Shown: positions 1 through 64,000 of the stretch, piece by piece | Layout of the letters: each line of letters opens with the position of its first letter | How positions within the stretch are numbered: the first letter of the stretch is position 1 | From: a virus | DNA: 64,000 nucleotides | Reading direction: 5' to 3' (one strand) | IMG/VR virus record: IMGVR_UViG_3300006947_000003 | Span: 1 to 64,000 of that record | The notes under the pieces: model-generated | What the model was told of the DNA's origin: nothing | What the model saw: only the letters and a program-made list of their open reading frames with translations | Databases searched by the model: none | Made by a program: the position numbers and the translations under genes

Positions 1-774
1 AGTTATTACTTCTTGTGCTTTATTCCAATGCAACGGAGAGCGGATATATTCTAATGTTTTACCGATACCATCAATACTTAATTGAACAGACACACTATCG
101 AATTTTTTAAGTTTGTCAAACATCTCTTGATTATTAAAATTAGTACAGTTTGTTGTTAATGCTATATGGCAATCAGTTTTGCCTCCGTCTATTAGTTTAT
201 CTAACATTTGCGACACCTCTGGCATAATAGTAGGCTCGCCGCCTAAGAAACTTATAGAGCTTTCAGACGTTAACCCAGATATCAAATAATCTATGTTCGC
301 ATCGTCGACAATGTCGATGTTATTACCTTGATCCCAATGCCATTTAGATAGATACGGGTTTGCTTTAATTTCTTTCATTATTTGTGTACTGTACCGAGGC
401 GTACGCATTCTACATTTTAAGTTACATAAATTACTAGCACGAATATCTAAGTCTAACGGTTTGCCTAGTTCAGTGCCATTGACAATATCTAATTTCGGAC
501 TGCCGTGGTTTTCGTATTTCTTTTGGAACTCTTGTCGGGTACTTTCGGTACCAGATTCTTCTAGGTTCCAACAACCTTTACACCGATCAAGTTTTTCACC
601 TGCTAACATTCGTCGTCTAACATCTTGGTAGTAATCACTTCGCCAGTGTTTTTCAAAATCTAGAGAGTCTGGAGTATGTTCTTTTAATTCTTCTAGGCTA
701 TGACAACATAGCCGAGGTCCGTCATTTGGTTGAACGTACTTGTGTATAAATGGTGCATAACAAATATTACTCAC
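1..774 (-). CDS. Radical SAM protein, N-terminal twitch type (partial, variant cluster motif)
   Basis: The gene runs off the left edge; 258 codons are visible. I start it at a GTG (772-774) that overlaps the upstream stop as GTGAGTAA, because the next residues give the Cys-x-x-Pro-Phe opening shared by its paralogues. The N-terminal cysteine module is C5, C23/C24, C65 and C68. The radical SAM core follows, with a GGE SAM-binding motif (FLGGEPT). The cluster loop should be CxxxCxxC but reads C117-NLK-C121-RM-R124: the third cysteine codon is CGT instead of TGT (403-405). Without that ligand a canonical [4Fe-4S] cluster would be hard to hold. It is the last visible gene of the unit that starts with the acyl-carrier-like gene. 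Family assignment is firm; whether it is active is doubtful. Confidence 0.85.
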   Translation of the reverse strand, partial: MSNICYAPFIHKYVQPNDGPRLCCHSLEELKEHTPDSLDFEKHWRSDYYQDVRRRMLAGEKLDRCKGCWNLEESGTESTRQEFQKKYENHGSPKLDIVNGTELGKPLDLDIRASNLCNLKCRMRTPRYSTQIMKEIKANPYLSKWHWDQGNNIDIVDDANIDYLISGLTSESSISFLGGEPTIMPEVSQMLDKLIDGGKTDCHIALTTNCTNFNNQEMFDKLKKFDSVSVQLSIDGIGKTLEYIRSPLHWNKAQEVIT

Positions 775-1993
775 CTAGTAACTCCGATGCCCACGGATAC
801 ATATCTCTATATTTGACTGGATTGTTAAAGTCCCAAAGGTTAACATTATTGTGTAACTCTATACGTTCGCGTTCGTTTATTTCTCTAACGTTTTGTTTTA
901 ATCGTTGGGAAATCGTAAAGTAATCAAAGTCTAAATCTAAATCTAAATCTAATGATCTAAGGTCCATGCTGTCTAATTCATCAATTAGTTCAGTTCTATA
1001 TTGTAATGGTATTAATTCCCATTGAAGATAAGATGGCGTTCTTACTTCGTTATAACTTACATTATTAGTAACGGTTTCTTCTTTAACCCATTTAAGAAAG
1101 TCAGCCAGCCCTAACATATTCAATTGACTCCAACAAGGAGTTATGCTAGTTTCCATATTATGTTCTCTTAGTTTTCTATAGTTTCTTTTTAATGTATTCC
1201 ATTTAACTGGAAACCGCTGATACTCTATCCATTTGTCAGGCCCATCGATGCTACAGCCTACTTCGCATCGATCAAACTTTTTAAGTATTTCTAATACACT
1301 AGTTTTTACTGTAGTACAATTTGTTAAGAAATATATGTATAAGTTAGTTCTTCCAGCATCTATTAAGTTTAACATTAGTTCTTCTATTTCGGGCATGAGA
1401 AACGATTCGCCACCAGCAAATTTTATTTCTCTTATACTATCATTGGCCATTATAAATTCAAACAATCCGTTAATTGGATCTATATTGCCTAAGTCTTTGT
1501 AAAAGTCTGCTTGTTGACCATCCCAGTATTCTTTCGACTGTTGTGTTTGCCCTATTGCTCCTGCCTTAGTTGCCGCTATTATATTTTTTGCTATTTGATC
1601 ACTATTACCGGAGTAACACATTTTACATTGTAAGTTACATTTATTTGTAAGTCGAACATCTATTATTTCTAATACAGGAGGGTCTTCCGGGAGTACATGT
1701 CGATATTGATTTACATATTTTTTATTTTCGTGGAGTCTTGAACTAACTAGATTGTTATCTTCTTCTGCCCAGCAATTAGAACAATTAGCCGGCCTTTTAT
1801 CTTCTAAGAATTCTTTTCGTATACGAACTAACTCACTATCATTTTGGAACCAGTTATCTGACTTATTAAACAACTCACCTTTGTGACTTTGTTTTTGTAT
1901 ACAGCAAGACCTATACCCTGGTTTTGTGTCTCCGGAGGTGTGTTCAAAATAAAGTTCTCTAAATGGCACATAGCAAAAGTTCTTTCGTTCCAT
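767..1993 (-). CDS. Radical SAM protein, N-terminal twitch type
   Basis: 408 aa. The N-terminal module contains C7, C30/C31, C71 and C74, matching the SPASM/twitch pattern (FC..PF, CC, later CxxC followed by W-x-E-E-D). The radical SAM core has C119-x3-C123-x2-C126 and a GGE motif (FAGGES). These enzymes cleave SAM reductively to a 5'-deoxyadenosyl radical; the substrate here is unknown. The start ATG overlaps the stop of the QueC-like gene by one base and the end overlaps the next radical SAM gene by 8 bases, so it is translated within the same unit. Near residue 350 a tandem hexamer (TCTAAA units at 930-953) encodes a Leu-Asp repeat. Confidence 0.9.
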   Translation of the reverse strand: MERKNFCYVPFRELYFEHTSGDTKPGYRSCCIQKQSHKGELFNKSDNWFQNDSELVRIRKEFLEDKRPANCSNCWAEEDNNLVSSRLHENKKYVNQYRHVLPEDPPVLEIIDVRLTNKCNLQCKMCYSGNSDQIAKNIIAATKAGAIGQTQQSKEYWDGQQADFYKDLGNIDPINGLFEFIMANDSIREIKFAGGESFLMPEIEELMLNLIDAGRTNLYIYFLTNCTTVKTSVLEILKKFDRCEVGCSIDGPDKWIEYQRFPVKWNTLKRNYRKLREHNMETSITPCWSQLNMLGLADFLKWVKEETVTNNVSYNEVRTPSYLQWELIPLQYRTELIDELDSMDLRSLDLDLDLDFDYFTISQRLKQNVREINERERIELHNNVNLWDFNNPVKYRDMYPWASELLGE

Positions 1994-2739
1994 TAATCAA
2001 AACCCCAATGGCGTTCGTGACACCACCAACATTCTGTGTGGCAATGCGTAGTAAAATTGTTTGTTAGTACTGAGTCAAAATTTTCACAGCTTCTAGTGAT
2101 TAACATCAGTGTTTGGCGTAAGTCAAACATATCGTATAGTTCTGCTACGCCTTTTTTATCAATATTAGTTAACAATGATATACTAGTCATATTCCCCTTT
2201 TTAACCCCGTTGTCTTTTGTTTTTCCGATTTGCCAATAGCCGTCAGTATTCCAAAAGTAAGGATGTTCAATACTAATCGGATCAGTACCGGGGCGGTCTG
2301 CTTCAGGTCCTTCTAGTAATTCCGTTTTTGAATTATAAAATTGTAAGTAAACTGACGGTGGTGGGTTTTTATTTATACCAGTAAAGTATATATCAAACGG
2401 TATACGCTGATGAGTCTCATATAAATGTATGTCTTGTTCTTGTTCATATACTCCGTTGTCTGGAGATTGTTTAACAGCATGTGGTAATATATTTACTCTA
2501 GGAAAGTGAGTTTTCATCCAGAATATAACTCTAGTAGAAAACTCTCCATGGTACGGCTTTGCCCAGTCGTTAAGTGTTATAGGAAGTATAGCTGTTTTGA
2601 GTTTGTTAAGTGTTATATGATTACATAGCATATAGAAAACTATAGCACTATCTAATCCCCCCGACAGTTTAATTCCGACTGTAGAATGAGTATCATCAAA
2701 ATCAATTAAAATATCAGATTGGGAAGTAGAAATAAACAT
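1993..2739 (-). CDS. QueC-like PP-loop ATPase (adenine nucleotide alpha hydrolase fold)
   Basis: 248 aa. Near the N-terminus is the PP-loop SGGLDSA, which binds ATP and adenylates a carboxyl or carbonyl group. The C-terminus has four cysteines ending in CWWCHERHWGF, very like the zinc site of QueC (7-cyano-7-deazaguanine synthase), whose C-terminus also carries CxxC-x2-R-x2-GF. QueC makes preQ0, used for tRNA queuosine and for 7-deazaguanine in some phage DNAs. No QueD, QueE or FolE homologue lies in the window, so the true substrate may differ. It sits between iscU and a radical SAM gene; a gap of 32 bases separates it from iscU. PP-loop call is strong, preQ0 role is only possible. Confidence 0.75.
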   Translation of the reverse strand: MFISTSQSDILIDFDDTHSTVGIKLSGGLDSAIVFYMLCNHITLNKLKTAILPITLNDWAKPYHGEFSTRVIFWMKTHFPRVNILPHAVKQSPDNGVYEQEQDIHLYETHQRIPFDIYFTGINKNPPPSVYLQFYNSKTELLEGPEADRPGTDPISIEHPYFWNTDGYWQIGKTKDNGVKKGNMTSISLLTNIDKKGVAELYDMFDLRQTLMLITRSCENFDSVLTNNFTTHCHTECWWCHERHWGFD

Positions 2740-2771
2740 ATAATTACTTATTTGTTTTTATCTGTAGGTTG

Positions 2772-3164
2772 TTACCTAGTGGTTGTTTCTGGGTTCTTAC
2801 CTTGGTAATCTTTAATAGCTGATTTGATTGCGTCTTCGGCTAATACACTACAATGAATCTTAACAGGTGGCAGAGCAAGTGACTCAACAATATCCATGTT
2901 CTTAATATCTGTTGCTTCTTGTATTGTCATACCCTTGACCCAAGTAGTTAACAAGCTACTGGACGCTATGGCACTACCACAGCCATACGTTTTAAATTTA
3001 GCATCTTCAATGATACCGTCTTTAACTTTAATTTGAAGCTTCATCACGTCGCCACAAGCAGGAGCACCTACCATGCCAGTTCCGATAGACTTATCTGTCA
3101 TATCAAATTTACCTACGTTCCTTGGGTTGTTATAATGATCTAAAACTTGTTCTGAATATGCCAT
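2772..3164 (-). CDS. iscU: IscU iron-sulfur cluster scaffold
   Basis: 130 aa, the usual IscU length. IscU assembles 2Fe-2S and 4Fe-4S clusters using sulfur from the cysteine desulfurase IscS and hands them on with the HscA/HscB chaperones. All three ligand cysteines are present: C37 (GAPACGD, with D39), C62 (YGCGSAIASSS) and C105 (KIHCS). The HscA-docking motif LPPVK is intact at 98-102. No IscS, HscA, HscB or IscA is visible, so it should work with host partners. It follows the acyl-carrier-like gene and precedes the QueC-like and radical SAM genes, which suggests it supports clusters for the 13 radical SAM enzymes in the window. Confidence 0.95.
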   Translation of the reverse strand: MAYSEQVLDHYNNPRNVGKFDMTDKSIGTGMVGAPACGDVMKLQIKVKDGIIEDAKFKTYGCGSAIASSSLLTTWVKGMTIQEATDIKNMDIVESLALPPVKIHCSVLAEDAIKSAIKDYQGKNPETTTR

Positions 3165-3181
3165 TCTATGGCCTCCGTTAT

Positions 3182-3421
3182 TTAACTACCGTAACTATTA
3201 CGGTTGCGTTCTATTGTATCAAAGATATCTTGTACTGTGTTGATTGCTCTAGCTTCGGTATCACTAATAGTACAATCCCACTTATCTTCTACTTCAATTA
3301 TTAATTCAATAATAGTAAAATCATCTGAGCCCAAGTCGTCTATTAGATGTGACTCTGGTTTAATTAACGCTTCGTCTACATCTAGTTTATGACTCAAGTA
3401 ACTTATTAACTTATCTATCAT
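3182..3421 (-). CDS. Acyl-carrier-protein-like protein lacking the attachment serine
   Basis: 79 aa with the four-helix ACP pattern, an acidic helix II and the standard LIDDLG...ELIIEVEDKW region. In ordinary ACPs the phosphopantetheine is attached to Ser in a DSL motif; here the aligned residues are D33-D34-F35, so serine is replaced by Asp34. A nearby S32 is two residues off position. It therefore probably cannot carry an acyl chain in the usual way. First gene after an exact sigma-70 promoter, with a GGGAG ribosome binding site, and followed 17 bases later by iscU. ACP is known to bind the cysteine desulfurase in mitochondria and to co-purify with E. coli IscS, so a role beside IscU is a reasonable guess. 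Confidence 0.8.
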   Translation of the reverse strand: MIDKLISYLSHKLDVDEALIKPESHLIDDLGSDDFTIIELIIEVEDKWDCTISDTEARAINTVQDIFDTIERNRNSYGS

Positions 3422-3438
3422 ATTAATAACTCCCTCTT

Positions 3439-3467
3439 ATTATACTATATTTATTGGCAATTGTCAA
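3439..3467 (-). promoter_or_regulatory. Exact consensus sigma-70 promoter for the ACP-iscU-queC-like-radical SAM unit
   Basis: On the minus strand TTGACA (3467-3462), a 17-bp spacer and TATAAT (3444-3439). It lies in the 46-bp gap upstream of the ACP-like gene, and its -35 box directly abuts the stop codon of the preceding radical SAM gene. The predicted start is near 3432, followed by a GGGAG ribosome binding site. A perfect match in both hexamers and spacing points to host RNA polymerase and early transcription. Confidence 0.9.
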
Positions 3468-4880
3468 CTATGCTGGTCCGTTTACAACTCCGTCAATATC
3501 AAAGTTTAACACTTCTGATTGGAAATCGTTTTTACATCTATCATAGTACCTAGTTAAATGTGGTTCGATAGCCAGTGTATCAGTTCCGCGCACTTCGTCT
3601 AATGCCATTTGATGTCTAACAAACTGTAGCATTAATCGTTTCTTCTTGCCTTCTGTTATACCTTGAGTAGTGTGGCCGCTGATCTCTCTGTTTAATTCAG
3701 AGCGAATAGTACGGAACCATTGTATTTCTTTCTTATTCATCTTGAACTCTACGATACATTCATCAAGCAATTTGTGTATTAATTCTTTATGATCATCATC
3801 TAACCAACAGATTGATAAGAATAACGGATCCACAATAGGTAAAAATGATATACCTCTATGCTTTGGAAAGTATCGTCTATATCCTTCTAGGAACCATTTC
3901 ATTGTATCTTTTATTTGGAATATACCTTGGGGTTGTACAACCGAACCGATACCTGCCCAATGCAGATTTGGAAGTTTAAAAACTTCGTGGAAGATTTGTT
4001 CATGTCTATCCCATTTAGTTCCGTGACGTAAATATTCTTCTAACTCACCAGTTCCGTCAAAGCTAAAGTTAATTGTAACGTGTTTGAATTGACTAATAAC
4101 TTTTTCAATACGTTTGTTCCAACTTGTAGCATTTGTAATTAAGTGTAAGAAGATATTTTTAGCATGTCCAGAGTCTACTACTTTTTGTAATACTTTATGT
4201 ACACGTGGATCAATAAGTGTCTCACCACCTGACATCTTTAACCACTTAACATCTGTTAAGTCAATATTTGATACTGGGTCAAATTTAGGATCATCATAAT
4301 CAATTTGCTCTGCCCATTTACGAACAGTTGCTGACTTAGTTACTGAATCCCAATATGTCCAGCCTTGTAAAACCTTGTTGTCTAACACTTCCTTTTCAAT
4401 CTCAGAAGACCAAGTACTATTGCATGAGCGACATTTTAAGTTACATAGTTTACTAGGACGTAAGTCAATATCAATCGGCTTGCCCCATTTGTTACCTTTT
4501 ACAACATCAAGACCTAGGTGTTCGTAGTTCTTGTGGCTTGTTTCTTCGTGGTCAGCGTACTTGCTGATGAAGTGCATTCTGTTTGATTCTTCCCAAACTT
4601 TCTCACGTTCATATCTACCACAGTACCAGTCACACGCCTTAGGCATTTTGCCATCTAAGAATTCTTGTCTAATGCCTTGCATGGTATCACCTACCCAGAA
4701 CTCGTCTAGTTGTTCTCCTAGATCCTGATCCATGTCGTGCCAGCGTCCTACGATTTTGCTCATACAACATAGCTTGTGTGCCCTGTTATTTGCATTCATG
4801 TAAGCGTGAAAGAACGGGGCCGGACAGAACTTCTCATTTGGAAGTTCTTTCATTAATTGTTTTGCTTCTTTATCGTCCAT
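3468..4880 (-). CDS. Radical SAM protein, N-terminal twitch type
   Basis: 470 aa. The N-terminal module has C19, C38/C39, C83 and C87; the second pair is spaced CxxxC (CDWYC), not CxxC as in the paralogues. The radical SAM core carries C146-x3-C150-x2-C153 and a GGE motif (MSGGETL). A conserved FSFDGTGELEEYLRHG segment in the core is shared with the neighbours. It is the last gene of the 18-gene metK unit: its stop is followed directly by the promoter of the next unit. Its start overlaps the PLP-enzyme stop by one base. Substrate unknown. Confidence 0.9.
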   Translation of the reverse strand: MDDKEAKQLMKELPNEKFCPAPFFHAYMNANNRAHKLCCMSKIVGRWHDMDQDLGEQLDEFWVGDTMQGIRQEFLDGKMPKACDWYCGRYEREKVWEESNRMHFISKYADHEETSHKNYEHLGLDVVKGNKWGKPIDIDLRPSKLCNLKCRSCNSTWSSEIEKEVLDNKVLQGWTYWDSVTKSATVRKWAEQIDYDDPKFDPVSNIDLTDVKWLKMSGGETLIDPRVHKVLQKVVDSGHAKNIFLHLITNATSWNKRIEKVISQFKHVTINFSFDGTGELEEYLRHGTKWDRHEQIFHEVFKLPNLHWAGIGSVVQPQGIFQIKDTMKWFLEGYRRYFPKHRGISFLPIVDPLFLSICWLDDDHKELIHKLLDECIVEFKMNKKEIQWFRTIRSELNREISGHTTQGITEGKKKRLMLQFVRHQMALDEVRGTDTLAIEPHLTRYYDRCKNDFQSEVLNFDIDGVVNGPA

Positions 4881-5845
4881 TATAGTTTTAACTCTCCTCG
4901 CCTAACGGCTTTAAGTGCCTCCCGTATGCCCACTTTAACATAGCTTTCATCTATTAAAAAATATTCAAAGTCTTTGTGGTATCTCGGTAGCATTGTAACA
5001 TGTAAGCAGTTTGTCTCTTGCATACTGTATTTAGCACATAATTGTTTGTACCAGTCCAAATACTTATTAGCCTGCCAATCGGGGCTAAAGTTATCCATTT
5101 GATGTAATGCTAGTTGACAGTTACTTAGAACTAGGTGTCCGTAGCTGTTTTGTTGTGCTATTGGCATCATATCGTTTTTTGGATAGTTGCTCCAGCGTAC
5201 ACCAGTTCGCATATTACCTAACCCTATCCCCTTGCTCAGGCTAAAACTAACTTCAGTAATCGCTGGGTGGTTAAGGTCAAATTCCATATCGAAGCAAGTT
5301 CCAAACCAAGCACAGTCTAGTATTACAGGTACATCTAGTGCTAAACATCTATCTAATAGCTCTTTCATTTTAGGGTGTTCACTGCCTGTGCCGCAGAATG
5401 GATGTGATAATACTACCCAGTCTCCGGGCTCAATTGGATCAGCCCATTCACCGTTTGCTTGTTTACCGGTGTGTTCATCTAGCCATGCATGGTTCTTATA
5501 TACACGTCTGTGATAAGCATATTCGCCTCTAAACAAGCGTAAACGTCTACCAGCATACCTGAAGTAAGCCTCATCAAAACTTTGTGTAGTTCCAATAATG
5601 ATGTCCCTTCTTAAATATCGTTTGCTGTGAAACTTACAGCCGTCTGTTATCTTGTTTTGTTTAGATGAATATATCCAATCAATAAATCGTTCAATGTATT
5701 GATCTTGTACTTCAAAGTACCCGGGCTCACTTAGCCATTGTTCCCATGGTGCTTCTTTTAAACTTTTTTGGAAAGCTGGATCGTATATAGCATTGTGTCT
5801 GTTCCTAAAAACTTTGCCTAGTAGTTCATCAAATTCTAATGTCAT
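4880..5845 (-). CDS. PLP-dependent aminotransferase-like enzyme (fold type I)
   Basis: 321 aa. The C-terminal half shows the fold-type-I signature: D177 in VILDCAWFG (the aspartate that pairs with the PLP ring nitrogen), K205 in SFSLSKGIGLG (Schiff-base lysine), then R213 in NMRTGVRW. The protein is shorter than the usual 380-400 aa aminotransferase and the N-terminal domain is not recognisable by eye. It could transfer an amino group to a keto-sugar or keto acid; a cysteine desulfurase is less likely because no catalytic-loop cysteine motif is evident. It lies between two radical SAM genes and overlaps the upstream one by 17 bases, so it may act on the same substrate. Confidence 0.75.
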   Translation of the reverse strand: MTLEFDELLGKVFRNRHNAIYDPAFQKSLKEAPWEQWLSEPGYFEVQDQYIERFIDWIYSSKQNKITDGCKFHSKRYLRRDIIIGTTQSFDEAYFRYAGRRLRLFRGEYAYHRRVYKNHAWLDEHTGKQANGEWADPIEPGDWVVLSHPFCGTGSEHPKMKELLDRCLALDVPVILDCAWFGTCFDMEFDLNHPAITEVSFSLSKGIGLGNMRTGVRWSNYPKNDMMPIAQQNSYGHLVLSNCQLALHQMDNFSPDWQANKYLDWYKQLCAKYSMQETNCLHVTMLPRYHKDFEYFLIDESYVKVGIREALKAVRRGELKL

Positions 5846-7424
5846 TGTCTTTTACCCATTGTTGTATAAATTCATTAATCTCAGGACAAGTTTCTGCAAA
5901 GTTCTGTCCTCTACTCTCATCTAGCTTTTTTGTGTGGTCTATAAAGTTAATTAGTGTATGACTAGTATCTTCAGAGTCCATAAATTCTAACATCTTGTTT
6001 AAGTGGTATTCTGTTTCTTCAAATAATACTTGAGGATCTTTATCCCATGATCTAACTATCTTATGTCCTATTGGCGAGTTTATATTTTCTAACGAATAGT
6101 CTTTTGGTAAACCCATACACCAATCTTTAAACCAACCGTTGATCCAAGTTGTGTATCTTTCTCTTACATACGCTTTGGCCTTAGGCGGTAAACTAGTAAC
6201 ACAATAATGTTTTGGATTGTGTACAGGGTGTTGTGTAAACCACGGAGTCTTTGCTAAACGATTTAACTTGCTCCAGTTGTTTTCAATATCCCATTCAATA
6301 ATTCCCATAGGTTCTAGTACATTAAGTATTTGAAATGTAAATGTAAACCACGGGTTAACATTATCAGGTGACTCCTTGTCTAGCTTTATTATATTTTTTT
6401 CTATCATTGGCCATTTGCTAGGGTGCCTAATATATTCATCTAGCTCTCCAATACCATCAATACTGCCACCTATATCAACACGTTTAAAATGTTTCCAATA
6501 TGTAAACAACTGTTGTGGAACATTAGTCCAGTTAGTATTATAATCTAACGTAATGTTCTCTGCTAGTCCTTGATCTATTAAGTGTTCTAATAGTTCGTAT
6601 TGCTTTTGATTAATCAACGGCTCACCGCCCGATATATGTATTAAACTAATACCTGGAGCATGAGTTTGAAAGTCTTTCCATAAGTTTGTATGGTCGTACC
6701 AATCAAAAGGGTTCCAATCTTCTTCTTGTTTCTTAGTAACTTCGTAGTCATCTACAACACTAGTAACTACAAATCCACCTGCGGCCTTTACTCTGCCTTT
6801 AACTTCTTTAAGGTTAATTCGATAGTCACCGCTTTTAAATCTGTCTAGTACTAAACTTTTATGTTCTTTGTACCACTGAGTTGACTCTGTGGGATTACAC
6901 ATACGACAAACAAGATTACATAAGTTACTAAAACGTATGTCTGCTTCAAACATAGGTGTAGCATCTACGTCTATTGTGCCGTCAGGTTGTGTTACTTTTA
7001 AACTATCCTCAAAATCAAAACGTTCATGTAAACGTCTAACATCTAGTCTACGTCTTGACTGTTGTCCCACTGAATCTTCTTTGTTACAACGCTGACATAC
7101 TTCGGACTGTTCGCCTTGAAGCATTTTACTTCTTACATCTTTTAGCATACTACAGTTTCTAGTTTCTGCTAATGAATGAGTATCAGCTCTCATAGCCACA
7201 CCGTTATCATCTCTTAATGTGCCTTTAGTTTTTCTATGAGTGTTTGCCTGTACACACATGCGATAGTCGCCGTTATTGTTTATGCTAAATGACGTCCAAG
7301 GTACAGGACACCAACTAGGATTGTCCTTCTGGAGAGTTTGTAAATATTGTTCGCTTTTGGGCAGTCCCTCTCCAGAGACATATCCTGTACCGCCAATGAA
7401 TTTTGTTTTAGGTGTGTTATTCAT
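5829..7424 (-). CDS. Radical SAM protein, N-terminal twitch type (long form)
   Basis: 531 aa, the longest of the set. N-terminal module: C39, C57 (a single Cys where paralogues have two adjacent), C110 and C113. The radical SAM core has C169-x3-C173-x2-C176 and a GGE motif (ISGGEPL), with an FKRVDIGGSIDGIGEL segment where paralogues have a similar S-x-DG stretch. An insert of about 60 residues lies between the core cysteines and the GGE motif. The start overlaps the next radical SAM gene's stop by 8 bases. Substrate unknown. Confidence 0.9.
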   Translation of the reverse strand: MNNTPKTKFIGGTGYVSGEGLPKSEQYLQTLQKDNPSWCPVPWTSFSINNNGDYRMCVQANTHRKTKGTLRDDNGVAMRADTHSLAETRNCSMLKDVRSKMLQGEQSEVCQRCNKEDSVGQQSRRRLDVRRLHERFDFEDSLKVTQPDGTIDVDATPMFEADIRFSNLCNLVCRMCNPTESTQWYKEHKSLVLDRFKSGDYRINLKEVKGRVKAAGGFVVTSVVDDYEVTKKQEEDWNPFDWYDHTNLWKDFQTHAPGISLIHISGGEPLINQKQYELLEHLIDQGLAENITLDYNTNWTNVPQQLFTYWKHFKRVDIGGSIDGIGELDEYIRHPSKWPMIEKNIIKLDKESPDNVNPWFTFTFQILNVLEPMGIIEWDIENNWSKLNRLAKTPWFTQHPVHNPKHYCVTSLPPKAKAYVRERYTTWINGWFKDWCMGLPKDYSLENINSPIGHKIVRSWDKDPQVLFEETEYHLNKMLEFMDSEDTSHTLINFIDHTKKLDESRGQNFAETCPEINEFIQQWVKDNDIRI

Positions 7425-8748
7425 GTCGTGCTAATTCTGGAAATGTTGTTCGCCAATCTGTATTCCTTATTGAATCCATTTTGTCTAGGTATTCTATAGT
7501 ATGTTCCCATTGGTGGCTGTTATCTTCTTTCATCATATGGTTAGCTACTGCTCTCAATCTATTATGGTTGTTAACACTTTTGCCGCCGCTTGGCTGGTGG
7601 TGGGTATTAATCCATTTTGTAATGTTAGTATATCGTACTAGTATTTCTTCTTTAAGTTTTTTAGGTAATACTTGTACACTTAACAACGGGGGTTGCCATA
7701 GTATGTGTATACCAATCATACCACCGAAGTTAGGATATACTGTAATCTTCTTAAAGTTTTGATTCATTTTCCATACAATGAAGTCTGGTAAATGCCAAGC
7801 ATTAAGAGCCTGTGCTGTACAATCTATTTCTACCTTTACGTTATTACTTAACTGATCGTGCCAGTGTAAACTGTCTAACTGATCCTGCCACGTACCCGGG
7901 TATCGTATGTAAGTATAACGGTCGTGTGTTCCATCCATGCTTAAATGCAATGTAACACTTTTGAAGTGAGTATAAAGTTCCTTCAACTCTTCATCTAATA
8001 TCTGTCCGTTGGTATTGAATCTTAAATCAATATGTCCGGCATTATTAGTATCAACACAATCCCGTAGGAATTTTTTAAACTCTGGGTTAACTGTTGGCTC
8101 GCCACCTATGATGTAAACACTATATAATTTTTCTATATTTTCGTTTAAACTATCCCAATAGGTACGACTTTTCTTATACCAGTTATAAGCACCAGCTTCA
8201 TTTTTATTCCAATATGTTTGACTGTCTACTTCAGAACTTATATCTAACTTCTTTAACTTGAGCCAATCGGGTATCCACAAGCTCGAGTCGCTCGGGTTAC
8301 ACATAACACACGCTAGGTTACAAGCATTGCCGAGTTTCATATCAATGTAATGTATGCCATAAGGCATACTTCCATCTGAATTCATTTTGTCTACAATTTG
8401 ATTGTAGTCTAACTGTTCGGACCATAAATCATTTTCCCACATACGTTTTGATCTATAACCTGACTCTTCTTCTTTATAACATTTACGACACACGTTCGGG
8501 CGTTCGCCATTTAACATTCCCTGACGCAACGTTTTCATATACTTTGTATTCCAAAAATCTTCAGGAGCATCTCGATGAAGTTCTACGAAGCTACCATCAT
8601 CTTTCCTGTTACATCCGATGTATTGTTCATCGTGAGTTGAATCAGAATTTGCTGTACAGCATATTTGCATTCTCCCATCAGTCCTTGTACTAAGGTGTAT
8701 GAAAGGCAATATACAAAAGCCGTCTATATCTTTAATGAGTTTAGCCAT
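7417..8748 (-). CDS. Radical SAM protein, N-terminal twitch type
   Basis: 443 aa. The N-terminal module (C12, C30/C31, C87, C90, then YKEEESG) is a textbook SPASM-like pattern but placed before the core. The core has C143-x3-C147-x2-C150 and GGE (IIGGEPT). It most resembles the protein at 12083-13582: both open FCILP(F/W)(I/V)HLSTR and share LPDFI(V/K)WK and PPLLSV/PPHLNV-type segments, so they may act on related substrates. The start ATG lies inside the last codons of the upstream gene (25-base overlap). Confidence 0.92.
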   Translation of the reverse strand: MAKLIKDIDGFCILPFIHLSTRTDGRMQICCTANSDSTHDEQYIGCNRKDDGSFVELHRDAPEDFWNTKYMKTLRQGMLNGERPNVCRKCYKEEESGYRSKRMWENDLWSEQLDYNQIVDKMNSDGSMPYGIHYIDMKLGNACNLACVMCNPSDSSLWIPDWLKLKKLDISSEVDSQTYWNKNEAGAYNWYKKSRTYWDSLNENIEKLYSVYIIGGEPTVNPEFKKFLRDCVDTNNAGHIDLRFNTNGQILDEELKELYTHFKSVTLHLSMDGTHDRYTYIRYPGTWQDQLDSLHWHDQLSNNVKVEIDCTAQALNAWHLPDFIVWKMNQNFKKITVYPNFGGMIGIHILWQPPLLSVQVLPKKLKEEILVRYTNITKWINTHHQPSGGKSVNNHNRLRAVANHMMKEDNSHQWEHTIEYLDKMDSIRNTDWRTTFPELARHE

Positions 8749-9917
8749 TTTACTAATACCGGGTCTAATGTTTTGTATGATGTGTTTCTAACAGTATCAT
8801 AGTTGATTGTTGTTTCGTAAAGTAAATCATTTTTTCTTTCTAATTGATTGTTTGATAATCTATTTGCTTTGTGGTAAGCAACAAAGTTTTCCATGTCCTC
8901 TACTTGTCTGTGTCCTGTTGCTCTAAATCTTTCTAATCCTAAATCTAATATATGATCTGGTAAAAATTCGGGAGATAATTCACATCCTGGCGGTGAGAGT
9001 TTGAAATCAAAGTTTACATAATAGTCGCTGTAGTTAACAAGTTGATCTAAGTTAAGCCAGTTGTATGCTTGTATCACACAACTTAATTCTACATCGACCC
9101 AACTGTATTGTTTAATTTTTAGTAATCGCTTATCTAGTTGTTCCCACGAAAACGGATGACGAATATATTCATATACTTCTCCAGTTCCGTCAATGCTAAT
9201 AGTTAATTTTACATGTTTAAACTGTTTCATTTTTTCTAGTATAGTTTTAGAAAACTTTGTACCGTTGGTAGTGACATTTAATTCTAAACCTTTGGCTAAA
9301 TCTTTCTCAATAGCAAAGTCTAAAATCTCTAAAAAGTCTTTTGACAAGAAAGGTTCTCCGCCTGTTACTTTGAGAATATCTATACCGTCAGTTAACACAT
9401 CTTTAGCATATTGTTTTTTTTCTATTGAATAGTAATTTTTATGACGTGTGTGTCTTTTTAATGTTGTCGGCAATGGTAATTCTTTTTCTCTAAACTTATC
9501 AACAGTTTTCCATATCTGATCAGAATTATGTTGACTACACATTACACATTGTAAATTACATCGATTATCAAATTCTATATCTAAATATTTTAATGTAGGT
9601 TTATCGATGTGAAAATAGTTTTTAAACTGCTTGTTATATCCTTGCCTTTCGCTGAACACTCCAGCATCTTCCTTAACCCAGCACACATCACAAATCGCTG
9701 GCTTCTCCCCGTCATTTAATTGATTTCGTAACTGACTTGCTTTAGTTCCTGCGAATGCATCTTTGATGGATGTATCGTTAGCAGTTGTGTTGTCATATGG
9801 TATGCCAGAATTACAACATGGGTTATATGTATTAGGTAAACTTAAATTAATTTGTACCCATGGCATTATACAAAATGTTTTTGAATCAGTGTTCATGCCT
9901 TTAGTGTCTGTAGCCAT
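8724..9917 (-). CDS. Radical SAM protein, N-terminal twitch type (tandem duplicate A)
   Basis: 397 aa from ATG 9917. An internal ATG at 9896 forms an ATGA overlap with the upstream stop and would remove seven residues; both starts are plausible. N-terminal module: C16, C34/C35, C76, C79. Core: C120-x3-C124-x2-C127, GGE (VTGGEPF). It is a recent tandem copy of the gene at 9893-11128: the motif GGEPFLSKDFLEILD and the stretch from LGLERFRATG to YHKANR are identical in the two proteins. Substrate unknown. Confidence 0.92.
   Translation of the reverse strand: MATDTKGMNTDSKTFCIMPWVQINLSLPNTYNPCCNSGIPYDNTTANDTSIKDAFAGTKASQLRNQLNDGEKPAICDVCWVKEDAGVFSERQGYNKQFKNYFHIDKPTLKYLDIEFDNRCNLQCVMCSQHNSDQIWKTVDKFREKELPLPTTLKRHTRHKNYYSIEKKQYAKDVLTDGIDILKVTGGEPFLSKDFLEILDFAIEKDLAKGLELNVTTNGTKFSKTILEKMKQFKHVKLTISIDGTGEVYEYIRHPFSWEQLDKRLLKIKQYSWVDVELSCVIQAYNWLNLDQLVNYSDYYVNFDFKLSPPGCELSPEFLPDHILDLGLERFRATGHRQVEDMENFVAYHKANRLSNNQLERKNDLLYETTINYDTVRNTSYKTLDPVLVKWLNSLKI
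8859..8936 (-). repeat. Copy 1 of a 78-bp identical tract shared by tandem radical SAM genes
   Basis: This 78-bp stretch matches 10022-10099 base for base by eye. It encodes the end of LGLERFRATG...YHKANR. Shorter near-identical tracts also occur around the GGE motif and at the 3' ends of the two genes. Confidence 0.9.
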
Positions 9918-11128
9918 TTTACTAATACCGGGTCTAATGTTTCGTATGATTGTTCTCTAACTTTATCAAAATTAACAGTCGCTACATATAATTGACGATT
10001 CTTAAATTCCATTTCGTCTTGTCTATTTGCTTTGTGGTAAGCAACAAAGTTTTCCATGTCCTCTACTTGTCTGTGTCCTGTTGCTCTAAATCTTTCTAAG
10101 CCTAAGTCTAGTATGTGGTCTGGCAAGTACCTAGGGTGTAGTTCGCTATCACGCGGATTAAGATCTAAATCAAAATCTAAACGTTCTAGTAGACGCCACT
10201 CTGGCATGCCTAATCCTTTCATGTAGAAGAACAAGTCTGCTAAGTTCAACCAGTTGTATGCTTGTACTACACACGCTGTCTTTAATACTAACTTGTTATC
10301 GTCTTTCATTCCTGTTTCGTGACCAAACCTTACAGCCTCGTCCATACGCTTTGCCCATTGTTTAAAACTATATGGGTAGCGTATATAGTCATACACTTCA
10401 CCGTAACCGTCTACGCTAACTGTAAACTCTACACGTTTAAAGTGTTTAAATTTAAGTAATATCTTTTTAACAAACTTACTAGCATTTGTAGTAATCATTA
10501 ATGTAATGTTCTTTGCTAAATCTTTTTCAATAGCTAAATCTAAAATCTCTAAAAAGTCTTTTGACAAGAAAGGTTCACCACCAGTTACTTTGAAGATGTC
10601 GATAGTTTCTAAAACTTCTTTAACATAATCTTTTTTAACAGTTTGTTTAAAGTCAAACTTTCTGTCTTCTTCTGTATACTTGCCTATGTGATTAGGAAGT
10701 GTTAAACCTTTTTCATTTAGCAAGTCTATTGACTTCCATATTTGATCTGAACTATCTGGGTCGCACATTCTACATTGGAAGTTACAAACATTGTCAAACT
10801 TCATATCAATGTATTTTAATACTGGAACATTGTCTATGGGAATCAAGTCAGCAAACTTTTCGTTGTATGCTTGTCTATAACTCCATACACCAGCATCTTC
10901 TTTAACCCAGCAAGTATCACATATCTCAGGACGTAAGCCCATTGTTAATTGAGTTCTTAATGTTGTAGCTTCTTTGCCTTTAAATGCTTCTTGTAGTGTG
11001 GCATTTTTAACCGTTACATCTTTGTATCTACTGTGACTATTACAGCAAGGTTTATACCAGCCATTAACACTTAGGTTTTGATGTATCCAGGGTAGAACAC
11101 AATACGTTGGAGATTTAGTTGGTGTCAT
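9893..11128 (-). CDS. Radical SAM protein, N-terminal twitch type (tandem duplicate B)
   Basis: 411 aa. N-terminal module: C10, C28/C29, C70, C73. Core: C115-x3-C119-x2-C122, with GGE (VTGGEPF). Compared with its tandem copy it carries a small insert near residues 315-330 (PEWRLLERLDFDLDLN). The start lies in a 14-base overlap with the gene at 11115. Conserved EVYDYIRYP in the core parallels EVYEYIRHP in copy A. Substrate unknown; the close paralogy suggests two related substrates or successive positions on one substrate. Confidence 0.92.
   Translation of the reverse strand: MTPTKSPTYCVLPWIHQNLSVNGWYKPCCNSHSRYKDVTVKNATLQEAFKGKEATTLRTQLTMGLRPEICDTCWVKEDAGVWSYRQAYNEKFADLIPIDNVPVLKYIDMKFDNVCNFQCRMCDPDSSDQIWKSIDLLNEKGLTLPNHIGKYTEEDRKFDFKQTVKKDYVKEVLETIDIFKVTGGEPFLSKDFLEILDLAIEKDLAKNITLMITTNASKFVKKILLKFKHFKRVEFTVSVDGYGEVYDYIRYPYSFKQWAKRMDEAVRFGHETGMKDDNKLVLKTACVVQAYNWLNLADLFFYMKGLGMPEWRLLERLDFDLDLNPRDSELHPRYLPDHILDLGLERFRATGHRQVEDMENFVAYHKANRQDEMEFKNRQLYVATVNFDKVREQSYETLDPVLVKWLQTLKA
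10022..10099 (-). repeat. Copy 2 of a 78-bp identical tract shared by tandem radical SAM genes
   Basis: Identical by eye to 8859-8936. Such exact identity inside otherwise diverged paralogues suggests recent duplication or gene conversion. Confidence 0.9.
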
Positions 11129-12083
11129 TATATAACTCTTGGTTAGGTAGGCTTAATAACAATGGCGGAGTATTTAAACTTTTAATAAACTTTGTGTTAT
11201 TCTTATCCCATAATATCATAGCATTATTAAAATCAGTAGAGTTAATTCCGAATTCCTTATTAACCCAATCGCCAGTAAAACATTCTTCAAATGTGATGAA
11301 TAGGATATTATAATTTCGATATCTAATATAATCTAAAAAACTACGATTCCACTCTAACAACCAAGAATCATCAGGTTGATCGAGTTGGCCGTAAATGTCT
11401 TCTTGCCAACCTGAATAAACTATCGAATTGATAACAGTTTGTGTTAATTCTTCTTTAGGTACTGATGCCATAATTGTTTTATTTAATGTGTGGCTTGCAG
11501 TTAGGTCTTCATGATGTTTTAACATACCTAATACTCTTATGTACTCTTGATATTTGCGACTATGTTGAAATATTATTTTAGAATATTTAAATAGATGATG
11601 GTATCTGACACAGGTATGTGATCTAAATAACATTGGCAAGTCTTGCTGATCAAACTCATTAAGATCTTTTTTTGTTGGGGGCCGATGCTCTTCATCGCTT
11701 CCAACATTATCATATGTAAGTATGAACTCAGCAAGTTGTTTAAATGTTATGCTGTTTCTTTCTCTTCTGACACTCAAAAACTCATTTGGCATTTCGTTCA
11801 TTTCAAGGAATAGCAACGGGGATTGAATAGATCTTGCAAGAGCAGAACCGTTATTATACTCACTTCTATTGATACCGTCTTCAACTGTATTGATATCGTC
11901 ATCATCTAACGTTTTGTAAAATAAATTTGGTTGCTGTGACAAATAATTACAAATATGCTCGCCACCGCCACCTCCGTGATAAACTAGGAAAACAAACTTA
12001 TGTTGATTTTTTTCGATCCAAGTTGCTAGTTGATCTATAGTTAGATACGTATCTCCACCTGGTTGTTGGTCTATCTGAACCAT
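11115..12083 (-). CDS. Unknown protein with glycine-rich P-loop-like motif (paralogue of 15950-16834)
   Basis: 322 aa, not assigned to a known family. Near residue 30 it has FVFLVYHGGGGGEHI, a hydrophobic strand followed by a glycine-rich loop and Glu. The protein at 15950-16834 has the same arrangement (NQH-R-F-I-F-F, then G-A-G-G-E-F) and a matching C-terminal block (GDWVNKEFGI here, GTWINDEFGI there, then AMI-x-WDK). The layout recalls P-loop sulfotransferases, where an N-terminal loop binds PAPS, but no PAPS motif is certain. It is placed between two radical SAM genes and overlaps one by 14 bases and abuts the other. Confidence 0.6.
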   Translation of the reverse strand: MVQIDQQPGGDTYLTIDQLATWIEKNQHKFVFLVYHGGGGGEHICNYLSQQPNLFYKTLDDDDINTVEDGINRSEYNNGSALARSIQSPLLFLEMNEMPNEFLSVRRERNSITFKQLAEFILTYDNVGSDEEHRPPTKKDLNEFDQQDLPMLFRSHTCVRYHHLFKYSKIIFQHSRKYQEYIRVLGMLKHHEDLTASHTLNKTIMASVPKEELTQTVINSIVYSGWQEDIYGQLDQPDDSWLLEWNRSFLDYIRYRNYNILFITFEECFTGDWVNKEFGINSTDFNNAMILWDKNNTKFIKSLNTPPLLLSLPNQELYNDTN

Positions 12084-13582
12084 TATTCTTCGTCCAGTAG
12101 TCTAGCCATATCAGGAAAGGTAGTCCTGAAGTCTGTTCCTCGTTGGGCATCCATTAAGTTAATGTATTCTCTAAACTCTGGCATACGTTGTGACCAGTCT
12201 TCTGATTCCATAAATGTTAACATACCTTCTAGTCGTTCTATACCGTAACTAGCAGTACGCCAAGTTTCGTAATCAACTTTTCCTTTATGCCACTCGGGAA
12301 TTCCCTTTTCCCAGTTAGCTTCCCACCATGGATAAAATTCTTCGTACTTCTTACGACATGCTTCTTTAAACCATTTAGGTAATACTTTAACATTTAAGTG
12401 TGGCGGATGATAAACAAAGTGATAGTTAATACCACCAGCACCAAATGGCCACATGTTAATTTTACTAAAGCCTTGCTCTAGTTTCCATTTAATAAAGTCA
12501 GGCAAGTAATAAATGTTAAGAGCCTGTACAGCACACGCTACAGTAATTTCTGTATTGTCGCCTGTTTCTTGATCCCATATTTTAAATACTTCTTCGTTTC
12601 GTTCCCATTCGCTTGGGAAACGTATGTAATCATTCCATTCTTTAATCGAGTCAACACTATAATGAAAACGTACTAATTTGAAGTGTTTCCATAACTCTAA
12701 GAGGTCCGGACGCCACTCAACACCGTTGCTGTTATAACGTATTTCCATCTTACTAGCATAGCCTTGGCGTATAACTTCTTCGAGTATTTCGTAGTGTTCT
12801 TCGATGATTAAACTCTCACCGCCAGCAAAGTAAATCTGTTTCATGTTTGGAACTTGCTGATAAAACTGTTCCCAAAACTTAGGATTCTTTTTATGCCAGT
12901 TGTAACTAGCACCAAAGTTTTTACCCTTGTTATCCCACACCATTGTTTGCTTTAGGTTTTCATTTTTTACTTTAGGATAAACTTCTGTCCAATCTTTAAC
13001 CCAGTCACTTGAATCATGTGGGCTACACATTACACATCTTAAATTACACTTAGTACCAAAGCGTAAATCTATGTATGCTAACTGTGGAGGCACTTCTCCG
13101 TCCTCTGAGGTTTCTTCAATTAGCTGATCTAGATCTACACGCTGTCTCCAGTAATGTGTTTCCCATTCTCGTTTTGATTTATGACCTGCGGCTTCTTCTT
13201 TATAACACTTTACACAGCTAGGTGGTTTCTCACCAGCTAACATTTGTGTTCTAACATTCTTCATGTATGAACCGTTCCAGCTAGAAAGGAAATCACTTAC
13301 ATTTAAGTTATTGGGTTTACCGTCTTCGTCTTTCAGTATACCTACTTGACCCCCATGCTTACCTCGGTCGTTAGTAGCACCAACACTTGAAGCATTTGCT
13401 GTACAGCAAACTCTCATAGCACCGTCAGGTCTAGTACTTAAATGGACCCAAGGAAGAATACAAAATGTATCACTTGGTAGTTTGTCTTTATTCTCATCTA
13501 CGTTTATTGCTTTAGACTGCTGTGACGGGATTATGTCTAATGTGATCTCTGGTTGTATTCTTAATTCTTGTTCTTCGCTCAT
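12083..13582 (-). CDS. Radical SAM protein, N-terminal twitch type
   Basis: 499 aa. A 38-residue leader precedes the N-terminal module C41, C59/C60, C123, C126 (CVKCYKEEAAG). Core: C179-x3-C183-x2-C186 and GGE (FAGGESL). It is the closest relative of 7417-8748. The Asp-Ser-Ile-Lys segment where most paralogues have S-x-DG suggests a slightly different active site. The start overlaps the nfu stop by one base. Directly downstream of nfu, a good position for receiving clusters. Substrate unknown. Confidence 0.92.
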   Translation of the reverse strand: MSEEQELRIQPEITLDIIPSQQSKAINVDENKDKLPSDTFCILPWVHLSTRPDGAMRVCCTANASSVGATNDRGKHGGQVGILKDEDGKPNNLNVSDFLSSWNGSYMKNVRTQMLAGEKPPSCVKCYKEEAAGHKSKREWETHYWRQRVDLDQLIEETSEDGEVPPQLAYIDLRFGTKCNLRCVMCSPHDSSDWVKDWTEVYPKVKNENLKQTMVWDNKGKNFGASYNWHKKNPKFWEQFYQQVPNMKQIYFAGGESLIIEEHYEILEEVIRQGYASKMEIRYNSNGVEWRPDLLELWKHFKLVRFHYSVDSIKEWNDYIRFPSEWERNEEVFKIWDQETGDNTEITVACAVQALNIYYLPDFIKWKLEQGFSKINMWPFGAGGINYHFVYHPPHLNVKVLPKWFKEACRKKYEEFYPWWEANWEKGIPEWHKGKVDYETWRTASYGIERLEGMLTFMESEDWSQRMPEFREYINLMDAQRGTDFRTTFPDMARLLDEE

Positions 13583-13896
13583 TACATTCTATCCATCGGG
13601 TCATAATCGTCCATTGGCATTGTATGATAAGGATCATTAAAGTTTGGATCGTCTTCTCCTACAACTTCGGTTACTTCGGGTATATAATGTTTTAGCATGT
13701 TTTCAATACCCATTTTTAACGTTATCATACTGCTTGAACATCCAGAACAAGACCCACTTAATAACGTTTTAAGAATGCCAGTTTCCATATCAAAGTCTAA
13801 TACTTTGACCTCGCCGCCGTGTTGGGCAACGTTTGGCTGTATCTTCTCGTCCATTATTTTGTTTATTTCTGTTAGTATTTCTTCTTTTGTTTTCAT
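13582..13896 (-). CDS. Nfu-type iron-sulfur cluster carrier (NifU C-terminal domain)
   Basis: 104 aa from the ATG at 13896, which overlaps the upstream stop as ATGA; an ATG at 13908 would add four residues. The NFU domain is clear: IQPNVAQHGGEV near the N-terminus and the cluster-binding CSGC motif (C50 and C53 from this start). Nfu proteins bind a 4Fe-4S cluster between two monomers and deliver it to target enzymes. The C-terminal 25 residues form an acidic, Met- and Pro-rich tail not typical of the domain. It lies between two radical SAM genes; together with iscU it makes an assembly-plus-delivery pair. Confidence 0.93.
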   Translation of the reverse strand: MKTKEEILTEINKIMDEKIQPNVAQHGGEVKVLDFDMETGILKTLLSGSCSGCSSSMITLKMGIENMLKHYIPEVTEVVGEDDPNFNDPYHTMPMDDYDPMDRM

Positions 13897-14903
13897 TTGT
13901 ATATCCACGGTAAAGTTAATTTTGAATCTGTGCCCCTATGTTTATCGAGTGCTGTGAGCCAGTCTATTAAGTTGTCTTGTGGCTGCCCTACAGCGAGAAT
14001 TGATGGTTCAGTAAGTGTATTAACATCTACGTCAGTTAATCCTTTTTCTGTACACCAATCTAATATTGTGTCAATATGTTCTTCATTTAGTTGCGATTTT
14101 GTTACATTTACAGCAGTATGTATGTGCTTTTGCTGTAGTAATGTATTTAGATTATTCTCGAATGTCTCCCAATCTAACGGAAACCTAATATACTCGCCAA
14201 CTTCGTTAATACCATCCACACTAATAGTTATCACTATTTTTTTGAAGTGTTCTAGCAACTGGAGTATAGTATTATCTAGCATTGTTAAGTTAGTAGTAAT
14301 TTGTAAATCGATATGTTTACTATGCCCATTGTTAATTAATCCCTGTAATAAATGTTTTACAGATGGCATATAAAATGGTTCGCCACCTGCTAATTGCAAT
14401 CGTTTGATTGATTTAGAATGATATAATATTTCATCAATTTGTTTAGTACTGAACTTAACAGTCTTCTCATACGGCTCTATGGCTAAATGGATATCTTCGA
14501 TCCATTTACTACTAACACGTGGGTTACACATGACGCATTTTAAGTTACACACGTTACCAGGGCGTAAGTCATAGTACTGGGGCAAGGATGACATGTACCC
14601 GTCACCACGTACTACGTAATCCCATTTGTCGAATTGTTTGTTTACTTTTATACGTTTACTATCGCGACCACAATCTTCATCAGCCCAGCACGTACTACAC
14701 GCATTTGGTCTTTGACTATATAACATTTGCCTTCTTATTTTTTTTAAGTAATACGAATTGAAACTTGTAACATCTTTATACTCTGGCCCTAACTCTGTTC
14801 GGTCTCCAATGCAACAGGGCAGTAGTTTATTATCAGTATCAACAAATTGTTGAATGAATGGCAGTATGCAAAAACTATTGGAACTGTGCTTTGAATGGAT
14901 CAT
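13893..14903 (-). CDS. Radical SAM protein, N-terminal twitch type (short form)
   Basis: 336 aa. I start it at ATG 14903 because a strong GGGGAGGA ribosome binding site sits just before it and the overlap with the upstream gene is smaller than from ATG 14927. From this start the N-terminal module is C12, C30/C31, C69 and C72, and the core has C119-x3-C123-x2-C126 with GGE (LAGGEPF). It lacks the long C-terminal extension of the paralogues, ending soon after the core barrel. It overlaps nfu by 4 bases. Substrate unknown. Confidence 0.9.
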   Translation of the reverse strand: MIHSKHSSNSFCILPFIQQFVDTDNKLLPCCIGDRTELGPEYKDVTSFNSYYLKKIRRQMLYSQRPNACSTCWADEDCGRDSKRIKVNKQFDKWDYVVRGDGYMSSLPQYYDLRPGNVCNLKCVMCNPRVSSKWIEDIHLAIEPYEKTVKFSTKQIDEILYHSKSIKRLQLAGGEPFYMPSVKHLLQGLINNGHSKHIDLQITTNLTMLDNTILQLLEHFKKIVITISVDGINEVGEYIRFPLDWETFENNLNTLLQQKHIHTAVNVTKSQLNEEHIDTILDWCTEKGLTDVDVNTLTEPSILAVGQPQDNLIDWLTALDKHRGTDSKLTLPWIYK

Positions 14904-15957
14904 ATTCCTCCCCGCATTTCTCAGCACAAACTTTTAGTCTACCTTGTTTAACACTAGGAGCAGACCAACTTTGTTCTATGCTTTGTAATAGACCGCCTCC
15001 GAACACTTTTCGAAGCCCGTGTTCCTTAGTATCAATTCCTTCTTTGCCGCCTGCGGCATTGATGTGATTCCAAACAGGTTCTACTGTAGGATCCTTGTGC
15101 CACCACTTGTACATTCTACTTGCTGTCCAGCAACACGGCATTAGTAATCCTTCAGCACTAATATAAATGTTTCCTTCTTTGGCAACCTTACATTTAATAT
15201 TACAAGTATCTAAATAGTTTTCCATGCTACCGTGCTTAGTAACAATTTTGTCAATTTGTTTTGTTGCTGTGTTTTGTAATTCTATATTCTTTGGCTTTTT
15301 TAAATTAGTTGTATCTTTTTCTTTACGGTTCTTTGCTTGGTGTTCATCTTTTTTATCTAACCAAGTAGTTACAAACCTTGCTGTTTTCTTTGCTTGAAAT
15401 CGCTCAAAGCCGGCTTCTTCACTAACACGTTTAGCTTCTTCTACTTGATGTTCGTTATGTTCAAATATTAAAAAGTCCCAACGAGCTCTGCCACCTGCTC
15501 CTATGAATGCTTTGTATGAACGCTCAACTTTATCCCAACGTACATTTTGTCTGTACATATGATTAGTATCTTCTAGTCCGTCTAGACTAAAAATAACAGT
15601 ACCCATTCTACCAAATATTTCTGCTAGTTCTTGCCACCAGCTTTCCTCTTGGGCTCCAGCGTTTGTATTCATACTTAACCACAGGTTGGGATTAATACTA
15701 CGAAGCCACCTAAATGTTTCTAAGGTATCATTGGCCATAACAGGATCACCTAAGTTGCCGCACATATAAAAAGTTGTTAGTTGCTTAATAAACTCAACGT
15801 CAAATATACGTTTAGCATCTGCTAATGTTAGTTCAGCATTTGTAATATGTGGACTGTCTTTACCACCGTTGACATTTCTATCGCACATAGGACAAGCCGC
15901 TTGACACCGCTGAGTTATCTCATAGTGTACCATCTTAATGTCTTGATATCTATACAT
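14875..15957 (-). CDS. Radical SAM protein with C-terminal SPASM-like domain
   Basis: 360 aa, a different subfamily. The core cysteines are at the N-terminus (C18-x3-C22-x2-C25, CQAACPMCDRN), and the auxiliary-cluster cysteines are C-terminal (CNIKC, later MPCCW and CAEKC), the ordinary SPASM order. It is homologous to the plus-strand gene at 59298-60455: both have FS(L/I)DGL(E/Q)DTN and ARW-x-F-(L/I)-(I/V)-FEHN-x-HQVEEA. SPASM enzymes often modify peptides or make sugar or alcohol modifications. Instead of GGE it has a CGNLGDPV segment, typical of some SPASM proteins. Confidence 0.88.
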   Translation of the reverse strand: MYRYQDIKMVHYEITQRCQAACPMCDRNVNGGKDSPHITNAELTLADAKRIFDVEFIKQLTTFYMCGNLGDPVMANDTLETFRWLRSINPNLWLSMNTNAGAQEESWWQELAEIFGRMGTVIFSLDGLEDTNHMYRQNVRWDKVERSYKAFIGAGGRARWDFLIFEHNEHQVEEAKRVSEEAGFERFQAKKTARFVTTWLDKKDEHQAKNRKEKDTTNLKKPKNIELQNTATKQIDKIVTKHGSMENYLDTCNIKCKVAKEGNIYISAEGLLMPCCWTASRMYKWWHKDPTVEPVWNHINAAGGKEGIDTKEHGLRKVFGGGLLQSIEQSWSAPSVKQGRLKVCAEKCGEEYDPFKAQFQ

Positions 15958-16834
15958 TATATAGGTACCTGTTTGGTTGTTTTCCGATAAATTTGGGAAC
16001 GATCCCAGAGCAATAGGTTCGTAGAAATGTTGTATTATCTTTATCCCATTCGATCATTGCTTTATTAAATTCGTTTGAATCGATTCCGAACTCGTCGTTG
16101 ATCCAGGTTCCGTTAAACGAATCACAAAAGTCAACAAATCTTATATTGTAATTTTTTAATCTTTTGTTTGCGTCTAAAAAATGCCTATTACCTCTAACCA
16201 GCCAGTCTTCTTGGACAACAACTTCTTCAGAGTATACGTTTTTAACCTCTCTTTGCCACCCGTCGTAAATTATTGCGTTGATTAGATCTTGCCTCAAGTT
16301 TGATGAGGGAGGATTATATTTTTTAAACTTAGCCCATGGCCCATCACCGTCGTCTAAGCATTTTAAAGTTCCTAATATTCCTATATAATTATCATACTCA
16401 CCGCCACTATAAAATATTATTTTAGATTTTCTAAATAAAGTCATCCAATGTGATGTTTCGTGTGCTAATAACATTATTCGCCCAGGGAGTTTTTCAAAAG
16501 CAGTAATATCAGCAATAGTTATAGGGTGAGCAGTAATCTTAATGAGATCTTCAGCTATGCTTTCAAACGTATGGGTGTCTATGTCTGATTGAATTCTAAG
16601 GTACTCTTGAATACCTTTAGATATATTGGGTATGAACATTGTTGTTCGATTAGTGGGATAGTGTATAGGTGCATTAGATTTCTCATAGTGTCGATAAAAC
16701 AGTACATCGGGTTGTTTGCCTAAATAAGAATGAATAAACTCACCACCGGCGCCTGTATTATAGATAAAGAATATAAATCTGTGTTGATTACTTTCTAACC
16801 AAGTTGCGATCATTTTTACAGTTGCGTTAGTCAT
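15950..16834 (-). CDS. Unknown protein with glycine-rich P-loop-like motif (paralogue of 11115-12083)
   Basis: 294 aa. Starts with a helix and W-L-E-S-N-Q-H, then FIFFIYNTGAGGEFIHSYL. The C-terminal GTWINDEFGIDSNEF block matches 11115-12083. The layout (strand, Gly-rich loop with Glu, a later helical half) resembles P-loop sulfotransferases or kinases but no family is certain. It overlaps the SPASM radical SAM gene by 8 bases. Each of the two paralogues in this unit is directly next to a radical SAM gene, which suggests partner roles. Confidence 0.6.
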   Translation of the reverse strand: MTNATVKMIATWLESNQHRFIFFIYNTGAGGEFIHSYLGKQPDVLFYRHYEKSNAPIHYPTNRTTMFIPNISKGIQEYLRIQSDIDTHTFESIAEDLIKITAHPITIADITAFEKLPGRIMLLAHETSHWMTLFRKSKIIFYSGGEYDNYIGILGTLKCLDDGDGPWAKFKKYNPPSSNLRQDLINAIIYDGWQREVKNVYSEEVVVQEDWLVRGNRHFLDANKRLKNYNIRFVDFCDSFNGTWINDEFGIDSNEFNKAMIEWDKDNTTFLRTYCSGIVPKFIGKQPNRYLYNV

Positions 16835-17054
16835 CTAAAATTAATTTAACCTCTACTCCGGGTCCGACCTTACTAGGTAAGTCGCCGTACTGATCAACAT
16901 ACCAATTAATAACAGCAAGATACCAATTCTTACTATTGTGGTGTGCTTGTTTGTTAAACTGATAGATGTTATTGCTTGTTGCTTCCATACAGCTAAGTGC
17001 TCTGGCGGTCTCTTTTTGTAATTCTCTAGTTGTTAGATCCCAGTCTTTCATCAT
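16827..17054 (-). CDS. Small unknown protein (75 aa)
   Basis: 75 aa, hydrophilic, with one Cys and an aromatic stretch (NWYLAVINWYVDQYG). It overlaps both neighbours by 4 to 8 bases in the tightly packed unit, which argues it is real. I recognise no family. Its size and place among radical SAM genes make it a candidate substrate or accessory subunit, but no leader/core pattern is evident. Confidence 0.65.
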   Translation of the reverse strand: MMKDWDLTTRELQKETARALSCMEATSNNIYQFNKQAHHNSKNWYLAVINWYVDQYGDLPSKVGPGVEVKLILDD

Positions 17055-18406
17055 TTATATCCTATTACCATATGTCTATCATACTTTGTTAAGTTAATAC
17101 TATCAGCATACAGCACAGAAGTTAATTGACATTGCTCGAGTAATTCGTCTACAGTTGCGTGGCAATTAATATGCTCGTCTAATTCAGTGTAGTTGTTGCT
17201 TTGAAATATACATAATTGTCCTGGTTGAATTTTTCTAATGAACTCGTCAAAGTTTTCTAAGTGTTCTACGCTACTACAAATAATAGTATCGGGCTTACAC
17301 CAAAGTTTTTCTTGTGTTCCGTTTGCTCGTTTAGTTGTAAAGTCGTGCCCGGCAAAATTAATATTGTATATATCCTCAGTAGTTGCCTTAAACTTCCAGT
17401 TGTCTAACGTATAGTTTTTATTGATACGTTCTGCGATAGTCCAGCAACTGTCGTCTATGTCAAAGCTGAAAACTTGTTCTGCTTTACATCTCTGTAGTAA
17501 GAAGTATGCAGGCACACCGTACCAGCCGGCTAGTAAGAATACTTTACCTAAGTCAACCCCTGTGGCTTGTATTTTATCGATCATCCATAATTTGCTTTTT
17601 ACTTGACCGATGCTTAACGCATCTTCGATATTATCTGCTTCGTCAACTGCCTTAACCATGTTAGTAATAAACGGATCTGCCCTGTTAATAACTGCTGAAA
17701 GCCGTGTAACTGATTTCCATTGTTGGTTCCTTACACTTTTAAGTAAGTCGCTTATTAGGGCACTTTCGATATCGATGCCCCACAAGTCACACATGGCAGG
17801 TATAATGTGCCAATATTGTTCTTTATCATTTGACAATACTACTTTTCTAAAGTTCTCATACTTAATCCAACTATCGCCATCTGTTCCTAATAGTCGTCCA
17901 AGTGTTTTAATAATTGAAGCAGGCTCCTGGGAGGTAACACTAATCTTAAGGTCCTCTAGTGGTATAATATCAACCTTATTGAGTTGTGGAGTATTAAGGG
18001 TTGATAAGAGTCTTAAAATGGCTGTTAGGTCGCCACCCAGGACTGCTGATCTCACATCTGTAATGTCGTAGTCGACCAACAGGTGAGAACTCGTTGTGAT
18101 TAGCCCTGCTGGATCTTGTCCTAGCACAGCTGATCGAAAATTGTTTGCTCGTTCGGCATGTTCATCATTTACTGATAATAGTTCGGTCATTACTCTAATA
18201 ATACTGCTAGGGTCTTGACTTTTAATACACCGTTCAAAGTCTTCAAATAACTCGTTGTGTTCTACTCTGCCTAATAGTGCTGTCATATTAATTACAGCAC
18301 TTGCATCTTTTGACAATGTAGCTCTACGAAATGTAGAGTTAAGTTCTTGATCTGGATATAAACGTTCTATCCTATCTAGAAATTGTATGGTGTTAAAGTC
18401 ACTCAT
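17051..18406 (-). CDS. Repeat protein fused to a SAM-dependent methyltransferase-like domain
   Basis: 451 aa. Residues about 26-240 hold seven degenerate copies of a helical repeat spaced 28-35 residues apart, each like FRSAVLGQDPAGLITTSSHL (near 26, 57, 90, 118, 152, 186 and 221). From about residue 265 a Rossmann methyltransferase-like domain follows: a motif-I-like GKVFLLAGWYGVPAYF, then FSFDIDD (acidic end of strand 2), and later a CSSVEHLENFDEFI segment. The target is unknown. The methyltransferase would use SAM made by the metK of the same unit. The repeats probably bind a partner protein. Confidence 0.65.
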   Translation of the reverse strand: MSDFNTIQFLDRIERLYPDQELNSTFRRATLSKDASAVINMTALLGRVEHNELFEDFERCIKSQDPSSIIRVMTELLSVNDEHAERANNFRSAVLGQDPAGLITTSSHLLVDYDITDVRSAVLGGDLTAILRLLSTLNTPQLNKVDIIPLEDLKISVTSQEPASIIKTLGRLLGTDGDSWIKYENFRKVVLSNDKEQYWHIIPAMCDLWGIDIESALISDLLKSVRNQQWKSVTRLSAVINRADPFITNMVKAVDEADNIEDALSIGQVKSKLWMIDKIQATGVDLGKVFLLAGWYGVPAYFLLQRCKAEQVFSFDIDDSCWTIAERINKNYTLDNWKFKATTEDIYNINFAGHDFTTKRANGTQEKLWCKPDTIICSSVEHLENFDEFIRKIQPGQLCIFQSNNYTELDEHINCHATVDELLEQCQLTSVLYADSINLTKYDRHMVIGYK

Positions 18407-18803
18407 ACCATTTATACCAATCTGGTTTTTGTGCTATTCGCTCTCTTATTCGTTCACGAATAAGTACTAAATCTTTATCTGTAGGTTGCCAATCATTATA
18501 CAATTCATCTGGCCACTGTTCTCTTTTAAACTTGCGGTCTATGTTAGGTTTCATTCCTCTACGTCTCATTTCTTTAACAAGTTCTATATATCTTTTGTGT
18601 AAATACTCGCCTTTGTTATAAAAGAATTTAACGTGTCCAGTATTAAGTGTAAAGTTGTCAGGTAATGTTTGTTTTGTTTTATTCCAGTTAGGAGATCTGA
18701 GTGAACGCTGTAATGACGAACCAACCATAAAGATTTCTCTGTATTCTGCTACCAAATGTTGATTGGATAATTCGTCTGGTTGTACTAAATTAATTCTAGT
18801 CAT
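18399..18803 (-). CDS. denV: Pyrimidine dimer DNA glycosylase/AP lyase (T4 endonuclease V, DenV)
   Basis: 134 aa, close to T4 DenV (138 aa). It cuts the glycosidic bond at UV-induced pyrimidine dimers and the adjacent backbone. The N-terminus MTRINL gives the catalytic Thr2 (N-terminal amine nucleophile after Met removal), and E23 in AEYREI is the catalytic glutamate. GHVKFFYNKGEYLHKR and the C-terminal RIAQKPDWYKWY match the T4 enzyme, which ends similarly. The position of T4 Arg26 is Met here. This is a surface-ocean phage repair enzyme, unrelated to the radical SAM genes around it. Confidence 0.93.
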   Translation of the reverse strand: MTRINLVQPDELSNQHLVAEYREIFMVGSSLQRSLRSPNWNKTKQTLPDNFTLNTGHVKFFYNKGEYLHKRYIELVKEMRRRGMKPNIDRKFKREQWPDELYNDWQPTDKDLVLIRERIRERIAQKPDWYKWYE

Positions 18804-18811
18804 TTTGTTTC

Positions 18812-19477
18812 TTATACATTATAGTATACCTCCTGTAACCAATCGAAGTCGTTGATTTTAGTAACGTCGCCACCGTCTAGTACATATTTCTTTCCATCAT
18901 TGGCACCGTCAACACTTGATTGCCCGTGTGGGCCACGTCCTACAGTACACCAAGCCTCTAATCGTTCCTCTGTTTCCTTTTGATTTTGTCTGTCAATAAG
19001 TCCGCTTTGTAGTTTAACACATTCTCTAAACGCTGACTTCCAAGTGTTATAAGCATCAGTATCTGCTGACACAGTACTTGCTACAACTTGTACAGCTTTA
19101 AATTTATCACTAACACTAGTTGTAAAGTCTGTAACTTTTTTACCTGCTAATGCTAATACTTTCTCAGTAGGGAATAATTTAATACCATTGTTACCGTATG
19201 TTAATCCGTTAACAGGATTCTCTGCCCGCCATACATGAACTACATCTCTGTTCCATTTGTCAGGCCTATATGTAAAATTAAAGTCGCCATTGACAATAGT
19301 ATCTGCTTCAACGTGCCAGTACATACTTGTTCTAGAAACTTTAGCACATTCTATATGAGCATTGACTAAACCTTTAACTCCGTGTACACGTTGAGACCAG
19401 GGAAAACGGTCAACTAACTTTTGCCAGTTCTCATCAGCGTTGGACTCTTGATAACTCATGTAGATAATATCAAACAT
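18812..19477 (-). CDS. Glycosyltransferase-like protein (paralogue of 34857-35777)
   Basis: 221 aa. It shares with 34857-35777 the opening FD(I/V)(I/V)Y(M/I)SY-x-E-x-NA-x-(E/K)NW, then QRVHGVKG or KRVHGVKG, and an acidic strand end (HVEAD, D59) where GT-A enzymes carry a DxD metal site. NGLTYGNNGIKLFP is also shared (NGLAYGNGGVKLWP there). This pattern fits a GT-A fold, but the donor and acceptor are unknown. It is 8 bases from the denV start and part of the metK unit. Confidence 0.6.
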   Translation of the reverse strand: MFDIIYMSYQESNADENWQKLVDRFPWSQRVHGVKGLVNAHIECAKVSRTSMYWHVEADTIVNGDFNFTYRPDKWNRDVVHVWRAENPVNGLTYGNNGIKLFPTEKVLALAGKKVTDFTTSVSDKFKAVQVVASTVSADTDAYNTWKSAFRECVKLQSGLIDRQNQKETEERLEAWCTVGRGPHGQSSVDGANDGKKYVLDGGDVTKINDFDWLQEVYYNV

Positions 19478-19478
19478 T

Positions 19479-19742
19479 TTAGCCTTCTTCTTCCATCATC
19501 TTTTCCCAAGCGATAGTCATACTGTTAAACATTAAATCATAATGAAACTTTGCTCTATCTTCTTCATTTAAGTCACCATCATAGTCGGCTTGTAGTTCAT
19601 CAGCAAGAACTTCTGCAAAGTGTTCTATGTCTGCTTCATCTTCTATTGTTTCTATATGATGTCCATAATAGTTTTCTACTGTTTCGTAGTCTGACTCTAG
19701 TGCAATTGCAAAATGTTTTATTAGTGTATCTTCTTCTACCAT
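19479..19742 (-). CDS. Small acidic unknown protein
   Basis: 87 aa, rich in Glu and Asp. I start it at ATG 19742, which overlaps the metK stop as ATGGTAG; in-frame ATGs at 19757 and 19793 would place more of it inside metK. It looks fully helical (TLIKHFAIALESDYETVENYYG, then an acidic helix). No family recognised. The tight coupling to metK suggests co-translation. Confidence 0.65.
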   Translation of the reverse strand: MVEEDTLIKHFAIALESDYETVENYYGHHIETIEDEADIEHFAEVLADELQADYDGDLNEEDRAKFHYDLMFNSMTIAWEKMMEEEG

Positions 19743-20827
19743 CCAATCTTCTCCCATGGTACATCTTTGTCGCCAAAGTGTCCGTATACACAATTCTCAC
19801 TATATCCATAAAAGTTAAATAAATCAAACCTATCAATAATACCTTTTGGTGTAAGGTCAATATTTTCTCTAATATACTTTTGAATACTTTTATTATGTCC
19901 GTTGCTGTCAATGTAAATGCTTGTTGGTTCTTTTACACCGATAGCATATGATAGTTGTATTTGGCACCAGTCAGCCATATCGTCTGCTACAACATTCTTT
20001 GCTAACCAACGTGCCATATATGTAGCACTACGATCTACTTTCGTAGGGTCCTTTCCAGAAAAAGCACCACCACCATGAGGAGCGAAACCACCATAGGTGT
20101 CCACGATAATTTTTCGTCCTGTAACTCCGGTGTCTCCATCAGGTCCGCCAATAACAAAATTGCCAGTAGGATTAATATGCCATGTAGTGTTTTCATCAAT
20201 TAAATCTCCCAGTACTTCACGTGCCGCATCCTTGATGGGCATTCTTATACTATCACCGAACCCTTTTTTGTGCTGATGAGATACTACAATTTGGTCAACA
20301 CGCTTTGGTACTCCGCCGCTGTATTCTATGCTTACTTGACTTTTAGCATCTGGTAGCATATAGTCGTAACCTGACTTACGCTTCTCATTGAGATTTTTTA
20401 ATATCTCGTGACTGTAATAAATCGGAGCAGGTAAGAAAGACCCGTTATCGAGACAGGCATAACCAAACATAAGACCTTGATCGCCGGCACCAAACTCATC
20501 TGTGCCTAATCCAATGTCGCCACTTTGGCTATGTATAAGATTATTAATTTTTAGATTTTCGTAATGGAACCCGTCTTGTTTGTATCCAATCTCTTTAACT
20601 TTGTCACGAATAAGTTGTTCTATTTCGTCGGGTGTTACATTAAAGTTTTTTACTTCGCCTGCAATTGTAACATGATTAGTAGTTACAAGTGTTTCAACCG
20701 CAACACGAGTAGTTTCGTCTCCTGCTTTTAGACCAGCATCTACTAACGTATCACTGATTTGATCTGCTACTTTATCTGGATGACCAGCACTTACTGACTC
20801 ACTTGTAAAAGTGTAATTATTTTCCAT
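19736..20827 (-). CDS. metK: S-adenosylmethionine synthetase
   Basis: 363 aa, slightly short of the bacterial 380-390. It makes SAM from ATP and methionine. Signature segments are intact: SESVSAGHPDKVADQISD (ATP and Mg binding), GAGDQGLMFGYA, and GGGAFSGKDPTKVDRSA. It heads an 18-gene unit holding eight radical SAM genes and a methyltransferase, so it probably raises the SAM supply for them. A perfect sigma-70 promoter (20926-20954) and a roughly 92-base leader with hairpins lie upstream; the ribosome binding site is AGGAG at 20836-20840. Confidence 0.97.
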   Translation of the reverse strand: MENNYTFTSESVSAGHPDKVADQISDTLVDAGLKAGDETTRVAVETLVTTNHVTIAGEVKNFNVTPDEIEQLIRDKVKEIGYKQDGFHYENLKINNLIHSQSGDIGLGTDEFGAGDQGLMFGYACLDNGSFLPAPIYYSHEILKNLNEKRKSGYDYMLPDAKSQVSIEYSGGVPKRVDQIVVSHQHKKGFGDSIRMPIKDAAREVLGDLIDENTTWHINPTGNFVIGGPDGDTGVTGRKIIVDTYGGFAPHGGGAFSGKDPTKVDRSATYMARWLAKNVVADDMADWCQIQLSYAIGVKEPTSIYIDSNGHNKSIQKYIRENIDLTPKGIIDRFDLFNFYGYSENCVYGHFGDKDVPWEKIGW

Positions 20828-20919
20828 ATGTTATACTCCTTTGTGTACTGTTGTATTTTTACAACATCTTTAAGACCGCCGCAACCACATTGGCTCTTTA
20901 TTGCTTTACCACTTAATTA
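20828..20919 (-). promoter_or_regulatory. Candidate structured leader of metK
   Basis: The predicted start of transcription is near 20919, leaving about 92 bases before metK while other genes in the region have almost none. It contains an imperfect hairpin (20872-20898, nine pairs with three small bulges) and a perfect 7-bp hairpin (20849-20866) just upstream of the ribosome binding site. I could not match it to the SAM-II, SAM/SAH or SAM-V riboswitch consensus I remember. A regulatory role is inferred only. Confidence 0.4.
20849..20866. repeat. 7-bp perfect hairpin with TTTT (or AAAA) loop upstream of metK
   Basis: TGTTGTA and TACAACA arms with a four-base loop. The same hairpin with an 8-bp stem occurs at 60456-60475. 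Here it ends 9 bases before the AGGAG of metK, so it could control access to that site. Confidence 0.7.
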
Positions 20920-20925
20920 GTTTAT

Positions 20926-20954
20926 ATTATAACAAATATTAGAGAGTTTGTCAA
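20926..20954 (-). promoter_or_regulatory. Exact consensus sigma-70 promoter for the metK unit
   Basis: Minus strand TTGACA (20954-20949), 17-bp spacer, TATAAT (20931-20926). The -35 box overlaps the stop codon of the carbamoyltransferase gene. It should drive metK and the 17 genes after it. Confidence 0.92.
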
Positions 20955-22465
20955 GAGCAAACTCTAACTTTATATTCTGTTTCAAACCTATCAGCATCTT
21001 CGCGGGTGTCAACCATTGGCTCGCCCCTGATATTGAGGCTTGTATTAAGTAGCATAGGACAACCGGTTAGTGTAAACCACTTTTCTAATAGTTGTCTCAC
21101 ACCACTTTCGCTGTTTTCTGGAACAGTTTGTACCCTACTAGTACCGTCTACGTGTACAATAGCAGGAAATTCTTCTGGCTTTTTACAGTTAGCAACGACT
21201 TGCATGTATGGTGATGTTGGTAAGTTTTTTGGCATTTCAAAATATTGATCTACAAATTCTTCCATAATTATTGGAGCAAATGGTCTAAATTTTTGCCTAC
21301 GTTTAATATCATTTACTTGATCTTTAATGTCTTCACCCCGAGGGTCTGCTAATAAACTTCTATTACCTAATGCTCTAGGTCCAAACTCTGCTCTGCCACT
21401 TGCTACACCTACTATTTTATTTGTGCTCAATTCGTTTAGTAAGTCGTCGACTGGATAGTCACCTTCAATGTTTGTACCTAAGTAAGGATGAGACCAGCGT
21501 ACATGTTTGCCGTATACTTTTGCCGCGGCACCTAAACTACTACCACAGTCTCCTGGGTTGGGCATTATCCAAACATTATCCCACCACTTGCCTAAGTTTC
21601 TATTATATAAACAGTTAAGGGCAACACCACCCTGATATACCAGGTTATTACTTTTGCCTAACTTTTTAGCACGAGCCATTACTTCGTCAATTAATTTTTC
21701 AACAACTGCTTGGGTACTTGCGGCAATATCCATTTCGTCTATATCTTTTAAGAATTCTTCGTCAACACCGGTGTGTAAGTTCTGTGTAAATTTTACATCA
21801 CCTATATCTTTAATAAGACTATTTTTAATAGTGTGTTCAACATCTGTGGCATTTTTGCCATGGCCTGCCATTCCCATCAAAATATATTCTTCGTCTTGTG
21901 GGCGTAGCCCGAGTCGTCCTGTCATTGCTGAATAATATAATCCTATAGAGTGAGGGTACTTTTGACTCCATAATTTTTTATAATCTACTTCACCATACCT
22001 TCCCATCATAGGAAATTTATTATATGTTGCTGACCAAATAGAAATAGTATCCCATTCTCCGATAGCATCTATTACTACAACTGTAGCATCCTGGAAGGGA
22101 GATGTTTGAAACCCAGAAGCAACATGTGACATATGATGATTGAGTGTGTGAACCTTTTTAGGTAACATATCATAATATGATCCAAAGTGCTTTTTTAAAG
22201 TTTGTTTAATTGTCCATGTTGACCCTTTTTTATATCCCTGTCCGGCATATATTTCTCTTGTCTTTTTCTTCCATGGTGTTTCGTAATATGCTACACAATC
22301 AAATGGACCATGCTTAAATGCTTCTTCGATTATTTCTGGACATAAATTTTTATCGTGTTTCTTTTTACTAAAGCGTTCACTGTGTCCAGCAAATAAAATT
22401 TTATCGTTGTGTAATACAGTTAGGCCAGCATCGTGAAATCCTGCACTCACACCTAGTATCTTCAT
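20951..22465 (-). CDS. Carbamoyltransferase (NodU/CmcH/TobZ family)
   Basis: 504 aa. The N-terminal Kae1-like domain opens ILGVSAGFHDAG and holds the metal-binding H110/H111/H114 (LNHHMSHVASGF) and the following Asp (VVIDAIGEWD). The C-terminal YrdC-like part has GVASGRAEFGPRALGNRS and NTSLNIRGEP. Enzymes of this family transfer a carbamoyl group from carbamoyl phosphate, through carbamoyl-AMP, onto a hydroxyl of a sugar or antibiotic. The end after NTSLNIRGEPMVDTREDA is short, so the C-terminus may be slightly truncated relative to the family. It overlaps the upstream radical SAM gene as ATGA and may add a carbamoyl group to the island's product. Confidence 0.9.
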   Translation of the reverse strand: MKILGVSAGFHDAGLTVLHNDKILFAGHSERFSKKKHDKNLCPEIIEEAFKHGPFDCVAYYETPWKKKTREIYAGQGYKKGSTWTIKQTLKKHFGSYYDMLPKKVHTLNHHMSHVASGFQTSPFQDATVVVIDAIGEWDTISIWSATYNKFPMMGRYGEVDYKKLWSQKYPHSIGLYYSAMTGRLGLRPQDEEYILMGMAGHGKNATDVEHTIKNSLIKDIGDVKFTQNLHTGVDEEFLKDIDEMDIAASTQAVVEKLIDEVMARAKKLGKSNNLVYQGGVALNCLYNRNLGKWWDNVWIMPNPGDCGSSLGAAAKVYGKHVRWSHPYLGTNIEGDYPVDDLLNELSTNKIVGVASGRAEFGPRALGNRSLLADPRGEDIKDQVNDIKRRQKFRPFAPIIMEEFVDQYFEMPKNLPTSPYMQVVANCKKPEEFPAIVHVDGTSRVQTVPENSESGVRQLLEKWFTLTGCPMLLNTSLNIRGEPMVDTREDADRFETEYKVRVCS

Positions 22466-23652
22466 AGGTATTCTCCAAATCTCTTGTCTAAATCTAGTAG
22501 GTTAGTAGACCGTTGTTTATCCATAGCTTTAGTAAGTAATGTTAATGATTGGCCTTTTGCGGCAATTGGTGCCTGACGTGTGAGTATACAATTAGTACAT
22601 TGTTGAATAAATTTTATTGTGTGGTTGTTGCGAGCTGTTTGTTCAATTGTATTTAGTTCTTCGACTAACTGAGTTCGATGTTCGTCAGTTAAGTTCCCGA
22701 TATCAAATCCCGTAGGCCATTCTAACGGTATAGCAAAGCTAGGTTGATTCCAATTTTCATATGTATCATACATTGTATCTAACCATTTAGCATACTCTCC
22801 TATGCCAAACACATTATACATCTGAAGTACGAAATTTGCCCCCATGCCAGCGGCGTGTGGTGCTAGTCTACCTATGTTCTTAGTTAACTTATTCCAATTA
22901 CCGTATGTTCGTATATACTCGTAATTAGATCCATAACCGTCAATACTAAATCGTAAGTTTGTATTAAAGTGAGCAATCCTTTCTAGGAAACTTTTTCTAG
23001 CGTTAGTGCCATTTGTTGTTATACTAATATGTACTTCTGGTCCTTTATCCAACTCGATCATTCTATCCATTAACGCTAAACAGTTTTCATCTAGAGTTGG
23101 CTCACCTCCTAACATGCGAATATTAGTAATGCCTATTAAGTATTCTTTTGGCGGCACAGCAAACGTGGGAGGTTCTAATCCATCTGCTATATCTCGTTCA
23201 CCGTATAGTTCAACTAGTGTTTGACTCTCTCCAGCGTGTTCTGCAATTAAACTCGAGTCAACCGGTGTACACATTCTACACATGAGGTTACATTTATTAT
23301 TTGGTCTTACATCTAGTTGTAGTACAGGAGGTTTGTCACCAAATTGTTCTAGTACTTGTTCTTCGCTTTCTAATTTAAAAGTTTGTACAGCAACTTGCCT
23401 ATGGCTTTGTTTTTGATTGCTCTCATCTCTTTCGCATTTGCGGCAAGCAGTAGGCCATTCATCATCTCTAAAGTTTTGCTTTAGGTTTTCCCAATAAGGT
23501 TCTGTAAATCTTCCATCCATGGCTTCTTGTAAACTATTAGCTGTTATAGATTCTACAGCATCACAGCATACTTTTATTCTATGACCCTTAGGATGATTCC
23601 TACCTCTATAGTATAAGTTCATATAAGGATATGGACAAAATAATTTACTCAT
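22462..23652 (-). CDS. Radical SAM protein, N-terminal twitch type
   Basis: 396 aa from ATG 23652, chosen because it has an AAGGAG site six bases upstream and overlaps the previous stop as ATGAGTAA; ATG 23685 would put 11 residues inside the upstream gene. N-terminal module: C6, C29/C30, C70 and C73. Core: C121-x3-C125-x2-C128, GGE (MLGGEPT). It has an extra CxxC further on (CTNC) near residue 355 that could ligate another cluster or zinc. Between the carbamoyltransferase and another radical SAM gene. Substrate unknown. Confidence 0.9.
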   Translation of the reverse strand: MSKLFCPYPYMNLYYRGRNHPKGHRIKVCCDAVESITANSLQEAMDGRFTEPYWENLKQNFRDDEWPTACRKCERDESNQKQSHRQVAVQTFKLESEEQVLEQFGDKPPVLQLDVRPNNKCNLMCRMCTPVDSSLIAEHAGESQTLVELYGERDIADGLEPPTFAVPPKEYLIGITNIRMLGGEPTLDENCLALMDRMIELDKGPEVHISITTNGTNARKSFLERIAHFNTNLRFSIDGYGSNYEYIRTYGNWNKLTKNIGRLAPHAAGMGANFVLQMYNVFGIGEYAKWLDTMYDTYENWNQPSFAIPLEWPTGFDIGNLTDEHRTQLVEELNTIEQTARNNHTIKFIQQCTNCILTRQAPIAAKGQSLTLLTKAMDKQRSTNLLDLDKRFGEYL

Positions 23653-24967
23653 AGTACTCCTTGAACTCTGGGAAGGTTTTAACAAAGTCTGTTCCTCTCC
23701 GTTTGTCTAGTTCGTGTACATATGATTTTAAATCTTCTCGTTGTTTAGTAAAATCGTTCTGTTGCTGATGCTTCCAGTACTTGTATATACGTTCCATCTT
23801 AGCAGTCTCATCTTCGTCGAACCATTTAGATTTAGCCATGTACTTCCAGCTTTTCTCTATAAGGTCACCCTCTTTCATAATTTTACAGTCTAAAAATTCA
23901 GGATGTCTAACATAAGGAATATCTACGTAGACTGATTCTTTACCGTACCGCTCTCTTATAAGTTCAATGTCTTTCATGAACATTGTAAAACTGCTAATAC
24001 TTAATGCATTATAGGCACACATGAAAGTGATCGGAACTTCTGGTAAAGTTTCGATACATTGTGCTACACGTCTAATAAATTCATCGTAGTTCATACCAAA
24101 TCTAATGTAATCGTTTTTATCGTCCCATGCTTCTGCTGATGTGTATATTTCTAACTTGCGAAGTTTATTACTATCTAATATTTCTCGGGATTGTTTTAAA
24201 AACTTATTAAATAGTTTATCAGGTACGCCAAAATTAGCATTAATACCTAACAGTAAATTAGTATTTGGTTCTTCTGCTTCTTGAATATAATCTAATACTT
24301 TAAAAGTATTCTTGTTCATTAACGGCTCACCACCTGTTATTCTAAACGTGTGTAAGCTCTGATACAGTCTAGGCCACCATTTCCAAAATGCTTCTTGGTA
24401 AGGATTGTGTTCACGTTCTGGTATAGGCATTTGGCCTGCATGTTCTAGCCATTCTAAGTTGTTATACTTGTTGCTTGTTGGATACGGTCCATGCTGTTTA
24501 ATTTCTTCCATCCATTTAGAACTAATATGTGGAGCACAATAGATACACTTAAAGTTACAAGCATTACCAAAACTTACTTCAACGTATGTAGGATCAAAGT
24601 CTTCGTCGCCTTCCATTGCTGCAATTTTATTAAAGTGCGGTTCACTCCAACTAAAGCTACTTTTATAATGCCTATCGCTTAACATCTCAGGAGCCGCATC
24701 TTCTACTCTCCAACAGTAATCGCATTCTTTAGGACGCACACCGTTAAGCATTTCCTTGCGGCGTTCTTTTTTAAACTTTGTATTATGTAAAGCACTAGGG
24801 TTTACTTCTAGTTCCTCTAGAGGAATTTTATGTGTACTCGGATGATGACAACTCTGTGTATGACCGTTTTGTAAATGTAAAGTTACTTGGGTCCATTTGG
24901 CAAGGCACAGGCTTGGACTTTTCTCGTCTAACCTCTTTTGCATTTCGCGCCAGTTTTTATTCGCCAC
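23645..24967 (-). CDS. Radical SAM protein, N-terminal twitch type
   Basis: 440 aa with a GTG start at 24967 that overlaps the HAD gene's stop. The first module is atypical: C21, C40 followed by HHP (one Cys and two His instead of two Cys), then C82 and C85 (CDYCW). Core: C137-x3-C141-x2-C144 (CNFKCIYC), GGE (ITGGEPL). The most diverged of the group. Overlaps the next radical SAM gene as ATGAGTAA. Substrate unknown. Confidence 0.9.
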   Translation of the reverse strand: MANKNWREMQKRLDEKSPSLCLAKWTQVTLHLQNGHTQSCHHPSTHKIPLEELEVNPSALHNTKFKKERRKEMLNGVRPKECDYCWRVEDAAPEMLSDRHYKSSFSWSEPHFNKIAAMEGDEDFDPTYVEVSFGNACNFKCIYCAPHISSKWMEEIKQHGPYPTSNKYNNLEWLEHAGQMPIPEREHNPYQEAFWKWWPRLYQSLHTFRITGGEPLMNKNTFKVLDYIQEAEEPNTNLLLGINANFGVPDKLFNKFLKQSREILDSNKLRKLEIYTSAEAWDDKNDYIRFGMNYDEFIRRVAQCIETLPEVPITFMCAYNALSISSFTMFMKDIELIRERYGKESVYVDIPYVRHPEFLDCKIMKEGDLIEKSWKYMAKSKWFDEDETAKMERIYKYWKHQQQNDFTKQREDLKSYVHELDKRRGTDFVKTFPEFKEYYE

Positions 24968-25661
24968 TATATAGATCCTTTAATAATTGGAATGTTTCGT
25001 CGGGACCAGTTACATGATAAAACTTATCGTATAACCTTAACATTTCTACTAACGGATAGTCATTGCCTGTAGTCTCACATCGATCACCAAAAAATACTAA
25101 AGGCGTTCCTATAGTATTATAAACTTGTGATTTATTTCTACCCTTCATGAATATATCTAAACTAGTGTTTCCGCCAATTGATGCCTCAAAGCCTGGAAAC
25201 TTTTTATTAAACCTTTGTGATATGTCTAATCGTTCACCGTGTTCGTTATCCCACTCAAAGTAAACATCTCTGGCTTCTTCGGGCATATCTCGTCCAGCTA
25301 TACAAAAGTTAATTACGCCTACACGTTTTTCAATATGATTACCATATCTATGTGGGTAAGCACTTTTTTCTAATTCGTTTTCTAACCATCCTATCATATC
25401 TTCTGGTGGTGTAAAGTTTGTTTGTGCTATAGGAATACCATATCGCCATACATCATTGCCAGCACACTGGAAAGCCATGCTACAATTATCTACAATCTCT
25501 GGTCCTATTTGTTCTATTGTTTTTGGTCTGTCACTGCCTGTTACGAGGTAAACAGTTTTATCTTTCATCCAATCAATAAACCAAGACTTAAAGTCGGGGT
25601 CCATTAGTTGTCTAGCATGAGTTAATGTTCCGTCTACGTCGAAAACAAAATTCTTTTCCAT
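24957..25661 (-). CDS. HAD-superfamily protein resembling eukaryotic-type phosphomannomutase
   Basis: 234 aa. Opens FVFDVDGTLT with nucleophile D8 and D10. The later GGNTSLDIFMKGRNK and LVFFGDRCETTGNDY segments match the corresponding blocks of eukaryotic PMM (GG-x-x-S-x-D-x-F-x-x-G and FFGD...GND). PMM interconverts mannose-6-P and mannose-1-P for GDP-mannose; a phosphatase with a similar cap is equally possible. The next gene downstream is a radical SAM gene, and sugar nucleotide functions lie in the neighbouring unit. Confidence 0.8.
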   Translation of the reverse strand: MEKNFVFDVDGTLTHARQLMDPDFKSWFIDWMKDKTVYLVTGSDRPKTIEQIGPEIVDNCSMAFQCAGNDVWRYGIPIAQTNFTPPEDMIGWLENELEKSAYPHRYGNHIEKRVGVINFCIAGRDMPEEARDVYFEWDNEHGERLDISQRFNKKFPGFEASIGGNTSLDIFMKGRNKSQVYNTIGTPLVFFGDRCETTGNDYPLVEMLRLYDKFYHVTGPDETFQLLKDLYSGE

Positions 25662-25662
25662 A

Positions 25663-26217
25663 TTATGATCCTAAATATTCTACTGCCTTGATGACAGGGA
25701 CACCTGCTTGTAGTACCCTGGCCTCTCCGCCTACCTCAGGCAAGTTAACCACACAACCAAATGCTAATACATTAGCTCGCCATTCACGTTGTATGATATT
25801 AATAACAGCTAACGCAGTACCGCCTGTTGCTAGTAAGTCGTCTATTATAATAACATTCTCTCCGTCGTGGATAGAATCAGATTGTATTTCCAATGTTGCT
25901 GAACCGTATTCTAATTTAAATTCTTGTCCGTGTACAGCACCTGGAAGTTTGCCCTTTTTTCTAGCTAGTACTAATGGCACATTAAATCTATGTGCTAATA
26001 CACCGCCGAATATAAATCCCCTAGCATCAACGGCCACAATACGATCAACCTTATGTTTGTATTTTAGCATACGATCATACATAAAGTTTTGTGCTAATCT
26101 CAAACCAGGCCCATTACATAAACTAGAAGTATCTTTAAAGTCTACTCCCTTGACTGGCCAATCAGGATATGTTTTAATATAATCCTTAATTAGTTTTCTG
26201 TTTTTGCCATCAGCCAT
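25663..26217 (-). CDS. apt: Adenine phosphoribosyltransferase
   Basis: 184 aa, normal length. Converts adenine plus PRPP into AMP. The PRPP-binding loop VIIIDDLLATGGTA is intact, and AVDARGFIFGGVLA and ARKKGKLPG are the usual substrate loops. It overlaps the RuBisCO-like gene by 8 bases. Adenine is released when 5'-deoxyadenosine, the by-product of radical SAM reactions, is broken down by nucleosidases, so a salvage role next to so many radical SAM genes is sensible. Confidence 0.95.
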   Translation of the reverse strand: MADGKNRKLIKDYIKTYPDWPVKGVDFKDTSSLCNGPGLRLAQNFMYDRMLKYKHKVDRIVAVDARGFIFGGVLAHRFNVPLVLARKKGKLPGAVHGQEFKLEYGSATLEIQSDSIHDGENVIIIDDLLATGGTALAVINIIQREWRANVLAFGCVVNLPEVGGEARVLQAGVPVIKAVEYLGS

Positions 26218-27337
26218 TGTCGATAGCTTTCCTTAGTTCCTCTACACCTGCCCTAATACCTTTAGGGTGTGTGTGGATTGCGCCGCCTACATTTGCCATC
26301 CAGTCGTTGCCGAATTTTTCTCTAATAACAGGAATTAAATCCTTTGTCATGCCGCAACTAAATGCCGGAGTAAGATTTTGTTCTAAACAAACATTTTGAA
26401 TATTTTTAAGTTCTTCATACCCCATGTCCATATAGCCGCCGTACATACCAGCGTGAATTGTATCACATCCTATGAGGCCTGCTAACTTACACATAACTGC
26501 CCATTCAATTCTGTAGGCATTGTACTTGCTTGTAAGAACTTTATCGCCACTCTTTTGAAAGTGTATGAATGTTCCATTGTCTTCGTCTCTAATAGCCTTG
26601 TAAGCACCCATGCCACTCCAGAAGTTAATATGTACTCCCATACCTCCCCATCCACTAACAGTTCTTGCTTTGTCCATTAATGTGTGCGGATCTGAATTAA
26701 TACAATAACAATAAACAGTTTTAGATCCATCAATGATAGGCTGTACTATGCCGATCCTTTCTTCAAGGGTTAAACAAGCAGGGTTGCTCATAATCTCATC
26801 TTCTTTAATAAAATCAGTGCCGCCATCTACCATTTGTTGTACAATATCTTTTAATGTAGCAGGAGAAAGTCCTGTTTTTGGTTTAACAATAGTACCTAAT
26901 AACGGTTTATCATATTGTTGAACGTGATCTCTAAAGCCAGTGAGACCGTATGCTGGCGCTGATAAATCTGCTTTGACTCTATCAATATTAATATCAGTCC
27001 AATGACATTGCTGTATAATGTCAATGTCCATTTGCCCTCCCATCACAGTACACATTAGTTGAGCTATGCCATCTGCATACCAATCAATGTTTCTATAAGG
27101 CCAGGCAATTTCGACTACACCTGCTTGAACAACTGCTAAGTCATCTGGGTCAGCTATAATCTTAGCACTATGATTTTCCATCATTTCCGTTGTTTCATAT
27201 TTACTTCGCACAGACGGGTTACCGATACTTTGTCCTATTGCTAATCCTTCGGCCGCTTCTTTTAGTGTTGTTTTACTTTGTAAAAAGAAGTGACAGCTAA
27301 AGTGATCTTCGGGTTTATTTGCTCTATATATTTCCAT
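26210..27337 (-). CDS. RuBisCO-like protein (form IV-type, not a carboxylase)
   Basis: 375 aa, about 100 shorter than form I large subunit but with the full fold. By eye against spinach numbering: the active-site lysine K175 and K177 are kept (K152 and K154 in KPKTGLSP), as is the metal site carbamylated Lys, Asp, Glu (K178, D180 and E181 in DFIKEDE) and the H327 equivalent (H295). However, R295 (R to F), H294 (H to N), loop-6 K334 (K to Y) and one Gly of the 379-381 motif are changed. That combination fits a RuBisCO-like enolase or isomerase acting on sugar phosphates, as in methionine salvage. The start coincides with the predicted transcription start (leaderless). Followed by apt. Confidence 0.88.
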   Translation of the reverse strand: MEIYRANKPEDHFSCHFFLQSKTTLKEAAEGLAIGQSIGNPSVRSKYETTEMMENHSAKIIADPDDLAVVQAGVVEIAWPYRNIDWYADGIAQLMCTVMGGQMDIDIIQQCHWTDINIDRVKADLSAPAYGLTGFRDHVQQYDKPLLGTIVKPKTGLSPATLKDIVQQMVDGGTDFIKEDEIMSNPACLTLEERIGIVQPIIDGSKTVYCYCINSDPHTLMDKARTVSGWGGMGVHINFWSGMGAYKAIRDEDNGTFIHFQKSGDKVLTSKYNAYRIEWAVMCKLAGLIGCDTIHAGMYGGYMDMGYEELKNIQNVCLEQNLTPAFSCGMTKDLIPVIREKFGNDWMANVGGAIHTHPKGIRAGVEELRKAIDNG

Positions 27338-27343
27338 AATGTT

Positions 27344-27372
27344 ATTATACCTTCTTTAGTTCTGAATGTCAA
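27344..27372 (-). promoter_or_regulatory. Exact consensus sigma-70 promoter for the RuBisCO-like/apt/radical SAM unit
   Basis: Minus strand TTGACA (27372-27367), 17-bp spacer, TATAAT (27349-27344). It is embedded in the last codons of the cupin gene. The expected start site, 6-7 bases beyond TATAAT, falls at the A of the RuBisCO-like gene's ATG (27337), so that message would be leaderless. Confidence 0.9.
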
Positions 27373-27685
27373 ATGAATATTTGTCATCTGTGTTACAAAT
27401 ATCCTTTACTACTATTACTTTAATGTCTGTTAAAAATTCTACAATGCTTACTTCATAAGGTTCAATAACAAAAATATCATTTGCTTTCAAGTGTTTGCCG
27501 TTACAAATCATTTCGCCTTCTATAATAAATGTTACTTCTCGTTGTTCCTTATGAAAATGATCTTGGTGGAACTCACCTTTAGTGTGTGTATGATATGCTA
27601 CTTCAAAGTTGGCGGGCATTGCCGTTGTTGGAAAGTCCCCAACAAACCAACCTTTGAACATATCTTTAAAGTCAAATGTTTTCAT
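27356..27685 (-). CDS. Small cupin-domain protein
   Basis: 109 aa from ATG 27685, which follows an AGGAAA site right after the nucleotidyltransferase stop; an upstream ATG at 27736 would lie inside that gene. One cupin barrel with possible metal ligands: HTHTKGEFHQDHFHKEQ and then E in EVTFIIEGEM, followed by the G-x-H-L-x-A-x-D-x-x-x-I-x-P turn. Single-domain cupins include sugar epimerases and small dioxygenase-type enzymes. It is next to a sugar nucleotidyltransferase (possibly sugar chemistry) and just upstream of the RuBisCO-like gene; in Rhodospirillum rubrum a cupin works after a RuBisCO-like isomerase. Confidence 0.75.
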   Translation of the reverse strand: MKTFDFKDMFKGWFVGDFPTTAMPANFEVAYHTHTKGEFHQDHFHKEQREVTFIIEGEMICNGKHLKANDIFVIEPYEVSIVEFLTDIKVIVVKDICNTDDKYSFDIQN

Positions 27686-27686
27686 G

Positions 27687-28418
27687 TTATTTCCTGTAAT
27701 GCCTATGTGTATAATGTTGCCAATCGTGTTGTACACCTACAGGCCAAAATGTATTCGCATGTACTCGATCAACTCGGACATCATGTCCTTCTGTAATTAG
27801 TTCGTTATAAACCGCCGCAACATAATATTCTCCATATTCTGGTGGCTTACTTAATAATGTGTTAACACTATCGTTAAATACTTCACCGTTATGGAAATGA
27901 TAAAATCCAGTGGTAGCATTGTTCGTAGGAAGTCCTGCTGTTGTTTTTTCCGTACATAGATGAACCTTATCAGTATCACCTTCGGTATGAGCAAAACTAT
28001 GTCGTTCGGTATCTGTGTGATTATAAATTGCTATGTAACTAGACTCGGGGTTATTAGTTATTTTCTTTTGTAGGCTAGTAGTATCCCATTCAAACACTTG
28101 ATCGCAATTAACACTAATAAAAGGGTTGCTACTAGTCATTACTTCGCTACATTTTTGTAATGTTTCAGCCGCTCCTTGTGTTGTTTCCTCTATTGCTGTA
28201 ATACTACCCATACTTTCTAACAATGGTTTCATAAAAGGATGATCTTTAAGATGTTGCATTTTTACAACAAAATGCCAATCAGCGTCAGGCCACTCTAAAC
28301 TGTAATACACATTTTGTATCATAGTCGTGTTGCCAGTTCTAATTAAAGGCTTTGGGTAAAGATGTCCTTGTTCCTGGAAACGTGATCCAAGCCCTGCCAT
28401 TGCTACTACTATATTCAT
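27687..28418 (-). CDS. Sugar-phosphate nucleotidyltransferase
   Basis: 243 aa. The N-terminal signature MAGLGSRF...YPKPLI is the nucleotide-binding loop and catalytic Lys/Arg region of NTP-transferases, which activate a sugar-1-phosphate to NDP-sugar. NCDQVFEWD carries the metal-binding Asp. The C-terminal part is short, as in single-domain phage and archaeal forms. It forms an ATGA overlap with the small basic gene upstream and is followed two bases later by the cupin. It probably makes the sugar donor for the glycosyltransferases in this unit. Confidence 0.9.
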   Translation of the reverse strand: MNIVVAMAGLGSRFQEQGHLYPKPLIRTGNTTMIQNVYYSLEWPDADWHFVVKMQHLKDHPFMKPLLESMGSITAIEETTQGAAETLQKCSEVMTSSNPFISVNCDQVFEWDTTSLQKKITNNPESSYIAIYNHTDTERHSFAHTEGDTDKVHLCTEKTTAGLPTNNATTGFYHFHNGEVFNDSVNTLLSKPPEYGEYYVAAVYNELITEGHDVRVDRVHANTFWPVGVQHDWQHYTHRHYRK

Positions 28419-28549
28419 TTGTATATAAACGGATCCCGTTTTTTAATGTCTTTGAGTTTCTTTCTATATGCTCTTTCCATTTTAATTCTATCTACTATAT
28501 CAGTAAAGAATTTCTTAATACGTTTAAGTATTCGTTTAAGTATGTTCAT
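28415..28549 (-). CDS. Small basic protein (44 aa)
   Basis: 44 aa, about 40% Lys plus Arg, helical and amphipathic at the start (MNILKRILKRIKKFF). It is too short for most gene callers but its stop forms an ATGA with the nucleotidyltransferase start, its ATG follows an AGGAGA site, and it overlaps the previous gene by 14 bases like every other gene here. It might bind nucleic acid or membrane, or be a small peptide substrate. No family known. Confidence 0.6.
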   Translation of the reverse strand: MNILKRILKRIKKFFTDIVDRIKMERAYRKKLKDIKKRDPFIYK

Positions 28550-29312
28550 TAGACTCTCCTATTTGTTTTATTACAAAGTTTGCTATATGTTTATATCCCA
28601 TTTTATTAGGATGTCGACACTTTAAGACTAAGTCTGGTGTGACAATTGGATTAATTTGTTCTATAAAGGATGGCACATAGTATTTAATATTTTTTGTGAG
28701 TTGGGGGTTGTAGTTATGACTGCTAGTATTAAACTCAGGTATGTCTAATGCTAGGAACTGGTGTAGTTCAATATTATTTGCTTTACATATCTCTTGTAAT
28801 CCCCACATAAAATTTCTGGTTATTGGTACATCTACATCTGGATGTTTTAACATTGTTATTGTCTTATGAAGTTTTTTTGGTTCTTTTACATTACGAAGTA
28901 TGTCTGATCTGTCTACGTCACTAGCGTCCATATTGGCACTATGTGACCATGCCCAATATTGCCTGTCAGTCCAATTGAATTCACTAACACCATTTTCAGA
29001 CCATACCTCTGTTGGAATAGGAATCTCTGTGCGTTCAGCACTTGACCAAGCAACTATAATAACAACTTTAGATAAGTCACCATTGTAGTCTTGTATAAAT
29101 TCTATAGTTCTTCTGTACATTCTAGCGTTACTGCCGCCGCCTCTACCGTCATTAATTAGTTGAGGTATATTGTAATGTTCTTTAACATGCCAAGGCCATG
29201 TGTTATAAAATTTATAACTCTGTTCATCGCTAGGATGATCTGCGTGTTCCAGTCCTTCGCCGTAAGTCCAGCTATCACCTGTTGTATATAAAAGTGTTTT
29301 ATCTTGCATCAT
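28536..29312 (-). CDS. SGNH/GDSL-type hydrolase-like protein
   Basis: 258 aa. Block I is TTGDSWTYGEG (candidate nucleophile S14), block II GRGGGSNARM, block III near VAWSSAERTE and block V CRHPNKMGYKHIA with a His. The usual Asp three residues before that His (DxxH) is absent. SGNH enzymes are esterases or acyltransferases acting on sugars or lipids. One of three such genes between 28.5 and 31.2 kb. It overlaps the next SGNH gene upstream by 14 bases. Confidence 0.8.
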   Translation of the reverse strand: MMQDKTLLYTTGDSWTYGEGLEHADHPSDEQSYKFYNTWPWHVKEHYNIPQLINDGRGGGSNARMYRRTIEFIQDYNGDLSKVVIIVAWSSAERTEIPIPTEVWSENGVSEFNWTDRQYWAWSHSANMDASDVDRSDILRNVKEPKKLHKTITMLKHPDVDVPITRNFMWGLQEICKANNIELHQFLALDIPEFNTSSHNYNPQLTKNIKYYVPSFIEQINPIVTPDLVLKCRHPNKMGYKHIANFVIKQIGESNEHT

Positions 29313-30036
29313 ACCATTTCATAATATTGTTAAAAACTACTCTATGCCCTGTGTGATTAAAATGACCACTACCTAGTGAGTCTGGGTAATCTTCACTTAA
29401 TGCTCCAAAGGTTGCTTGAATTGAATTATCTTTAAATGTGTTTTCTAGTTCAGCCCATTCAGTAAGCAACAACCAGTTGTTAGTTTTTTCTTTAAGTCTG
29501 TGTAATTGTGTAGCAAGTAAACTAAAATCTACATGTCGTTTTACTTTACTATCGTGTACTAATTTAATGTACTGATCAAGTGCTGTTATCCTAGACTTTG
29601 GTTCTCTAGATAACGACTGACTAGCCCCTAATTTGTCTTGGGCATGTAATAATAAATTACTACAGGTTTCTGATTGGATTGTATTGTTAGGAGAGAACGG
29701 TAACTTAGTTAAAAGAAATTGATCATAATCCTCATAATTGAGTTCTTCAATACTTATGTTGTGCTTGTTGTTGTATACAATGCCGGGTCGTAGCCAATGT
29801 AATCTATCTTCGTTAGTAGTACTTATAATATAAAATGCATCTTTGTCAAAATTATCAACTATCCATTTAACCATTAAACTAATAGAAAAATTACAGCAAC
29901 CAGGTCTGGCTAAACTTGTTAATGTAGCGTTGAGATGTTCTGCTACTCTAACAGGATACGATACTTCAAATCTATCTTTTCCCAATCCCATGCCGCATGG
30001 GAAACTATCCCCGCAACTAATTATATTTTTTACCAT
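29299..30036 (-). CDS. SGNH/GDSL-type hydrolase-like protein
   Basis: 245 aa. Starts ISCGDSFPCG (S11 candidate nucleophile), with ARPGCCNFSI as a block-II-like segment, STTNEDRLHW as block III (with Asn) and SGHFNHTGHRV as block V. The C-terminal DxxH Asp is not at the normal spacing. Very diverged from the other two SGNH genes. Substrate unknown, probably an O-acyl group on a glycan. Confidence 0.75.
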   Translation of the reverse strand: MVKNIISCGDSFPCGMGLGKDRFEVSYPVRVAEHLNATLTSLARPGCCNFSISLMVKWIVDNFDKDAFYIISTTNEDRLHWLRPGIVYNNKHNISIEELNYEDYDQFLLTKLPFSPNNTIQSETCSNLLLHAQDKLGASQSLSREPKSRITALDQYIKLVHDSKVKRHVDFSLLATQLHRLKEKTNNWLLLTEWAELENTFKDNSIQATFGALSEDYPDSLGSGHFNHTGHRVVFNNIMKWYDAR

Positions 30037-30360
30037 TTAAAATACTCCGTCTGTGTGTGGTGTTGAGGCATTGTTTAATTTGTTTTCTAATTCTTGTTTA
30101 GACGATCCAACAGCCTGTAAGGCCTCTTCGCATGTTGCTGGAAGGCGTTTACCGTTGTACGTATCGTCGTATGCTTTCCAGAATGCTGATTGAATATTTT
30201 CCTCTACGTCATTTTCTTTCATAACTATTGTCATCTTATCTTTAAACTTTTCTAATTTTGGTAAGTCTTCTTCGCATACTTGTACAATACCACCCGCGGC
30301 TGCGCCAACGAACATTGCGGCAATCACATTTGGTATAGCATTAAGAAACAGTTCTACCAT
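30037..30360 (-). CDS. Unknown small protein with an N-terminal membrane segment
   Basis: 107 aa. Residues about 4-27 (LFLNAIPNVIAAMFVGAAAGGIV) are a good transmembrane helix. The rest is charged and helical. Its ribosome binding site AAGGAAC precedes ATG 30360. Located between two SGNH genes, it may anchor one of them at the membrane. No family recognised. Confidence 0.65.
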   Translation of the reverse strand: MVELFLNAIPNVIAAMFVGAAAGGIVQVCEEDLPKLEKFKDKMTIVMKENDVEENIQSAFWKAYDDTYNGKRLPATCEEALQAVGSSKQELENKLNNASTPHTDGVF

Positions 30361-31220
30361 TTTAGTTCCTTTTTAATATATTTTTCAAGTTTGTCGGCCC
30401 ATAGTGTATGACCTAATTCGTTAGGATGTTGCCCAATAATTGTTGAATCTAATCCTCTATCTTTTAAGAAACCAAAAAAACTATCTGATAGAAATGTTTT
30501 TTGATCTAAACATTCCCACATAGTCTTATTCATCTCGTTGCCGTAATGATGATGGCGCCCAGGGTGGTTCTCTCCTAATTCTGCTTTTTTAAATTGGTCA
30601 TTTATATAACCAGAGTTTTTATAATCTACAAAAGTATCAATATCCTCATCTGCTCCGTGTATACCTACTCCTCTATCGTAGAATGCTTGGAACATTAATA
30701 ATTTAATATTATGTACTTTACATAAGTTTTCCATTGCTGTTAATTGATGAACATATCTGTTTAATGCTTCACGCTCGTCCCATAGATACGTTACATATTG
30801 TTTAAAGAATTCGTTCATACCTGGCTGATGATAATCATGACCTGCTTGTTGCGGCCATATAGTTGTCCAGTTGCTAGTTCCTTTTTTGTATGGATCTGTA
30901 TAGAAAAAGTCTTTGCGCTCTGGACTAGTCCATCCAACAATGATAGCAAGGTCGCAACAGTCTTTATTTTGACCAATGTAGTTTTCATACAACCAACTTT
31001 CGGTGTGTCTTACTATACGATCGTTACTAGCCGCCGGGTAAGATATATTAGTTAATCCCATGCCTAACCTTTTAGCAAGTATTGTTGGCCAAATTTTAGG
31101 AATACGATAACTGTTATTTTTTACGTCCCAGTCAGCAACTGCTGTAGGCAATTTTGGATCTTTAATCTCAGATCCAAATGACCAGCTGTCGCCCGCTACT
31201 AATAACTCACTCATATTCAT
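30354..31220 (-). CDS. SGNH/GDSL-type hydrolase-like protein
   Basis: 288 aa. LLVAGDSWSFGSE gives block I (S12), YPAASNDRI block II with Asn, VGWTSPERKDF block III, and GQHPNELGHTLWA block V with His. As in the other two, the Asp of the catalytic Asp-His pair is missing at its usual place. Two start codons (31220 and 31214) are possible; both overlap the upstream stop. The three SGNH genes are similar in layout, suggesting duplication and divergence. Confidence 0.8.
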   Translation of the reverse strand: MNMSELLVAGDSWSFGSEIKDPKLPTAVADWDVKNNSYRIPKIWPTILAKRLGMGLTNISYPAASNDRIVRHTESWLYENYIGQNKDCCDLAIIVGWTSPERKDFFYTDPYKKGTSNWTTIWPQQAGHDYHQPGMNEFFKQYVTYLWDEREALNRYVHQLTAMENLCKVHNIKLLMFQAFYDRGVGIHGADEDIDTFVDYKNSGYINDQFKKAELGENHPGRHHHYGNEMNKTMWECLDQKTFLSDSFFGFLKDRGLDSTIIGQHPNELGHTLWADKLEKYIKKELKW

Positions 31221-31647
31221 ATCCTAGTTTAGTATTATATTCTTTAAACATTTTTAATATATTGGGTTTTAATTCTTTCATAACATCATTTTCTTTATAA
31301 CGAGATTTTTCTTTGTGCTCTGGGTAAAATTTTTCGCCAGTTAGTTGTTGTATGTAATTAGCTGTTGTTTCCATGCTGTTGTAGTGAAAGCGTTTACAGT
31401 TACTAGGAATATCAGGAATATCAGGAACAACAACTTTATCTAAAAATTTCTTTTGTATTAGACCGCTATCATGCCATTGATCAAAGAATATTCTAAAGCA
31501 ATCTTTGTATACAATAAAACTATGTAATGCTGTATTAGTATCTGATTCTATTGTAGCGTGTTTGTGATTTTTAAATCCGTACAGCATTTCTTCGTCTGCG
31601 CCTGAGATATTATAATAACAAAATAAGCCAACGGTGCTAATAATCAT
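31207..31647 (-). CDS. Unknown protein
   Basis: 146 aa from ATG 31647, which overlaps the previous stop as TAATG; an ATG at 31674 would add nine residues inside the previous gene. It begins with a hydrophobic stretch (MIISTVGLFCYYNISG) that may be a strand rather than a signal peptide. The rest is mixed helical with a Pro-rich DIPDIP repeat encoded by a 10-base tandem. No family recognised. In the glycan-type gene cluster. Confidence 0.6.
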   Translation of the reverse strand: MIISTVGLFCYYNISGADEEMLYGFKNHKHATIESDTNTALHSFIVYKDCFRIFFDQWHDSGLIQKKFLDKVVVPDIPDIPSNCKRFHYNSMETTANYIQQLTGEKFYPEHKEKSRYKENDVMKELKPNILKMFKEYNTKLGYEYE

Positions 31648-32369
31648 TAATACGCATCTCTTATTGTTTGCCAATCTAATACAGGATCTAAGTCAACTAC
31701 TGATGTACGCCAGAGTGTTTCGCCTAATTGGGGATTAAGTTGTATCATTCTTAAATTGTATTTTTGTCCTAATTGATACATTATTGTTCCTGGTGAATAC
31801 ATAGTATCTTCTGGGTCTATGTTACCACCAGTTATACATGTTTGTTGTTTTTGCATTAATGTCCAATTATAATACCTGTAACTATCACTAACAATGTCCA
31901 TAGCATGACTATTACCCCAGTATATTATATCACTAAAGCCATGTGTAGCAAAGTCGGTTAATACTAATCCATTGTTGCCTATGCTATAGTATATGCTTCG
32001 ATCAATTACATCTGTATATGTCCAACGCTTGTGTACTGGTATTAGTAAATCAAATCTACATTTAATTACAATGTCGTATCTAAAGTTATTTTTAATTTCG
32101 TGTTGCCTTTTAAGCCAATTGGATTGCTGTATACTGTATAACATATTGCCACAAAAGCCTTTGTGTTTCCATGGTGTTTCTACAAATGACTCAACGGGAT
32201 CTAAAAGTTCGTTAAGTTGTGCCCAGTCTTCTTCGGGCTGGTCATCGTCCCAAGCATGATAAAAATGATCTGCTTTTATGTTTTCAAAAAACTTTAACAA
32301 GTAAGGAACAGCTCGTAGTCCAGTTCTTAATTGCCCGCTCCAACATATAGCAATTTTAGGTGATCTCAT
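31647..32369 (-). CDS. Glycosyltransferase-like protein, SGQLR family
   Basis: 240 aa. Starts KIAICWSGQLRTG and has YDIVIKCRFDLL in the middle, where GT-like enzymes have a substrate or metal site. The gene at 32356-33189 has the same two landmarks (VCVSGQLRGRYEE and YDLCVRMRFDNY). I read them as paralogous glycosyltransferase-like proteins widespread in marine phages. Function inferred from these features and neighbours only. Confidence 0.6.
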   Translation of the reverse strand: MRSPKIAICWSGQLRTGLRAVPYLLKFFENIKADHFYHAWDDDQPEEDWAQLNELLDPVESFVETPWKHKGFCGNMLYSIQQSNWLKRQHEIKNNFRYDIVIKCRFDLLIPVHKRWTYTDVIDRSIYYSIGNNGLVLTDFATHGFSDIIYWGNSHAMDIVSDSYRYYNWTLMQKQQTCITGGNIDPEDTMYSPGTIMYQLGQKYNLRMIQLNPQLGETLWRTSVVDLDPVLDWQTIRDAY

Positions 32370-33189
32370 GGGAACCTCCGCTGTAATGGTTTTCTTCTCG
32401 TTTTAATTTTATAGGCATGTATGTTTGCTTAGGTTTAATATGGTTTGCTTTTATATGAAATGATAAAACGTGTTCAGGCCCGTATGCTTCTTGCCTGCCT
32501 AAATCAAACCATTCTCGTTTATACTTTGGAATACAACTATAAAAATCACAAATACGATCATAATCAAAACTAGGAGCTGACCAGTAAACATCACTACATC
32601 TGTATCTATGAAAATCGTCAAACGTTTGATGTATTACATTAACGTTGCCTAATGCTATTGGTGACAACCTATATTCTTCTTCAACAATCTTGCCTAATGC
32701 TATTGGCTGAAAGCGTTCTCCTTCAGCCGTGATGTCTAATGCTGGCGGTGACATCTTATATTCTTCTTCAACATAGTTGTCAAATCTCATTCTAACACAC
32801 AAATCATATTCCATAGCAAACTCGCGTTCGTACTGTTGCTTTAAATGGCAAGCCATCATTACACCATAAAACTGGCTATGATAATTAGGGTCAAATACTG
32901 CCCATTCGTGTTGATCCTTACCTCTGTTAACAAAGTCAATGGGATCTTCAACTAATATTTTTTTAGGTTTTAATAATCTCTTAACTATATTAAGTTCTGT
33001 ATTACTGTGAACTTTTTCTTCGTTATCGTTATTAGCGTGTGCTACTTTATTTGGCGCTGTAGAGTTAGTCCACGTATGTACAAAATAGTCTACTTCGTCG
33101 GTGAGTGGGTCAAACATTTTCTCCCAACTAGGAATACATTCTTCGTATCTTCCTCTTAACTGGCCACTGACACAAACTGCTATTTTCAT
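32356..33189 (-). CDS. Glycosyltransferase-like protein, SGQLR family (with internal duplication)
   Basis: 277 aa. Has MKIAVCVSGQLRG and YDLCVRMRFDNY, as in its neighbour. Between residues about 139 and 179 it contains a partial duplication: VEEEYKMSPPALDI followed 29 residues later by VEEEYRLSPIALGN, and the DNA shows the repeats. The C-terminal part contains an LSFH and a KREENHYSG tail. Overlaps both neighbours by 4 and 14 bases. Confidence 0.6.
   Translation of the reverse strand: MKIAVCVSGQLRGRYEECIPSWEKMFDPLTDEVDYFVHTWTNSTAPNKVAHANNDNEEKVHSNTELNIVKRLLKPKKILVEDPIDFVNRGKDQHEWAVFDPNYHSQFYGVMMACHLKQQYEREFAMEYDLCVRMRFDNYVEEEYKMSPPALDITAEGERFQPIALGKIVEEEYRLSPIALGNVNVIHQTFDDFHRYRCSDVYWSAPSFDYDRICDFYSCIPKYKREWFDLGRQEAYGPEHVLSFHIKANHIKPKQTYMPIKLKREENHYSGGSHEIT
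32645..32773 (-). repeat. In-frame duplication inside the SGQLR-type gene
   Basis: TTGCCTAATGCTATTGG occurs at 32645-32661 and 32690-32706; a 36-bp segment at 32651-32686 recurs at 32738-32773 with few differences, an 87-bp (29-codon) period. It preserves the reading frame and duplicates the EEEY-x-x-SP-x-AL motif. Confidence 0.85.
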
Positions 33190-33626
33190 TCTATAACTCC
33201 GATGTAATCACTACAAATACCGTAGCAATCTTTATATATTTTTAATTCTTCTGCTGTAGGTCTTTCCATATGACAAACAACTGACTTAGGACCATACTTG
33301 TTATAATCTGAATGTGTCCAAATATAACCATGGTTTGTTAATGTAACATCGTCTCCTTGGTGCCAAAAACAATTAATGCCTTCGTTGGTCATATACTCTA
33401 GTGCTTGTATGTCTTTAGCGTGGCACCATAACCCCTTCATTTTTAGCATATTCTTGTTAACTGATGCTATAGGGCTATCGTGTCCTAGTTGAACCATACC
33501 GTTGCTATACCACACATCTATTTCAACATCATATCCTTCTGCTAGTGCTTCAAAAATATAATGTGGGCTGTTTTCCCTTTTAGGATTTGGCCCAAATAAA
33601 TTACCTCTATGACTTATCTTTCTCAT
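33186..33626 (-). CDS. PLC-like/glycerophosphodiester phosphodiesterase-type protein
   Basis: 146 aa, shorter than usual GDPD enzymes. It has ISHRGN (catalytic His), then a RENSP motif, YDVEIDVW (E-x-D metal ligands) and VQLGHDSP (second His). These are the GDPD/PI-PLC TIM-barrel landmarks; the C-terminal half of the barrel is missing, so activity is uncertain. It could remove glycerol from a glycerophospho-glycan. It overlaps the Fpr gene. Confidence 0.75.
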   Translation of the reverse strand: MRKISHRGNLFGPNPKRENSPHYIFEALAEGYDVEIDVWYSNGMVQLGHDSPIASVNKNMLKMKGLWCHAKDIQALEYMTNEGINCFWHQGDDVTLTNHGYIWTHSDYNKYGPKSVVCHMERPTAEELKIYKDCYGICSDYIGVIE

Positions 33627-34387
33627 CCTACAAACGCCTTTTCTAAAACAAACGTTCCTTGTTCTTTAACACTACCTTCTTTCCAGCCGCGTCCTTCTAA
33701 ATATTCTTTCATCTCCATATTAAATGCCATGCTACCACATAGCATAACTTTATCTGTTTCTGGAGTTGCTTCGCTAAACAACGTTCCGTCTTTAATTAAA
33801 TTTGTTATTCTTCCTTTATGTTTGTGTGTAAGTCCCTCGTAATTTAAAGGTTCTTCACGTGTAAGTGTTGGAATATATGTACACTTGCCCATATTTAATA
33901 TACTAGCATAAGACTCTTGGGCGTTGTGTGTGCCTGTTGTCCAAGTAACATATACATTATCATAATATTCAAACGTCTCAGGGTCTCTTAATATACTCAT
34001 GAACGGAGCAATACCTGTACCGGTTGCCATTAGCCATAAGTTACCACCAAGTGCTATATTGGAAGTTGTTAATGTTCCTGTAGGCTTCTCACCTACAATT
34101 AATTCATCACCCACTTTAATATGCTGTAGTTTACTTGTTAATGGACCGTCGGGTACTTTGATACTATAGAATTCTAAAAACTCGTCATATGGCCCACTAC
34201 AAATACTGTATGCCCTCATTATAGGTTTGTTCTTTTGTAGTTTTTCTGACCAGTTGTCCAACCCAATCATTACAAACTCACCTGCTCTAAATCTAAAAGT
34301 ATTAGGTCTCTCTGTTCTAATTTTAAACAATGTGTCCGTAAAGTGTTCGACTCTAGTTACTTTTACTATCAAAATAAATGTCTCCAT
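33623..34387 (-). CDS. fpr: Ferredoxin/flavodoxin-NADP+ reductase
   Basis: 254 aa. It transfers electrons from NADPH through FAD to ferredoxin or flavodoxin. FAD-binding RAYS (58-61) followed by FYSIKVPDGPLTSKL, NADP-binding ATGTGIAPF (121-129), a CGS segment near MLCGSMAFN, and a C-terminus ending VLEKAFVG typical of bacterial subclass-I reductases. Radical SAM enzymes need such low-potential electrons to reduce their cluster, so it probably supplies them together with a host or distant phage ferredoxin or flavodoxin; none is visible here. Confidence 0.95.
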   Translation of the reverse strand: METFILIVKVTRVEHFTDTLFKIRTERPNTFRFRAGEFVMIGLDNWSEKLQKNKPIMRAYSICSGPYDEFLEFYSIKVPDGPLTSKLQHIKVGDELIVGEKPTGTLTTSNIALGGNLWLMATGTGIAPFMSILRDPETFEYYDNVYVTWTTGTHNAQESYASILNMGKCTYIPTLTREEPLNYEGLTHKHKGRITNLIKDGTLFSEATPETDKVMLCGSMAFNMEMKEYLEGRGWKEGSVKEQGTFVLEKAFVG

Positions 34388-34860
34388 TGTATATTAGGAT
34401 GTTGGTGTTCAATAGCTTTCATTTTTTCTTTCCATGTATCCATTAATGCTCGATCCCATTTAGTTTGTTGTGTTTTGTCCATATCCCACGGCGTAGGTTT
34501 AGTCCAAGACCAGGTTTCGTCTTTCTCTATACGATTTTTTAAACAGTCAAAGCCTACTGTATGAATAATTGTGCCACCTAGTTCAACAGCATATTTCATT
34601 TGTAAAGTTCCTGTAATATCAAAATCGTCCGCTTCTTTAGGCACAATAAAGTTTTCTTTATCATTCCATTTAGTAATAATTTTGCCTTTGTATTCGTCGC
34701 TTAATAGTAATGCTGGTTCTTTGTCTGCTACCGCAATAAAATCTAAATCATTAAATCGTTTGTATTGGCGTTTTGTTCCTAGTTTAAAATCATATGGATA
34801 GTTACAAATATGTAAATTATCTTTTAAACTAACACCATTGCCTATACATAAGATTTTCAT
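34369..34860 (-). CDS. Unknown Rossmann-type protein
   Basis: 163 aa. It opens with CIGNGVSLKDN (a Rossmann-like glycine turn) and has IAVADKEPALLL and IIHTVGFDCL later. This recalls DUF115/motility-accessory or sialyltransferase-like folds, but I cannot name the family. It lies between Fpr and a glycosyltransferase-like gene; it overlaps the Fpr start by 19 bases. Confidence 0.6.
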   Translation of the reverse strand: MKILCIGNGVSLKDNLHICNYPYDFKLGTKRQYKRFNDLDFIAVADKEPALLLSDEYKGKIITKWNDKENFIVPKEADDFDITGTLQMKYAVELGGTIIHTVGFDCLKNRIEKDETWSWTKPTPWDMDKTQQTKWDRALMDTWKEKMKAIEHQHPNIQWRHLF

Positions 34861-35777
34861 TTTATGTCACGCTCGGTTAACATAACACCGTACCTAGTAG
34901 GATTAGTGTAAACCATTTTAAACCATTTACTAGCATCAGCATCTAAGTCAGCAATTCTAAATTGTAAATCGTCTCTTAATTTAACACCATATTCAAGTAT
35001 CGCTTCTTTGCGTTTTGTTTCGTCATCATATTTAACTAATACTTCTTGTACCATTTTCTGCATGTAGTCGTAGTCAGCAATTAATGTATGGTCTTTTCTT
35101 TCTACATTAGTTTCGTATGTTCCCATTCTTGCTCCTAGTACTGCCCAGTCGCCGTATTCTATATCAACGCCAACGCTACACCATATTGCTAATCTGTGTA
35201 AATTCTTATAGTGGTTCTTTTCTAAGTAATCCCATTTGTCGGGGAGCATGCCTTGATCTAAACTTAACTTAATGCCTTCTCGATATCCGCCCCTAAACGC
35301 TTGTTCAGGACTTCCGTTAACACAGACATCACTCATAGTATCTGCCATTTGGAAGTATGTAACCATCCAACAAAAGTCTACAGCGTCTTGTTCATTAGTT
35401 GATTTCTCGTGACTCTCCATATTAGTAATGATGTGTTTAGGCCAAAGTTTAACGCCTCCGTTTCCGTATGCTAAACCGTTGATAATATTATGTCCACACC
35501 AACTGAATACAAAGTCCTTTTGTGCTTCGTCATCTATTTCTAATACTTCATTAAAAAACTCTTCTCTTACTCTGTTGTCGCCGTCAATAGTAAATACCCT
35601 GTCAGTATCACTAATTTGTCCTGCTTCATTGTGCGCGGCATCAAACCCCTTAACTCCGTGTACTCGTTTTGCCCATGGGCATTTACTTTTTAAATCAGCC
35701 CAGTTCTTTTCGGCATTGGGTTCGTCGTATGAGATATACACGACATCGAAGTCACTTACTTTATATTGTTTAATCAT
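34857..35777 (-). CDS. Glycosyltransferase-like protein with DxD motif
   Basis: 306 aa. FDVVYISYDEPNAEKNWADL at the start, KRVHGVKGF, and VFTIDGDNRV with D65-G-D67 as a metal-binding DxD. It is a paralogue of 18812-19477 and carries an extra C-terminal helical tail. The GT-A fold is inferred from these landmarks. Donor unknown. Translation-coupled to its neighbours. Confidence 0.65.
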   Translation of the reverse strand: MIKQYKVSDFDVVYISYDEPNAEKNWADLKSKCPWAKRVHGVKGFDAAHNEAGQISDTDRVFTIDGDNRVREEFFNEVLEIDDEAQKDFVFSWCGHNIINGLAYGNGGVKLWPKHIITNMESHEKSTNEQDAVDFCWMVTYFQMADTMSDVCVNGSPEQAFRGGYREGIKLSLDQGMLPDKWDYLEKNHYKNLHRLAIWCSVGVDIEYGDWAVLGARMGTYETNVERKDHTLIADYDYMQKMVQEVLVKYDDETKRKEAILEYGVKLRDDLQFRIADLDADASKWFKMVYTNPTRYGVMLTERDIK

Positions 35778-36339
35778 TGATTGTCCTATAGCTTACTAGC
35801 ATGTCTAAATTGTATCTAGATATTAATGAGATTTCTTGATGGTTGAGGTAATTGTCAATATCGTATTCGTATTCACCGGTAGATTGTAAGGGTATACGTT
35901 TTAACATTATTGAATGTTGACCTTTAGGTGTAACCCAAAGTGTTTTCTGATCAGGTAAATTTCCCCTAGACTCTAATTTTAATTTCCTAGTAGTAGGGTT
36001 ATATTCAAATCTGAAAAGGCGCTTTGGGTTGTATTCTGTTACTACATGAATACGTTTAGTTGCCGCCATTGCTTCGGCACTAATATTTATTAGTTGAGGG
36101 GGAGATTGCCCAGTATCTACCATCCAGTTTTTTAAATTAAATTCGGATAACTCTACATACCTATCCCTACTAATGCGAATATAATGATCGTCTTTATAAT
36201 CTCCATCTTCTTTTGGAGCAAGTGCTATAATTTGACCAAAGTCGTTATAATATATTCTATGCTGACTTGCTTTTGTTGTTTGCTTAACATCTACATTAAA
36301 CAATTGGTCAACTAGTGCTTGAACGTCTTCTTGTTTCAT
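35770..36339 (-). CDS. Unknown protein
   Basis: 189 aa, rich in beta-type segments (RLFRFEYNPTTRKLKLES and TLWVTPKGQHSIML). It begins with a helical MKQEDVQALVDQLF. The Gly-poor, aromatic mid-section with repeated strand patterns could be a virion or sugar-binding protein. No family recognised. Inserted between two gene types of the glycan unit, overlapping by 4-8 bases. Confidence 0.6.
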   Translation of the reverse strand: MKQEDVQALVDQLFNVDVKQTTKASQHRIYYNDFGQIIALAPKEDGDYKDDHYIRISRDRYVELSEFNLKNWMVDTGQSPPQLINISAEAMAATKRIHVVTEYNPKRLFRFEYNPTTRKLKLESRGNLPDQKTLWVTPKGQHSIMLKRIPLQSTGEYEYDIDNYLNHQEISLISRYNLDMLVSYRTIND

Positions 36340-37064
36340 AGCAATTCCTCGTTTAGTTTTGTATATGTTTTAATCATTTCGCATATATTGTCTAGTTTTA
36401 TTTTATCCAACATGCTTCTACTAGATAACGTACTTGTTAAGAACCGTTTAATTTCATTTCTATCTATGTCAATAAACATTTTATTATAGCTAATCTTAAC
36501 AATTGGCGGAGATTCTTTAAGACCAATCTGTTGATTTTTGTAAAATGTTGACGCTACCTCTTTATAATTTTCTAATAATACTTTAGCAACTCTCTTAGTG
36601 TGTGTTTTTAAAATTTGTAATTTTAATACTCTAGCATGTCCTTCTAGATCTAAGTCCATTGATAATAAATGCTTTACGTTTTTAAATTTATGTGTTATAC
36701 CGGCTGGATAATTGTGCGGATGTACTATTATTGTCGAGGCATTGCTTTTTTTAACCTTTGATATTTCTATAGCAAGTTTTGTATGAGTATTCTGTATAAT
36801 GTCACTTAATGGGTCAGCTATTGCCTTTACAACATGCCCCGGAGTATCATACATTAAGAAATGAACTTCGTCAATTGGTACACCCATACGGGCTTTGGCA
36901 TTAAACGATTTCCAGTTGTTATTTTTAGGATAGTCTTCTTCTGTTAAAGCAGGAACGTTATCATAACAGTACTGTTGTAAGTATCCTAAGAAATCACGAC
37001 CAGAACCAGCTGGCATTGATACGATTGCTATTATAATATTTTTGTATATATCCTCGATACTCAT
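36336..37064 (-). CDS. Unknown protein with P-loop-like motif (distant relative of 11115 and 15950)
   Basis: 242 aa. IIIAIVSMPAGSGRDFLGYL near residue 10 resembles the strand plus glycine-rich loop of 11115-12083 and 15950-16834, and the C-terminal ISYNKMFIDIDRNEIKRFL resembles the final helices of sulfotransferase-like proteins. HFLMYDTPGHVV and TIIVHPHNYPAG are other conserved-looking sites. The function may be transfer to a sugar; not proven. Confidence 0.5.
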   Translation of the reverse strand: MSIEDIYKNIIIAIVSMPAGSGRDFLGYLQQYCYDNVPALTEEDYPKNNNWKSFNAKARMGVPIDEVHFLMYDTPGHVVKAIADPLSDIIQNTHTKLAIEISKVKKSNASTIIVHPHNYPAGITHKFKNVKHLLSMDLDLEGHARVLKLQILKTHTKRVAKVLLENYKEVASTFYKNQQIGLKESPPIVKISYNKMFIDIDRNEIKRFLTSTLSSRSMLDKIKLDNICEMIKTYTKLNEELL

Positions 37065-37939
37065 TCTGCTAGTTCCTGGAGCCGTTTAATATGGTCATCT
37101 GTTAACCATTGCTTAACATGATAATGTATAGGCTTTGTTTGTAAGTAATTGTTAATAAAGCATCTGCCGTTTTCGTCCCAACTATCTGACAAGTAATCAG
37201 TCCAATCAACGTCTTGTACTTTATAATCTAATAGTCCTTGGCATTTTGATTTTAAATGTACAAAAGTAAAACTAGGAATAGGTTTAACTTTATCTTCCCA
37301 TTCTAATAATCTAATAGCAAGTCCGTATACTTCGTCGGTTGCTGGCCAACGTTTTTTATTATGTCTAATATATTCCCAACTGTAGTCGTCCCAATTTTTA
37401 AATATATCTTCGCACATATTAAAAAACTTTCTTGCCTCTTTACTTTGTCTAAAATAAGTTAGGGCCGCATATCCTCTATACAAGTTGTTTCGTGTAAACG
37501 CTTGACTATAATAACTTACGTCTGCTTTGTGTCCTTTAAATGTAACAGGGTTGTTACATATTTGTACAGGAAAACCTTTTCCTAATATGTTCCACCAGTC
37601 GCTATGGTCGTGTGTGAATAGCATATCAGCATCTAAGCAAATAGTTTCTTTGTAAGGTGTCATATGATATGCTTTCCACCAGTTGTGTAATTTCCAGTTA
37701 TGCGGCAATGCTTCGTCGGTCCATGGGATTGTAACAACTTCATCAAATATTTCTTTGTAGTTTTCTGGTAAACGTTTTTGGTCTTCTTTTGTCATGCCAA
37801 CTGCTAAAAACGGTGCCTCTACTTGACTTGATTTTAAACTCAATGCTAAAGCATAAGCCATTCTAGGATAGTCGCCAAACTTTTCACTATATTGTGCTAT
37901 AGTAAAAAACCCTCGTTGTCTTTTATATTTTCTAGCCAT
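37061..37939 (-). CDS. Glycosyltransferase (GT8-like)
   Basis: 292 aa. ICLDADMLF gives a DxD at D103-A-D105. PATDEVYGLA is a typical GT8 C-terminal acceptor-site block, and FVHLKSKCQGLL follows. It resembles enzymes that add a hexose or galactose to a lipooligosaccharide. It shares the unit with another GT8-like gene. The start ATG overlaps the previous stop by a few bases. Confidence 0.7.
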   Translation of the reverse strand: MARKYKRQRGFFTIAQYSEKFGDYPRMAYALALSLKSSQVEAPFLAVGMTKEDQKRLPENYKEIFDEVVTIPWTDEALPHNWKLHNWWKAYHMTPYKETICLDADMLFTHDHSDWWNILGKGFPVQICNNPVTFKGHKADVSYYSQAFTRNNLYRGYAALTYFRQSKEARKFFNMCEDIFKNWDDYSWEYIRHNKKRWPATDEVYGLAIRLLEWEDKVKPIPSFTFVHLKSKCQGLLDYKVQDVDWTDYLSDSWDENGRCFINNYLQTKPIHYHVKQWLTDDHIKRLQELAE

Positions 37940-38768
37940 AAAGTTCTATAAACCTATCATAATTTTTTTCTATTTCAAATTTGTTTAGTAAGTGTATGTT
38001 TGTGTCTTTTAATCTTACAGGTCCTTCAGTTGTATTAATTGTTATACTTCCTTTGTTTATATCTATCACACTTTCGGGCGGGTAACTGTTAATCTGTCTT
38101 GTAGGTAATGGCTTTAACCATCCATCAGTATATCCGTTCATAATATGTGAGGCTATGGCAGCCGTTATATCGTTTCTATAAAATGTATACGGGCTATTAT
38201 ATGTTGTACTATAAAAATCGTTATTTTCTTTGATTTCTTTTGCTAATGTAAACCATTGTTCTGTTTGTTCGCATTTTCTAAAATAACATACAGTAAACCA
38301 ATGTATACTAGGGTAGCCATCTGTGATAACTTTTTCGTAAATGTGTTCTTGTTGTTTTCCGGGAAGTCTACTATTAATATTCATTAGCATAGGTTCAACA
38401 TTTCCCCACACGTTATTTAAAACTGAATTTTGTATTAAGTAGTCACTATCGATTAGTATTGTTTCGTCATATGGTGATAAATCATATGCTAATAACCGAT
38501 CTAAATTATACCAAGTAATTTGTTCACGTTTACCGTTAATTATTACACCTCTGCCATTGACTACTTCGACATTGTCTAAGTATATCACCTTATCCCAAAC
38601 ATCACTAGCATTGTACAATGTATTGTCGTTGTAATCAGCTTCTAGTGTAATTAAGGAAACAGGTATATCAAGAAAATGCTTAGCCATAGTCGCGGCTACT
38701 TCGGCTTGTTTTATGTAATTAAATTGCTCGTTATTTTTAGCAAATATTATTAAGCCTTTAGTCGTCAT
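37932..38768 (-). CDS. Glycosyltransferase-like (GT8-like)
   Basis: 278 aa. ETILIDSDYLI carries D107-S-D109, and YRNDITAAIASHIMNG follows as a later acceptor block. Sequence otherwise diverged from the GT8 gene next to it. The role in a sugar transfer is inferred. Confidence 0.65.
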   Translation of the reverse strand: MTTKGLIIFAKNNEQFNYIKQAEVAATMAKHFLDIPVSLITLEADYNDNTLYNASDVWDKVIYLDNVEVVNGRGVIINGKREQITWYNLDRLLAYDLSPYDETILIDSDYLIQNSVLNNVWGNVEPMLMNINSRLPGKQQEHIYEKVITDGYPSIHWFTVCYFRKCEQTEQWFTLAKEIKENNDFYSTTYNSPYTFYRNDITAAIASHIMNGYTDGWLKPLPTRQINSYPPESVIDINKGSITINTTEGPVRLKDTNIHLLNKFEIEKNYDRFIELYG

Positions 38769-39108
38769 ATGTTAATATCTCTTCCACACTTCTTGCTGTT
38801 ACTATTTTTTGTTGCTCTGCCTGAGCTCTATTTTGTTCTTGAACGTAAGTATCTAATATTAATTTCATAAAAGGTCCAACTTCTATTTCGATTAGATTTT
38901 CATTTCTGTCATCAATGACAGCTTTTTTGTAGTTTTTACGTTCGAGCAAATCTAGTAAGTTTAGCAATGTAGGATTGATATTAAATAATCCGCCGTTATA
39001 ACCGATAGTGAGCCTTTCATTTTTAAGCTCTTTTAGTAGTTGTAATTGGTTATTTTGGACTTGTCGATAATTTGCGTTTTTGAATAATTCTGATGTTTCT
39101 TTGTTCAT
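38758..39108 (-). CDS. Unknown protein, first gene of the unit
   Basis: 116 aa, mostly helical (NNQLQLLKELKNERL, then LLNLLDLLERKNYKKAV). It follows an AGGATA ribosome binding site right after the terminator region. No recognised family. It overlaps the next gene by 11 bases and is the first gene read from the 39162-39190 promoter. Confidence 0.65.
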   Translation of the reverse strand: MNKETSELFKNANYRQVQNNQLQLLKELKNERLTIGYNGGLFNINPTLLNLLDLLERKNYKKAVIDDRNENLIEIEVGPFMKLILDTYVQEQNRAQAEQQKIVTARSVEEILTYDD

Positions 39109-39123
39109 TGAGATATCCTAGAT

Positions 39124-39160
39124 AAAAAAATAGCGAGTAGTTTTTAACACATACTCGCTA
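39124..39160 (-). terminator. Rho-independent terminator of the late structural unit
   Basis: A perfect 9-bp stem TAGCGAGTA (39131-39139) and TACTCGCTA (39152-39160) with a 12-base loop, followed on the minus strand by seven T's (39124-39130). It lies after the stop of the structural gene at 39198 and before the next unit. Confidence 0.92.
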
Positions 39161-39161
39161 T

Positions 39162-39190
39162 ATTATAACACGTTAGGACTAAGGTGTCAA
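39162..39190 (-). promoter_or_regulatory. Exact consensus sigma-70 promoter embedded in the terminator region
   Basis: Minus strand TTGACA (39190-39185), 17-bp spacer, TATAAT (39167-39162). The predicted start near 39155 is inside the first arm of the terminator stem, so messages begun here lack the full stem and read on into the 19-gene unit from 38758. Confidence 0.9.
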
Positions 39191-39197
39191 GTCTTTT

Positions 39198-40130
39198 TTA
39201 GAATGATTCTGTTGTTGCCCAACTTGGATATGCGGGTGTATAAACAGTAGACCTTCTTGATGTAAATACTGCGTTTGTACCTGATTCTACTGTATCAACT
39301 GTGCTTGGAGATGTCGCGGCATGTTGATCGTCCCATGTAATTTGAATTGTAACAATTGTGCCATCAGTTTTTGCTTGAACTAATACATCGTTGGCACTAT
39401 AAGCGCCTGAGCCAATGTTTGTTCCTTCAAAAACAGTCGCGTAAGTTGAAGTTAAATCATGGAAGCCAACTGTTGTACTAGGTGTTCCAGCGTTACCAGT
39501 TCTTGTAGTACCAGTGTAACCTATTTTAATAGTACCTATGGAAGTATCAAAAATAGTGTTCCAGTTAGTAGATTGTGTGCTAGTTGCTGTTGGTTGATCA
39601 AACGTCATGTGTAACTCGCCACCCGAGTTGAAAAACGTTCTACAGTGATTAGCATTAGAAAATGTTGACGTAACTGTTGAGTTAATAGATGCTGTGCCAA
39701 CTTCGCCGCCCCAAGCAGTACTTCTTGTTGAAGTGTGCTGTGTTGCTGGAGTTGTTTGTTGTCCTGCGTCTACGTTTTGAAAGTTATTGTCAATGTCTGT
39801 AACCGCTCCACTCAAATTGTATGAGTAAGAAGCACCGCCAATTGTCTGTGTTCCGTCAAATGCGTGTACTGTGCCACTTGTTGCTGGATAACCTGTATCA
39901 CTTCCTCCCGGAATAGTTACTGATGTTCCTTGGTGTGTTGCCGCATTTGTGACCGCCGTTAGTAGCGCCGTCCAGTGTGCCGCTGTAATGCTATCTGTTG
40001 CTGATACTGTTGTTAAGTTTGATTGGTTATAACCTTTAGTGCCCGAACCGACACCTATTACGCCATTTACCGTCGAAACAAAAGCATTGTAATCAGAAGC
40101 AGTTATTGTATTGCTTGTTGAATATGCCAT
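39198..40130 (-). CDS. Virion structural protein (tail-associated)
   Basis: 310 aa, rich in Thr, Ser and Ala with low Lys, typical of secreted or virion beta-proteins. N-terminal AYSTSNTITASDYNAFVSTVN and later ITWDDQH look like the minor tail proteins of T4-like marine phages. Last gene of the late unit, before the terminator. Function in the virion unknown. Confidence 0.6.
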   Translation of the reverse strand: MAYSTSNTITASDYNAFVSTVNGVIGVGSGTKGYNQSNLTTVSATDSITAAHWTALLTAVTNAATHQGTSVTIPGGSDTGYPATSGTVHAFDGTQTIGGASYSYNLSGAVTDIDNNFQNVDAGQQTTPATQHTSTRSTAWGGEVGTASINSTVTSTFSNANHCRTFFNSGGELHMTFDQPTATSTQSTNWNTIFDTSIGTIKIGYTGTTRTGNAGTPSTTVGFHDLTSTYATVFEGTNIGSGAYSANDVLVQAKTDGTIVTIQITWDDQHAATSPSTVDTVESGTNAVFTSRRSTVYTPAYPSWATTESF

Positions 40131-40157
40131 TATATTTTTCCCTTATGTCCTGTTATA

Positions 40158-41630
40158 TTAATTAATTATCACAAATGCTTCAATTTCACCCACTTCATGA
40201 CTATTTTTGTCTTGGAGTGATCTACCTATGCAGTTGAAATAGTTTGCTTCGCCGGTTGATGCGGATCTTGCCATGCCATTTCCAGCACTAACTAGTCTAT
40301 CACCTTTTTTAATTGTACCAATAACTTTGACTGGTACTCTTCCGCTTACTGCTATCGCTGGATGACTGGCGTTGTCTCCTGCTTTAGAATTCATTAAGTA
40401 TGCTGGTCTTGTTGAAATAACACCAAATACTTTGTTACTTAATTCGTCACTTACTTTTGTAATTTCTTTTGCTCCACCTAAAGCAACAATAGTGCCAGGT
40501 TCTTGCGGGTTGTCAATAGCAAAACGCTCTGCCAAGTCAGCATATTGTGCCGAGGTACTTTCACCTTCGAACGTAGTAGCAAATACTTGATTAAACTTTT
40601 TAGCTGTGCTACCTAAATCTCTAGTGTTGTTAGCATCTGGGATCAAGTCACCAGTTATACTAGCACTACCGTCTCTTAATAGTGTTACACCACTTACTGA
40701 AAGTTGATTATCAACATATTGTTTTGTAGCGGCACCTAAGTTAACTGTAGGATCACCTGCTAGTACTATTCTCGATGTGGCGCCATCTACTGTTAATGCT
40801 GTAGTAGGTGAACCACCGTCGTTGACTGACATAATAATATCACCGTCTGATGTATTATTATGAAGTGTAATATTACTTCCTGCTACACTAACTCTGTAGT
40901 CGTCATCTGCGCCTACGTAAAAACCTGTATCGTTTTGAACTTTAAGTGTACCTGATGTAGTATCATTGCCACCTGATATTAAATAACCAGTCGCTGCCAC
41001 ACCGCCTAAAGCGTCTGAGTCAGTTGCTGTTCCATTCCATTTTGCCGAAGCTAGTGTTGAGTTAACTGTGTAGCCTTGCTTAATTGTAGCAAAACCCGAT
41101 ATAGCCGCGTTAGGTGTAAATACCGCATCTTTAGAAATTATTGATACAATAACATCATTAACATACATTTTAACAATAACGTGTGCTACTGAACCAGTAT
41201 CTGTTATAGACTCTACTGTTGGTCCTGATTGCCCCGAACCCACAGTTGAAAGTGGACCAATTGTAGTCCATGTACTTCCGTTATAAACTTTTAATTGGTT
41301 GTTTGTTGTATGCCAAAATAAATCACCTACAACACCACTTGCTGGATCCGATGATGCTGTTGTAGAACTTGAAACTGTTTTAAAAGCAGAACCAGTGTAT
41401 ACTTTAAGTAAACTATTGGAACTGTCCCACCATATCTGGCCAGCCAAAGGCGCCGATGGGGCTGATGAGTTAGAGAAATTCTCTAATAATTTTACGAAGT
41501 TTTCGTTTAATAACTCGCCGTAGCCGGAATAGTTTTTACCAATGAATTTTAAATCAGTAGTACTATCTATTGTTCCGTCGCTTACGGTAGCTAAAACACC
41601 CCCGCTTGTTTTGTTAACTGTATATGCCAT
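40158..41630 (-). CDS. Tail-fibre-like virion protein with C-terminal peptidase-G2-like region
   Basis: 490 aa. The N-terminal third contains repeated GxLWW or GDLFW and LKVYTGSAF-type modules used in marine phage fibres (GQIWWDSSNSLLKVY and GDLFWHTTNNQLKVY), then beta-rich repeats (DYRVSVAGSNITLHNNTSDG). The C-terminal part (YADLAERFAID, VFGVISTRPAYLMNS, GRVPVKVIGTIKKGDRL) resembles intramolecular chaperone or Peptidase_G2-type endings that can self-cleave. Preceded by a TATAAATA late promoter. Confidence 0.75.
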   Translation of the reverse strand: MAYTVNKTSGGVLATVSDGTIDSTTDLKFIGKNYSGYGELLNENFVKLLENFSNSSAPSAPLAGQIWWDSSNSLLKVYTGSAFKTVSSSTTASSDPASGVVGDLFWHTTNNQLKVYNGSTWTTIGPLSTVGSGQSGPTVESITDTGSVAHVIVKMYVNDVIVSIISKDAVFTPNAAISGFATIKQGYTVNSTLASAKWNGTATDSDALGGVAATGYLISGGNDTTSGTLKVQNDTGFYVGADDDYRVSVAGSNITLHNNTSDGDIIMSVNDGGSPTTALTVDGATSRIVLAGDPTVNLGAATKQYVDNQLSVSGVTLLRDGSASITGDLIPDANNTRDLGSTAKKFNQVFATTFEGESTSAQYADLAERFAIDNPQEPGTIVALGGAKEITKVSDELSNKVFGVISTRPAYLMNSKAGDNASHPAIAVSGRVPVKVIGTIKKGDRLVSAGNGMARSASTGEANYFNCIGRSLQDKNSHEVGEIEAFVIIN

Positions 41631-41648
41631 TTATTACTCCACTAACAT

Positions 41649-41656
41649 TATTTATA
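41649..41656 (-). promoter_or_regulatory. T4-type late promoter box TATAAATA
   Basis: Minus strand TATAAATA about 20 bases before the ATG of the fibre gene, within a 36-base gap. In T4 this box is used by the gp55/gp33 sigma-coactivator system. Located between two virion genes. Confidence 0.75.
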
Positions 41657-41666
41657 TATTTATCGT

Positions 41667-42338
41667 TTAATTAACACTTGACAGATTAGTTAAAGTTTGA
41701 ATTCTTACTGTATATTCAATTTCAATTAACCGGTTTAAGGACTTCTGTACAGGGTGAAACACAACATGGGTTAATAATTTACCTGTATCAACAGTACCTA
41801 CCCAACTTTTTAATCCTAACTCATCAAATACATACGTACCATCAAAGTTATTCGTGTTGTCAAACGCCGCTTGTCCGCTTGGTTCACCATAATCTAACAA
41901 ACAACTTACAACGATATCAGTGTACACAGTACCCTCTACGTGTGATGTTGTTATTTTGTTACGTGCTGGGTCAGTATTTAACGCTGAATTGTTATCAACT
42001 ACTTTGTAATATGTTTGATTATATAAACTACTGTTAGTACCACTACTATTAGCAGGCTTATATGTAATTACCCCAGTAGGGTCAACACTAGTACCACCGT
42101 TTCCTAAGGCTATTTCATGAACAAATCCTGTTGTTTTATTAGCAATAGACAGCGCCATTGCTTCACTCATATTTTCATAATGAATAGCATTACGCTTATT
42201 GACGAATTCTTCACCTGATACTGGGTCAAATATTCTTATATGACCTTCGACGTTGACATTTCCAGTCTCATCAGGGTTATTATTTGATTTTTCTTTAATT
42301 TCGTTTTCCATGTCGTTATCTTCTTCTGCCTTATTCAT
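41667..42338 (-). CDS. Virion structural protein
   Basis: 223 aa. A charged N-terminal leader (MNKAEEDNDMENEIKEKS) is followed by beta-rich sequence with NKTTGFVHEIALGNGG and TVRIQTLTN ends. Starts 5 bases after the giant gene. Similar proteins accompany baseplate genes of marine T4-like phages, but I cannot name it. Confidence 0.55.
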   Translation of the reverse strand: MNKAEEDNDMENEIKEKSNNNPDETGNVNVEGHIRIFDPVSGEEFVNKRNAIHYENMSEAMALSIANKTTGFVHEIALGNGGTSVDPTGVITYKPANSSGTNSSLYNQTYYKVVDNNSALNTDPARNKITTSHVEGTVYTDIVVSCLLDYGEPSGQAAFDNTNNFDGTYVFDELGLKSWVGTVDTGKLLTHVVFHPVQKSLNRLIEIEYTVRIQTLTNLSSVN

Positions 42339-42342
42339 ATAT

Positions 42343-45300
42343 TTAGCTCTTTATGTAAGTCGGTTCATCAAGTAAGAAATTAGCCTGAGTCGTGGTTGAA
42401 TTTTGCAAGCCTAATCCGTTACTAGCATTACTACCTTGTGTAGTATACCAAGTTTTATCATGTGCTGATGGTATCTCTTGTCTAGTACTAACATCTATAA
42501 CATCACTATGTATTGGGTGACTTGCTGGAATATGTGTTCCACTAGTTCCGCGTCGTAGTCTTGATATTGTATTTGTTGCTATATCTAGATGTAAGTATTC
42601 TATTCTCTCGCCGCCGATCCACACAATACCGGGCATGTTGCTAGTATCATCCGGTACCGCAAATTGCTGAGCATTGTTTACTACTATTTCAGTATGCGAT
42701 GATAATAGCTCTGCGGCAGTAGTTGCTTTGTGTTTATTTGATATCCTGTAATAATGATTCTTATCAAATAAATCTTTAAAGATTTTAAATCCAATTGCCG
42801 GCTGTATAATTTCTTCTGTAAATTGTGTTATTATTGTTATGTCAGTTGCTTGTAGTGTACTAGCGAATGCTAATTTACTACCAAGCAGTTTGTAATCATA
42901 GTTCGGTACCATCTTAACACCATTTTTAGTTACCCACAAGTAAGATACATTAGTAGGATTTCTAAATAAACTAAACTCTGCTATATTTACAACACTTGCA
43001 GTTACGGCATCAAACGGCACAGATTCAAATCCTCTAACATCAAATCCAATATCAGTAGTAATAGCACTAGTTGAGCCACCTTTAAATGTTTCTGTTGTAA
43101 CTTTTAGTTTATTATGATTATTAAACGTTGTTACTACTAATGAGTCTGATCCACTCCACGTTCCGCCTGTGATTGTTAATGTTGTAGCATCAGTTAAAAT
43201 ATAATCAGCATTTGTAGTTACAGCAACATCAATTTTAGAACTAGCCGATGGTGCCTCGTCTAATTGAACTGCTTTTATTGTGCTATCTGATCCAGTAACT
43301 ATACTATAATTTGTAGTTTGTACACCGTTAATATAAACTCGTGTGTCGCTTTTTGTTAATGTTGCATGGTCAATATCTGCTTTTGTGGATAAATCGTATG
43401 TTGCTGAACTGGAATCGTTTGTTAGGTACGTGAACACCGGTGGGCGTAATCTTGTTCCGTTAAGTTCGACAATAATTTTATCTGTTCTTGCTAAAAATGT
43501 ATCGGCTCCGTCTGTTAATGTAAATGTTCTAGTGCTATCAGTTACAGTCCAGTCGTCTATTGTTACCTTACTAAATGTTCTAGTAGCAGATGATGCCACA
43601 TCAAATAACATAACTCGCACTTGGTCTGTTGCAGATAACGCGGTAGCCGGTGTCCAGGTTGTTTCTGTGCCGCTGGCGGCTAATGTTCCAGTTGTATTGT
43701 GTACGCCATTAACTGTAATAAAGTTTTGTTTAGTTGATATTAATGAATACGCTATTGGTAGATTAACAACAGTCTGACCAGCAATTGCTTGTTGTTCAAA
43801 ATCAAGTAACACACTATTACCGGTATTACCGAAGCTAGTTAGATGTATGATTTCGTTGTTTACTGGAGCAGTAGTGAACGTAATTTTATTATCAACCCAG
43901 TCAACGGTGTAGAGCGTAGAAGAAACTTTACCTGATGATCTAGAATATACAAGAACTGCTTGATCTGTTCCTGTTTTATCATCACCAAATTTAAATACTT
44001 TATTAGTTCCATCGCCTTTGTAATTTATACTATAAATTGGAAAGCCTAACGCATCATCATTGTCTGTATCTGTGCTAGGCGACGTGAACACGTTTATGCT
44101 TAATGAGTCAAACACTCTACCGGGCACAAATTCTTCAGGAGCATGTGAACTATAAGCATCAACAAATTTACTACTTCCATCTACAATAATATCTTCAGGT
44201 CGTAATCCTAATTGTGTATCATCAAATTTACCCTGTAAAGTTAAGTCGATATCTTTTGAACTTAAAATAAATCGACCGTCACTGTCGATTTCAAAGTTAT
44301 CAAACGGTTCAGTATCAAATGCACTGTGATCAAAGTTTGGTTCGTCTGAGAATAGTGGTCCTTGAACTTTTGTTCCTGGATATGTGATACCTTTAAATAT
44401 TGCTCCCAAGTCTACAGCATCTTGTCCTGCTTTAGGACTGTAATATGCCATAGTTCTATCCATTGCATTATTAAATGTAGCATCTGCCTTAATTGTTAAG
44501 TTATCACTATCAAATGTTGCTCCTGACGTAAAGCCCGTGTTAACTGTATATGCTTCTTTTAAGTGTTGGATGATATCGGTTGTAGTATAAGCAGTATTTT
44601 TAGTCCATGTTTTAACATCGGAACTAAATTTAATTCTATCAAATTTTAACGTTTCTTTTATTTTTCTTATATTGTTATTTTTTATAACAGCATACAAGTT
44701 TGTTGCTATTGTTGGACTACCACCGGTAATTGTAATAGCAGGTGTTGTAAGATATCCACTGCCCTTAGTTGTTACTGTTACACTATTAACTCGTCCGCCA
44801 CTTATAGTACACGTTGCTGTAGCAGTAACACCACCTGCAGGCGCGGCCGCAATTGTTATTACTGGTGCTGTAGTATATCCAGTTCCTTGCCAGTTTATAC
44901 GAATGTCGTCGACATAATAAGAATGATTATCTTTCCACATTTTGTAAGCAGTATTTGTTGTAAGTGTAGTAGCGTCGTGGCCCTTTTCTTTATTAGGTGA
45001 CCTAAACGTTTTAGTAATACTGTCGTATGTAGCTGGTAAATCGAAGTCTGAAGTGTCACCTAAATATGTTTCTAGTTTAGTGTAACCTAATACGTATTCT
45101 CTAATCTTAGAATGATACGGTTTTACTTCATTGATATAGCTTTTAACAAATTCTTGGTTATCTCTTTGGTATGTTGGAAATTGATCTAGTGCCCGTAAAT
45201 TATGTTTAACTTGGATGAAACTAGTTTTGAACATCCAATCAACATGTGACTGTTCTTGTAATACAAATTTCAATAAAACAAACATTAACTTGTTGTGTTC

Positions 45301-48300
45301 ATTTTTTAAATCGTGAACTAGAATTTGGTCTTTAATCGCATCAATAATATTCCTAGTTTCAATTTGAGGTTCTGTATCCATTAAATTAAAGTCGTAACCG
45401 TCTGTGTCAAAACCGTAACTAGTTTTAACATAATCATACAAGTCATCACCGAATTTTAATGTTCCGTCTTTTTGACCTATTAGTGTGTGCTTGCCGGATG
45501 TTTTAATATATAAATCCCAACTAGTACCTTTTGTTATTTTAATAATACTTTTATCTGCTATTGTAGTAGCATTTTCATACACTTTGTTAAAATCAGTATA
45601 ACGATAATCAATGTTAGTATCCGTACTATAACCAGTGTCGTACCAGTCTATAAATGCCCAGAACTTTTTAGTATCGTAACTTTGCGTTCTAGACCGTAAC
45701 CAAGTATTATCGGATTGTAATGTATGGATGCTCCAGCGACCGTTAACTACAGAATCAGTTATTACCGCTACTTTGTATCCTGTTTCTTTAAGAGCTACTC
45801 TGATATAACCCAATTCTGTTATTGAATTTACAGTCTCATTGTATTCCAATGAAGTCGTTAACGGTAACGGTTCTTCTTCGTTTAGCACAGAATAATCTAA
45901 ACTGTCACTGATATTATACTTTTTAATAACAGCATTCACGTATGTGATATACTCTTTTAAAGCAAGATATCTATTCATAAACACGCCCTGTCTTGGCCGT
46001 ATATCAATACCGTACTTGTCGCCAACACTTAGGTTAATATCTGGGACAATGTTGCCCTGTTTATCTGCACCTGCTAAACTATCTTTAATTTTCTTAAATA
46101 GGTCTACAGGTATTTCAAGTTGTGTACTGCCTTCTGGGATTAATTCCCACTCTGTGTGTAGTATTTTATCGTTCGGTTTCTTATCATATTCAACTGCTAA
46201 TACTGTATTGTTTGCTTCTATATACTTTGCTGTATTAACTAGTGCTACTTGATTTTTTCCTATAAATTGAGCATAAGCAGAACCGTTTGTTACAGGATCT
46301 GTAATCAGTTTTTTAATTGTTTCTGTACTTAATGTTTTTCCTTCATGTACAGTTGTTTTGCTAGTTGCCCAGAAGTAGTATTTTGTTTCTAGTAAGTTTG
46401 TAATAGTGTTAATTTTTTGTATTTCAACATACGCACTATCACCATATTTTGCTGTGCCTCCGGTATACACGCTAGGTTTTACAGTTGACTCGGTCCACTG
46501 GTAAATGCCAATAGTACTTCCTGGGAATAATCCACCCCAGAATAAAGATTTGTAATCAGCATTACCTTGTTCATAATTAATAAATTTAAGTTCGTTTATG
46601 TCCCACCAAATTTTTCCAATAAATATATCCTGGTTCCAATAAGCATCACTCTTATTAACATCTTTTGTTCCGTCGCTATAATTGTAAACTGCAGGATCCC
46701 ATGTTGTCTTATAATCAATATTCTGTTCGGCGGCTCCTATAATTTTTCCCTTAATAGGATCAATGTAATCTAAATATGTTACAATCTTATTTGTTTCTTT
46801 GTTGTACAAAAATACTTTATTAATTCTATCAATATCAACTAATGGTTCTTCCTTTGCATCTACTGAAAATAAGTCACCTGTTTTTTTATACGTTAAGACC
46901 TTGCCGGTATTTAATGTTATTCCGTCGTCATCGAGTGGAGCACTAACGTAAATAGTATCGTTAGTAATTGCTATACTAGATCCAAACTTGTCATTGCTAG
47001 ATAAGTTATTTGTGTATAAATTATCAGCTTCGACCCAGCTATTGCCTAGTTTTTGGAACACATGCGTAGAGCCTGTAAAGAATCTATTTGCTGTAAATCT
47101 AGTGCCGCTACTGTCAAATATAGTATTTTTAAGATCAACTGTTGTATAAACACGTGATGATCCACTTGGGCAACCAACAACAAGTAAGTTGTTGTTTCTG
47201 GAAACTTTAATGTTCTCGCCAAATTTGTGACCAGCGGTAATTTCTTGATTTAACGTAAGTGTTGTAGAATTAAACCAAGGAGCTAATCCGATGTCTTTAA
47301 AAATAGTGCCAGTTACCCCTGGAGTAACAATAATAGAATTCATCTTACCTACACTACTAGTAACAGTTAATACAGTACCTGCCGACGATGCTGTAATACC
47401 AGGTATATTTGCGTTATTGATATCAATTACAATACCTGATAATGTAGTAGTAGTAGACGTAACTTTATATCCATTAATGAAGAAACTTTCACCGGAGTTG
47501 TAAGATGTAAACCCTTCCGGCGATGATGTTACAACACATTTGTCATTAACTATGTTTTGATTCCTTTCAAATATCGAAACAGTTCCTGAATTTTCTACAA
47601 CGCCGTCACGTTCCGGAACACCAACATACACCGTTTGAGCCGATTCGTCTATCGCAATAGACGATGATCCAAATTGCCCGTCCACTTGTTTAGCAATGTC
47701 ACTTGGTGATATCATTTGTAACTGTCGCCACCTGTCGGTCCATAACGCTATTTCGTCACCTGTTATAGGTGCTGTTACAAATGTAATAGTATTGCCTGAT
47801 GATGACCATACCGTAGGCTGTTTTGTAATATTTGTACCGTTAACTGCTACAGTAATGTAACTCGCACTTGATCCTTCGGCTGTAAATGTTTTTGTAGTCC
47901 CGTCACCTACAAAACATTGCCAATGCCTGGTCTTAACTTCTACAGCACCCATTCTGCTTGTAGAATCGTCACCTACGGTGCTTCTATTAGGTGAACCAAT
48001 AGTAATGTGTCGACCTTGACTATCTATGCTAATAGTTTTACCATAGTCGGTATCTGTTCCGGTAAATGTCTCAACAAGTCTCCAGCCACCTAAAGAAGTT
48101 ACACTGATGTCACTGCTGGCAACCGGTGCCGTTGTGAACGTAATTACTTTAGTTATTGGGTTATATGTATAATCTCTTCCAGCTACGTAATCAGTACCAC
48201 CTATACGAATATATAATTCTTCTGCTGAACCAGGACTCCCAAGTGAAGTTAATGTAAACGTAGTATCAGATCCATCTCCGATAAATGTTTGTGTTAGAAT

Positions 48301-51300
48301 GGCATCCGGTTTAGCGTAGACTCTGTTATACACAAATACCTTTTTGTCGCCTGGCGCCGATACTACACACCATAACTCGTTAGCACTCATTTTTACATCA
48401 GTACCAAATTTAGCACTTGTTGTTAACCCTAACGGTTGAGATATTGTCCCTGGTAAAAATGTTCCACTTTTAGCGTCGTAATAATAAAATAGTACAGCAC
48501 CCTTACCACTATTTGAGTTAGGTGCTCCAGCAACGATCCAACGTTTTCCGTTATCCCATTCTTCGTATTTTCCTCTATGGTCTATATAGTTTTCATTATT
48601 TTTAAAAGGTCGCTCTGTAGGTGAGCCAGTACTAATACTTGCTCCTAATTCGTCAATGTTAGGAATGGTAGTTTCTATAACAGCACTATGGGTCATATTT
48701 ACTGGTTTAGGTGTGTATATCTGCAGTTTGTTTTTAGACTTTTGTCCTACTACTAACCACTGATTATTAATATCTGAACATATAGCATCACCAAATTCTT
48801 CATCTGCTACTCCTAGTAACGGAGTAATAGCTTGGCTTTCAGTATATTTTGTGTTCTTTTTTGCGACAAGCCAGCTTCCTGAATCATCTTTGTCGATATA
48901 AAACTTATCATTTGTTGACCAGCCTAATTTCGGTGCTGTAATCTTTTCTCCGTCTTTGAATCTAATACTTTTAAATTTTAATATAACTGTTGATCCGGCT
49001 TCTGCGTTCTTGCCGGATACCCCTGGACCGGATGTTGTAAATGATTGTAATGTAGGAATAGTTCTAATATCATAAACACCATTGCGGGTTACTGTTGTAC
49101 CATCTGTATGATAGTTTTTAATAGCAATAATATCTCCGACTGCTAGGCTGTGGTTGTCAGTTGTTGTCCATGTGTATGTTTCACCGTCAGCACCACCGTC
49201 GCAATTAACAACTTCTGTTGCTGTTGTGTCGAGGTATCTCATATCCCAATCGCCTGTAGAATCTTCTGCGATCCAAAGAGTAAATCCTATTTTAATTTTG
49301 TATAATATGTCTTTTAATGTGTCGGCATCTTTGTTGTAAAACAATGTTCCGTCAGCATCTGTTAATTTAGGATAACCAACATTAGGATATAATTCATCAT
49401 AAAATATATTGTTTTTATGTCCAGACACAAACGGTTTTCTAACAGGAACCCAGTCGTATGTTATATCCGAAGGTGCTTTATATAGTTGACTTGTTGTATA
49501 TTCTACTTTGCTGTTAACATCTGATTTGTTTTGTGTTGTTTTGTGTAATGTAATGGGCTGTGGGTTGTCAGTAAATCCTTCTTCATCTAATAAAATTTCA
49601 ACCCTAGAATTTAAATCAGTAGCGCCGTAGGCTGCATTTCTAATGGCCCATTCTTCGTAGTAACTAATATCACTGCTAATTTGGTCAAATTTACTTCTAA
49701 TTAATTTATCAACTGCGTTTTTTGTGCCTTTTTCCTGTAACATACCTTGATAAAATTTAACCTGACTCACATCATCAAGACCAATTTGGTCAAAGTAGCT
49801 TCTATTTTGATATGAGATAGCACCTTTACCGTATTTGTCAGTTTCGCTTTCTAGGTTAACTGTATTAACATCGTAAAAACTTTCAAAGTTCTTACCCAAT
49901 GTATCAAAGTTAGGTAGTAAGCCAATTTTAAATGAATCAGTTTGTGTCCAGTTTTCATATATAAACAAAGCTGTGCTTGTATGATTAGTCTTTGATGTAT
50001 ACATCAGATCTCTAAATGTAACAATATCACCTCTAACATAATTTGTATTTGCTACCCAACTCGGAACATCGCCGTCGTTGTAAATGAATCCTTCTGCTGT
50101 TAAACTACCGTCCCAGCCACCCGTCTTGTAACCAACTAGTCTTAACCTGTGCTGTCTATTACCTAAGCCAGGCTGGTATATAACATCATTAAATTTTGTT
50201 ATATTATTAAACACTAATACGTGTTCATACTGTACAAGTTTTGTATTAACAAAGTAAATTCCACCCTTGTCTAAGTTAGGGTATAATTCAAACTCACCGT
50301 CGCTTCTACTCATCTTGTAAGTATTAGGCCTTAGCGGTTCATATTTTTGATTTAATACATTTGTTTGTGCTTGACTGTTTGATAATGCGTCAGCGATGCC
50401 AATTGGTGTTATACATCTAATTCTACTAGAGCTAGGACTTAGTGTGATGACAGATCCCGGTAGCCAACCCTGTCCGGACCAGTGTACAAATTCCTTAACA
50501 CTCATCGCCCAGTTTGCCACTATTTTCTGTGAACCAAAATCTTCCATCCTATTATCAAAGTCATATCCGCTTGTAGTTAGGTACTTTTGATAAGAGAACA
50601 TAAAGTCTGCTACATCTTGTTTTGTATTAAATGTTGTACCATATGCTACTGCTGACTCTTCTACATAATAATCTTCCCATTCTGTTATTTTTTCTTCGTT
50701 AACGTCGTGTATTCTAAAGTTGCCATTTTCAATTGGCTTATGAATCGTAAATCTCGGGTTGGTTAAATCATAACCGTATACAGTATATCCACTAGCATTG
50801 CCTTGGACTATTACTCCACTGTATGGGATAGATTTAATTGGTCCTGTTTTATGTAGATGAACTGAATAATCTTCGTCTGGTATATAAACTGAGTTGCTTG
50901 TGCTACTTGGTGACACTTGTTCAGCTAACACTTTAATAAGTTTTTTATCTGTGTAACCTTCTAGTTTGTGAACTAATTTAATATCCAATGTAGTAATAAT
51001 ATTTGTTAAATTTGTTTTAACATCAACATTGAGCCAACGTAAGTAATCAGCAACGTAGTTTCCACATCCTTCGTATCGTGTTGTGGAAGTATCTACTTTT
51101 AAATCTGTTGGAGTCTGGCGCTGGTTTGTTAGTGTCATTACTAACTGGTCAGTTAATGTGTTTCTTACTATTTGGCTTTTATTGAATACTTGGCTTAAAT
51201 ATTCTGCTGGTCGGATTAATGACATTAAGTGTTGTACACTAAATGGGTAACTGCTAGAGTTCCTCCAAGCATGTTCCGAAGCCGCGCCATCACCAAATTT

Positions 51301-54300
51301 CCAAGCATGACTAGGTGATAAATCTCCCGAGTTAGGAGAAAGACAATCGATTGGTGATTTTAATTGCCCGTTTTCTGTTACAGGAATTAACGAATAGATG
51401 TCTGCCCGTTTGTACAATAAATCAACTGTGTACCCATCTACTTTAGCACTAGTATAGCGGTGTCCGTTCTTTACGTCATTCCATAGTACTTTGTTACCTG
51501 ATGTGTACGGAGCAGGACCGTATCTAGTTTCCCACCAACTTGGCTTTTGGCTCCAGCCAAACATTTCCCAAGAATTAGTATGAGGCTTGTACGTATCAAA
51601 GTAATATCTAAATAGACCCTTCCAGTGCCCTTGCTGTAATACTGTTTTATCGACACTATCTGTAAAGTTTTTATAATTCCATGTAGTTGATACATTAGCA
51701 TCAAATGTTGTGTTTTCTGTGTAAGGTATTCTGTGTTTCGTCACCCAACGTAGAAACTCATCTTCTAATATATCGTTAACTTGAGCTTCGGTGATGTCAG
51801 TAGCCCTAAAGCGACCAGGCGTATATTTTTTAATATTAAAAACGGTTTCTTGATATTCTGTTTTAATATTATTATACATTCGTTTTTCAAGTTCAAGTAT
51901 AACGTTGTCCCTGTTATCGCCATATGCTATTGTTCTACTTCCGTCGTGACCGACTATAACATTTTGAGTTACAGCATACGTATCGTCGCTGACTATTTCT
52001 GGTTTAAATTTTGGATATAATCCTAATTTTGTTGGCGTTGGCGCAACATAGTTTCCTAATGTATTTGTATAATCAACTATTTTTAACACATCGCCAATTG
52101 TTATTGTTTTAATTATTTTAACATTAGAACTCTCAGTTTCAAACGTATAGTCTAATCCATGATACAGTTGGGCGTTATTTAAGTATACTAATATAGCCCG
52201 ATTTCCCGGAACAGTATTATCAAATACACTAGATACTTCGTATGTCTTATCTCGGTCGTCTGTGATAGTATATGTTATTACGTCAGCATCAGCACCGTAA
52301 GGTATCATATCTGATGTGTAAAATGGGAATGTTGAACTTTTATTAGCATTAACACTTTCCATAACAGTATCAACAGTAGCACTAACATTTGTAAGGTCTA
52401 AGTTGTCTAATGTTTCGAGTGTAGTTAAGAACTTTGATTTAAATTTTTCGTATTCGGAATTAGCAAACTTTAATGAATCAACGTAGTTTAATTCACTTTG
52501 CTGACTTAAAAGCATCGGGAGAATCATCGACGAACTATGTTGAGTAATTAGCCCCTCTGTTGCTTTATAATTTTCTAAGTCTCTTAAATTGTTACTGCCT
52601 TGTAATGATCCAGTAAAAAATTTATTAGTATCAACTAATGCTGACACGTGGTTTTGTAATTGCCCCAATGTAATATTAGTAAATTTCTCGTTTTGTCCAT
52701 TGCTTTCTAAGTTTTTAGGAACAACATAATACGCACTTTTAGAAGTAGTTTTACTAAAAAATTGAATAGTAATCGAATCACCTAACACTTGAGTATTAGT
52801 TAATTTACAACTATACAATCCATTTTGCAATGCTATTGTGAATGCTGTTGTACGCTTATTGTTAATATAAACAAATACATTAGGCAATGCTGTTACAGAG
52901 GTATCTGGATTAGCGCCTAAGTCATATGATTTAATTGCTATATCATCAACTGTGTATTCTATTTGCTGAAACTGTCTACTGTGCTGTATACCTTTTTCCC
53001 AGCCGTTTGTATACGAAACTGTGTTGCTGTACGGGTGTGTTTTCTTTGCTAACGTAGTGGCAGTACTTACTGTTGCAACACCAGTTGTTTTTTTGTAATT
53101 AAATGTATCGTTAACGTATGTGTTATCGAATAAAATGTCGCCGACGTTGTTAAATGTTCTATACTTTAGCGGTATTCCTATAATAGTATCATTTTTACCA
53201 GTTCCTAAGGTGTACTTAAATAAACTGTTTCCTAAAAAGTCACTTGCTGGATATGTTGTTGTATCATTGATATTAATACCTGTACTGTCGTACAATTTAA
53301 ATATAGGATATTGATTTACTTTAGTTTTAGTTTGCGACGCAATCCAGTTAGCACCATCCCAATGGTATGTTTTTCCTTTGCCTACGGTTCCTTTGCTAAA
53401 GTAAATACTGCTTCCTGTAGTAACAGTTTCTTTGTCATAGTCAGTTAGTGTCATAGTTTCAGCAGTGGAATCACCGTCTATATCTCGCCAACCAATTGCC
53501 CAGGGATTTTTTCTAGTTTGTAAGTCATTATCTTTTGCAAAGATAATGTTATCTAGTCCGGATAAACTTACACCATCAACATAATAACCTGAACTGCCAT
53601 GTACACTCGACAACGCATCAGTGGTAGTTGTATCGATTAATTCCATTCCACTAACACCAATAGTGCCGTGATTAAATAAGTGTAGGCCAGCATCATATTG
53701 TATAATTGGCCTTACGGCTCTTAAACTATCATCAATGATTGTTACTTCACTGTTATATGTTGCTGTTGTTGTAATAATATCTTTATGGAACCACTTGTTG
53801 CCTCTGCTCCAAGCATTTTTATCTGTTGCTCCGCGAGTCATTACAATGTAATCTTTATTGTCTAGATCGGTTTCAGGGGCAACTAGCGTAGTGTCAACAA
53901 GGTGGATTTTGTCGCCAACACCTTCGATATAATATGATTTATTTTGGTATTTTGTTTCTGAAATTGTTGTGTCAAATGTTATTTTTAATCCATTAGTAAA
54001 CACAATACCATTAGGTGCAGTATATGTTTTCTTTCCTAAAAAGTCTGTCGATTCTATTGAGGTAGTAACAGCATTGGCAATTTTAATTGTGCCATACGTA
54101 GTTTTATTAGTACCGTGTTGATAATAAAGTGTATCTAACTTTGCTGTTAGTACAGGTACAACTGTAAGATGATTAGTAGAGGTTTCTTTATAAAAATGTC
54201 TTCCGGCATATGTAGTTCCCTCTGTTATGTATATCTTGTCTGTAAATGTTACATTAGCAATTTTTGATAATACAATTCTAGAATTAACAATGTTAATACG

Positions 54301-55332
54301 AAATACACCTTGTCTATCTACTGTGGATACTTGCCCTGTTGTTACTGAAAAGCCTGTATCAATATACGGTGCTGTTGTGTAATCTACACCAGTAGTTGTC
54401 CAGTTATTATTATCTGTTAATGAGTCTGAATTTTGTAAAAATGTAACTGTTTTGCCTTCTAACACCCGTTGATTGTCTATACCGTTCGCAGATGAAATTA
54501 GATCCTCTGCATTGCGGCCTTGTACTTTATTCCATGCTAGATCACTTACTAAATTAACATCTTGTAAAAGCGTTAAATTAGTATCAAACCATGATTGAGC
54601 ATCCACTTGGGGTACTGTAAATGTTAAACTAGTTTTGCTACCGTTGTTTTCGACGCCATAAATTTCTCTAGTGCTTTTTGTAGGTGACGTTGTTTCTACC
54701 CCTGTGATTGAGCCTTCTTCTGTTTGTATATAAAAATCTGCTGTTTGGTCCGCAGTAAACGTGTATGTGCCACCACGTACTAGGTATATTGTAGGATTAT
54801 TTCCAGCTATCTCAGTAACAGTAAATCTGTTGTTTACTGAATCATATGTAGTAGTCCACGATCCGGTCGTTTTAATTTTACTACCTGTTACATTAACAGC
54901 ATTTGGTCCATCTTTAAGCCAATAGTAACTACCGTAGTTTATAAGTGAATCAAAATTAATAAATCCTGCCCAGTTGTAAAACTCCTCATCAAAAAGTTTA
55001 TTGTGATTAGTTGTGTTGACACTATTGTTTTTTAATTTATAAAGTAAATCGTCATATGTTATAATAGATCCTACAGAGTTATCGCTAGTAATAGAAGAGT
55101 CTTTTTTAACTACGATAGCAGGTTCTAGTTGATAGTCCCTTCGGAGACCAGTTGAATTTATGTAGTTGTCAGTGCTTTTATAACCCGGTGAATATTTACG
55201 ACCTACGTATCCGTCAAGCCTTTGAAGGTTAGCACTATTCATCAACTGGTCTAGTGTAGCACTTAAGAACTTTTTGTTCTTATCTGATTGATATGCTTGA
55301 GGTAAAAATGAACTTGTCTTTCTCTTAGCCAT
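42343..55332 (-). CDS. Giant virion/baseplate protein (4329 aa) with FG-GAP-type propeller
   Basis: 4329 aa. It sits directly after gp6, where T4-like marine phages encode very large baseplate-wedge or tail proteins. Opening: LPQAYQSDKNKKFL, then TDNYINSTGLRRDYQLEPAI. Residues about 2185-2800 contain a run of FG-GAP-like blades (WLVVGQKSKN, WIVAGAPNSNSGKGAVLF, KFGTDVKMSANELWCVVSAP, HITIGSPNRS, VYVGVPERDG, LLVVGCPSGSSRV, IYVSAPLDDDG), as in integrin-type propellers. Between blades, and again near the C-terminus, a repeated unit F-x-G-D-G-x-x-x-x-F-x-L...VNG...ITF-x-x-AP is inserted. The order and repeats suggest a long receptor-binding or structural fibre. It has no stop or frameshift over 13 kb. 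Confidence 0.8.
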   Translation of the reverse strand: MAKRKTSSFLPQAYQSDKNKKFLSATLDQLMNSANLQRLDGYVGRKYSPGYKSTDNYINSTGLRRDYQLEPAIVVKKDSSITSDNSVGSIITYDDLLYKLKNNSVNTTNHNKLFDEEFYNWAGFINFDSLINYGSYYWLKDGPNAVNVTGSKIKTTGSWTTTYDSVNNRFTVTEIAGNNPTIYLVRGGTYTFTADQTADFYIQTEEGSITGVETTSPTKSTREIYGVENNGSKTSLTFTVPQVDAQSWFDTNLTLLQDVNLVSDLAWNKVQGRNAEDLISSANGIDNQRVLEGKTVTFLQNSDSLTDNNNWTTTGVDYTTAPYIDTGFSVTTGQVSTVDRQGVFRINIVNSRIVLSKIANVTFTDKIYITEGTTYAGRHFYKETSTNHLTVVPVLTAKLDTLYYQHGTNKTTYGTIKIANAVTTSIESTDFLGKKTYTAPNGIVFTNGLKITFDTTISETKYQNKSYYIEGVGDKIHLVDTTLVAPETDLDNKDYIVMTRGATDKNAWSRGNKWFHKDIITTTATYNSEVTIIDDSLRAVRPIIQYDAGLHLFNHGTIGVSGMELIDTTTTDALSSVHGSSGYYVDGVSLSGLDNIIFAKDNDLQTRKNPWAIGWRDIDGDSTAETMTLTDYDKETVTTGSSIYFSKGTVGKGKTYHWDGANWIASQTKTKVNQYPIFKLYDSTGININDTTTYPASDFLGNSLFKYTLGTGKNDTIIGIPLKYRTFNNVGDILFDNTYVNDTFNYKKTTGVATVSTATTLAKKTHPYSNTVSYTNGWEKGIQHSRQFQQIEYTVDDIAIKSYDLGANPDTSVTALPNVFVYINNKRTTAFTIALQNGLYSCKLTNTQVLGDSITIQFFSKTTSKSAYYVVPKNLESNGQNEKFTNITLGQLQNHVSALVDTNKFFTGSLQGSNNLRDLENYKATEGLITQHSSSMILPMLLSQQSELNYVDSLKFANSEYEKFKSKFLTTLETLDNLDLTNVSATVDTVMESVNANKSSTFPFYTSDMIPYGADADVITYTITDDRDKTYEVSSVFDNTVPGNRAILVYLNNAQLYHGLDYTFETESSNVKIIKTITIGDVLKIVDYTNTLGNYVAPTPTKLGLYPKFKPEIVSDDTYAVTQNVIVGHDGSRTIAYGDNRDNVILELEKRMYNNIKTEYQETVFNIKKYTPGRFRATDITEAQVNDILEDEFLRWVTKHRIPYTENTTFDANVSTTWNYKNFTDSVDKTVLQQGHWKGLFRYYFDTYKPHTNSWEMFGWSQKPSWWETRYGPAPYTSGNKVLWNDVKNGHRYTSAKVDGYTVDLLYKRADIYSLIPVTENGQLKSPIDCLSPNSGDLSPSHAWKFGDGAASEHAWRNSSSYPFSVQHLMSLIRPAEYLSQVFNKSQIVRNTLTDQLVMTLTNQRQTPTDLKVDTSTTRYEGCGNYVADYLRWLNVDVKTNLTNIITTLDIKLVHKLEGYTDKKLIKVLAEQVSPSSTSNSVYIPDEDYSVHLHKTGPIKSIPYSGVIVQGNASGYTVYGYDLTNPRFTIHKPIENGNFRIHDVNEEKITEWEDYYVEESAVAYGTTFNTKQDVADFMFSYQKYLTTSGYDFDNRMEDFGSQKIVANWAMSVKEFVHWSGQGWLPGSVITLSPSSSRIRCITPIGIADALSNSQAQTNVLNQKYEPLRPNTYKMSRSDGEFELYPNLDKGGIYFVNTKLVQYEHVLVFNNITKFNDVIYQPGLGNRQHRLRLVGYKTGGWDGSLTAEGFIYNDGDVPSWVANTNYVRGDIVTFRDLMYTSKTNHTSTALFIYENWTQTDSFKIGLLPNFDTLGKNFESFYDVNTVNLESETDKYGKGAISYQNRSYFDQIGLDDVSQVKFYQGMLQEKGTKNAVDKLIRSKFDQISSDISYYEEWAIRNAAYGATDLNSRVEILLDEEGFTDNPQPITLHKTTQNKSDVNSKVEYTTSQLYKAPSDITYDWVPVRKPFVSGHKNNIFYDELYPNVGYPKLTDADGTLFYNKDADTLKDILYKIKIGFTLWIAEDSTGDWDMRYLDTTATEVVNCDGGADGETYTWTTTDNHSLAVGDIIAIKNYHTDGTTVTRNGVYDIRTIPTLQSFTTSGPGVSGKNAEAGSTVILKFKSIRFKDGEKITAPKLGWSTNDKFYIDKDDSGSWLVAKKNTKYTESQAITPLLGVADEEFGDAICSDINNQWLVVGQKSKNKLQIYTPKPVNMTHSAVIETTIPNIDELGASISTGSPTERPFKNNENYIDHRGKYEEWDNGKRWIVAGAPNSNSGKGAVLFYYYDAKSGTFLPGTISQPLGLTTSAKFGTDVKMSANELWCVVSAPGDKKVFVYNRVYAKPDAILTQTFIGDGSDTTFTLTSLGSPGSAEELYIRIGGTDYVAGRDYTYNPITKVITFTTAPVASSDISVTSLGGWRLVETFTGTDTDYGKTISIDSQGRHITIGSPNRSTVGDDSTSRMGAVEVKTRHWQCFVGDGTTKTFTAEGSSASYITVAVNGTNITKQPTVWSSSGNTITFVTAPITGDEIALWTDRWRQLQMISPSDIAKQVDGQFGSSSIAIDESAQTVYVGVPERDGVVENSGTVSIFERNQNIVNDKCVVTSSPEGFTSYNSGESFFINGYKVTSTTTTLSGIVIDINNANIPGITASSAGTVLTVTSSVGKMNSIIVTPGVTGTIFKDIGLAPWFNSTTLTLNQEITAGHKFGENIKVSRNNNLLVVGCPSGSSRVYTTVDLKNTIFDSSGTRFTANRFFTGSTHVFQKLGNSWVEADNLYTNNLSSNDKFGSSIAITNDTIYVSAPLDDDGITLNTGKVLTYKKTGDLFSVDAKEEPLVDIDRINKVFLYNKETNKIVTYLDYIDPIKGKIIGAAEQNIDYKTTWDPAVYNYSDGTKDVNKSDAYWNQDIFIGKIWWDINELKFINYEQGNADYKSLFWGGLFPGSTIGIYQWTESTVKPSVYTGGTAKYGDSAYVEIQKINTITNLLETKYYFWATSKTTVHEGKTLSTETIKKLITDPVTNGSAYAQFIGKNQVALVNTAKYIEANNTVLAVEYDKKPNDKILHTEWELIPEGSTQLEIPVDLFKKIKDSLAGADKQGNIVPDINLSVGDKYGIDIRPRQGVFMNRYLALKEYITYVNAVIKKYNISDSLDYSVLNEEEPLPLTTSLEYNETVNSITELGYIRVALKETGYKVAVITDSVVNGRWSIHTLQSDNTWLRSRTQSYDTKKFWAFIDWYDTGYSTDTNIDYRYTDFNKVYENATTIADKSIIKITKGTSWDLYIKTSGKHTLIGQKDGTLKFGDDLYDYVKTSYGFDTDGYDFNLMDTEPQIETRNIIDAIKDQILVHDLKNEHNKLMFVLLKFVLQEQSHVDWMFKTSFIQVKHNLRALDQFPTYQRDNQEFVKSYINEVKPYHSKIREYVLGYTKLETYLGDTSDFDLPATYDSITKTFRSPNKEKGHDATTLTTNTAYKMWKDNHSYYVDDIRINWQGTGYTTAPVITIAAAPAGGVTATATCTISGGRVNSVTVTTKGSGYLTTPAITITGGSPTIATNLYAVIKNNNIRKIKETLKFDRIKFSSDVKTWTKNTAYTTTDIIQHLKEAYTVNTGFTSGATFDSDNLTIKADATFNNAMDRTMAYYSPKAGQDAVDLGAIFKGITYPGTKVQGPLFSDEPNFDHSAFDTEPFDNFEIDSDGRFILSSKDIDLTLQGKFDDTQLGLRPEDIIVDGSSKFVDAYSSHAPEEFVPGRVFDSLSINVFTSPSTDTDNDDALGFPIYSINYKGDGTNKVFKFGDDKTGTDQAVLVYSRSSGKVSSTLYTVDWVDNKITFTTAPVNNEIIHLTSFGNTGNSVLLDFEQQAIAGQTVVNLPIAYSLISTKQNFITVNGVHNTTGTLAASGTETTWTPATALSATDQVRVMLFDVASSATRTFSKVTIDDWTVTDSTRTFTLTDGADTFLARTDKIIVELNGTRLRPPVFTYLTNDSSSATYDLSTKADIDHATLTKSDTRVYINGVQTTNYSIVTGSDSTIKAVQLDEAPSASSKIDVAVTTNADYILTDATTLTITGGTWSGSDSLVVTTFNNHNKLKVTTETFKGGSTSAITTDIGFDVRGFESVPFDAVTASVVNIAEFSLFRNPTNVSYLWVTKNGVKMVPNYDYKLLGSKLAFASTLQATDITIITQFTEEIIQPAIGFKIFKDLFDKNHYYRISNKHKATTAAELLSSHTEIVVNNAQQFAVPDDTSNMPGIVWIGGERIEYLHLDIATNTISRLRRGTSGTHIPASHPIHSDVIDVSTRQEIPSAHDKTWYTTQGSNASNGLGLQNSTTTQANFLLDEPTYIKS

Positions 55333-58300
55333 TAGTAAGAAGAACTCCCGCTAGTTGTTACAGCACTTGCTGTAGTGTTTGTTGTAGTCTGCAGACTCGC
55401 AATGGAGCCACCTGCTTGAATTTTTGTAGCTGTTATACTGTCAATTATTTCTACATCATCAACAGTAGCACCGTTAATTAATACCTCATCGTGATTGCTA
55501 CGTATTTGGAATAGACTTCCAAATACTTGAGATGTGCTTTTAGGAACAATAACAACAGAACTTATCTTAGTTGCTAATGAGTTGTGTAAGTACGCCCCTA
55601 ATTCAGAGAAGTAAAAAGTGTCACCAAAGTCCCAATTTGATACATGAAAATAAGTGTTAATTGCTTCGATAACAGAAGCTTTAATTTCTGAATCACTTAT
55701 ACCTATGTTTGGGTTTTTTACGACCTTAAATGATGCTTGTAAACTAGTATCTGCGTTTGGTCCAAATAACGGTTTAAATTTAGCTGAGTGATATATTATT
55801 GTATCTGATATGCTTTTTGAATCTTCAATTGAATTAAATGAAGTTCGCAATTCTTCCGCTGTTGGCTCATTTGGCTTTGTAACACTTGTGGTAGAATCTA
55901 TTATCCACTCTCGATATAAGTCCGCGTATGATTGTGTTAAAATGTACATATCTATTAAGTTGCTCGGGCTTGGATCAATACGCCTGTTGTTAGGAGCATT
56001 GTGCTTGTATTGGAATTTTAAATTGTTACGACCTATGTAAACTTTATAAGCTGAAGCAGTAGCACTTGTTCCGGCTGTAAATTGTGAACCAGGCGAAGCG
56101 TTAACACTCATTTGTAATGTATTATTATTATTTAAAAATGATGCCGCAAATTTATCATCTGTTGTGGCGTAAAATATTTTTCCTGTAGGGAATAATGCCA
56201 TATTATTTTCTGCTTCTCTCATAGTCTTATAATCATGGCAAACAGCACTACTGTCTAATGCTTGATATCTTTCAATGTTATCATAGTCATAAAACTGTTT
56301 AAAGAAAACTAGCTTTCTATCTTTTGCTAGGCCAGTTGTATCATCTGTACCTACAATATTTTTAAACATATCTGGATTGTCTGTTACGCTATCGCTGTCA
56401 GCATCTCCGAGTGTTACTTTAACTTTTGTATTGTCTTTGAATCCGTCACTCTCAGTTACCATATTAATAATATCTAAAGCATAATCTTCTTCAAGTGGAT
56501 TATTATTACTTGGGTTGTTGTTAACTTTTAATACGGTACACCGGTCTGTTATTGTACTTCCGGTAACACTATCATAAATTTTAACACCCTTATCAAAGTA
56601 AAATCTAGTTTCGTCTTTACTAGCGAAATAATAATCAAGTTGTCGACTTTTCATAGTATATTGAACACCGTCGGTTATAAATTGTACTAACCAACTAGCA
56701 TCATTTTTTGTTGATAATGTACTACCAGCATTGCTATCGCTATATGTTTTATCAACAGCTAGGTTATCGCTAGTAATAATAGACCACGTACTAGTAGTGT
56801 GATTAAATCTAATACCAAAGTCTTTGTATTCTTTAATGTTTGTTTTAATTGTAGTTTCTAATGCAGACGGTAAGTCGCTAACCCATTTTGGGAATACCTG
56901 CTCAACTGTTGCGCCTGTTGGCACTAATTCGTTAAGTGTGACAGCACCAACACCAGCGGATTTCAATCCGTTGCCTAGTGATCCTAAACCGTTTGAGTCT
57001 ACTAATTTAATAGACGACCATGTTTGCTTTGTTGCACCTAAATGGTCAGTTGTTGTACCAGCCATGTGTGTTCCGTTGGCCATAAAGTGCTTGCCGGCCT
57101 CTGGAATAAATTTAATCATACTATTTAATGTTAGGTACTGATTTAAATCTGACACACTTGCACCTATTTGTAGAACGTTGCCGGCGGAATCTTTAAAATA
57201 GCCTGTCGTAGTATTAGTTGTGCTTGACACTTTAACCCATGTAATTGTATTTGTAAAAACTTGTGGCGTAAATTTATCTAAGTAAAAGTGATACATTTCG
57301 TTACCACCTAAGTTCTTTTCTAACGTGTTTTTAATTACATTAATAATTTCATTATCATTTGTAAAACTGAATAGGTTTTTCTTAGTTGTATATTCTTTAT
57401 AAAATATACCATCGTCACTGAATATGTTTGTACTACTAAATTTGCCTGTAGTGTCTTTAACATCTAAAAATCTACTAATACCACTTGCCGCTCTATTAAC
57501 AGCTTTTGATTTAATAATACTTGTAAATTGTGTTAACGGAAAGATGTTATAATCTTCACCGTTAATCATTCTGTTTTGTGTATAATATGCCTGCGGTGCT
57601 AGTTGCTTAATGCTACTTAATGATTCTTTTCTACTTGCTGTATTAATATTTTGTTGCAGATCTAATGACAGAGTTAATGTTTCTTGTTGGTTCGTTCTAC
57701 TTATATAATTAAAACTTACTCCAACATTTAAAATATCTGTACTCTTTATAGCATATGATGTGCCAGCACTCTGTCTGTAATAACATTTAAATCTTCCTTT
57801 AGGGATATCTGCGAATACACCGTCAGCGAATATAAGTTTAATTTTATCATCTGCTTGAGATTCAACAGCAAATAATTTTCTGTTTGATGAACTTAAACTG
57901 TTATAGATAACGTTTGAACCTGCAACTGCTGGAACATTAGTCCATTGCTCGCCTACATTGCCTTTGTCATCAACTTCGTATAACCACACATCAGTGTTAT
58001 TAATATTACTTTTATCAATGTTAAATGTAATGTTAGGTAGCCCACTAGTAAGATTAAAGTCCGCCTGGCCTAGTGTGCCCTGTTTAAACATTGTAAAGAA
58101 ACCCGTGTTTGCTGACGAGTTGCCTTTGCCATCAGTTCTATATAAGAAATTATATGTTGATCCAGGAATAGGTGATTTTTCATATACATAATCTTGCCCA
58201 GATATCGTACCGTTAACTAATTCAAATTTAGTGTCAGCTCCGTTAACTGATGATGTAAATGGCAAATACGGTTGTGTTCCAGCTAATAGGTTTAGTTCGT

Positions 58301-58859
58301 ATTCTTGTGTCTTTATAGCACCTGTTGTTTTTTCTAATGCTGGTTTACCGATACGTTGTGCTGAACTCAGCGCCGCATTTATAATTGTATTAAATTGTTC
58401 CTCGTAATCAGTATTAACAGAGTCGTCCCAGTATATAGTTCGTCCACTTAAATTGTTATTAGTAGAATCGTATACTTGCTCTGTTGTGCTAATGCCTGTA
58501 ATTTTTAGCAAACCTACTGCTGTTGTATTTCTTTTAGGTTTGTATGACAACAACGTAGCAAGGCGTAATACTGAATCTTGTCGTTGTGCTGTTTCTAAAA
58601 AGTTTTCCCTGGCGTTTAAATCTTGCCTATATGCTAAACTCTGGCCAAAGAATGCAATTAAATCAATAAGGGCAATGTATTCCGAGCTTTCAACAAAATC
58701 ATTGAAATCCTCAGGATATTGTTTCCTAAGGTACGATATCATCGTAGTTCTTAATGTTTCAAAATCATAACTCTGGAAGTCAGCACTTTTAAAAGTTTGA
58801 TAAACTTTTTTCCAATCCTCACTTACAAATAAATTTGTTTGTCTTGTACTAGTAGCCAT
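55332..58859 (-). CDS. Baseplate wedge protein gp6-like
   Basis: 1175 aa versus 660 in T4. The N-terminus (DWKKVYQTFKSADFQSYDFE, then DFVESSEYIALIDLIAFFGQ) and the RQDLNARENFLETAQRQDSV block fit the gp6 wedge family. Later TRQADGEDYN-type and SGISRFLDV segments follow the gp6 pattern of long central beta domains. gp6 forms the inner baseplate ring with gp25 and gp53. It overlaps gp25 by 11 bases. Confidence 0.85.
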   Translation of the reverse strand: MATSTRQTNLFVSEDWKKVYQTFKSADFQSYDFETLRTTMISYLRKQYPEDFNDFVESSEYIALIDLIAFFGQSLAYRQDLNARENFLETAQRQDSVLRLATLLSYKPKRNTTAVGLLKITGISTTEQVYDSTNNNLSGRTIYWDDSVNTDYEEQFNTIINAALSSAQRIGKPALEKTTGAIKTQEYELNLLAGTQPYLPFTSSVNGADTKFELVNGTISGQDYVYEKSPIPGSTYNFLYRTDGKGNSSANTGFFTMFKQGTLGQADFNLTSGLPNITFNIDKSNINNTDVWLYEVDDKGNVGEQWTNVPAVAGSNVIYNSLSSSNRKLFAVESQADDKIKLIFADGVFADIPKGRFKCYYRQSAGTSYAIKSTDILNVGVSFNYISRTNQQETLTLSLDLQQNINTASRKESLSSIKQLAPQAYYTQNRMINGEDYNIFPLTQFTSIIKSKAVNRAASGISRFLDVKDTTGKFSSTNIFSDDGIFYKEYTTKKNLFSFTNDNEIINVIKNTLEKNLGGNEMYHFYLDKFTPQVFTNTITWVKVSSTTNTTTGYFKDSAGNVLQIGASVSDLNQYLTLNSMIKFIPEAGKHFMANGTHMAGTTTDHLGATKQTWSSIKLVDSNGLGSLGNGLKSAGVGAVTLNELVPTGATVEQVFPKWVSDLPSALETTIKTNIKEYKDFGIRFNHTTSTWSIITSDNLAVDKTYSDSNAGSTLSTKNDASWLVQFITDGVQYTMKSRQLDYYFASKDETRFYFDKGVKIYDSVTGSTITDRCTVLKVNNNPSNNNPLEEDYALDIINMVTESDGFKDNTKVKVTLGDADSDSVTDNPDMFKNIVGTDDTTGLAKDRKLVFFKQFYDYDNIERYQALDSSAVCHDYKTMREAENNMALFPTGKIFYATTDDKFAASFLNNNNTLQMSVNASPGSQFTAGTSATASAYKVYIGRNNLKFQYKHNAPNNRRIDPSPSNLIDMYILTQSYADLYREWIIDSTTSVTKPNEPTAEELRTSFNSIEDSKSISDTIIYHSAKFKPLFGPNADTSLQASFKVVKNPNIGISDSEIKASVIEAINTYFHVSNWDFGDTFYFSELGAYLHNSLATKISSVVIVPKSTSQVFGSLFQIRSNHDEVLINGATVDDVEIIDSITATKIQAGGSIASLQTTTNTTASAVTTSGSSSY

Positions 58860-59256
58860 TTGCTGTTCCTGTGTTTGAAGATCCTAACGAAACACTAGAT
58901 GCTTCTTTGTTAAATGTAAATAACATTTTTTCAACTTGGTTAGTTGGAATATATTTAAGCGTCATTGAAATCTTTATTCCGTGTTCGTGTGTTGTAGGCG
59001 TAATATTTAGCAATGATAACCTAGGATCATTATTTCCTATCGCTGTAATGTTTTCAATTAAGGCATCATACATTTCGTCCGTAAATGGATCGTATAACAT
59101 GTCCCATACTATACAACCAAAGTCAGGTCGCATAATTCTTTCACCTCGACGAACATTTAAATTATTTTGTAAGTCGATTTTAGCCGCTAAATAGTCAGTT
59201 ACGGTCGGTGTAGCAAAATCGCTACCAGTTGTTGAAAAGCCTCTGTATATACTCAT
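58849..59256 (-). CDS. Baseplate wedge protein gp25-like
   Basis: 135 aa. The RRGERIMRPDFGCIVWDMLYDPF block is the gp25 lysozyme-like family core, whose E-R-x-x-x-P-x-x-G pattern holds the gp6 interaction. In T4 it joins the baseplate and sheath. Immediately downstream is gp6. A divergent radical SAM gene begins 42 bases away on the plus strand. Confidence 0.88.
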   Translation of the reverse strand: MSIYRGFSTTGSDFATPTVTDYLAAKIDLQNNLNVRRGERIMRPDFGCIVWDMLYDPFTDEMYDALIENITAIGNNDPRLSLLNITPTTHEHGIKISMTLKYIPTNQVEKMLFTFNKEASSVSLGSSNTGTANGY

Positions 59257-59263
59257 ATAAATA
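59256..59263 (+). promoter_or_regulatory. T4-type late promoter box TATAAATA for the plus-strand radical SAM gene
   Basis: Plus strand TATAAATA beginning at the start codon of gp25 and 35 bases before the ATG at 59298. Its continuation forms a palindrome ATAAATATTTAT (59258-59269), so a weaker GATAAATA also faces the minus strand, but too close to gp25 to drive it well. Confidence 0.7.
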
Positions 59264-59297
59264 TTTATCGTAATAGTAAAGTGAGCACTTAATTTTT

Positions 59298-60455
59298 ATG
59301 TTCGATTTTAATAAAATAGATTCTTTTCAGGTAGAAACGTCAACATATTGTAATGTAGCGTGTCCATTGTGCCCTCGGCACTTCATGGGTACTAGTATTG
59401 TTCGCCCTACTTTACGCCAAAGACACATACTTGCTCCTCAATGGAACAAGTTTTTAGCAGATATGGACCATATTGCTACTACAACGCACCCTGTTAATAT
59501 GGTTTTCTGTGGATGTCACGGTGATCCACCTATGACTCCTGACTGGGAAGAAATTATTATTAACACAGCAAATAGAAATTATATCATTGATGTTGAAACA
59601 AATGGTAGTATGCGAACACCAGACAGCTGGGCAAGAGTAGGGAAAGCAATGGGCGAAGCTGAACAGCGCCTAGGACAAGAAAAAATAGTATCATTTAGCA
59701 TAGATGGACTACAAGATACAAACAAATTATATCGTATAGGCATTAAACACGAAAGAACAATAGCAAATGCAAAGGCATTTATAGATGCGGGCGGTAAAGC
59801 AAGGTGGAAGTTTATTGTATTTGAACACAATAAACACCAAGTAGAAGAAGCACAGCAAATAGCAAAGGATATGGGTTTTTGGGAATTTGATAAACATGTT
59901 TCAACAAGAAACTTTGAATACAACCACACAGAAGTTGAAAATAAAAACACCGAGGCAAGAAGAAGTAATGCTGTGGAATTAAATGTACCTCAATCGATAG
60001 AAGTAGAAACAGATATTAAAAAAGCAAAAAGAGGAACAGGTGGTAAAATATCAGACACAAAAAAAGAGTTAAACATTACTGATGAGGGTGCTAAAATTTA
60101 TAGAGAAGTAGTCGAATCGTCTGATATGTCAAAAATTACCTGTGATTTTAAAGAAAGCAAAATGATGTATATTGATAGTGAAATGAATTTGTGGCCCTGT
60201 AATCATATTGCGGCAACAAAGCAAGAAGATATGACACATTATAATAAGTTAGAAAAAGAATACGGTGTAGGATGGAACAATTTAGAACATCATACAGCAG
60301 AAGATATATTTTATCACGAGTATTTTCAAAAGATTTTACCTACTACATGGAAAGATCCAAGTCACAAGTTATGTACTTACGAATGTCAAGAAATGTGTGG
60401 CGGTGGGTTACATAGTAAGGCTTGGGTGGCTAGTACAAATAGAGAAGAATTATAG
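59298..60455 (+). CDS. Radical SAM protein with C-terminal SPASM-like domain, plus strand
   Basis: 385 aa, the only plus-strand gene I support. Core C18-x3-C22-x2-C25 (CNVACPLCPRHF). Middle: FSIDGLQDTNKLYR and ARWKFIVFEHN. C-terminal auxiliary cysteines include CDF, LWPCNH, CTYEC and MCGGG. It is a paralogue of 14875-15957. It is inserted between gp25 and the PAAR gene, with its own TATAAATA promoter, and ends in a hairpin. This differs from the accessory island: it would be expressed late. Target unknown. Confidence 0.88.
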   Translation: MFDFNKIDSFQVETSTYCNVACPLCPRHFMGTSIVRPTLRQRHILAPQWNKFLADMDHIATTTHPVNMVFCGCHGDPPMTPDWEEIIINTANRNYIIDVETNGSMRTPDSWARVGKAMGEAEQRLGQEKIVSFSIDGLQDTNKLYRIGIKHERTIANAKAFIDAGGKARWKFIVFEHNKHQVEEAQQIAKDMGFWEFDKHVSTRNFEYNHTEVENKNTEARRSNAVELNVPQSIEVETDIKKAKRGTGGKISDTKKELNITDEGAKIYREVVESSDMSKITCDFKESKMMYIDSEMNLWPCNHIAATKQEDMTHYNKLEKEYGVGWNNLEHHTAEDIFYHEYFQKILPTTWKDPSHKLCTYECQEMCGGGLHSKAWVASTNREEL

Positions 60456-60475
60456 TTGTTGTATTTTTACAACAA
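60456..60475. terminator. Perfect 8-bp hairpin between convergent genes
   Basis: TTGTTGTA and TACAACAA arms and a TTTT loop. It starts at the base after the radical SAM stop and covers the last codon and stop of the PAAR gene (60467). It is the same hairpin found upstream of metK (20849). No long U-run follows on either strand, so a processing or protective role is as likely as termination. Confidence 0.55.
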
Positions 60476-62485
60476 TCTCCTATTTAATTTCATCACATCT
60501 CTCATTTCTATATCTACATTTTCAGCATCACGTTCGGGTATTGTAATAGGAACACCGTTTATGAGATAATTGTATTCGTTGATTAACCATGCTATATCTT
60601 TTTTAAATCCTATACATCTATTAGTACACATCATCGAATATACTCTAGCTAGAAATTCATCTTCGCGTTTCACTACAGGCTTATCTTTATAAAGCTTCAA
60701 ACCACTTAAATGTTCTAATAATGGGAAATTTGGGTTGGCCATAAAATTTTGATGTCTAAAATAGTCAGCATCAGACCATTGTCGATTATAAGGACCACCT
60801 AGTGATCTAATTCTATCTTCTTCCATCCATTTCCTACTTCCTGCGGTATGCGTGCCACCGAGGCGATTACAGTACTTTAAGCTGGCATAGATACCGCTGT
60901 GCTGATGTGTTCCTTTTGGCTTACCGTTTACAGAATCAATTGTGCCACCTACACATGTTTGAGGTGTTTGTTGATAATGTATTAAATTCCTAGGCGCTAC
61001 AATAAAATTATCTTGATTCCAAAACGTGTGTAACCTGGCCATTGTTTCTTGTGAAAGCATATTGAAGCCAGGATTCCATACTGAATATCCGCCGGTCATG
61101 CCGGTGAGTACTGAGCCTACGACTCCGTGGACACTACTGCTGGGCGGCGTTGTCACTGTGCCTGGAACATCGCCAGATCCCCATTTTGCTTCTTTAAGGA
61201 AATGAGCTGATTCATGCATTGTTGTAATTAAATGATCCCCAAAATCAGGCGAGGGAGCCGCCATTGAAATAGTCATCGAGTCTTGGGGGCCACGGATGTT
61301 CCTGCTTGAATTGCCTGAGGTAAACCCATACAGAATTGTTTGATTATTCATATCTGCTTTGTTGATTCTTCCAGCAATGTAGTCGTCTACCCAGGTTAAA
61401 TTCCCAGGATCAATCGAAAATTCATAGTCTATAATATAAAATGGAATTTTCTTAACATCAACGCCGCTATTTACTTCAGTTAAGTAAGGAGAAACTGGGC
61501 AATCCCACGAATCGATTGATTGTTTTAATTCTGACAGGTTAATATATTTGTTATCATGTCCATCCTGTAATGCTAATTTTATTGAAGATATGAACTCATT
61601 TTTTAAGTGATCTGATCCTATTCTATAAACCGTAATCTTTCCGCCATCTCGAGCCACATTGGAGTAGTAATGTTGATATACTTTTACAGTAGTATTAACC
61701 GATCCAATTGGCAGGCTAGCTAGCCTTGAAGCCCAAGGAACAAACTTGTCAAAATTTAATTTTGTGTCAACAACAGTAGTGCCTACCATAGCATTCTTGG
61801 TTACTTCAGGACCCATTATAGCAGTTATATCTATCGGAATTGTGTATAGCGATGGTTGAGTGCCACGCCAAGTTAAGTGTTCTATATATTTGTCGCCATC
61901 AAGTACTTCTATTTTAGACCAAAGAGATGTTAATACTTGGTCAACTGTAGTTCCGTCGTCTACCCATGTACATGGTGTACTTGCCCATCCTGTACCAATA
62001 GTCTGGTTGGACATTAGCATATCAATGTTAGGGATAGCTTTTTGTTTTTCCTCTGTGTCGGCGTTGTCAACTAACGCTTTTATTCTAGCTTGTTCTCTAG
62101 TTCTTACTGCTTGAAGCTCGTTTATTTTTATTTCTTCTATTTTGTCTGGCAGAACTGATGCTGGATTATATACAGTATAAACAGTATTATCGTCACCGAT
62201 AAACACATTGTCACTACCACTAGCAGATTTATTAGGTACCCAACTAGAATGGCCACCTGTAGGATCATCTTTTCTATGAACTTCTAAATCGTTTATAAAG
62301 ACATTTGAACTGCCGCCAACCGCAGGGTCGCCACAAGAAGTTGTGTCGCCTATTCTTACAGTATTTTGATCATTTGTTATTACATCAGCTGACCCTGTAG
62401 CATATAGGTTTTGATGAAATGGATTTGGTGTGGGTGATGCATGGCCGACATGTTTATCAACCCCTACCCTAGTTACTGCGGCCAT
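60467..62485 (-). CDS. PAAR-repeat tip protein fused to an HExxH metallopeptidase-like domain
   Basis: 672 aa. The first ~100 residues are PAAR-type: VGVDKHVGHASP, then VITNDQNTVRIGDTTSCGDP and VFINDLEVHRKDDPTGGHS, which sharpen the tail spike tip. The C-terminal part carries H424-E-S-A-H428 (TTMHESAHFL), the zinc-metallopeptidase motif, preceded by a Gly- and Ser-rich region. A further glutamate or histidine zinc ligand is not certain. PAAR proteins often carry toxin or enzyme tails, so this may be injected or cut host-surface protein. It is 2 bases from the spike gene. Confidence 0.8.
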   Translation of the reverse strand: MAAVTRVGVDKHVGHASPTPNPFHQNLYATGSADVITNDQNTVRIGDTTSCGDPAVGGSSNVFINDLEVHRKDDPTGGHSSWVPNKSASGSDNVFIGDDNTVYTVYNPASVLPDKIEEIKINELQAVRTREQARIKALVDNADTEEKQKAIPNIDMLMSNQTIGTGWASTPCTWVDDGTTVDQVLTSLWSKIEVLDGDKYIEHLTWRGTQPSLYTIPIDITAIMGPEVTKNAMVGTTVVDTKLNFDKFVPWASRLASLPIGSVNTTVKVYQHYYSNVARDGGKITVYRIGSDHLKNEFISSIKLALQDGHDNKYINLSELKQSIDSWDCPVSPYLTEVNSGVDVKKIPFYIIDYEFSIDPGNLTWVDDYIAGRINKADMNNQTILYGFTSGNSSRNIRGPQDSMTISMAAPSPDFGDHLITTMHESAHFLKEAKWGSGDVPGTVTTPPSSSVHGVVGSVLTGMTGGYSVWNPGFNMLSQETMARLHTFWNQDNFIVAPRNLIHYQQTPQTCVGGTIDSVNGKPKGTHQHSGIYASLKYCNRLGGTHTAGSRKWMEEDRIRSLGGPYNRQWSDADYFRHQNFMANPNFPLLEHLSGLKLYKDKPVVKREDEFLARVYSMMCTNRCIGFKKDIAWLINEYNYLINGVPITIPERDAENVDIEMRDVMKLNRRLL

Positions 62486-62487
62486 AC

Positions 62488-63873
62488 CTATTCTCCTGTG
62501 CTACTAGTACCGACTACTAATACGCCGTCTACACCTATTGTAACACTTACTTGACTAGTTAAGCCAGCGGCTGTTTTGTCTTGTGTAAAAGATGCCGGAT
62601 CATAATCTTCATGTTGTCCCCACGGTTCGTGGTTTGGTATTCTTGCTGTTGCTGATCCTGTATGTTCTGGCGGTAGATTGCCGCCAGAGTTCATGTGAAT
62701 TAACGCACCTTTTTGTAAAATGTTTCCTGTTGATCTTATTCCTATAGTCCCAACAGAGTCGATAGATGTAATACCTGTTGTTACTATATCAGTGTCACCA
62801 CTTGCCATCATATTAATATTCTTTGCTTTTACATTAAAGTTTTCATCTGCTGTAATATTATAATCGCCTTTTGTGTGAAGACTAACTGAGTCAGTAGCAA
62901 ATATATCAATTTTGCCTTCTGAAGTTATTTCAACCCAAGATGTACCTTTTGAGTTTGCTATGTATATTAAATCTTTCTTATCGTGTAATAGTATTTGAGC
63001 GCCTTTACCAGAACGTAATCTAATTAAGTTATTGTTGCCATCAATTGTTCCGTCATCCATACTAAACGAATGCCCTGGCTTCCTGTTCAAAATATCTATC
63101 TCACTTAATGTTAATGTGTCTGGGGAGTTTTTATATTTTTCTAATATAGCAGGATTGTCTTCTGGGTCAGGCACTGGTCTTCCTTTGGTCGACATACCTA
63201 ATACACTAGCAGGTGCTTCTCGTTCGATACTAGTTATGGTTGTTCCTCTAGTAGTATCAAATAACAATCCTTGGGTTTTAAGAGTAGTTGCCATCAGTTT
63301 ATCAAATGCCCATTTTACTTTTTGTACTGCTTCTAAACTTGCTTGTTTTATTGATTTTAAGTTTTTCTCTAATACAGGAAAGGTAATACCTGTTTCATAA
63401 AACGTGGCCTTGTCGGCATCACTAAATGATATATTTCCTTTATGTTTAGAACTGCCCCTTCCTATTGTTGTTGTATTTTGGAAAGCAGTTGGAATAAAAG
63501 CAATTATATAACCCTGTGCCCGGTCACCATTAGCAAACACAACTAAACAATTTGTGCCAACATCAGGTGCTGATATAGTTATGCCGTAACTTGAACTGCC
63601 GTCCCAAGTTTCTTTAGATCGTGTATTACTTCCGGTAGTGTACGGTGTATTGCCATAATGCGGCAATGCGATTGTAACATCGAGCCATGTATTTGGATTG
63701 TCAATTGAAGTATTGCTTGTAGCATCTATTAATGCTACAGACACTCTGTTGTTTTTTGTGGGATCACCCACAGCTTTTATTTCAGCAACAAACGGGCCTG
63801 CTTGGTCAGTCGGGCCGTACTGTTTGCCTGTACGAGTTTTATCTGTTTTGTAAACTGGTACTCTATTTTCCAT
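62488..63873 (-). CDS. Baseplate central spike (gp5-like)
   Basis: 461 aa. N-terminal OB-fold region (FVAEIKAVGDPTKNNRVSVALI) then GTNCLVVFANGDRAQGYIIAFIP; a beta-helix C-terminus with short turns (SLHTKGDYNITADENFNVKAKN, and TGITSIDSVGTIGIRSTGNIL) is the gp5C-like spike. It lacks the lysozyme domain found in T4 gp5. The tip is extended by the downstream PAAR protein. Confidence 0.8.
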   Translation of the reverse strand: MENRVPVYKTDKTRTGKQYGPTDQAGPFVAEIKAVGDPTKNNRVSVALIDATSNTSIDNPNTWLDVTIALPHYGNTPYTTGSNTRSKETWDGSSSYGITISAPDVGTNCLVVFANGDRAQGYIIAFIPTAFQNTTTIGRGSSKHKGNISFSDADKATFYETGITFPVLEKNLKSIKQASLEAVQKVKWAFDKLMATTLKTQGLLFDTTRGTTITSIEREAPASVLGMSTKGRPVPDPEDNPAILEKYKNSPDTLTLSEIDILNRKPGHSFSMDDGTIDGNNNLIRLRSGKGAQILLHDKKDLIYIANSKGTSWVEITSEGKIDIFATDSVSLHTKGDYNITADENFNVKAKNINMMASGDTDIVTTGITSIDSVGTIGIRSTGNILQKGALIHMNSGGNLPPEHTGSATARIPNHEPWGQHEDYDPASFTQDKTAAGLTSQVSVTIGVDGVLVVGTSSTGE

Positions 63874-63876
63874 AAT

Positions 63877-64000
63877 TTATCCCACGTTGTTCCAATCTAT
63901 GTCCATTGCCACAGTAACGTCGCCATCAGGAACATTTGTTTTCCAAGCTTCATATCCTGTTGTGCCTGGTTGGATATCTGCATGTATAGTAGATTCGCCT
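63877..64000 (-). CDS. Partial virion gene (C-terminal 40 residues)
   Basis: Only the last 40 codons are present. The end GDVTVAMDIDWNNVG and the position upstream of the spike gene suggest another baseplate protein; which one cannot be told from this fragment. It lies 3 bases from the gp5-like start. Confidence 0.55.
   Translation of the reverse strand, partial: GESTIHADIQPGTTGYEAWKTNVPDGDVTVAMDIDWNNVG

Follow-up and report, generated by a model that had tools for sequence, protein, structure and literature searches.

A marine-phage clade of acyl carrier protein homologues largely lacking the phosphopantetheine serine, with a possible host-docking "pseudo-ACP" encoded beside iscU

Introduction

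Phage acyl carrier proteins (ACPs), the iscU genes of marine phages, and the serine-less ACPs of Apicomplexa and Vitrella are already known. The ACP of Plasmodium that lacks the serine for 4′-phosphopantetheine (Ppant) works through the LYR adaptor Isd11 and stabilizes Nfs1 (eLife 2021, PMC8547962). The chromerid Vitrella, a relative of the Apicomplexa, is the sole organism beyond that group for which serine-less ACPs have been reported (PMC8547962). Isd11 is absent from bacteria (PMC13343975). In Escherichia coli the contact between ACP and IscS depends on Ser36, Asp35 and Asp38 of ACP, the substitutions S36T and D38N abolish it, and the stimulation of IscS requires acyl-ACP (PMC13343975). 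Viral iscU is a known auxiliary gene of marine phages, and a marine T4-like genome has been described that carries 12 radical-SAM genes together with an A-type carrier gene (mSphere 2017, PMC5332604).

Here we describe an ACP-like gene adjacent to iscU in a phage sequence of 64,000 nucleotides (hereafter the window; positions 1 to 64,000 of IMG/VR record IMGVR_UViG_3300006947_000003). The source record is 122 kb long and contains T4-type structural genes. A literature search covering open papers yielded no example of a serine-less phage ACP.

Results

The ACP-like gene and its predicted fold

The gene (3182..3421, complementary strand) begins with ATG and encodes a 79-aa protein. Its product is recognized by the Pfam profile PF00550 (PP-binding) with an E value of 5.4e-5, better than the family cut-off, and by phrog_5934, annotated as "acyl carrier protein" (E = 1e-10). 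The AlphaFold2 model (pLDDT 88) is a four-helix bundle with helices at residues 2-12, 33-46, 53-57 and 62-75, in which the Asp34 region opens helix II, and the PDB structures nearest to this model are solved ACPs (TM 0.8-0.9, rmsd about 1 Å). Profile and model together place the protein in the PF00550 fold family, and the ACP-like identity given in the first-pass annotation was thus borne out. A single ACP protein used as a query against viral contigs returned nothing; alignment queries were used for finding relatives. Since the protein has relatives at 46-61% identity and dN/dS values are well under 1, the reading frame is neither a chance nor a degenerating one.

The attachment site

Alignment with E. 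coli AcpP (GADSLDTVE versus GSDDFTIIE) places Asp34, encoded by GAT (3320..3322, complementary strand), at the position of Ser36. The replacement of the DSL serine within GSDDF, noted previously, was confirmed by this alignment and by the codon, and the window protein consequently lacks the serine of a functional acyl carrier. In the same alignment Asp35 and Glu41 of AcpP are kept as Asp33 and Glu39, and Asp38 is replaced by Thr36. Asp35 and Glu41 of ACP are known partner contacts, and their equivalents are retained in 38/38 serine-less sequences.

Ser32 of GSDDF was considered as an alternative attachment site and rejected because most relatives have Ala there; no other serine is invariant across the 41-member clade described below. 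No gene for a phosphopantetheinyl transferase (PPTase, PF01648) was found in the studied record (G000) or in three records of related phages.

A phage clade with a variable attachment position

Viral contigs were screened with the pattern L[IV]DDL[GD][AS]D, which leaves the attachment position free. This residue-blind scan gave 103 distinct ACPs, including the AcpP proteins of E. coli and B. subtilis, with Ser (65), Asp (17), Glu (10), Pro (7), Val (3) or Ile (1) at the attachment position. The composition differs in a marine-phage ACP clade of 41 distinct sequences: Asp 16, Glu 10, Pro 7, Ser 4, Val 3 and Ile 1. Thus, 37 of its members, the window protein among them, have a residue other than Ser, and the clade (SH-aLRT 89) takes in all but one of the 38 non-Ser sequences. 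In an earlier tree of 77 rows the corresponding clade comprised 19 rows with support of 97/92; when the motif was masked in this tree, three state changes were needed for the site. For that 77-sequence set, a single Asp group remained compatible with the data in the AU test (p = 0.25). How often the serine was lost is uncertain, because the deep branches of the 70-column tree are weak. On the sequences compared, serine loss is a property of the whole family and not of the window protein alone.

Conservation of the Asp in phage homologues, proposed earlier as a check, did not hold, as Asp occupies the site in a minority of the clade (16/41). The presence of DSL in relatives had been named in the first-pass annotation as grounds for refuting its reading. 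More distant phage ACPs do read DSL, but within the clade the serine occurs solely as DSF, in four of 41 members, whose Ser codon (TCA) differs by a single step from the Pro codon (CCA) in their nearest kin.

Three ideas were considered and set aside. In a first, alignment-based scan the close relatives recovered had DD[FW] without exception, and a wider scan added the four DSF relatives; a conserved phospho-mimicking Asp as a general rule was dropped once the residue-blind scan gave Glu, Pro, Val and Ile. Dual Ser/Asp switching through three-base changes was rejected, as the nested Ser (TCA) lies one step from the Pro (CCA) kin. Finally, a cellular origin of the serine-less form was rejected after 84,980 species genomes, scanned twice, yielded a single match, on a phage-like contig, with the order endolysin-spanin-ACP(Pro)-nuclease, inside a Pelagibacter MAG.

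Selection on the serine-less proteins

Residues Leu25, Asp27, Asp28, Leu29, Asp32 and Glu38 (numbered without Met1) are invariant in 38/38 serine-less sequences, and the residue at +1 from the attachment site is aromatic (Phe or Trp) in all but one of them. The entropy of the attachment site in the same 38 sequences is 1.9 bits. The codons found at the site are one step apart, in the series GAY-GAR, GAC-GTC-ATC and CCA-TCA. Between serine-less members dN/dS is mostly about 0.02-0.3 (the Asp groups mostly fall at 0.15-0.3 and the Pro/Ser group at 0.01-0.17); higher values come from a few very close pairs and are unreliable. With invariant flanks, a variable site and low dN/dS, selection thus maintains the protein but not its attachment site.

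Because the site varies amid unchanging neighbours in a gene subject to purifying selection, the function of the clade proteins very probably does not need Ppant. The earlier view that the protein is not an acyl carrier gains support from the Asp, Glu, Pro, Val or Ile found in 37/41 members, from the invariant neighbours and from the lack of a PF01648 PPTase in the tested records. Charge at the attachment site may still matter in some lineages, because Asp and Glu dominate among the replacements (26/37). The four Ser members of the clade could be modified by the host.

Genomic location across phages

Most of the serine-less loci (28/41) adjoin genes for Rz-like spanins, usually together with an endolysin (GH108 or M15) or class-3 lipase gene. 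A further 10/41 adjoin a gene for a T4 gp15-like tail-sheath stabilizer, most of these also a virion structural gene. The remaining three comprise two loci within radical-SAM clusters, those of the window and of phage L085, and one, L244, to which none of these contexts applies. Ser-type ACPs were found at the same two late sites (L112, L097, L123, L176, L249 and L251; L245 and L254), as expected if the role at these loci is independent of Ppant.

In marine T4-like phages with a class-3 lipase in the lysis cassette (L099:2107-2841, L091:8986-9720 and kin) the gene order is lipase, small TM protein, serine-less ACP, i-spanin and o-spanin. This lipase could be an extra envelope-lysis enzyme.

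A 204-kb phage (L106) is related to the studied one, with neighbouring structural proteins 72-92% identical. Its serine-less ACP gene (L106:8001-8213) lies between a virion structural gene and gp15, whereas in the studied genome (L083/L084) these two structural genes are adjacent, with no ACP gene. The difference in location between these two phages indicates that the gene moves and yet is retained.

Local neighbourhood and promoter

A perfect sigma70-type promoter (TTGACA-17-TATAAT; 3439..3467, complementary strand) ends 17 nt before the ATG of the ACP-like gene. Its presence favours the earlier proposal that this is the first gene of a unit with iscU and a queC-like gene. Read-through from the radical-SAM gene located directly upstream (3468..4880, complementary strand) is also possible, since it is on the same strand and only 46 nt away. 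Downstream of the ACP-like gene the order is iscU (2772..3164, complementary strand; NifU_N domain, PF01592, E = 6.7e-52), a gene encoding a QueC-like/PP-loop protein (1993..2739, complementary strand) and a radical-SAM gene. The iscU gene is absent from the records of most relatives. The queC-like assignment is weak in the window itself, where the product gives a weak Asn_synthase match, but a related gene of L085 passes the Pfam QueC profile (PF06508).

The sister phage L085 encodes an ACP 55% identical to the window protein behind the same radical-SAM gene (88% identical orthologue), without iscU and with no such promoter upstream. Next to the radical-SAM gene of the window is a gene for a PLP-aminotransferase-like protein (4880..5845, complementary strand), which has no Pfam match, was assigned to its family by reading the sequence and is syntenic in L085. 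The L085 orthologue of the ACP-like gene (L085:11417-11746) may have a 36-aa N-terminal extension, in which case its ATG overlaps the stop codon of the radical-SAM gene (TAAATG).

Perfect TTGACA-17-TATAAT promoters occur four times in the window, against 0.06 expected (3439-3467, 20926-20954, 27344-27372 and 39162-39190, all on the complementary strand). They head the ACP-iscU, metK, RuBisCO-like and one further unit, and can be read as a putative host-polymerase transcription class in this phage.

The region 767-24967 (complementary strand) holds a long run of radical-SAM (twitch/SPASM-like) genes and represents a large putative biosynthetic cluster, partly syntenic in L085. It also includes the PLP-aminotransferase-like gene, a Nfu-like gene (13582-13908) and a NodU/CmcH carbamoyltransferase gene (20951-22465). 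Directly behind one of the perfect promoters there is a gene (26210-27337, complementary strand) for a RuBisCO large-subunit family protein (PF00016, E = 1.9e-31), whose nearest solved structures are archaeal form III RuBisCO and DK-MTP-1P enolase RLPs; no match to this protein was found in 50,697 phage records. It adjoins a phosphoribosyltransferase gene (25663-26217), and metK (19736-20827) is nearby. These three genes are possibly involved in the salvage of 5′-deoxyadenosine or methylthioadenosine from the many radical-SAM reactions.

Discussion

A Ppant-independent pseudo-ACP

We propose, with a probability of about 0.5, that the gene encodes a Ppant-free "pseudo-ACP" that would dock on host proteins that normally bind ACP. 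Across the clade the attachment position itself drifts, while Asp is maintained at -1, an aromatic residue at +1 and Glu at +5; a role that needs ACP recognition without the prosthetic arm best explains the frozen docking residues, the drifting site, the lack of a PF01648 PPTase in the tested records and the loci shared with Ser-type ACPs. The pseudo-ACP would preserve the ACP fold as well as the acidic face around helix II, the surface recognized by host enzymes and regulators, would not be charged with an acyl group and would act by protein-protein contact. Its most likely targets would be host ACP binders, i.e. lipid or LPS acyltransferases, AcpS, SpoT and the like, and by docking it would act as a decoy or a modulator in infected cells. 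The gene studied here was probably relocated to its place beside iscU and would there be driven by a host-type promoter.

The position of the gene beside iscU admits another reading, put forward in the first-pass annotation, in which the protein is a structural Fe-S assembly partner. It would then bind IscU of the phage, IscS of the host or both, and so serve the 13 radical-SAM enzymes of this phage. The two genes do adjoin behind one promoter, the phage has 13 radical-SAM matches and a Nfu-like gene, E. coli ACP binds IscS (PMC13343975) and the serine-less ACP of Plasmodium acts on Nfs1 via Isd11 (PMC8547962). In records L146 (9389-9769) and L242, iscU is likewise found within 3 kb of the pseudo-ACP gene, in L146 on the opposite strand. 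However, a pseudo-ACP serving IscU should travel together with it, and the two genes do not: iscU was found in 3/39 ACP-bearing records (G000, L146 and L242), although many of the records are fragments, so that no conserved association with isc genes is seen. It is absent from ACP-bearing records of 204, 196, 99 and 95 kb and from the sister phage L085, and no ACP gene was present in the stored flanks of 80 viral iscU loci. Asp33 is the one residue kept from the E. coli IscS-binding set, Ser36 and Asp38 both being changed (to Asp34 and Thr36), and no IscS-family (Aminotran_5) gene was found in the phage record. As for an Isd11-type contact, the window protein has E39 (+5) and E45 (+11), with Gly or Gln at +11 in many relatives; a search for LYR adaptors gave no signal in any control genome. 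The phage clearly needs an Fe-S supply (13 radical-SAM matches, Nfu-like gene, metK), and its iscU makes sense by itself. The Fe-S partner reading was thus not supported and we consider it quite improbable. We propose that the adjacency is incidental or reflects local co-expression, though a local link between iscU and the ACP may exist in this phage.

The recurrent location beside lysis or tail genes could point instead to a virion or lysis role, with the protein being a cytoplasmic factor that tunes lipase, holin or spanin, or a minor tail component. The 28 loci next to spanin, endolysin or lipase genes and the 10 next to gp15 and virion structural genes speak for it, but the two late sites differ in function, Ser-type ACPs occupy them as well, and the copies in the window and L085 are in metabolic radical-SAM clusters with no recognizable copy of those lysis genes in the searched sequence. 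ACPs are cytosolic adaptors and, to our knowledge, have no lysis or virion role; we regard such a role as unlikely. It is far more doubtful that the protein is still a carrier, either through another residue modified by the host or through a group placed on the Asp/Glu carboxylate by a partner enzyme, for instance the neighbouring radical-SAM or PLP protein. Asp and Glu are indeed the commonest replacements, and radical-SAM and aminotransferase-like neighbours are common to the window and L085; against this, the site can also hold Pro, Val or Ile, most members lack those neighbours, and neither Ser32 nor any other serine is suitably conserved. Hardly credible at all is the idea that an ordinary ACP homologue lost its serine and has since drifted with no function. 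The free variation of the active-site position would fit such drift, but it is contradicted by dN/dS, which points to strong purifying selection elsewhere in the protein, serine-less branches included, and by the retention of the gene across diverged phages and positions.

Significance

Extending the pseudo-ACP reading, we suggest tentatively, and at somewhat less than even odds, that marine phages have evolved prosthetic-group-free ACP mimics commandeering host ACP-binding enzymes or regulators. If so, they would constitute a class of host-takeover proteins acting on lipid metabolism without carrying, in which the attachment site has been freed from selection. A drifting Ppant position beside a frozen docking face would represent a case in which the two tasks of ACP, carriage and recognition, have been separated naturally. 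The natural variants (D, E, P, V, I and S) offer a ready set with which to ask which host processes need ACP contact alone. The clade also suggests an unrecognized phage route to host lipid metabolism or ACP-sensing regulators, and a phage gene annotated as an "acyl carrier protein" does not necessarily encode a metabolic carrier.

Comparison with known systems

The phage proteins resemble bacterial AcpP of type II fatty acid synthesis (PF00550) in size, four-helix fold, DDLG-x-D motif, the equivalents of Asp35 and Glu41, and acidic composition. They differ from it by the missing Ppant serine in 37/41 clade members, including the window protein. The ACP genes of described phages (phrog_5934 and phrog_4154, e.g. 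that of Prochlorococcus phage P-HM2) belong to the same broad family, but the copies of P-HM2 and other named phages that were examined keep DSL or DSF. The main text on the marine T4-like genome (PMC5332604) does not mention an ACP, unlike the case of the present phage.

The nearest parallel is provided by the mitochondrial ACP (mACP) of Plasmodium and other Apicomplexa (eLife 2021, PMC8547962), which likewise has an ACP fold lacking the Ppant serine, Glu at +5 and a function in protein contact. At the attachment site mACP has Phe, Cys or Gly (PMC8547962), as against Asp, Glu, Pro, Val or Ile in the phage clade. The window protein retains the Glu at +11 of mACP, but many members of the phage clade have Gly or Gln there. 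Moreover, mACP is eukaryotic and its partner is Isd11, a LYR adaptor missing in bacteria, and whereas mACP is connected with Fe-S assembly, the phage clade is tied to lysis and tail loci.

Follow-up and report, generated by a model that had tools for sequence, protein, structure and literature searches.

Gene content of the locus

The stretch of DNA analyzed here (64,000 nucleotides, called the window below) belongs to a marine virus record of 122,450 bp (IMGVR_UViG_3300006947_000003), which is a T4-type myovirus by its markers: baseplate wedge, hub, portal, major head protein, an SbcCD-like nuclease and a late sigma factor. The window encodes a RuBisCO-like protein (RLP) with genes for a small cupin and a nucleotidyltransferase (NTase) upstream (Table 1). 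On the downstream side, the end of the RLP gene shares 8 nt with apt, which is followed by two Radical_SAM genes (Pfam) and a SAM synthetase gene. An earlier, sequence-only reading had described the RLP as adjoining apt, lying in front of radical-SAM genes and having a cupin just upstream, and these neighborhoods were all borne out; the HAD-IIB/PMM-like and NTase genes were absent from that description. About 10 of 81 loci, those of the window's sub-lineage, have the HAD-IIB/PMM-like gene.

Table 1. Genes around the RLP in the window, with the basis of each assignment
Feature	Position	Strand	Basis or remark
RLP, 375 aa	26210-27337	-	ORF with ATG start, Pfam, PDB, AlphaFold model, alignment
apt, adenine phosphoribosyltransferase	25663-26217	-	NCBIfam and ORF overlap; confined to the window's sub-lineage
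HAD-IIB / PMM-like phosphatase	24957-25661	-	between apt and the radical-SAM genes
Small cupin	27356-27685	-	phrog_24762; homologue alignment; weak Pfam Cupin matches of homologue L043
NTase, sugar-phosphate NTP_transferase type, GxGxRF motif	27687-28418	-	upstream of the cupin
SGQLR-motif protein	31647-32369	-	family recurs in RLP clusters
SGQLR-motif protein	32356-33189	-	family recurs in RLP clusters
Minimal GDPD-like protein, 146 aa, HRGN...EN...ExD...GHD motif	33186-33626	-	profile against PDB GDPD, fold, linkage, phrog_34507
Radical_SAM cluster, at least 10 genes	767-24967		Pfam
Carbamoyltransferase	20951-22465		in the radical-SAM cluster
SAM synthetase	19736-20827		in the radical-SAM cluster
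NifU/IscU-like small protein	2772-3164		in the radical-SAM cluster, by inspection
NifU/IscU-like small protein	13582-13908		in the radical-SAM cluster, by inspection

The cupin ORF extends to 27736, but its start is probably 27685, since the aligned homologues share the Met at residue 18. The best matches of the window NTase among the NCBIfam sugar-1-phosphate nucleotidyltransferase models reached E = 3.3×10−13, all below cut-off; a homologue from another locus (L043) matches Pfam NTP_transferase, and the family carries the GxGxRF motif. The two SGQLR-motif proteins are, by their context, probably glycosyltransferase-like, and the second had no match in a Pfam scan. The GDPD-like protein is predicted to be a glycerophosphodiester phosphodiesterase reduced to a minimal form (E = 1.1×10−4 for a profile match to GDPD in the PDB; fold match to 1v8e, E = 2.7×10−4); in the window its gene is separated from the RLP by about 6 kb on the upstream side, and in relatives the distance is mostly below 3 kb. 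Searches of the cupin, GDPD-like and NTase proteins against the PDB gave broad family-level matches only.

A RuBisCO fold with a modified active site

The RLP belongs to the RuBisCO large-subunit superfamily by both profile and fold. It matched Pfam RuBisCO_large (PF00016) with E = 1.9×10−31 and 109.9 bits (gathering cut-off 30.1), and its residues 18-373 matched form III RuBisCO (E = 2×10−28) and MtnW (E = 1.5×10−24) in the PDB. An AlphaFold model, with 26 homologues in the input, had a mean pLDDT of 93.3 and a pTM of 0.92, and aligned to the form III enzyme of P. horikoshii (2cwx/2d69) with a TM score of 0.88. The dN/dS against an 89%-identical homologue (L003) was 0.07; the RLP is therefore under purifying selection and is a real gene rather than a chance ORF.

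Active-site residues were compared by aligning 104 members of the clade and 36 reference RuBisCOs and RLPs, and the equivalences given here (spinach numbering) rest on this alignment. K175, K177, K201, D203 and E204, corresponding to K152, K154, K178, D180 and E181 of the window protein, are invariant in 104/104 members; K177 is kept in forms I-III and changed in the other RLPs compared. Of the catalytic set that also marks forms I-III (H294, R295, K334 and T65) no residue is retained in the window: H294 is replaced by Q261 (Q in 104/104 members, H in all 36 references), K334 by Y302 (Y in 103/103 members where the position is covered), T65 by N40 (N in 104/104) and R295 by K262. This agrees with the sequence-only reading, which had noted a kept metal site (K178, D180, E181) and replaced H294, R295 and K334 equivalents, and had considered a phage form-IV-like protein unlikely to fix CO2. 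The residue pattern would fit a metal-dependent enolizing enzyme without carboxylation, and the RLP, also in view of its clade, is probably a form-IV-like, non-carboxylating RuBisCO homologue.

A distinct and mostly viral clade

In IMG/VR, 167 relatives of the RLP came up in a scan with a single sequence and 355 in a profile-guided one, so that the clade is present on at least 355 viral contigs in addition to 23 cellular loci. The ORF was of intact length in 80/80 of the relatives kept from the 167 of the first scan. On one viral contig (L254:592-1507) the RLP is split over two adjacent frames, apparently by a frameshift or a sequencing error. The cellular loci come from SAR11, Bacteroidota, Verrucomicrobia, Elusimicrobia, Legionella, Azospirillum, Patescibacteria and DPANN archaea. 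Part of these 23 contigs could be viral in origin; by inspection, the RLPs of two SAR11 loci (L094 and L095) sit amid core chromosomal genes. Among 399 sampled Pseudomonadota genomes, a clade-level score was obtained in the centre genome only (338 bits; next 137), with clade members scoring at least 304 bits and other RuBisCO-fold proteins at most 166 against the same profile.

In a tree of 84 rows the clade was separated from all references with 100/100 support. These references covered forms I-III, MtnW, OiaX and other sampled RLPs, the unnamed ones being placed only through solved-structure anchors and plasmid annotation; Global Ocean Sampling and Rru_A1998 sequences are not among them. An alphaproteobacterial Ykr-like group falls with MtnW outside the clade. 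The phylogeny, which the sequence-only reading had proposed as a check, places the RLP apart from bona fide carboxylases. Judged by sequence, the clade is distinct from all of these groups, mostly viral and so far unnamed. The RLP matched none of the PHROGs, no relatives were found in INPHARED, and a fold-level search of BFVD found no RuBisCO fold.

In the open full-text literature (which leaves subscription journals and preprints outside) we found neither a description of the clade or of its gene module nor a link of an RLP to nucleotidyltransferases or polysaccharide. Viral rbcL-like matches have been reported from landfill (PMC12607003), and a text search of a 2025 paper on the SAR11 O-chain returned no mention. 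The Global Ocean Sampling survey described new groups of marine RuBisCO homologues, comprising 65 sequences, that fall outside the known forms (PMC1821046). These resemble the present proteins in being marine and non-canonical, and are possibly the same clade; the comparison is by description only, and the passage that describes them mentions neither viral origin nor gene context.

Conserved linkage to a nucleotidyltransferase

To describe the surroundings of the clade, neighbor profiles were run over 104 loci and partners within 3 kb of the RLP on the same strand were counted on 70 loci dereplicated at 90% RLP identity (52 viral, 18 cellular). An NTase was found beside the RLP in 51/52 viral and 15/18 cellular loci; of the remaining cellular loci, two are contigs of less than 4 kb (L088, L104) and one has its NTase on the other strand (L082). 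The cupin was near the RLP in 41/52 viral and 7/18 cellular loci, and the GDPD-like gene in 39/52 and 10/18, respectively. Over the viral loci, there were 55 NTase matches in the 305 kb lying up to 3 kb from an RLP, as compared to 1 in the 591 kb beyond. The partner HMMs were trained on RLP neighbors, so that detection is biased towards RLP-linked subfamilies.

The NTase linkage persists across changed gene orders. Most viruses have the order NTase-cupin-RLP, while GDPD-RLP-cupin-NTase occurs in Azospirillum and Elusimicrobia (L097, L102), RLP-cupin-NTase in L098 and GDPD-NTase'-RLP-NTase in SAR11, where the RLP is surrounded by glycan genes (GT17, GT61, RmlD). In Legionella the RLP-NTase pair adjoins LicD, which is divergent and was found in Legionella only. 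The conserved linkage to a putative sugar-phosphate nucleotidyltransferase points to a nucleotide-sugar cassette and gives good support to the RLP being part of a glycan module.

Several further features were seen at individual loci. SAR11 loci L089-L095 have the RLP flanked by two NTase-family genes, and the upstream one (NTase'), in which L094 and L095 show no GxGxRF motif, is possibly a pseudoenzyme. A Nanoarchaeia contig (L091) carries a full-length GDPD at 12528-13295, near its RLP-NTase pair and on the opposite strand. At L105:8365-9780, in the same phage record as the RLP, lies what by inspection is an AMP-ligase-like (adenylate-forming) protein, with only a weak match to a PHROG of unknown function.

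The cassette also occurs without the RLP. Close relatives of the L043 NTase had an RLP nearby in 8/9 viral loci and those of the L043 cupin in 13/20, and 5/7 of the cupin loci that lack an RLP still have both the NTase and the GDPD-like gene. Viral cassettes of this kind encode a fusion of an NTase and an RpiB sugar isomerase (L263:7241-8392; RpiB part E = 1.7×10−33), an NTase-HAD domain fusion (L266:3896-4996) and a PfkB plus CTP_transf_like protein (L265:2147-4036). Since other sugar enzymes are present where the RLP is lacking, the module belongs to sugar-phosphate and nucleotide-sugar metabolism. These results suggest that the RLP supplies a step done elsewhere by a conventional sugar-phosphate enzyme, which is the core of the explanation that we favor.

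Proposed function and alternatives

We consider it fairly probable that the RLP works within a nucleotide-sugar/glycan cassette, as a metal-dependent isomerase or epimerase that enolizes a sugar phosphate. From the computed fold, clade, residues and linkage we infer the following catalysis, substrate, order of steps and role in glycan synthesis. Mg2+ would be held by Lys178 (predicted to be carbamylated), Asp180 and Glu181, and Lys152 would act as the base that enolizes a ketose (or aldose) phosphate. Re-protonation of the enediolate at another carbon would give an isomerized or epimerized sugar phosphate, and that sugar may also be a substrate of the cupin. The NTase would then convert the product into its activated form, an NDP-sugar (or NDP-polyol), from which glycosyltransferases would assemble a glycan of the phage or host surface, with the GDPD-like protein probably trimming or forming a phosphodiester in the pathway. 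For the wider proposition, the chances seem evenly balanced: that a RuBisCO-fold enzyme was recruited into nucleotide-sugar biosynthesis, its sugar-phosphate step feeding a dedicated NTase in an RLP-cupin-GDPD-NTase surface-glycan pathway, in a clade spread mainly by viruses but also present in SAR11, other bacteria and DPANN.

The sequence-only reading had placed the RLP in salvage: it would isomerize 5-deoxyribulose-1-P or MTRu-1P derived from the 5'-deoxyadenosine of radical-SAM enzymes, while apt would recover the adenine and the cupin would have the same part as in R. rubrum, where a Deep-Ykr RLP (MTRu-1P isomerase) is paired with a cupin MTXu-5P sulfurylase (PMC4958253). The overlap of apt with the RLP, the radical-SAM and SAM synthetase genes downstream, the 13 Radical_SAM matches in the record and the cupin upstream speak for this, and given the R. 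rubrum pairing the resemblance of the cupins was a fair lead. The distribution of these genes, however, did not follow that of the RLP. The adjacency to apt was seen in 4/104 raw loci (the window, L002, L003 and L009), that is 2/52 viral and 0/18 cellular loci after dereplication. Among 39 RLP-bearing virus records, radical-SAM genes were detected in 15 and not detected in the other 24, phosphoribosyltransferases were found in 10 and MTA/nucleoside phosphorylases (PNP_UDP_1) in 2; the search for a nucleosidase proposed with the salvage idea found no member of this phosphorylase family in the 122-kb record. Many records are fragments, so that little weight attaches to a gene missing from one of them, whereas the consistent linkage does carry weight. 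The RLP also lies outside the MtnW clade and far under the MtnW cut-off, and the NTase has no place in the R. rubrum route. Salvage is therefore highly unlikely, and the pathway reading should shift from by-product salvage to nucleotide-sugar/glycan synthesis, to which the conserved NTase, cupin and GDPD-like partners point.

Other chemistry is conceivable within the same cassette. H294 and K334 contribute to the shape of the RuBisCO active site, and their replacement makes reactions beyond isomerization, such as decarboxylation or retro-aldol cleavage, possible. The RLP might then be an OiaX-like lyase/decarboxylase, or a retro-aldolase, in either case forming or cleaving a branched or short sugar and leading to an NDP-activated alditol or ketose phosphate and a teichoic-like phosphodiester polymer. 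Phosphodiester chemistry is suggested by the GDPD-like partner and the LicD neighbor, and OiaX is, by its NCBIfam name, an RLP that decarboxylates; the score against OiaX is nevertheless far from its cut-off (see below), and LicD is confined to Legionella, which leaves this an unlikely though not negligible option. RuBisCO-fold proteins are oligomeric, and several NTase/cupin/GDPD-like loci do without an RLP, as might be expected if the RLP served the NTase as a non-catalytic scaffold or regulator; but the metal-site and base residues are invariant in viruses, bacteria and archaea and the dN/dS is low, so we regard such a role as very improbable. An aberrant carboxylating RuBisCO would account for the five kept residues, K177 among them, and for a form III enzyme being the nearest solved structure, yet the uniform changes at H294, K334 and T65 and the fully supported position outside forms I-III make it the least plausible of these readings, with hardly any chance of being correct.

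Relation to known RuBisCO-like proteins

The equivalog cut-offs of NCBIfam were not reached for either of the known RLP families MtnW and OiaX, and both were rejected as the identity of the protein. MtnW/YkrW, the DK-MTP-1P enolase (2oek), shares the fold, the metal site and a short form-IV-like length, whereas the RLP scored 100.9 bits against TIGR03332 (cut-off 513.6) and is separated from it in the tree; MtnW-type proteins have H at position 294 and M or C at 177, where the RLP clade has Q and K. OiaX and related RLPs of apionate catabolism (3nwr) again share fold and metal site, but the score was 105.7 bits against NF042437 (cut-off 700), and OiaX-type RLPs adjoin a four-carbon acid sugar kinase. 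The form III enzyme of P. horikoshii additionally shares S379 and G381, but differs at H298 (D in the window), has 26% identity and lacks the NTase/cupin context. The R. rubrum Deep-Ykr system has in common with the cassette an RLP beside a small cupin and, under our proposal, isomerase chemistry; it differs in that an NTase nearly always accompanies the present RLPs. No matching cupin or NTase was found near the genes of the unnamed alphaproteobacterial Ykr-like group.

The roles of RLPs considered here, namely those of MtnW and the R. rubrum protein (PMC4958253) and of OiaX (from its NCBIfam name), lie in catabolism or salvage. If our proposal is true, the tie of this deeply divergent RLP clade to a sugar NTase would extend the RuBisCO superfamily by an anabolic branch and provide a function for at least some of the non-canonical marine RuBisCO homologues, and much of the diversity of the clade would be seen to reside in viruses. 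Viral "rbcL" matches should in that case not be counted as carbon-fixation genes. The module is compact, consisting of three or four proteins.
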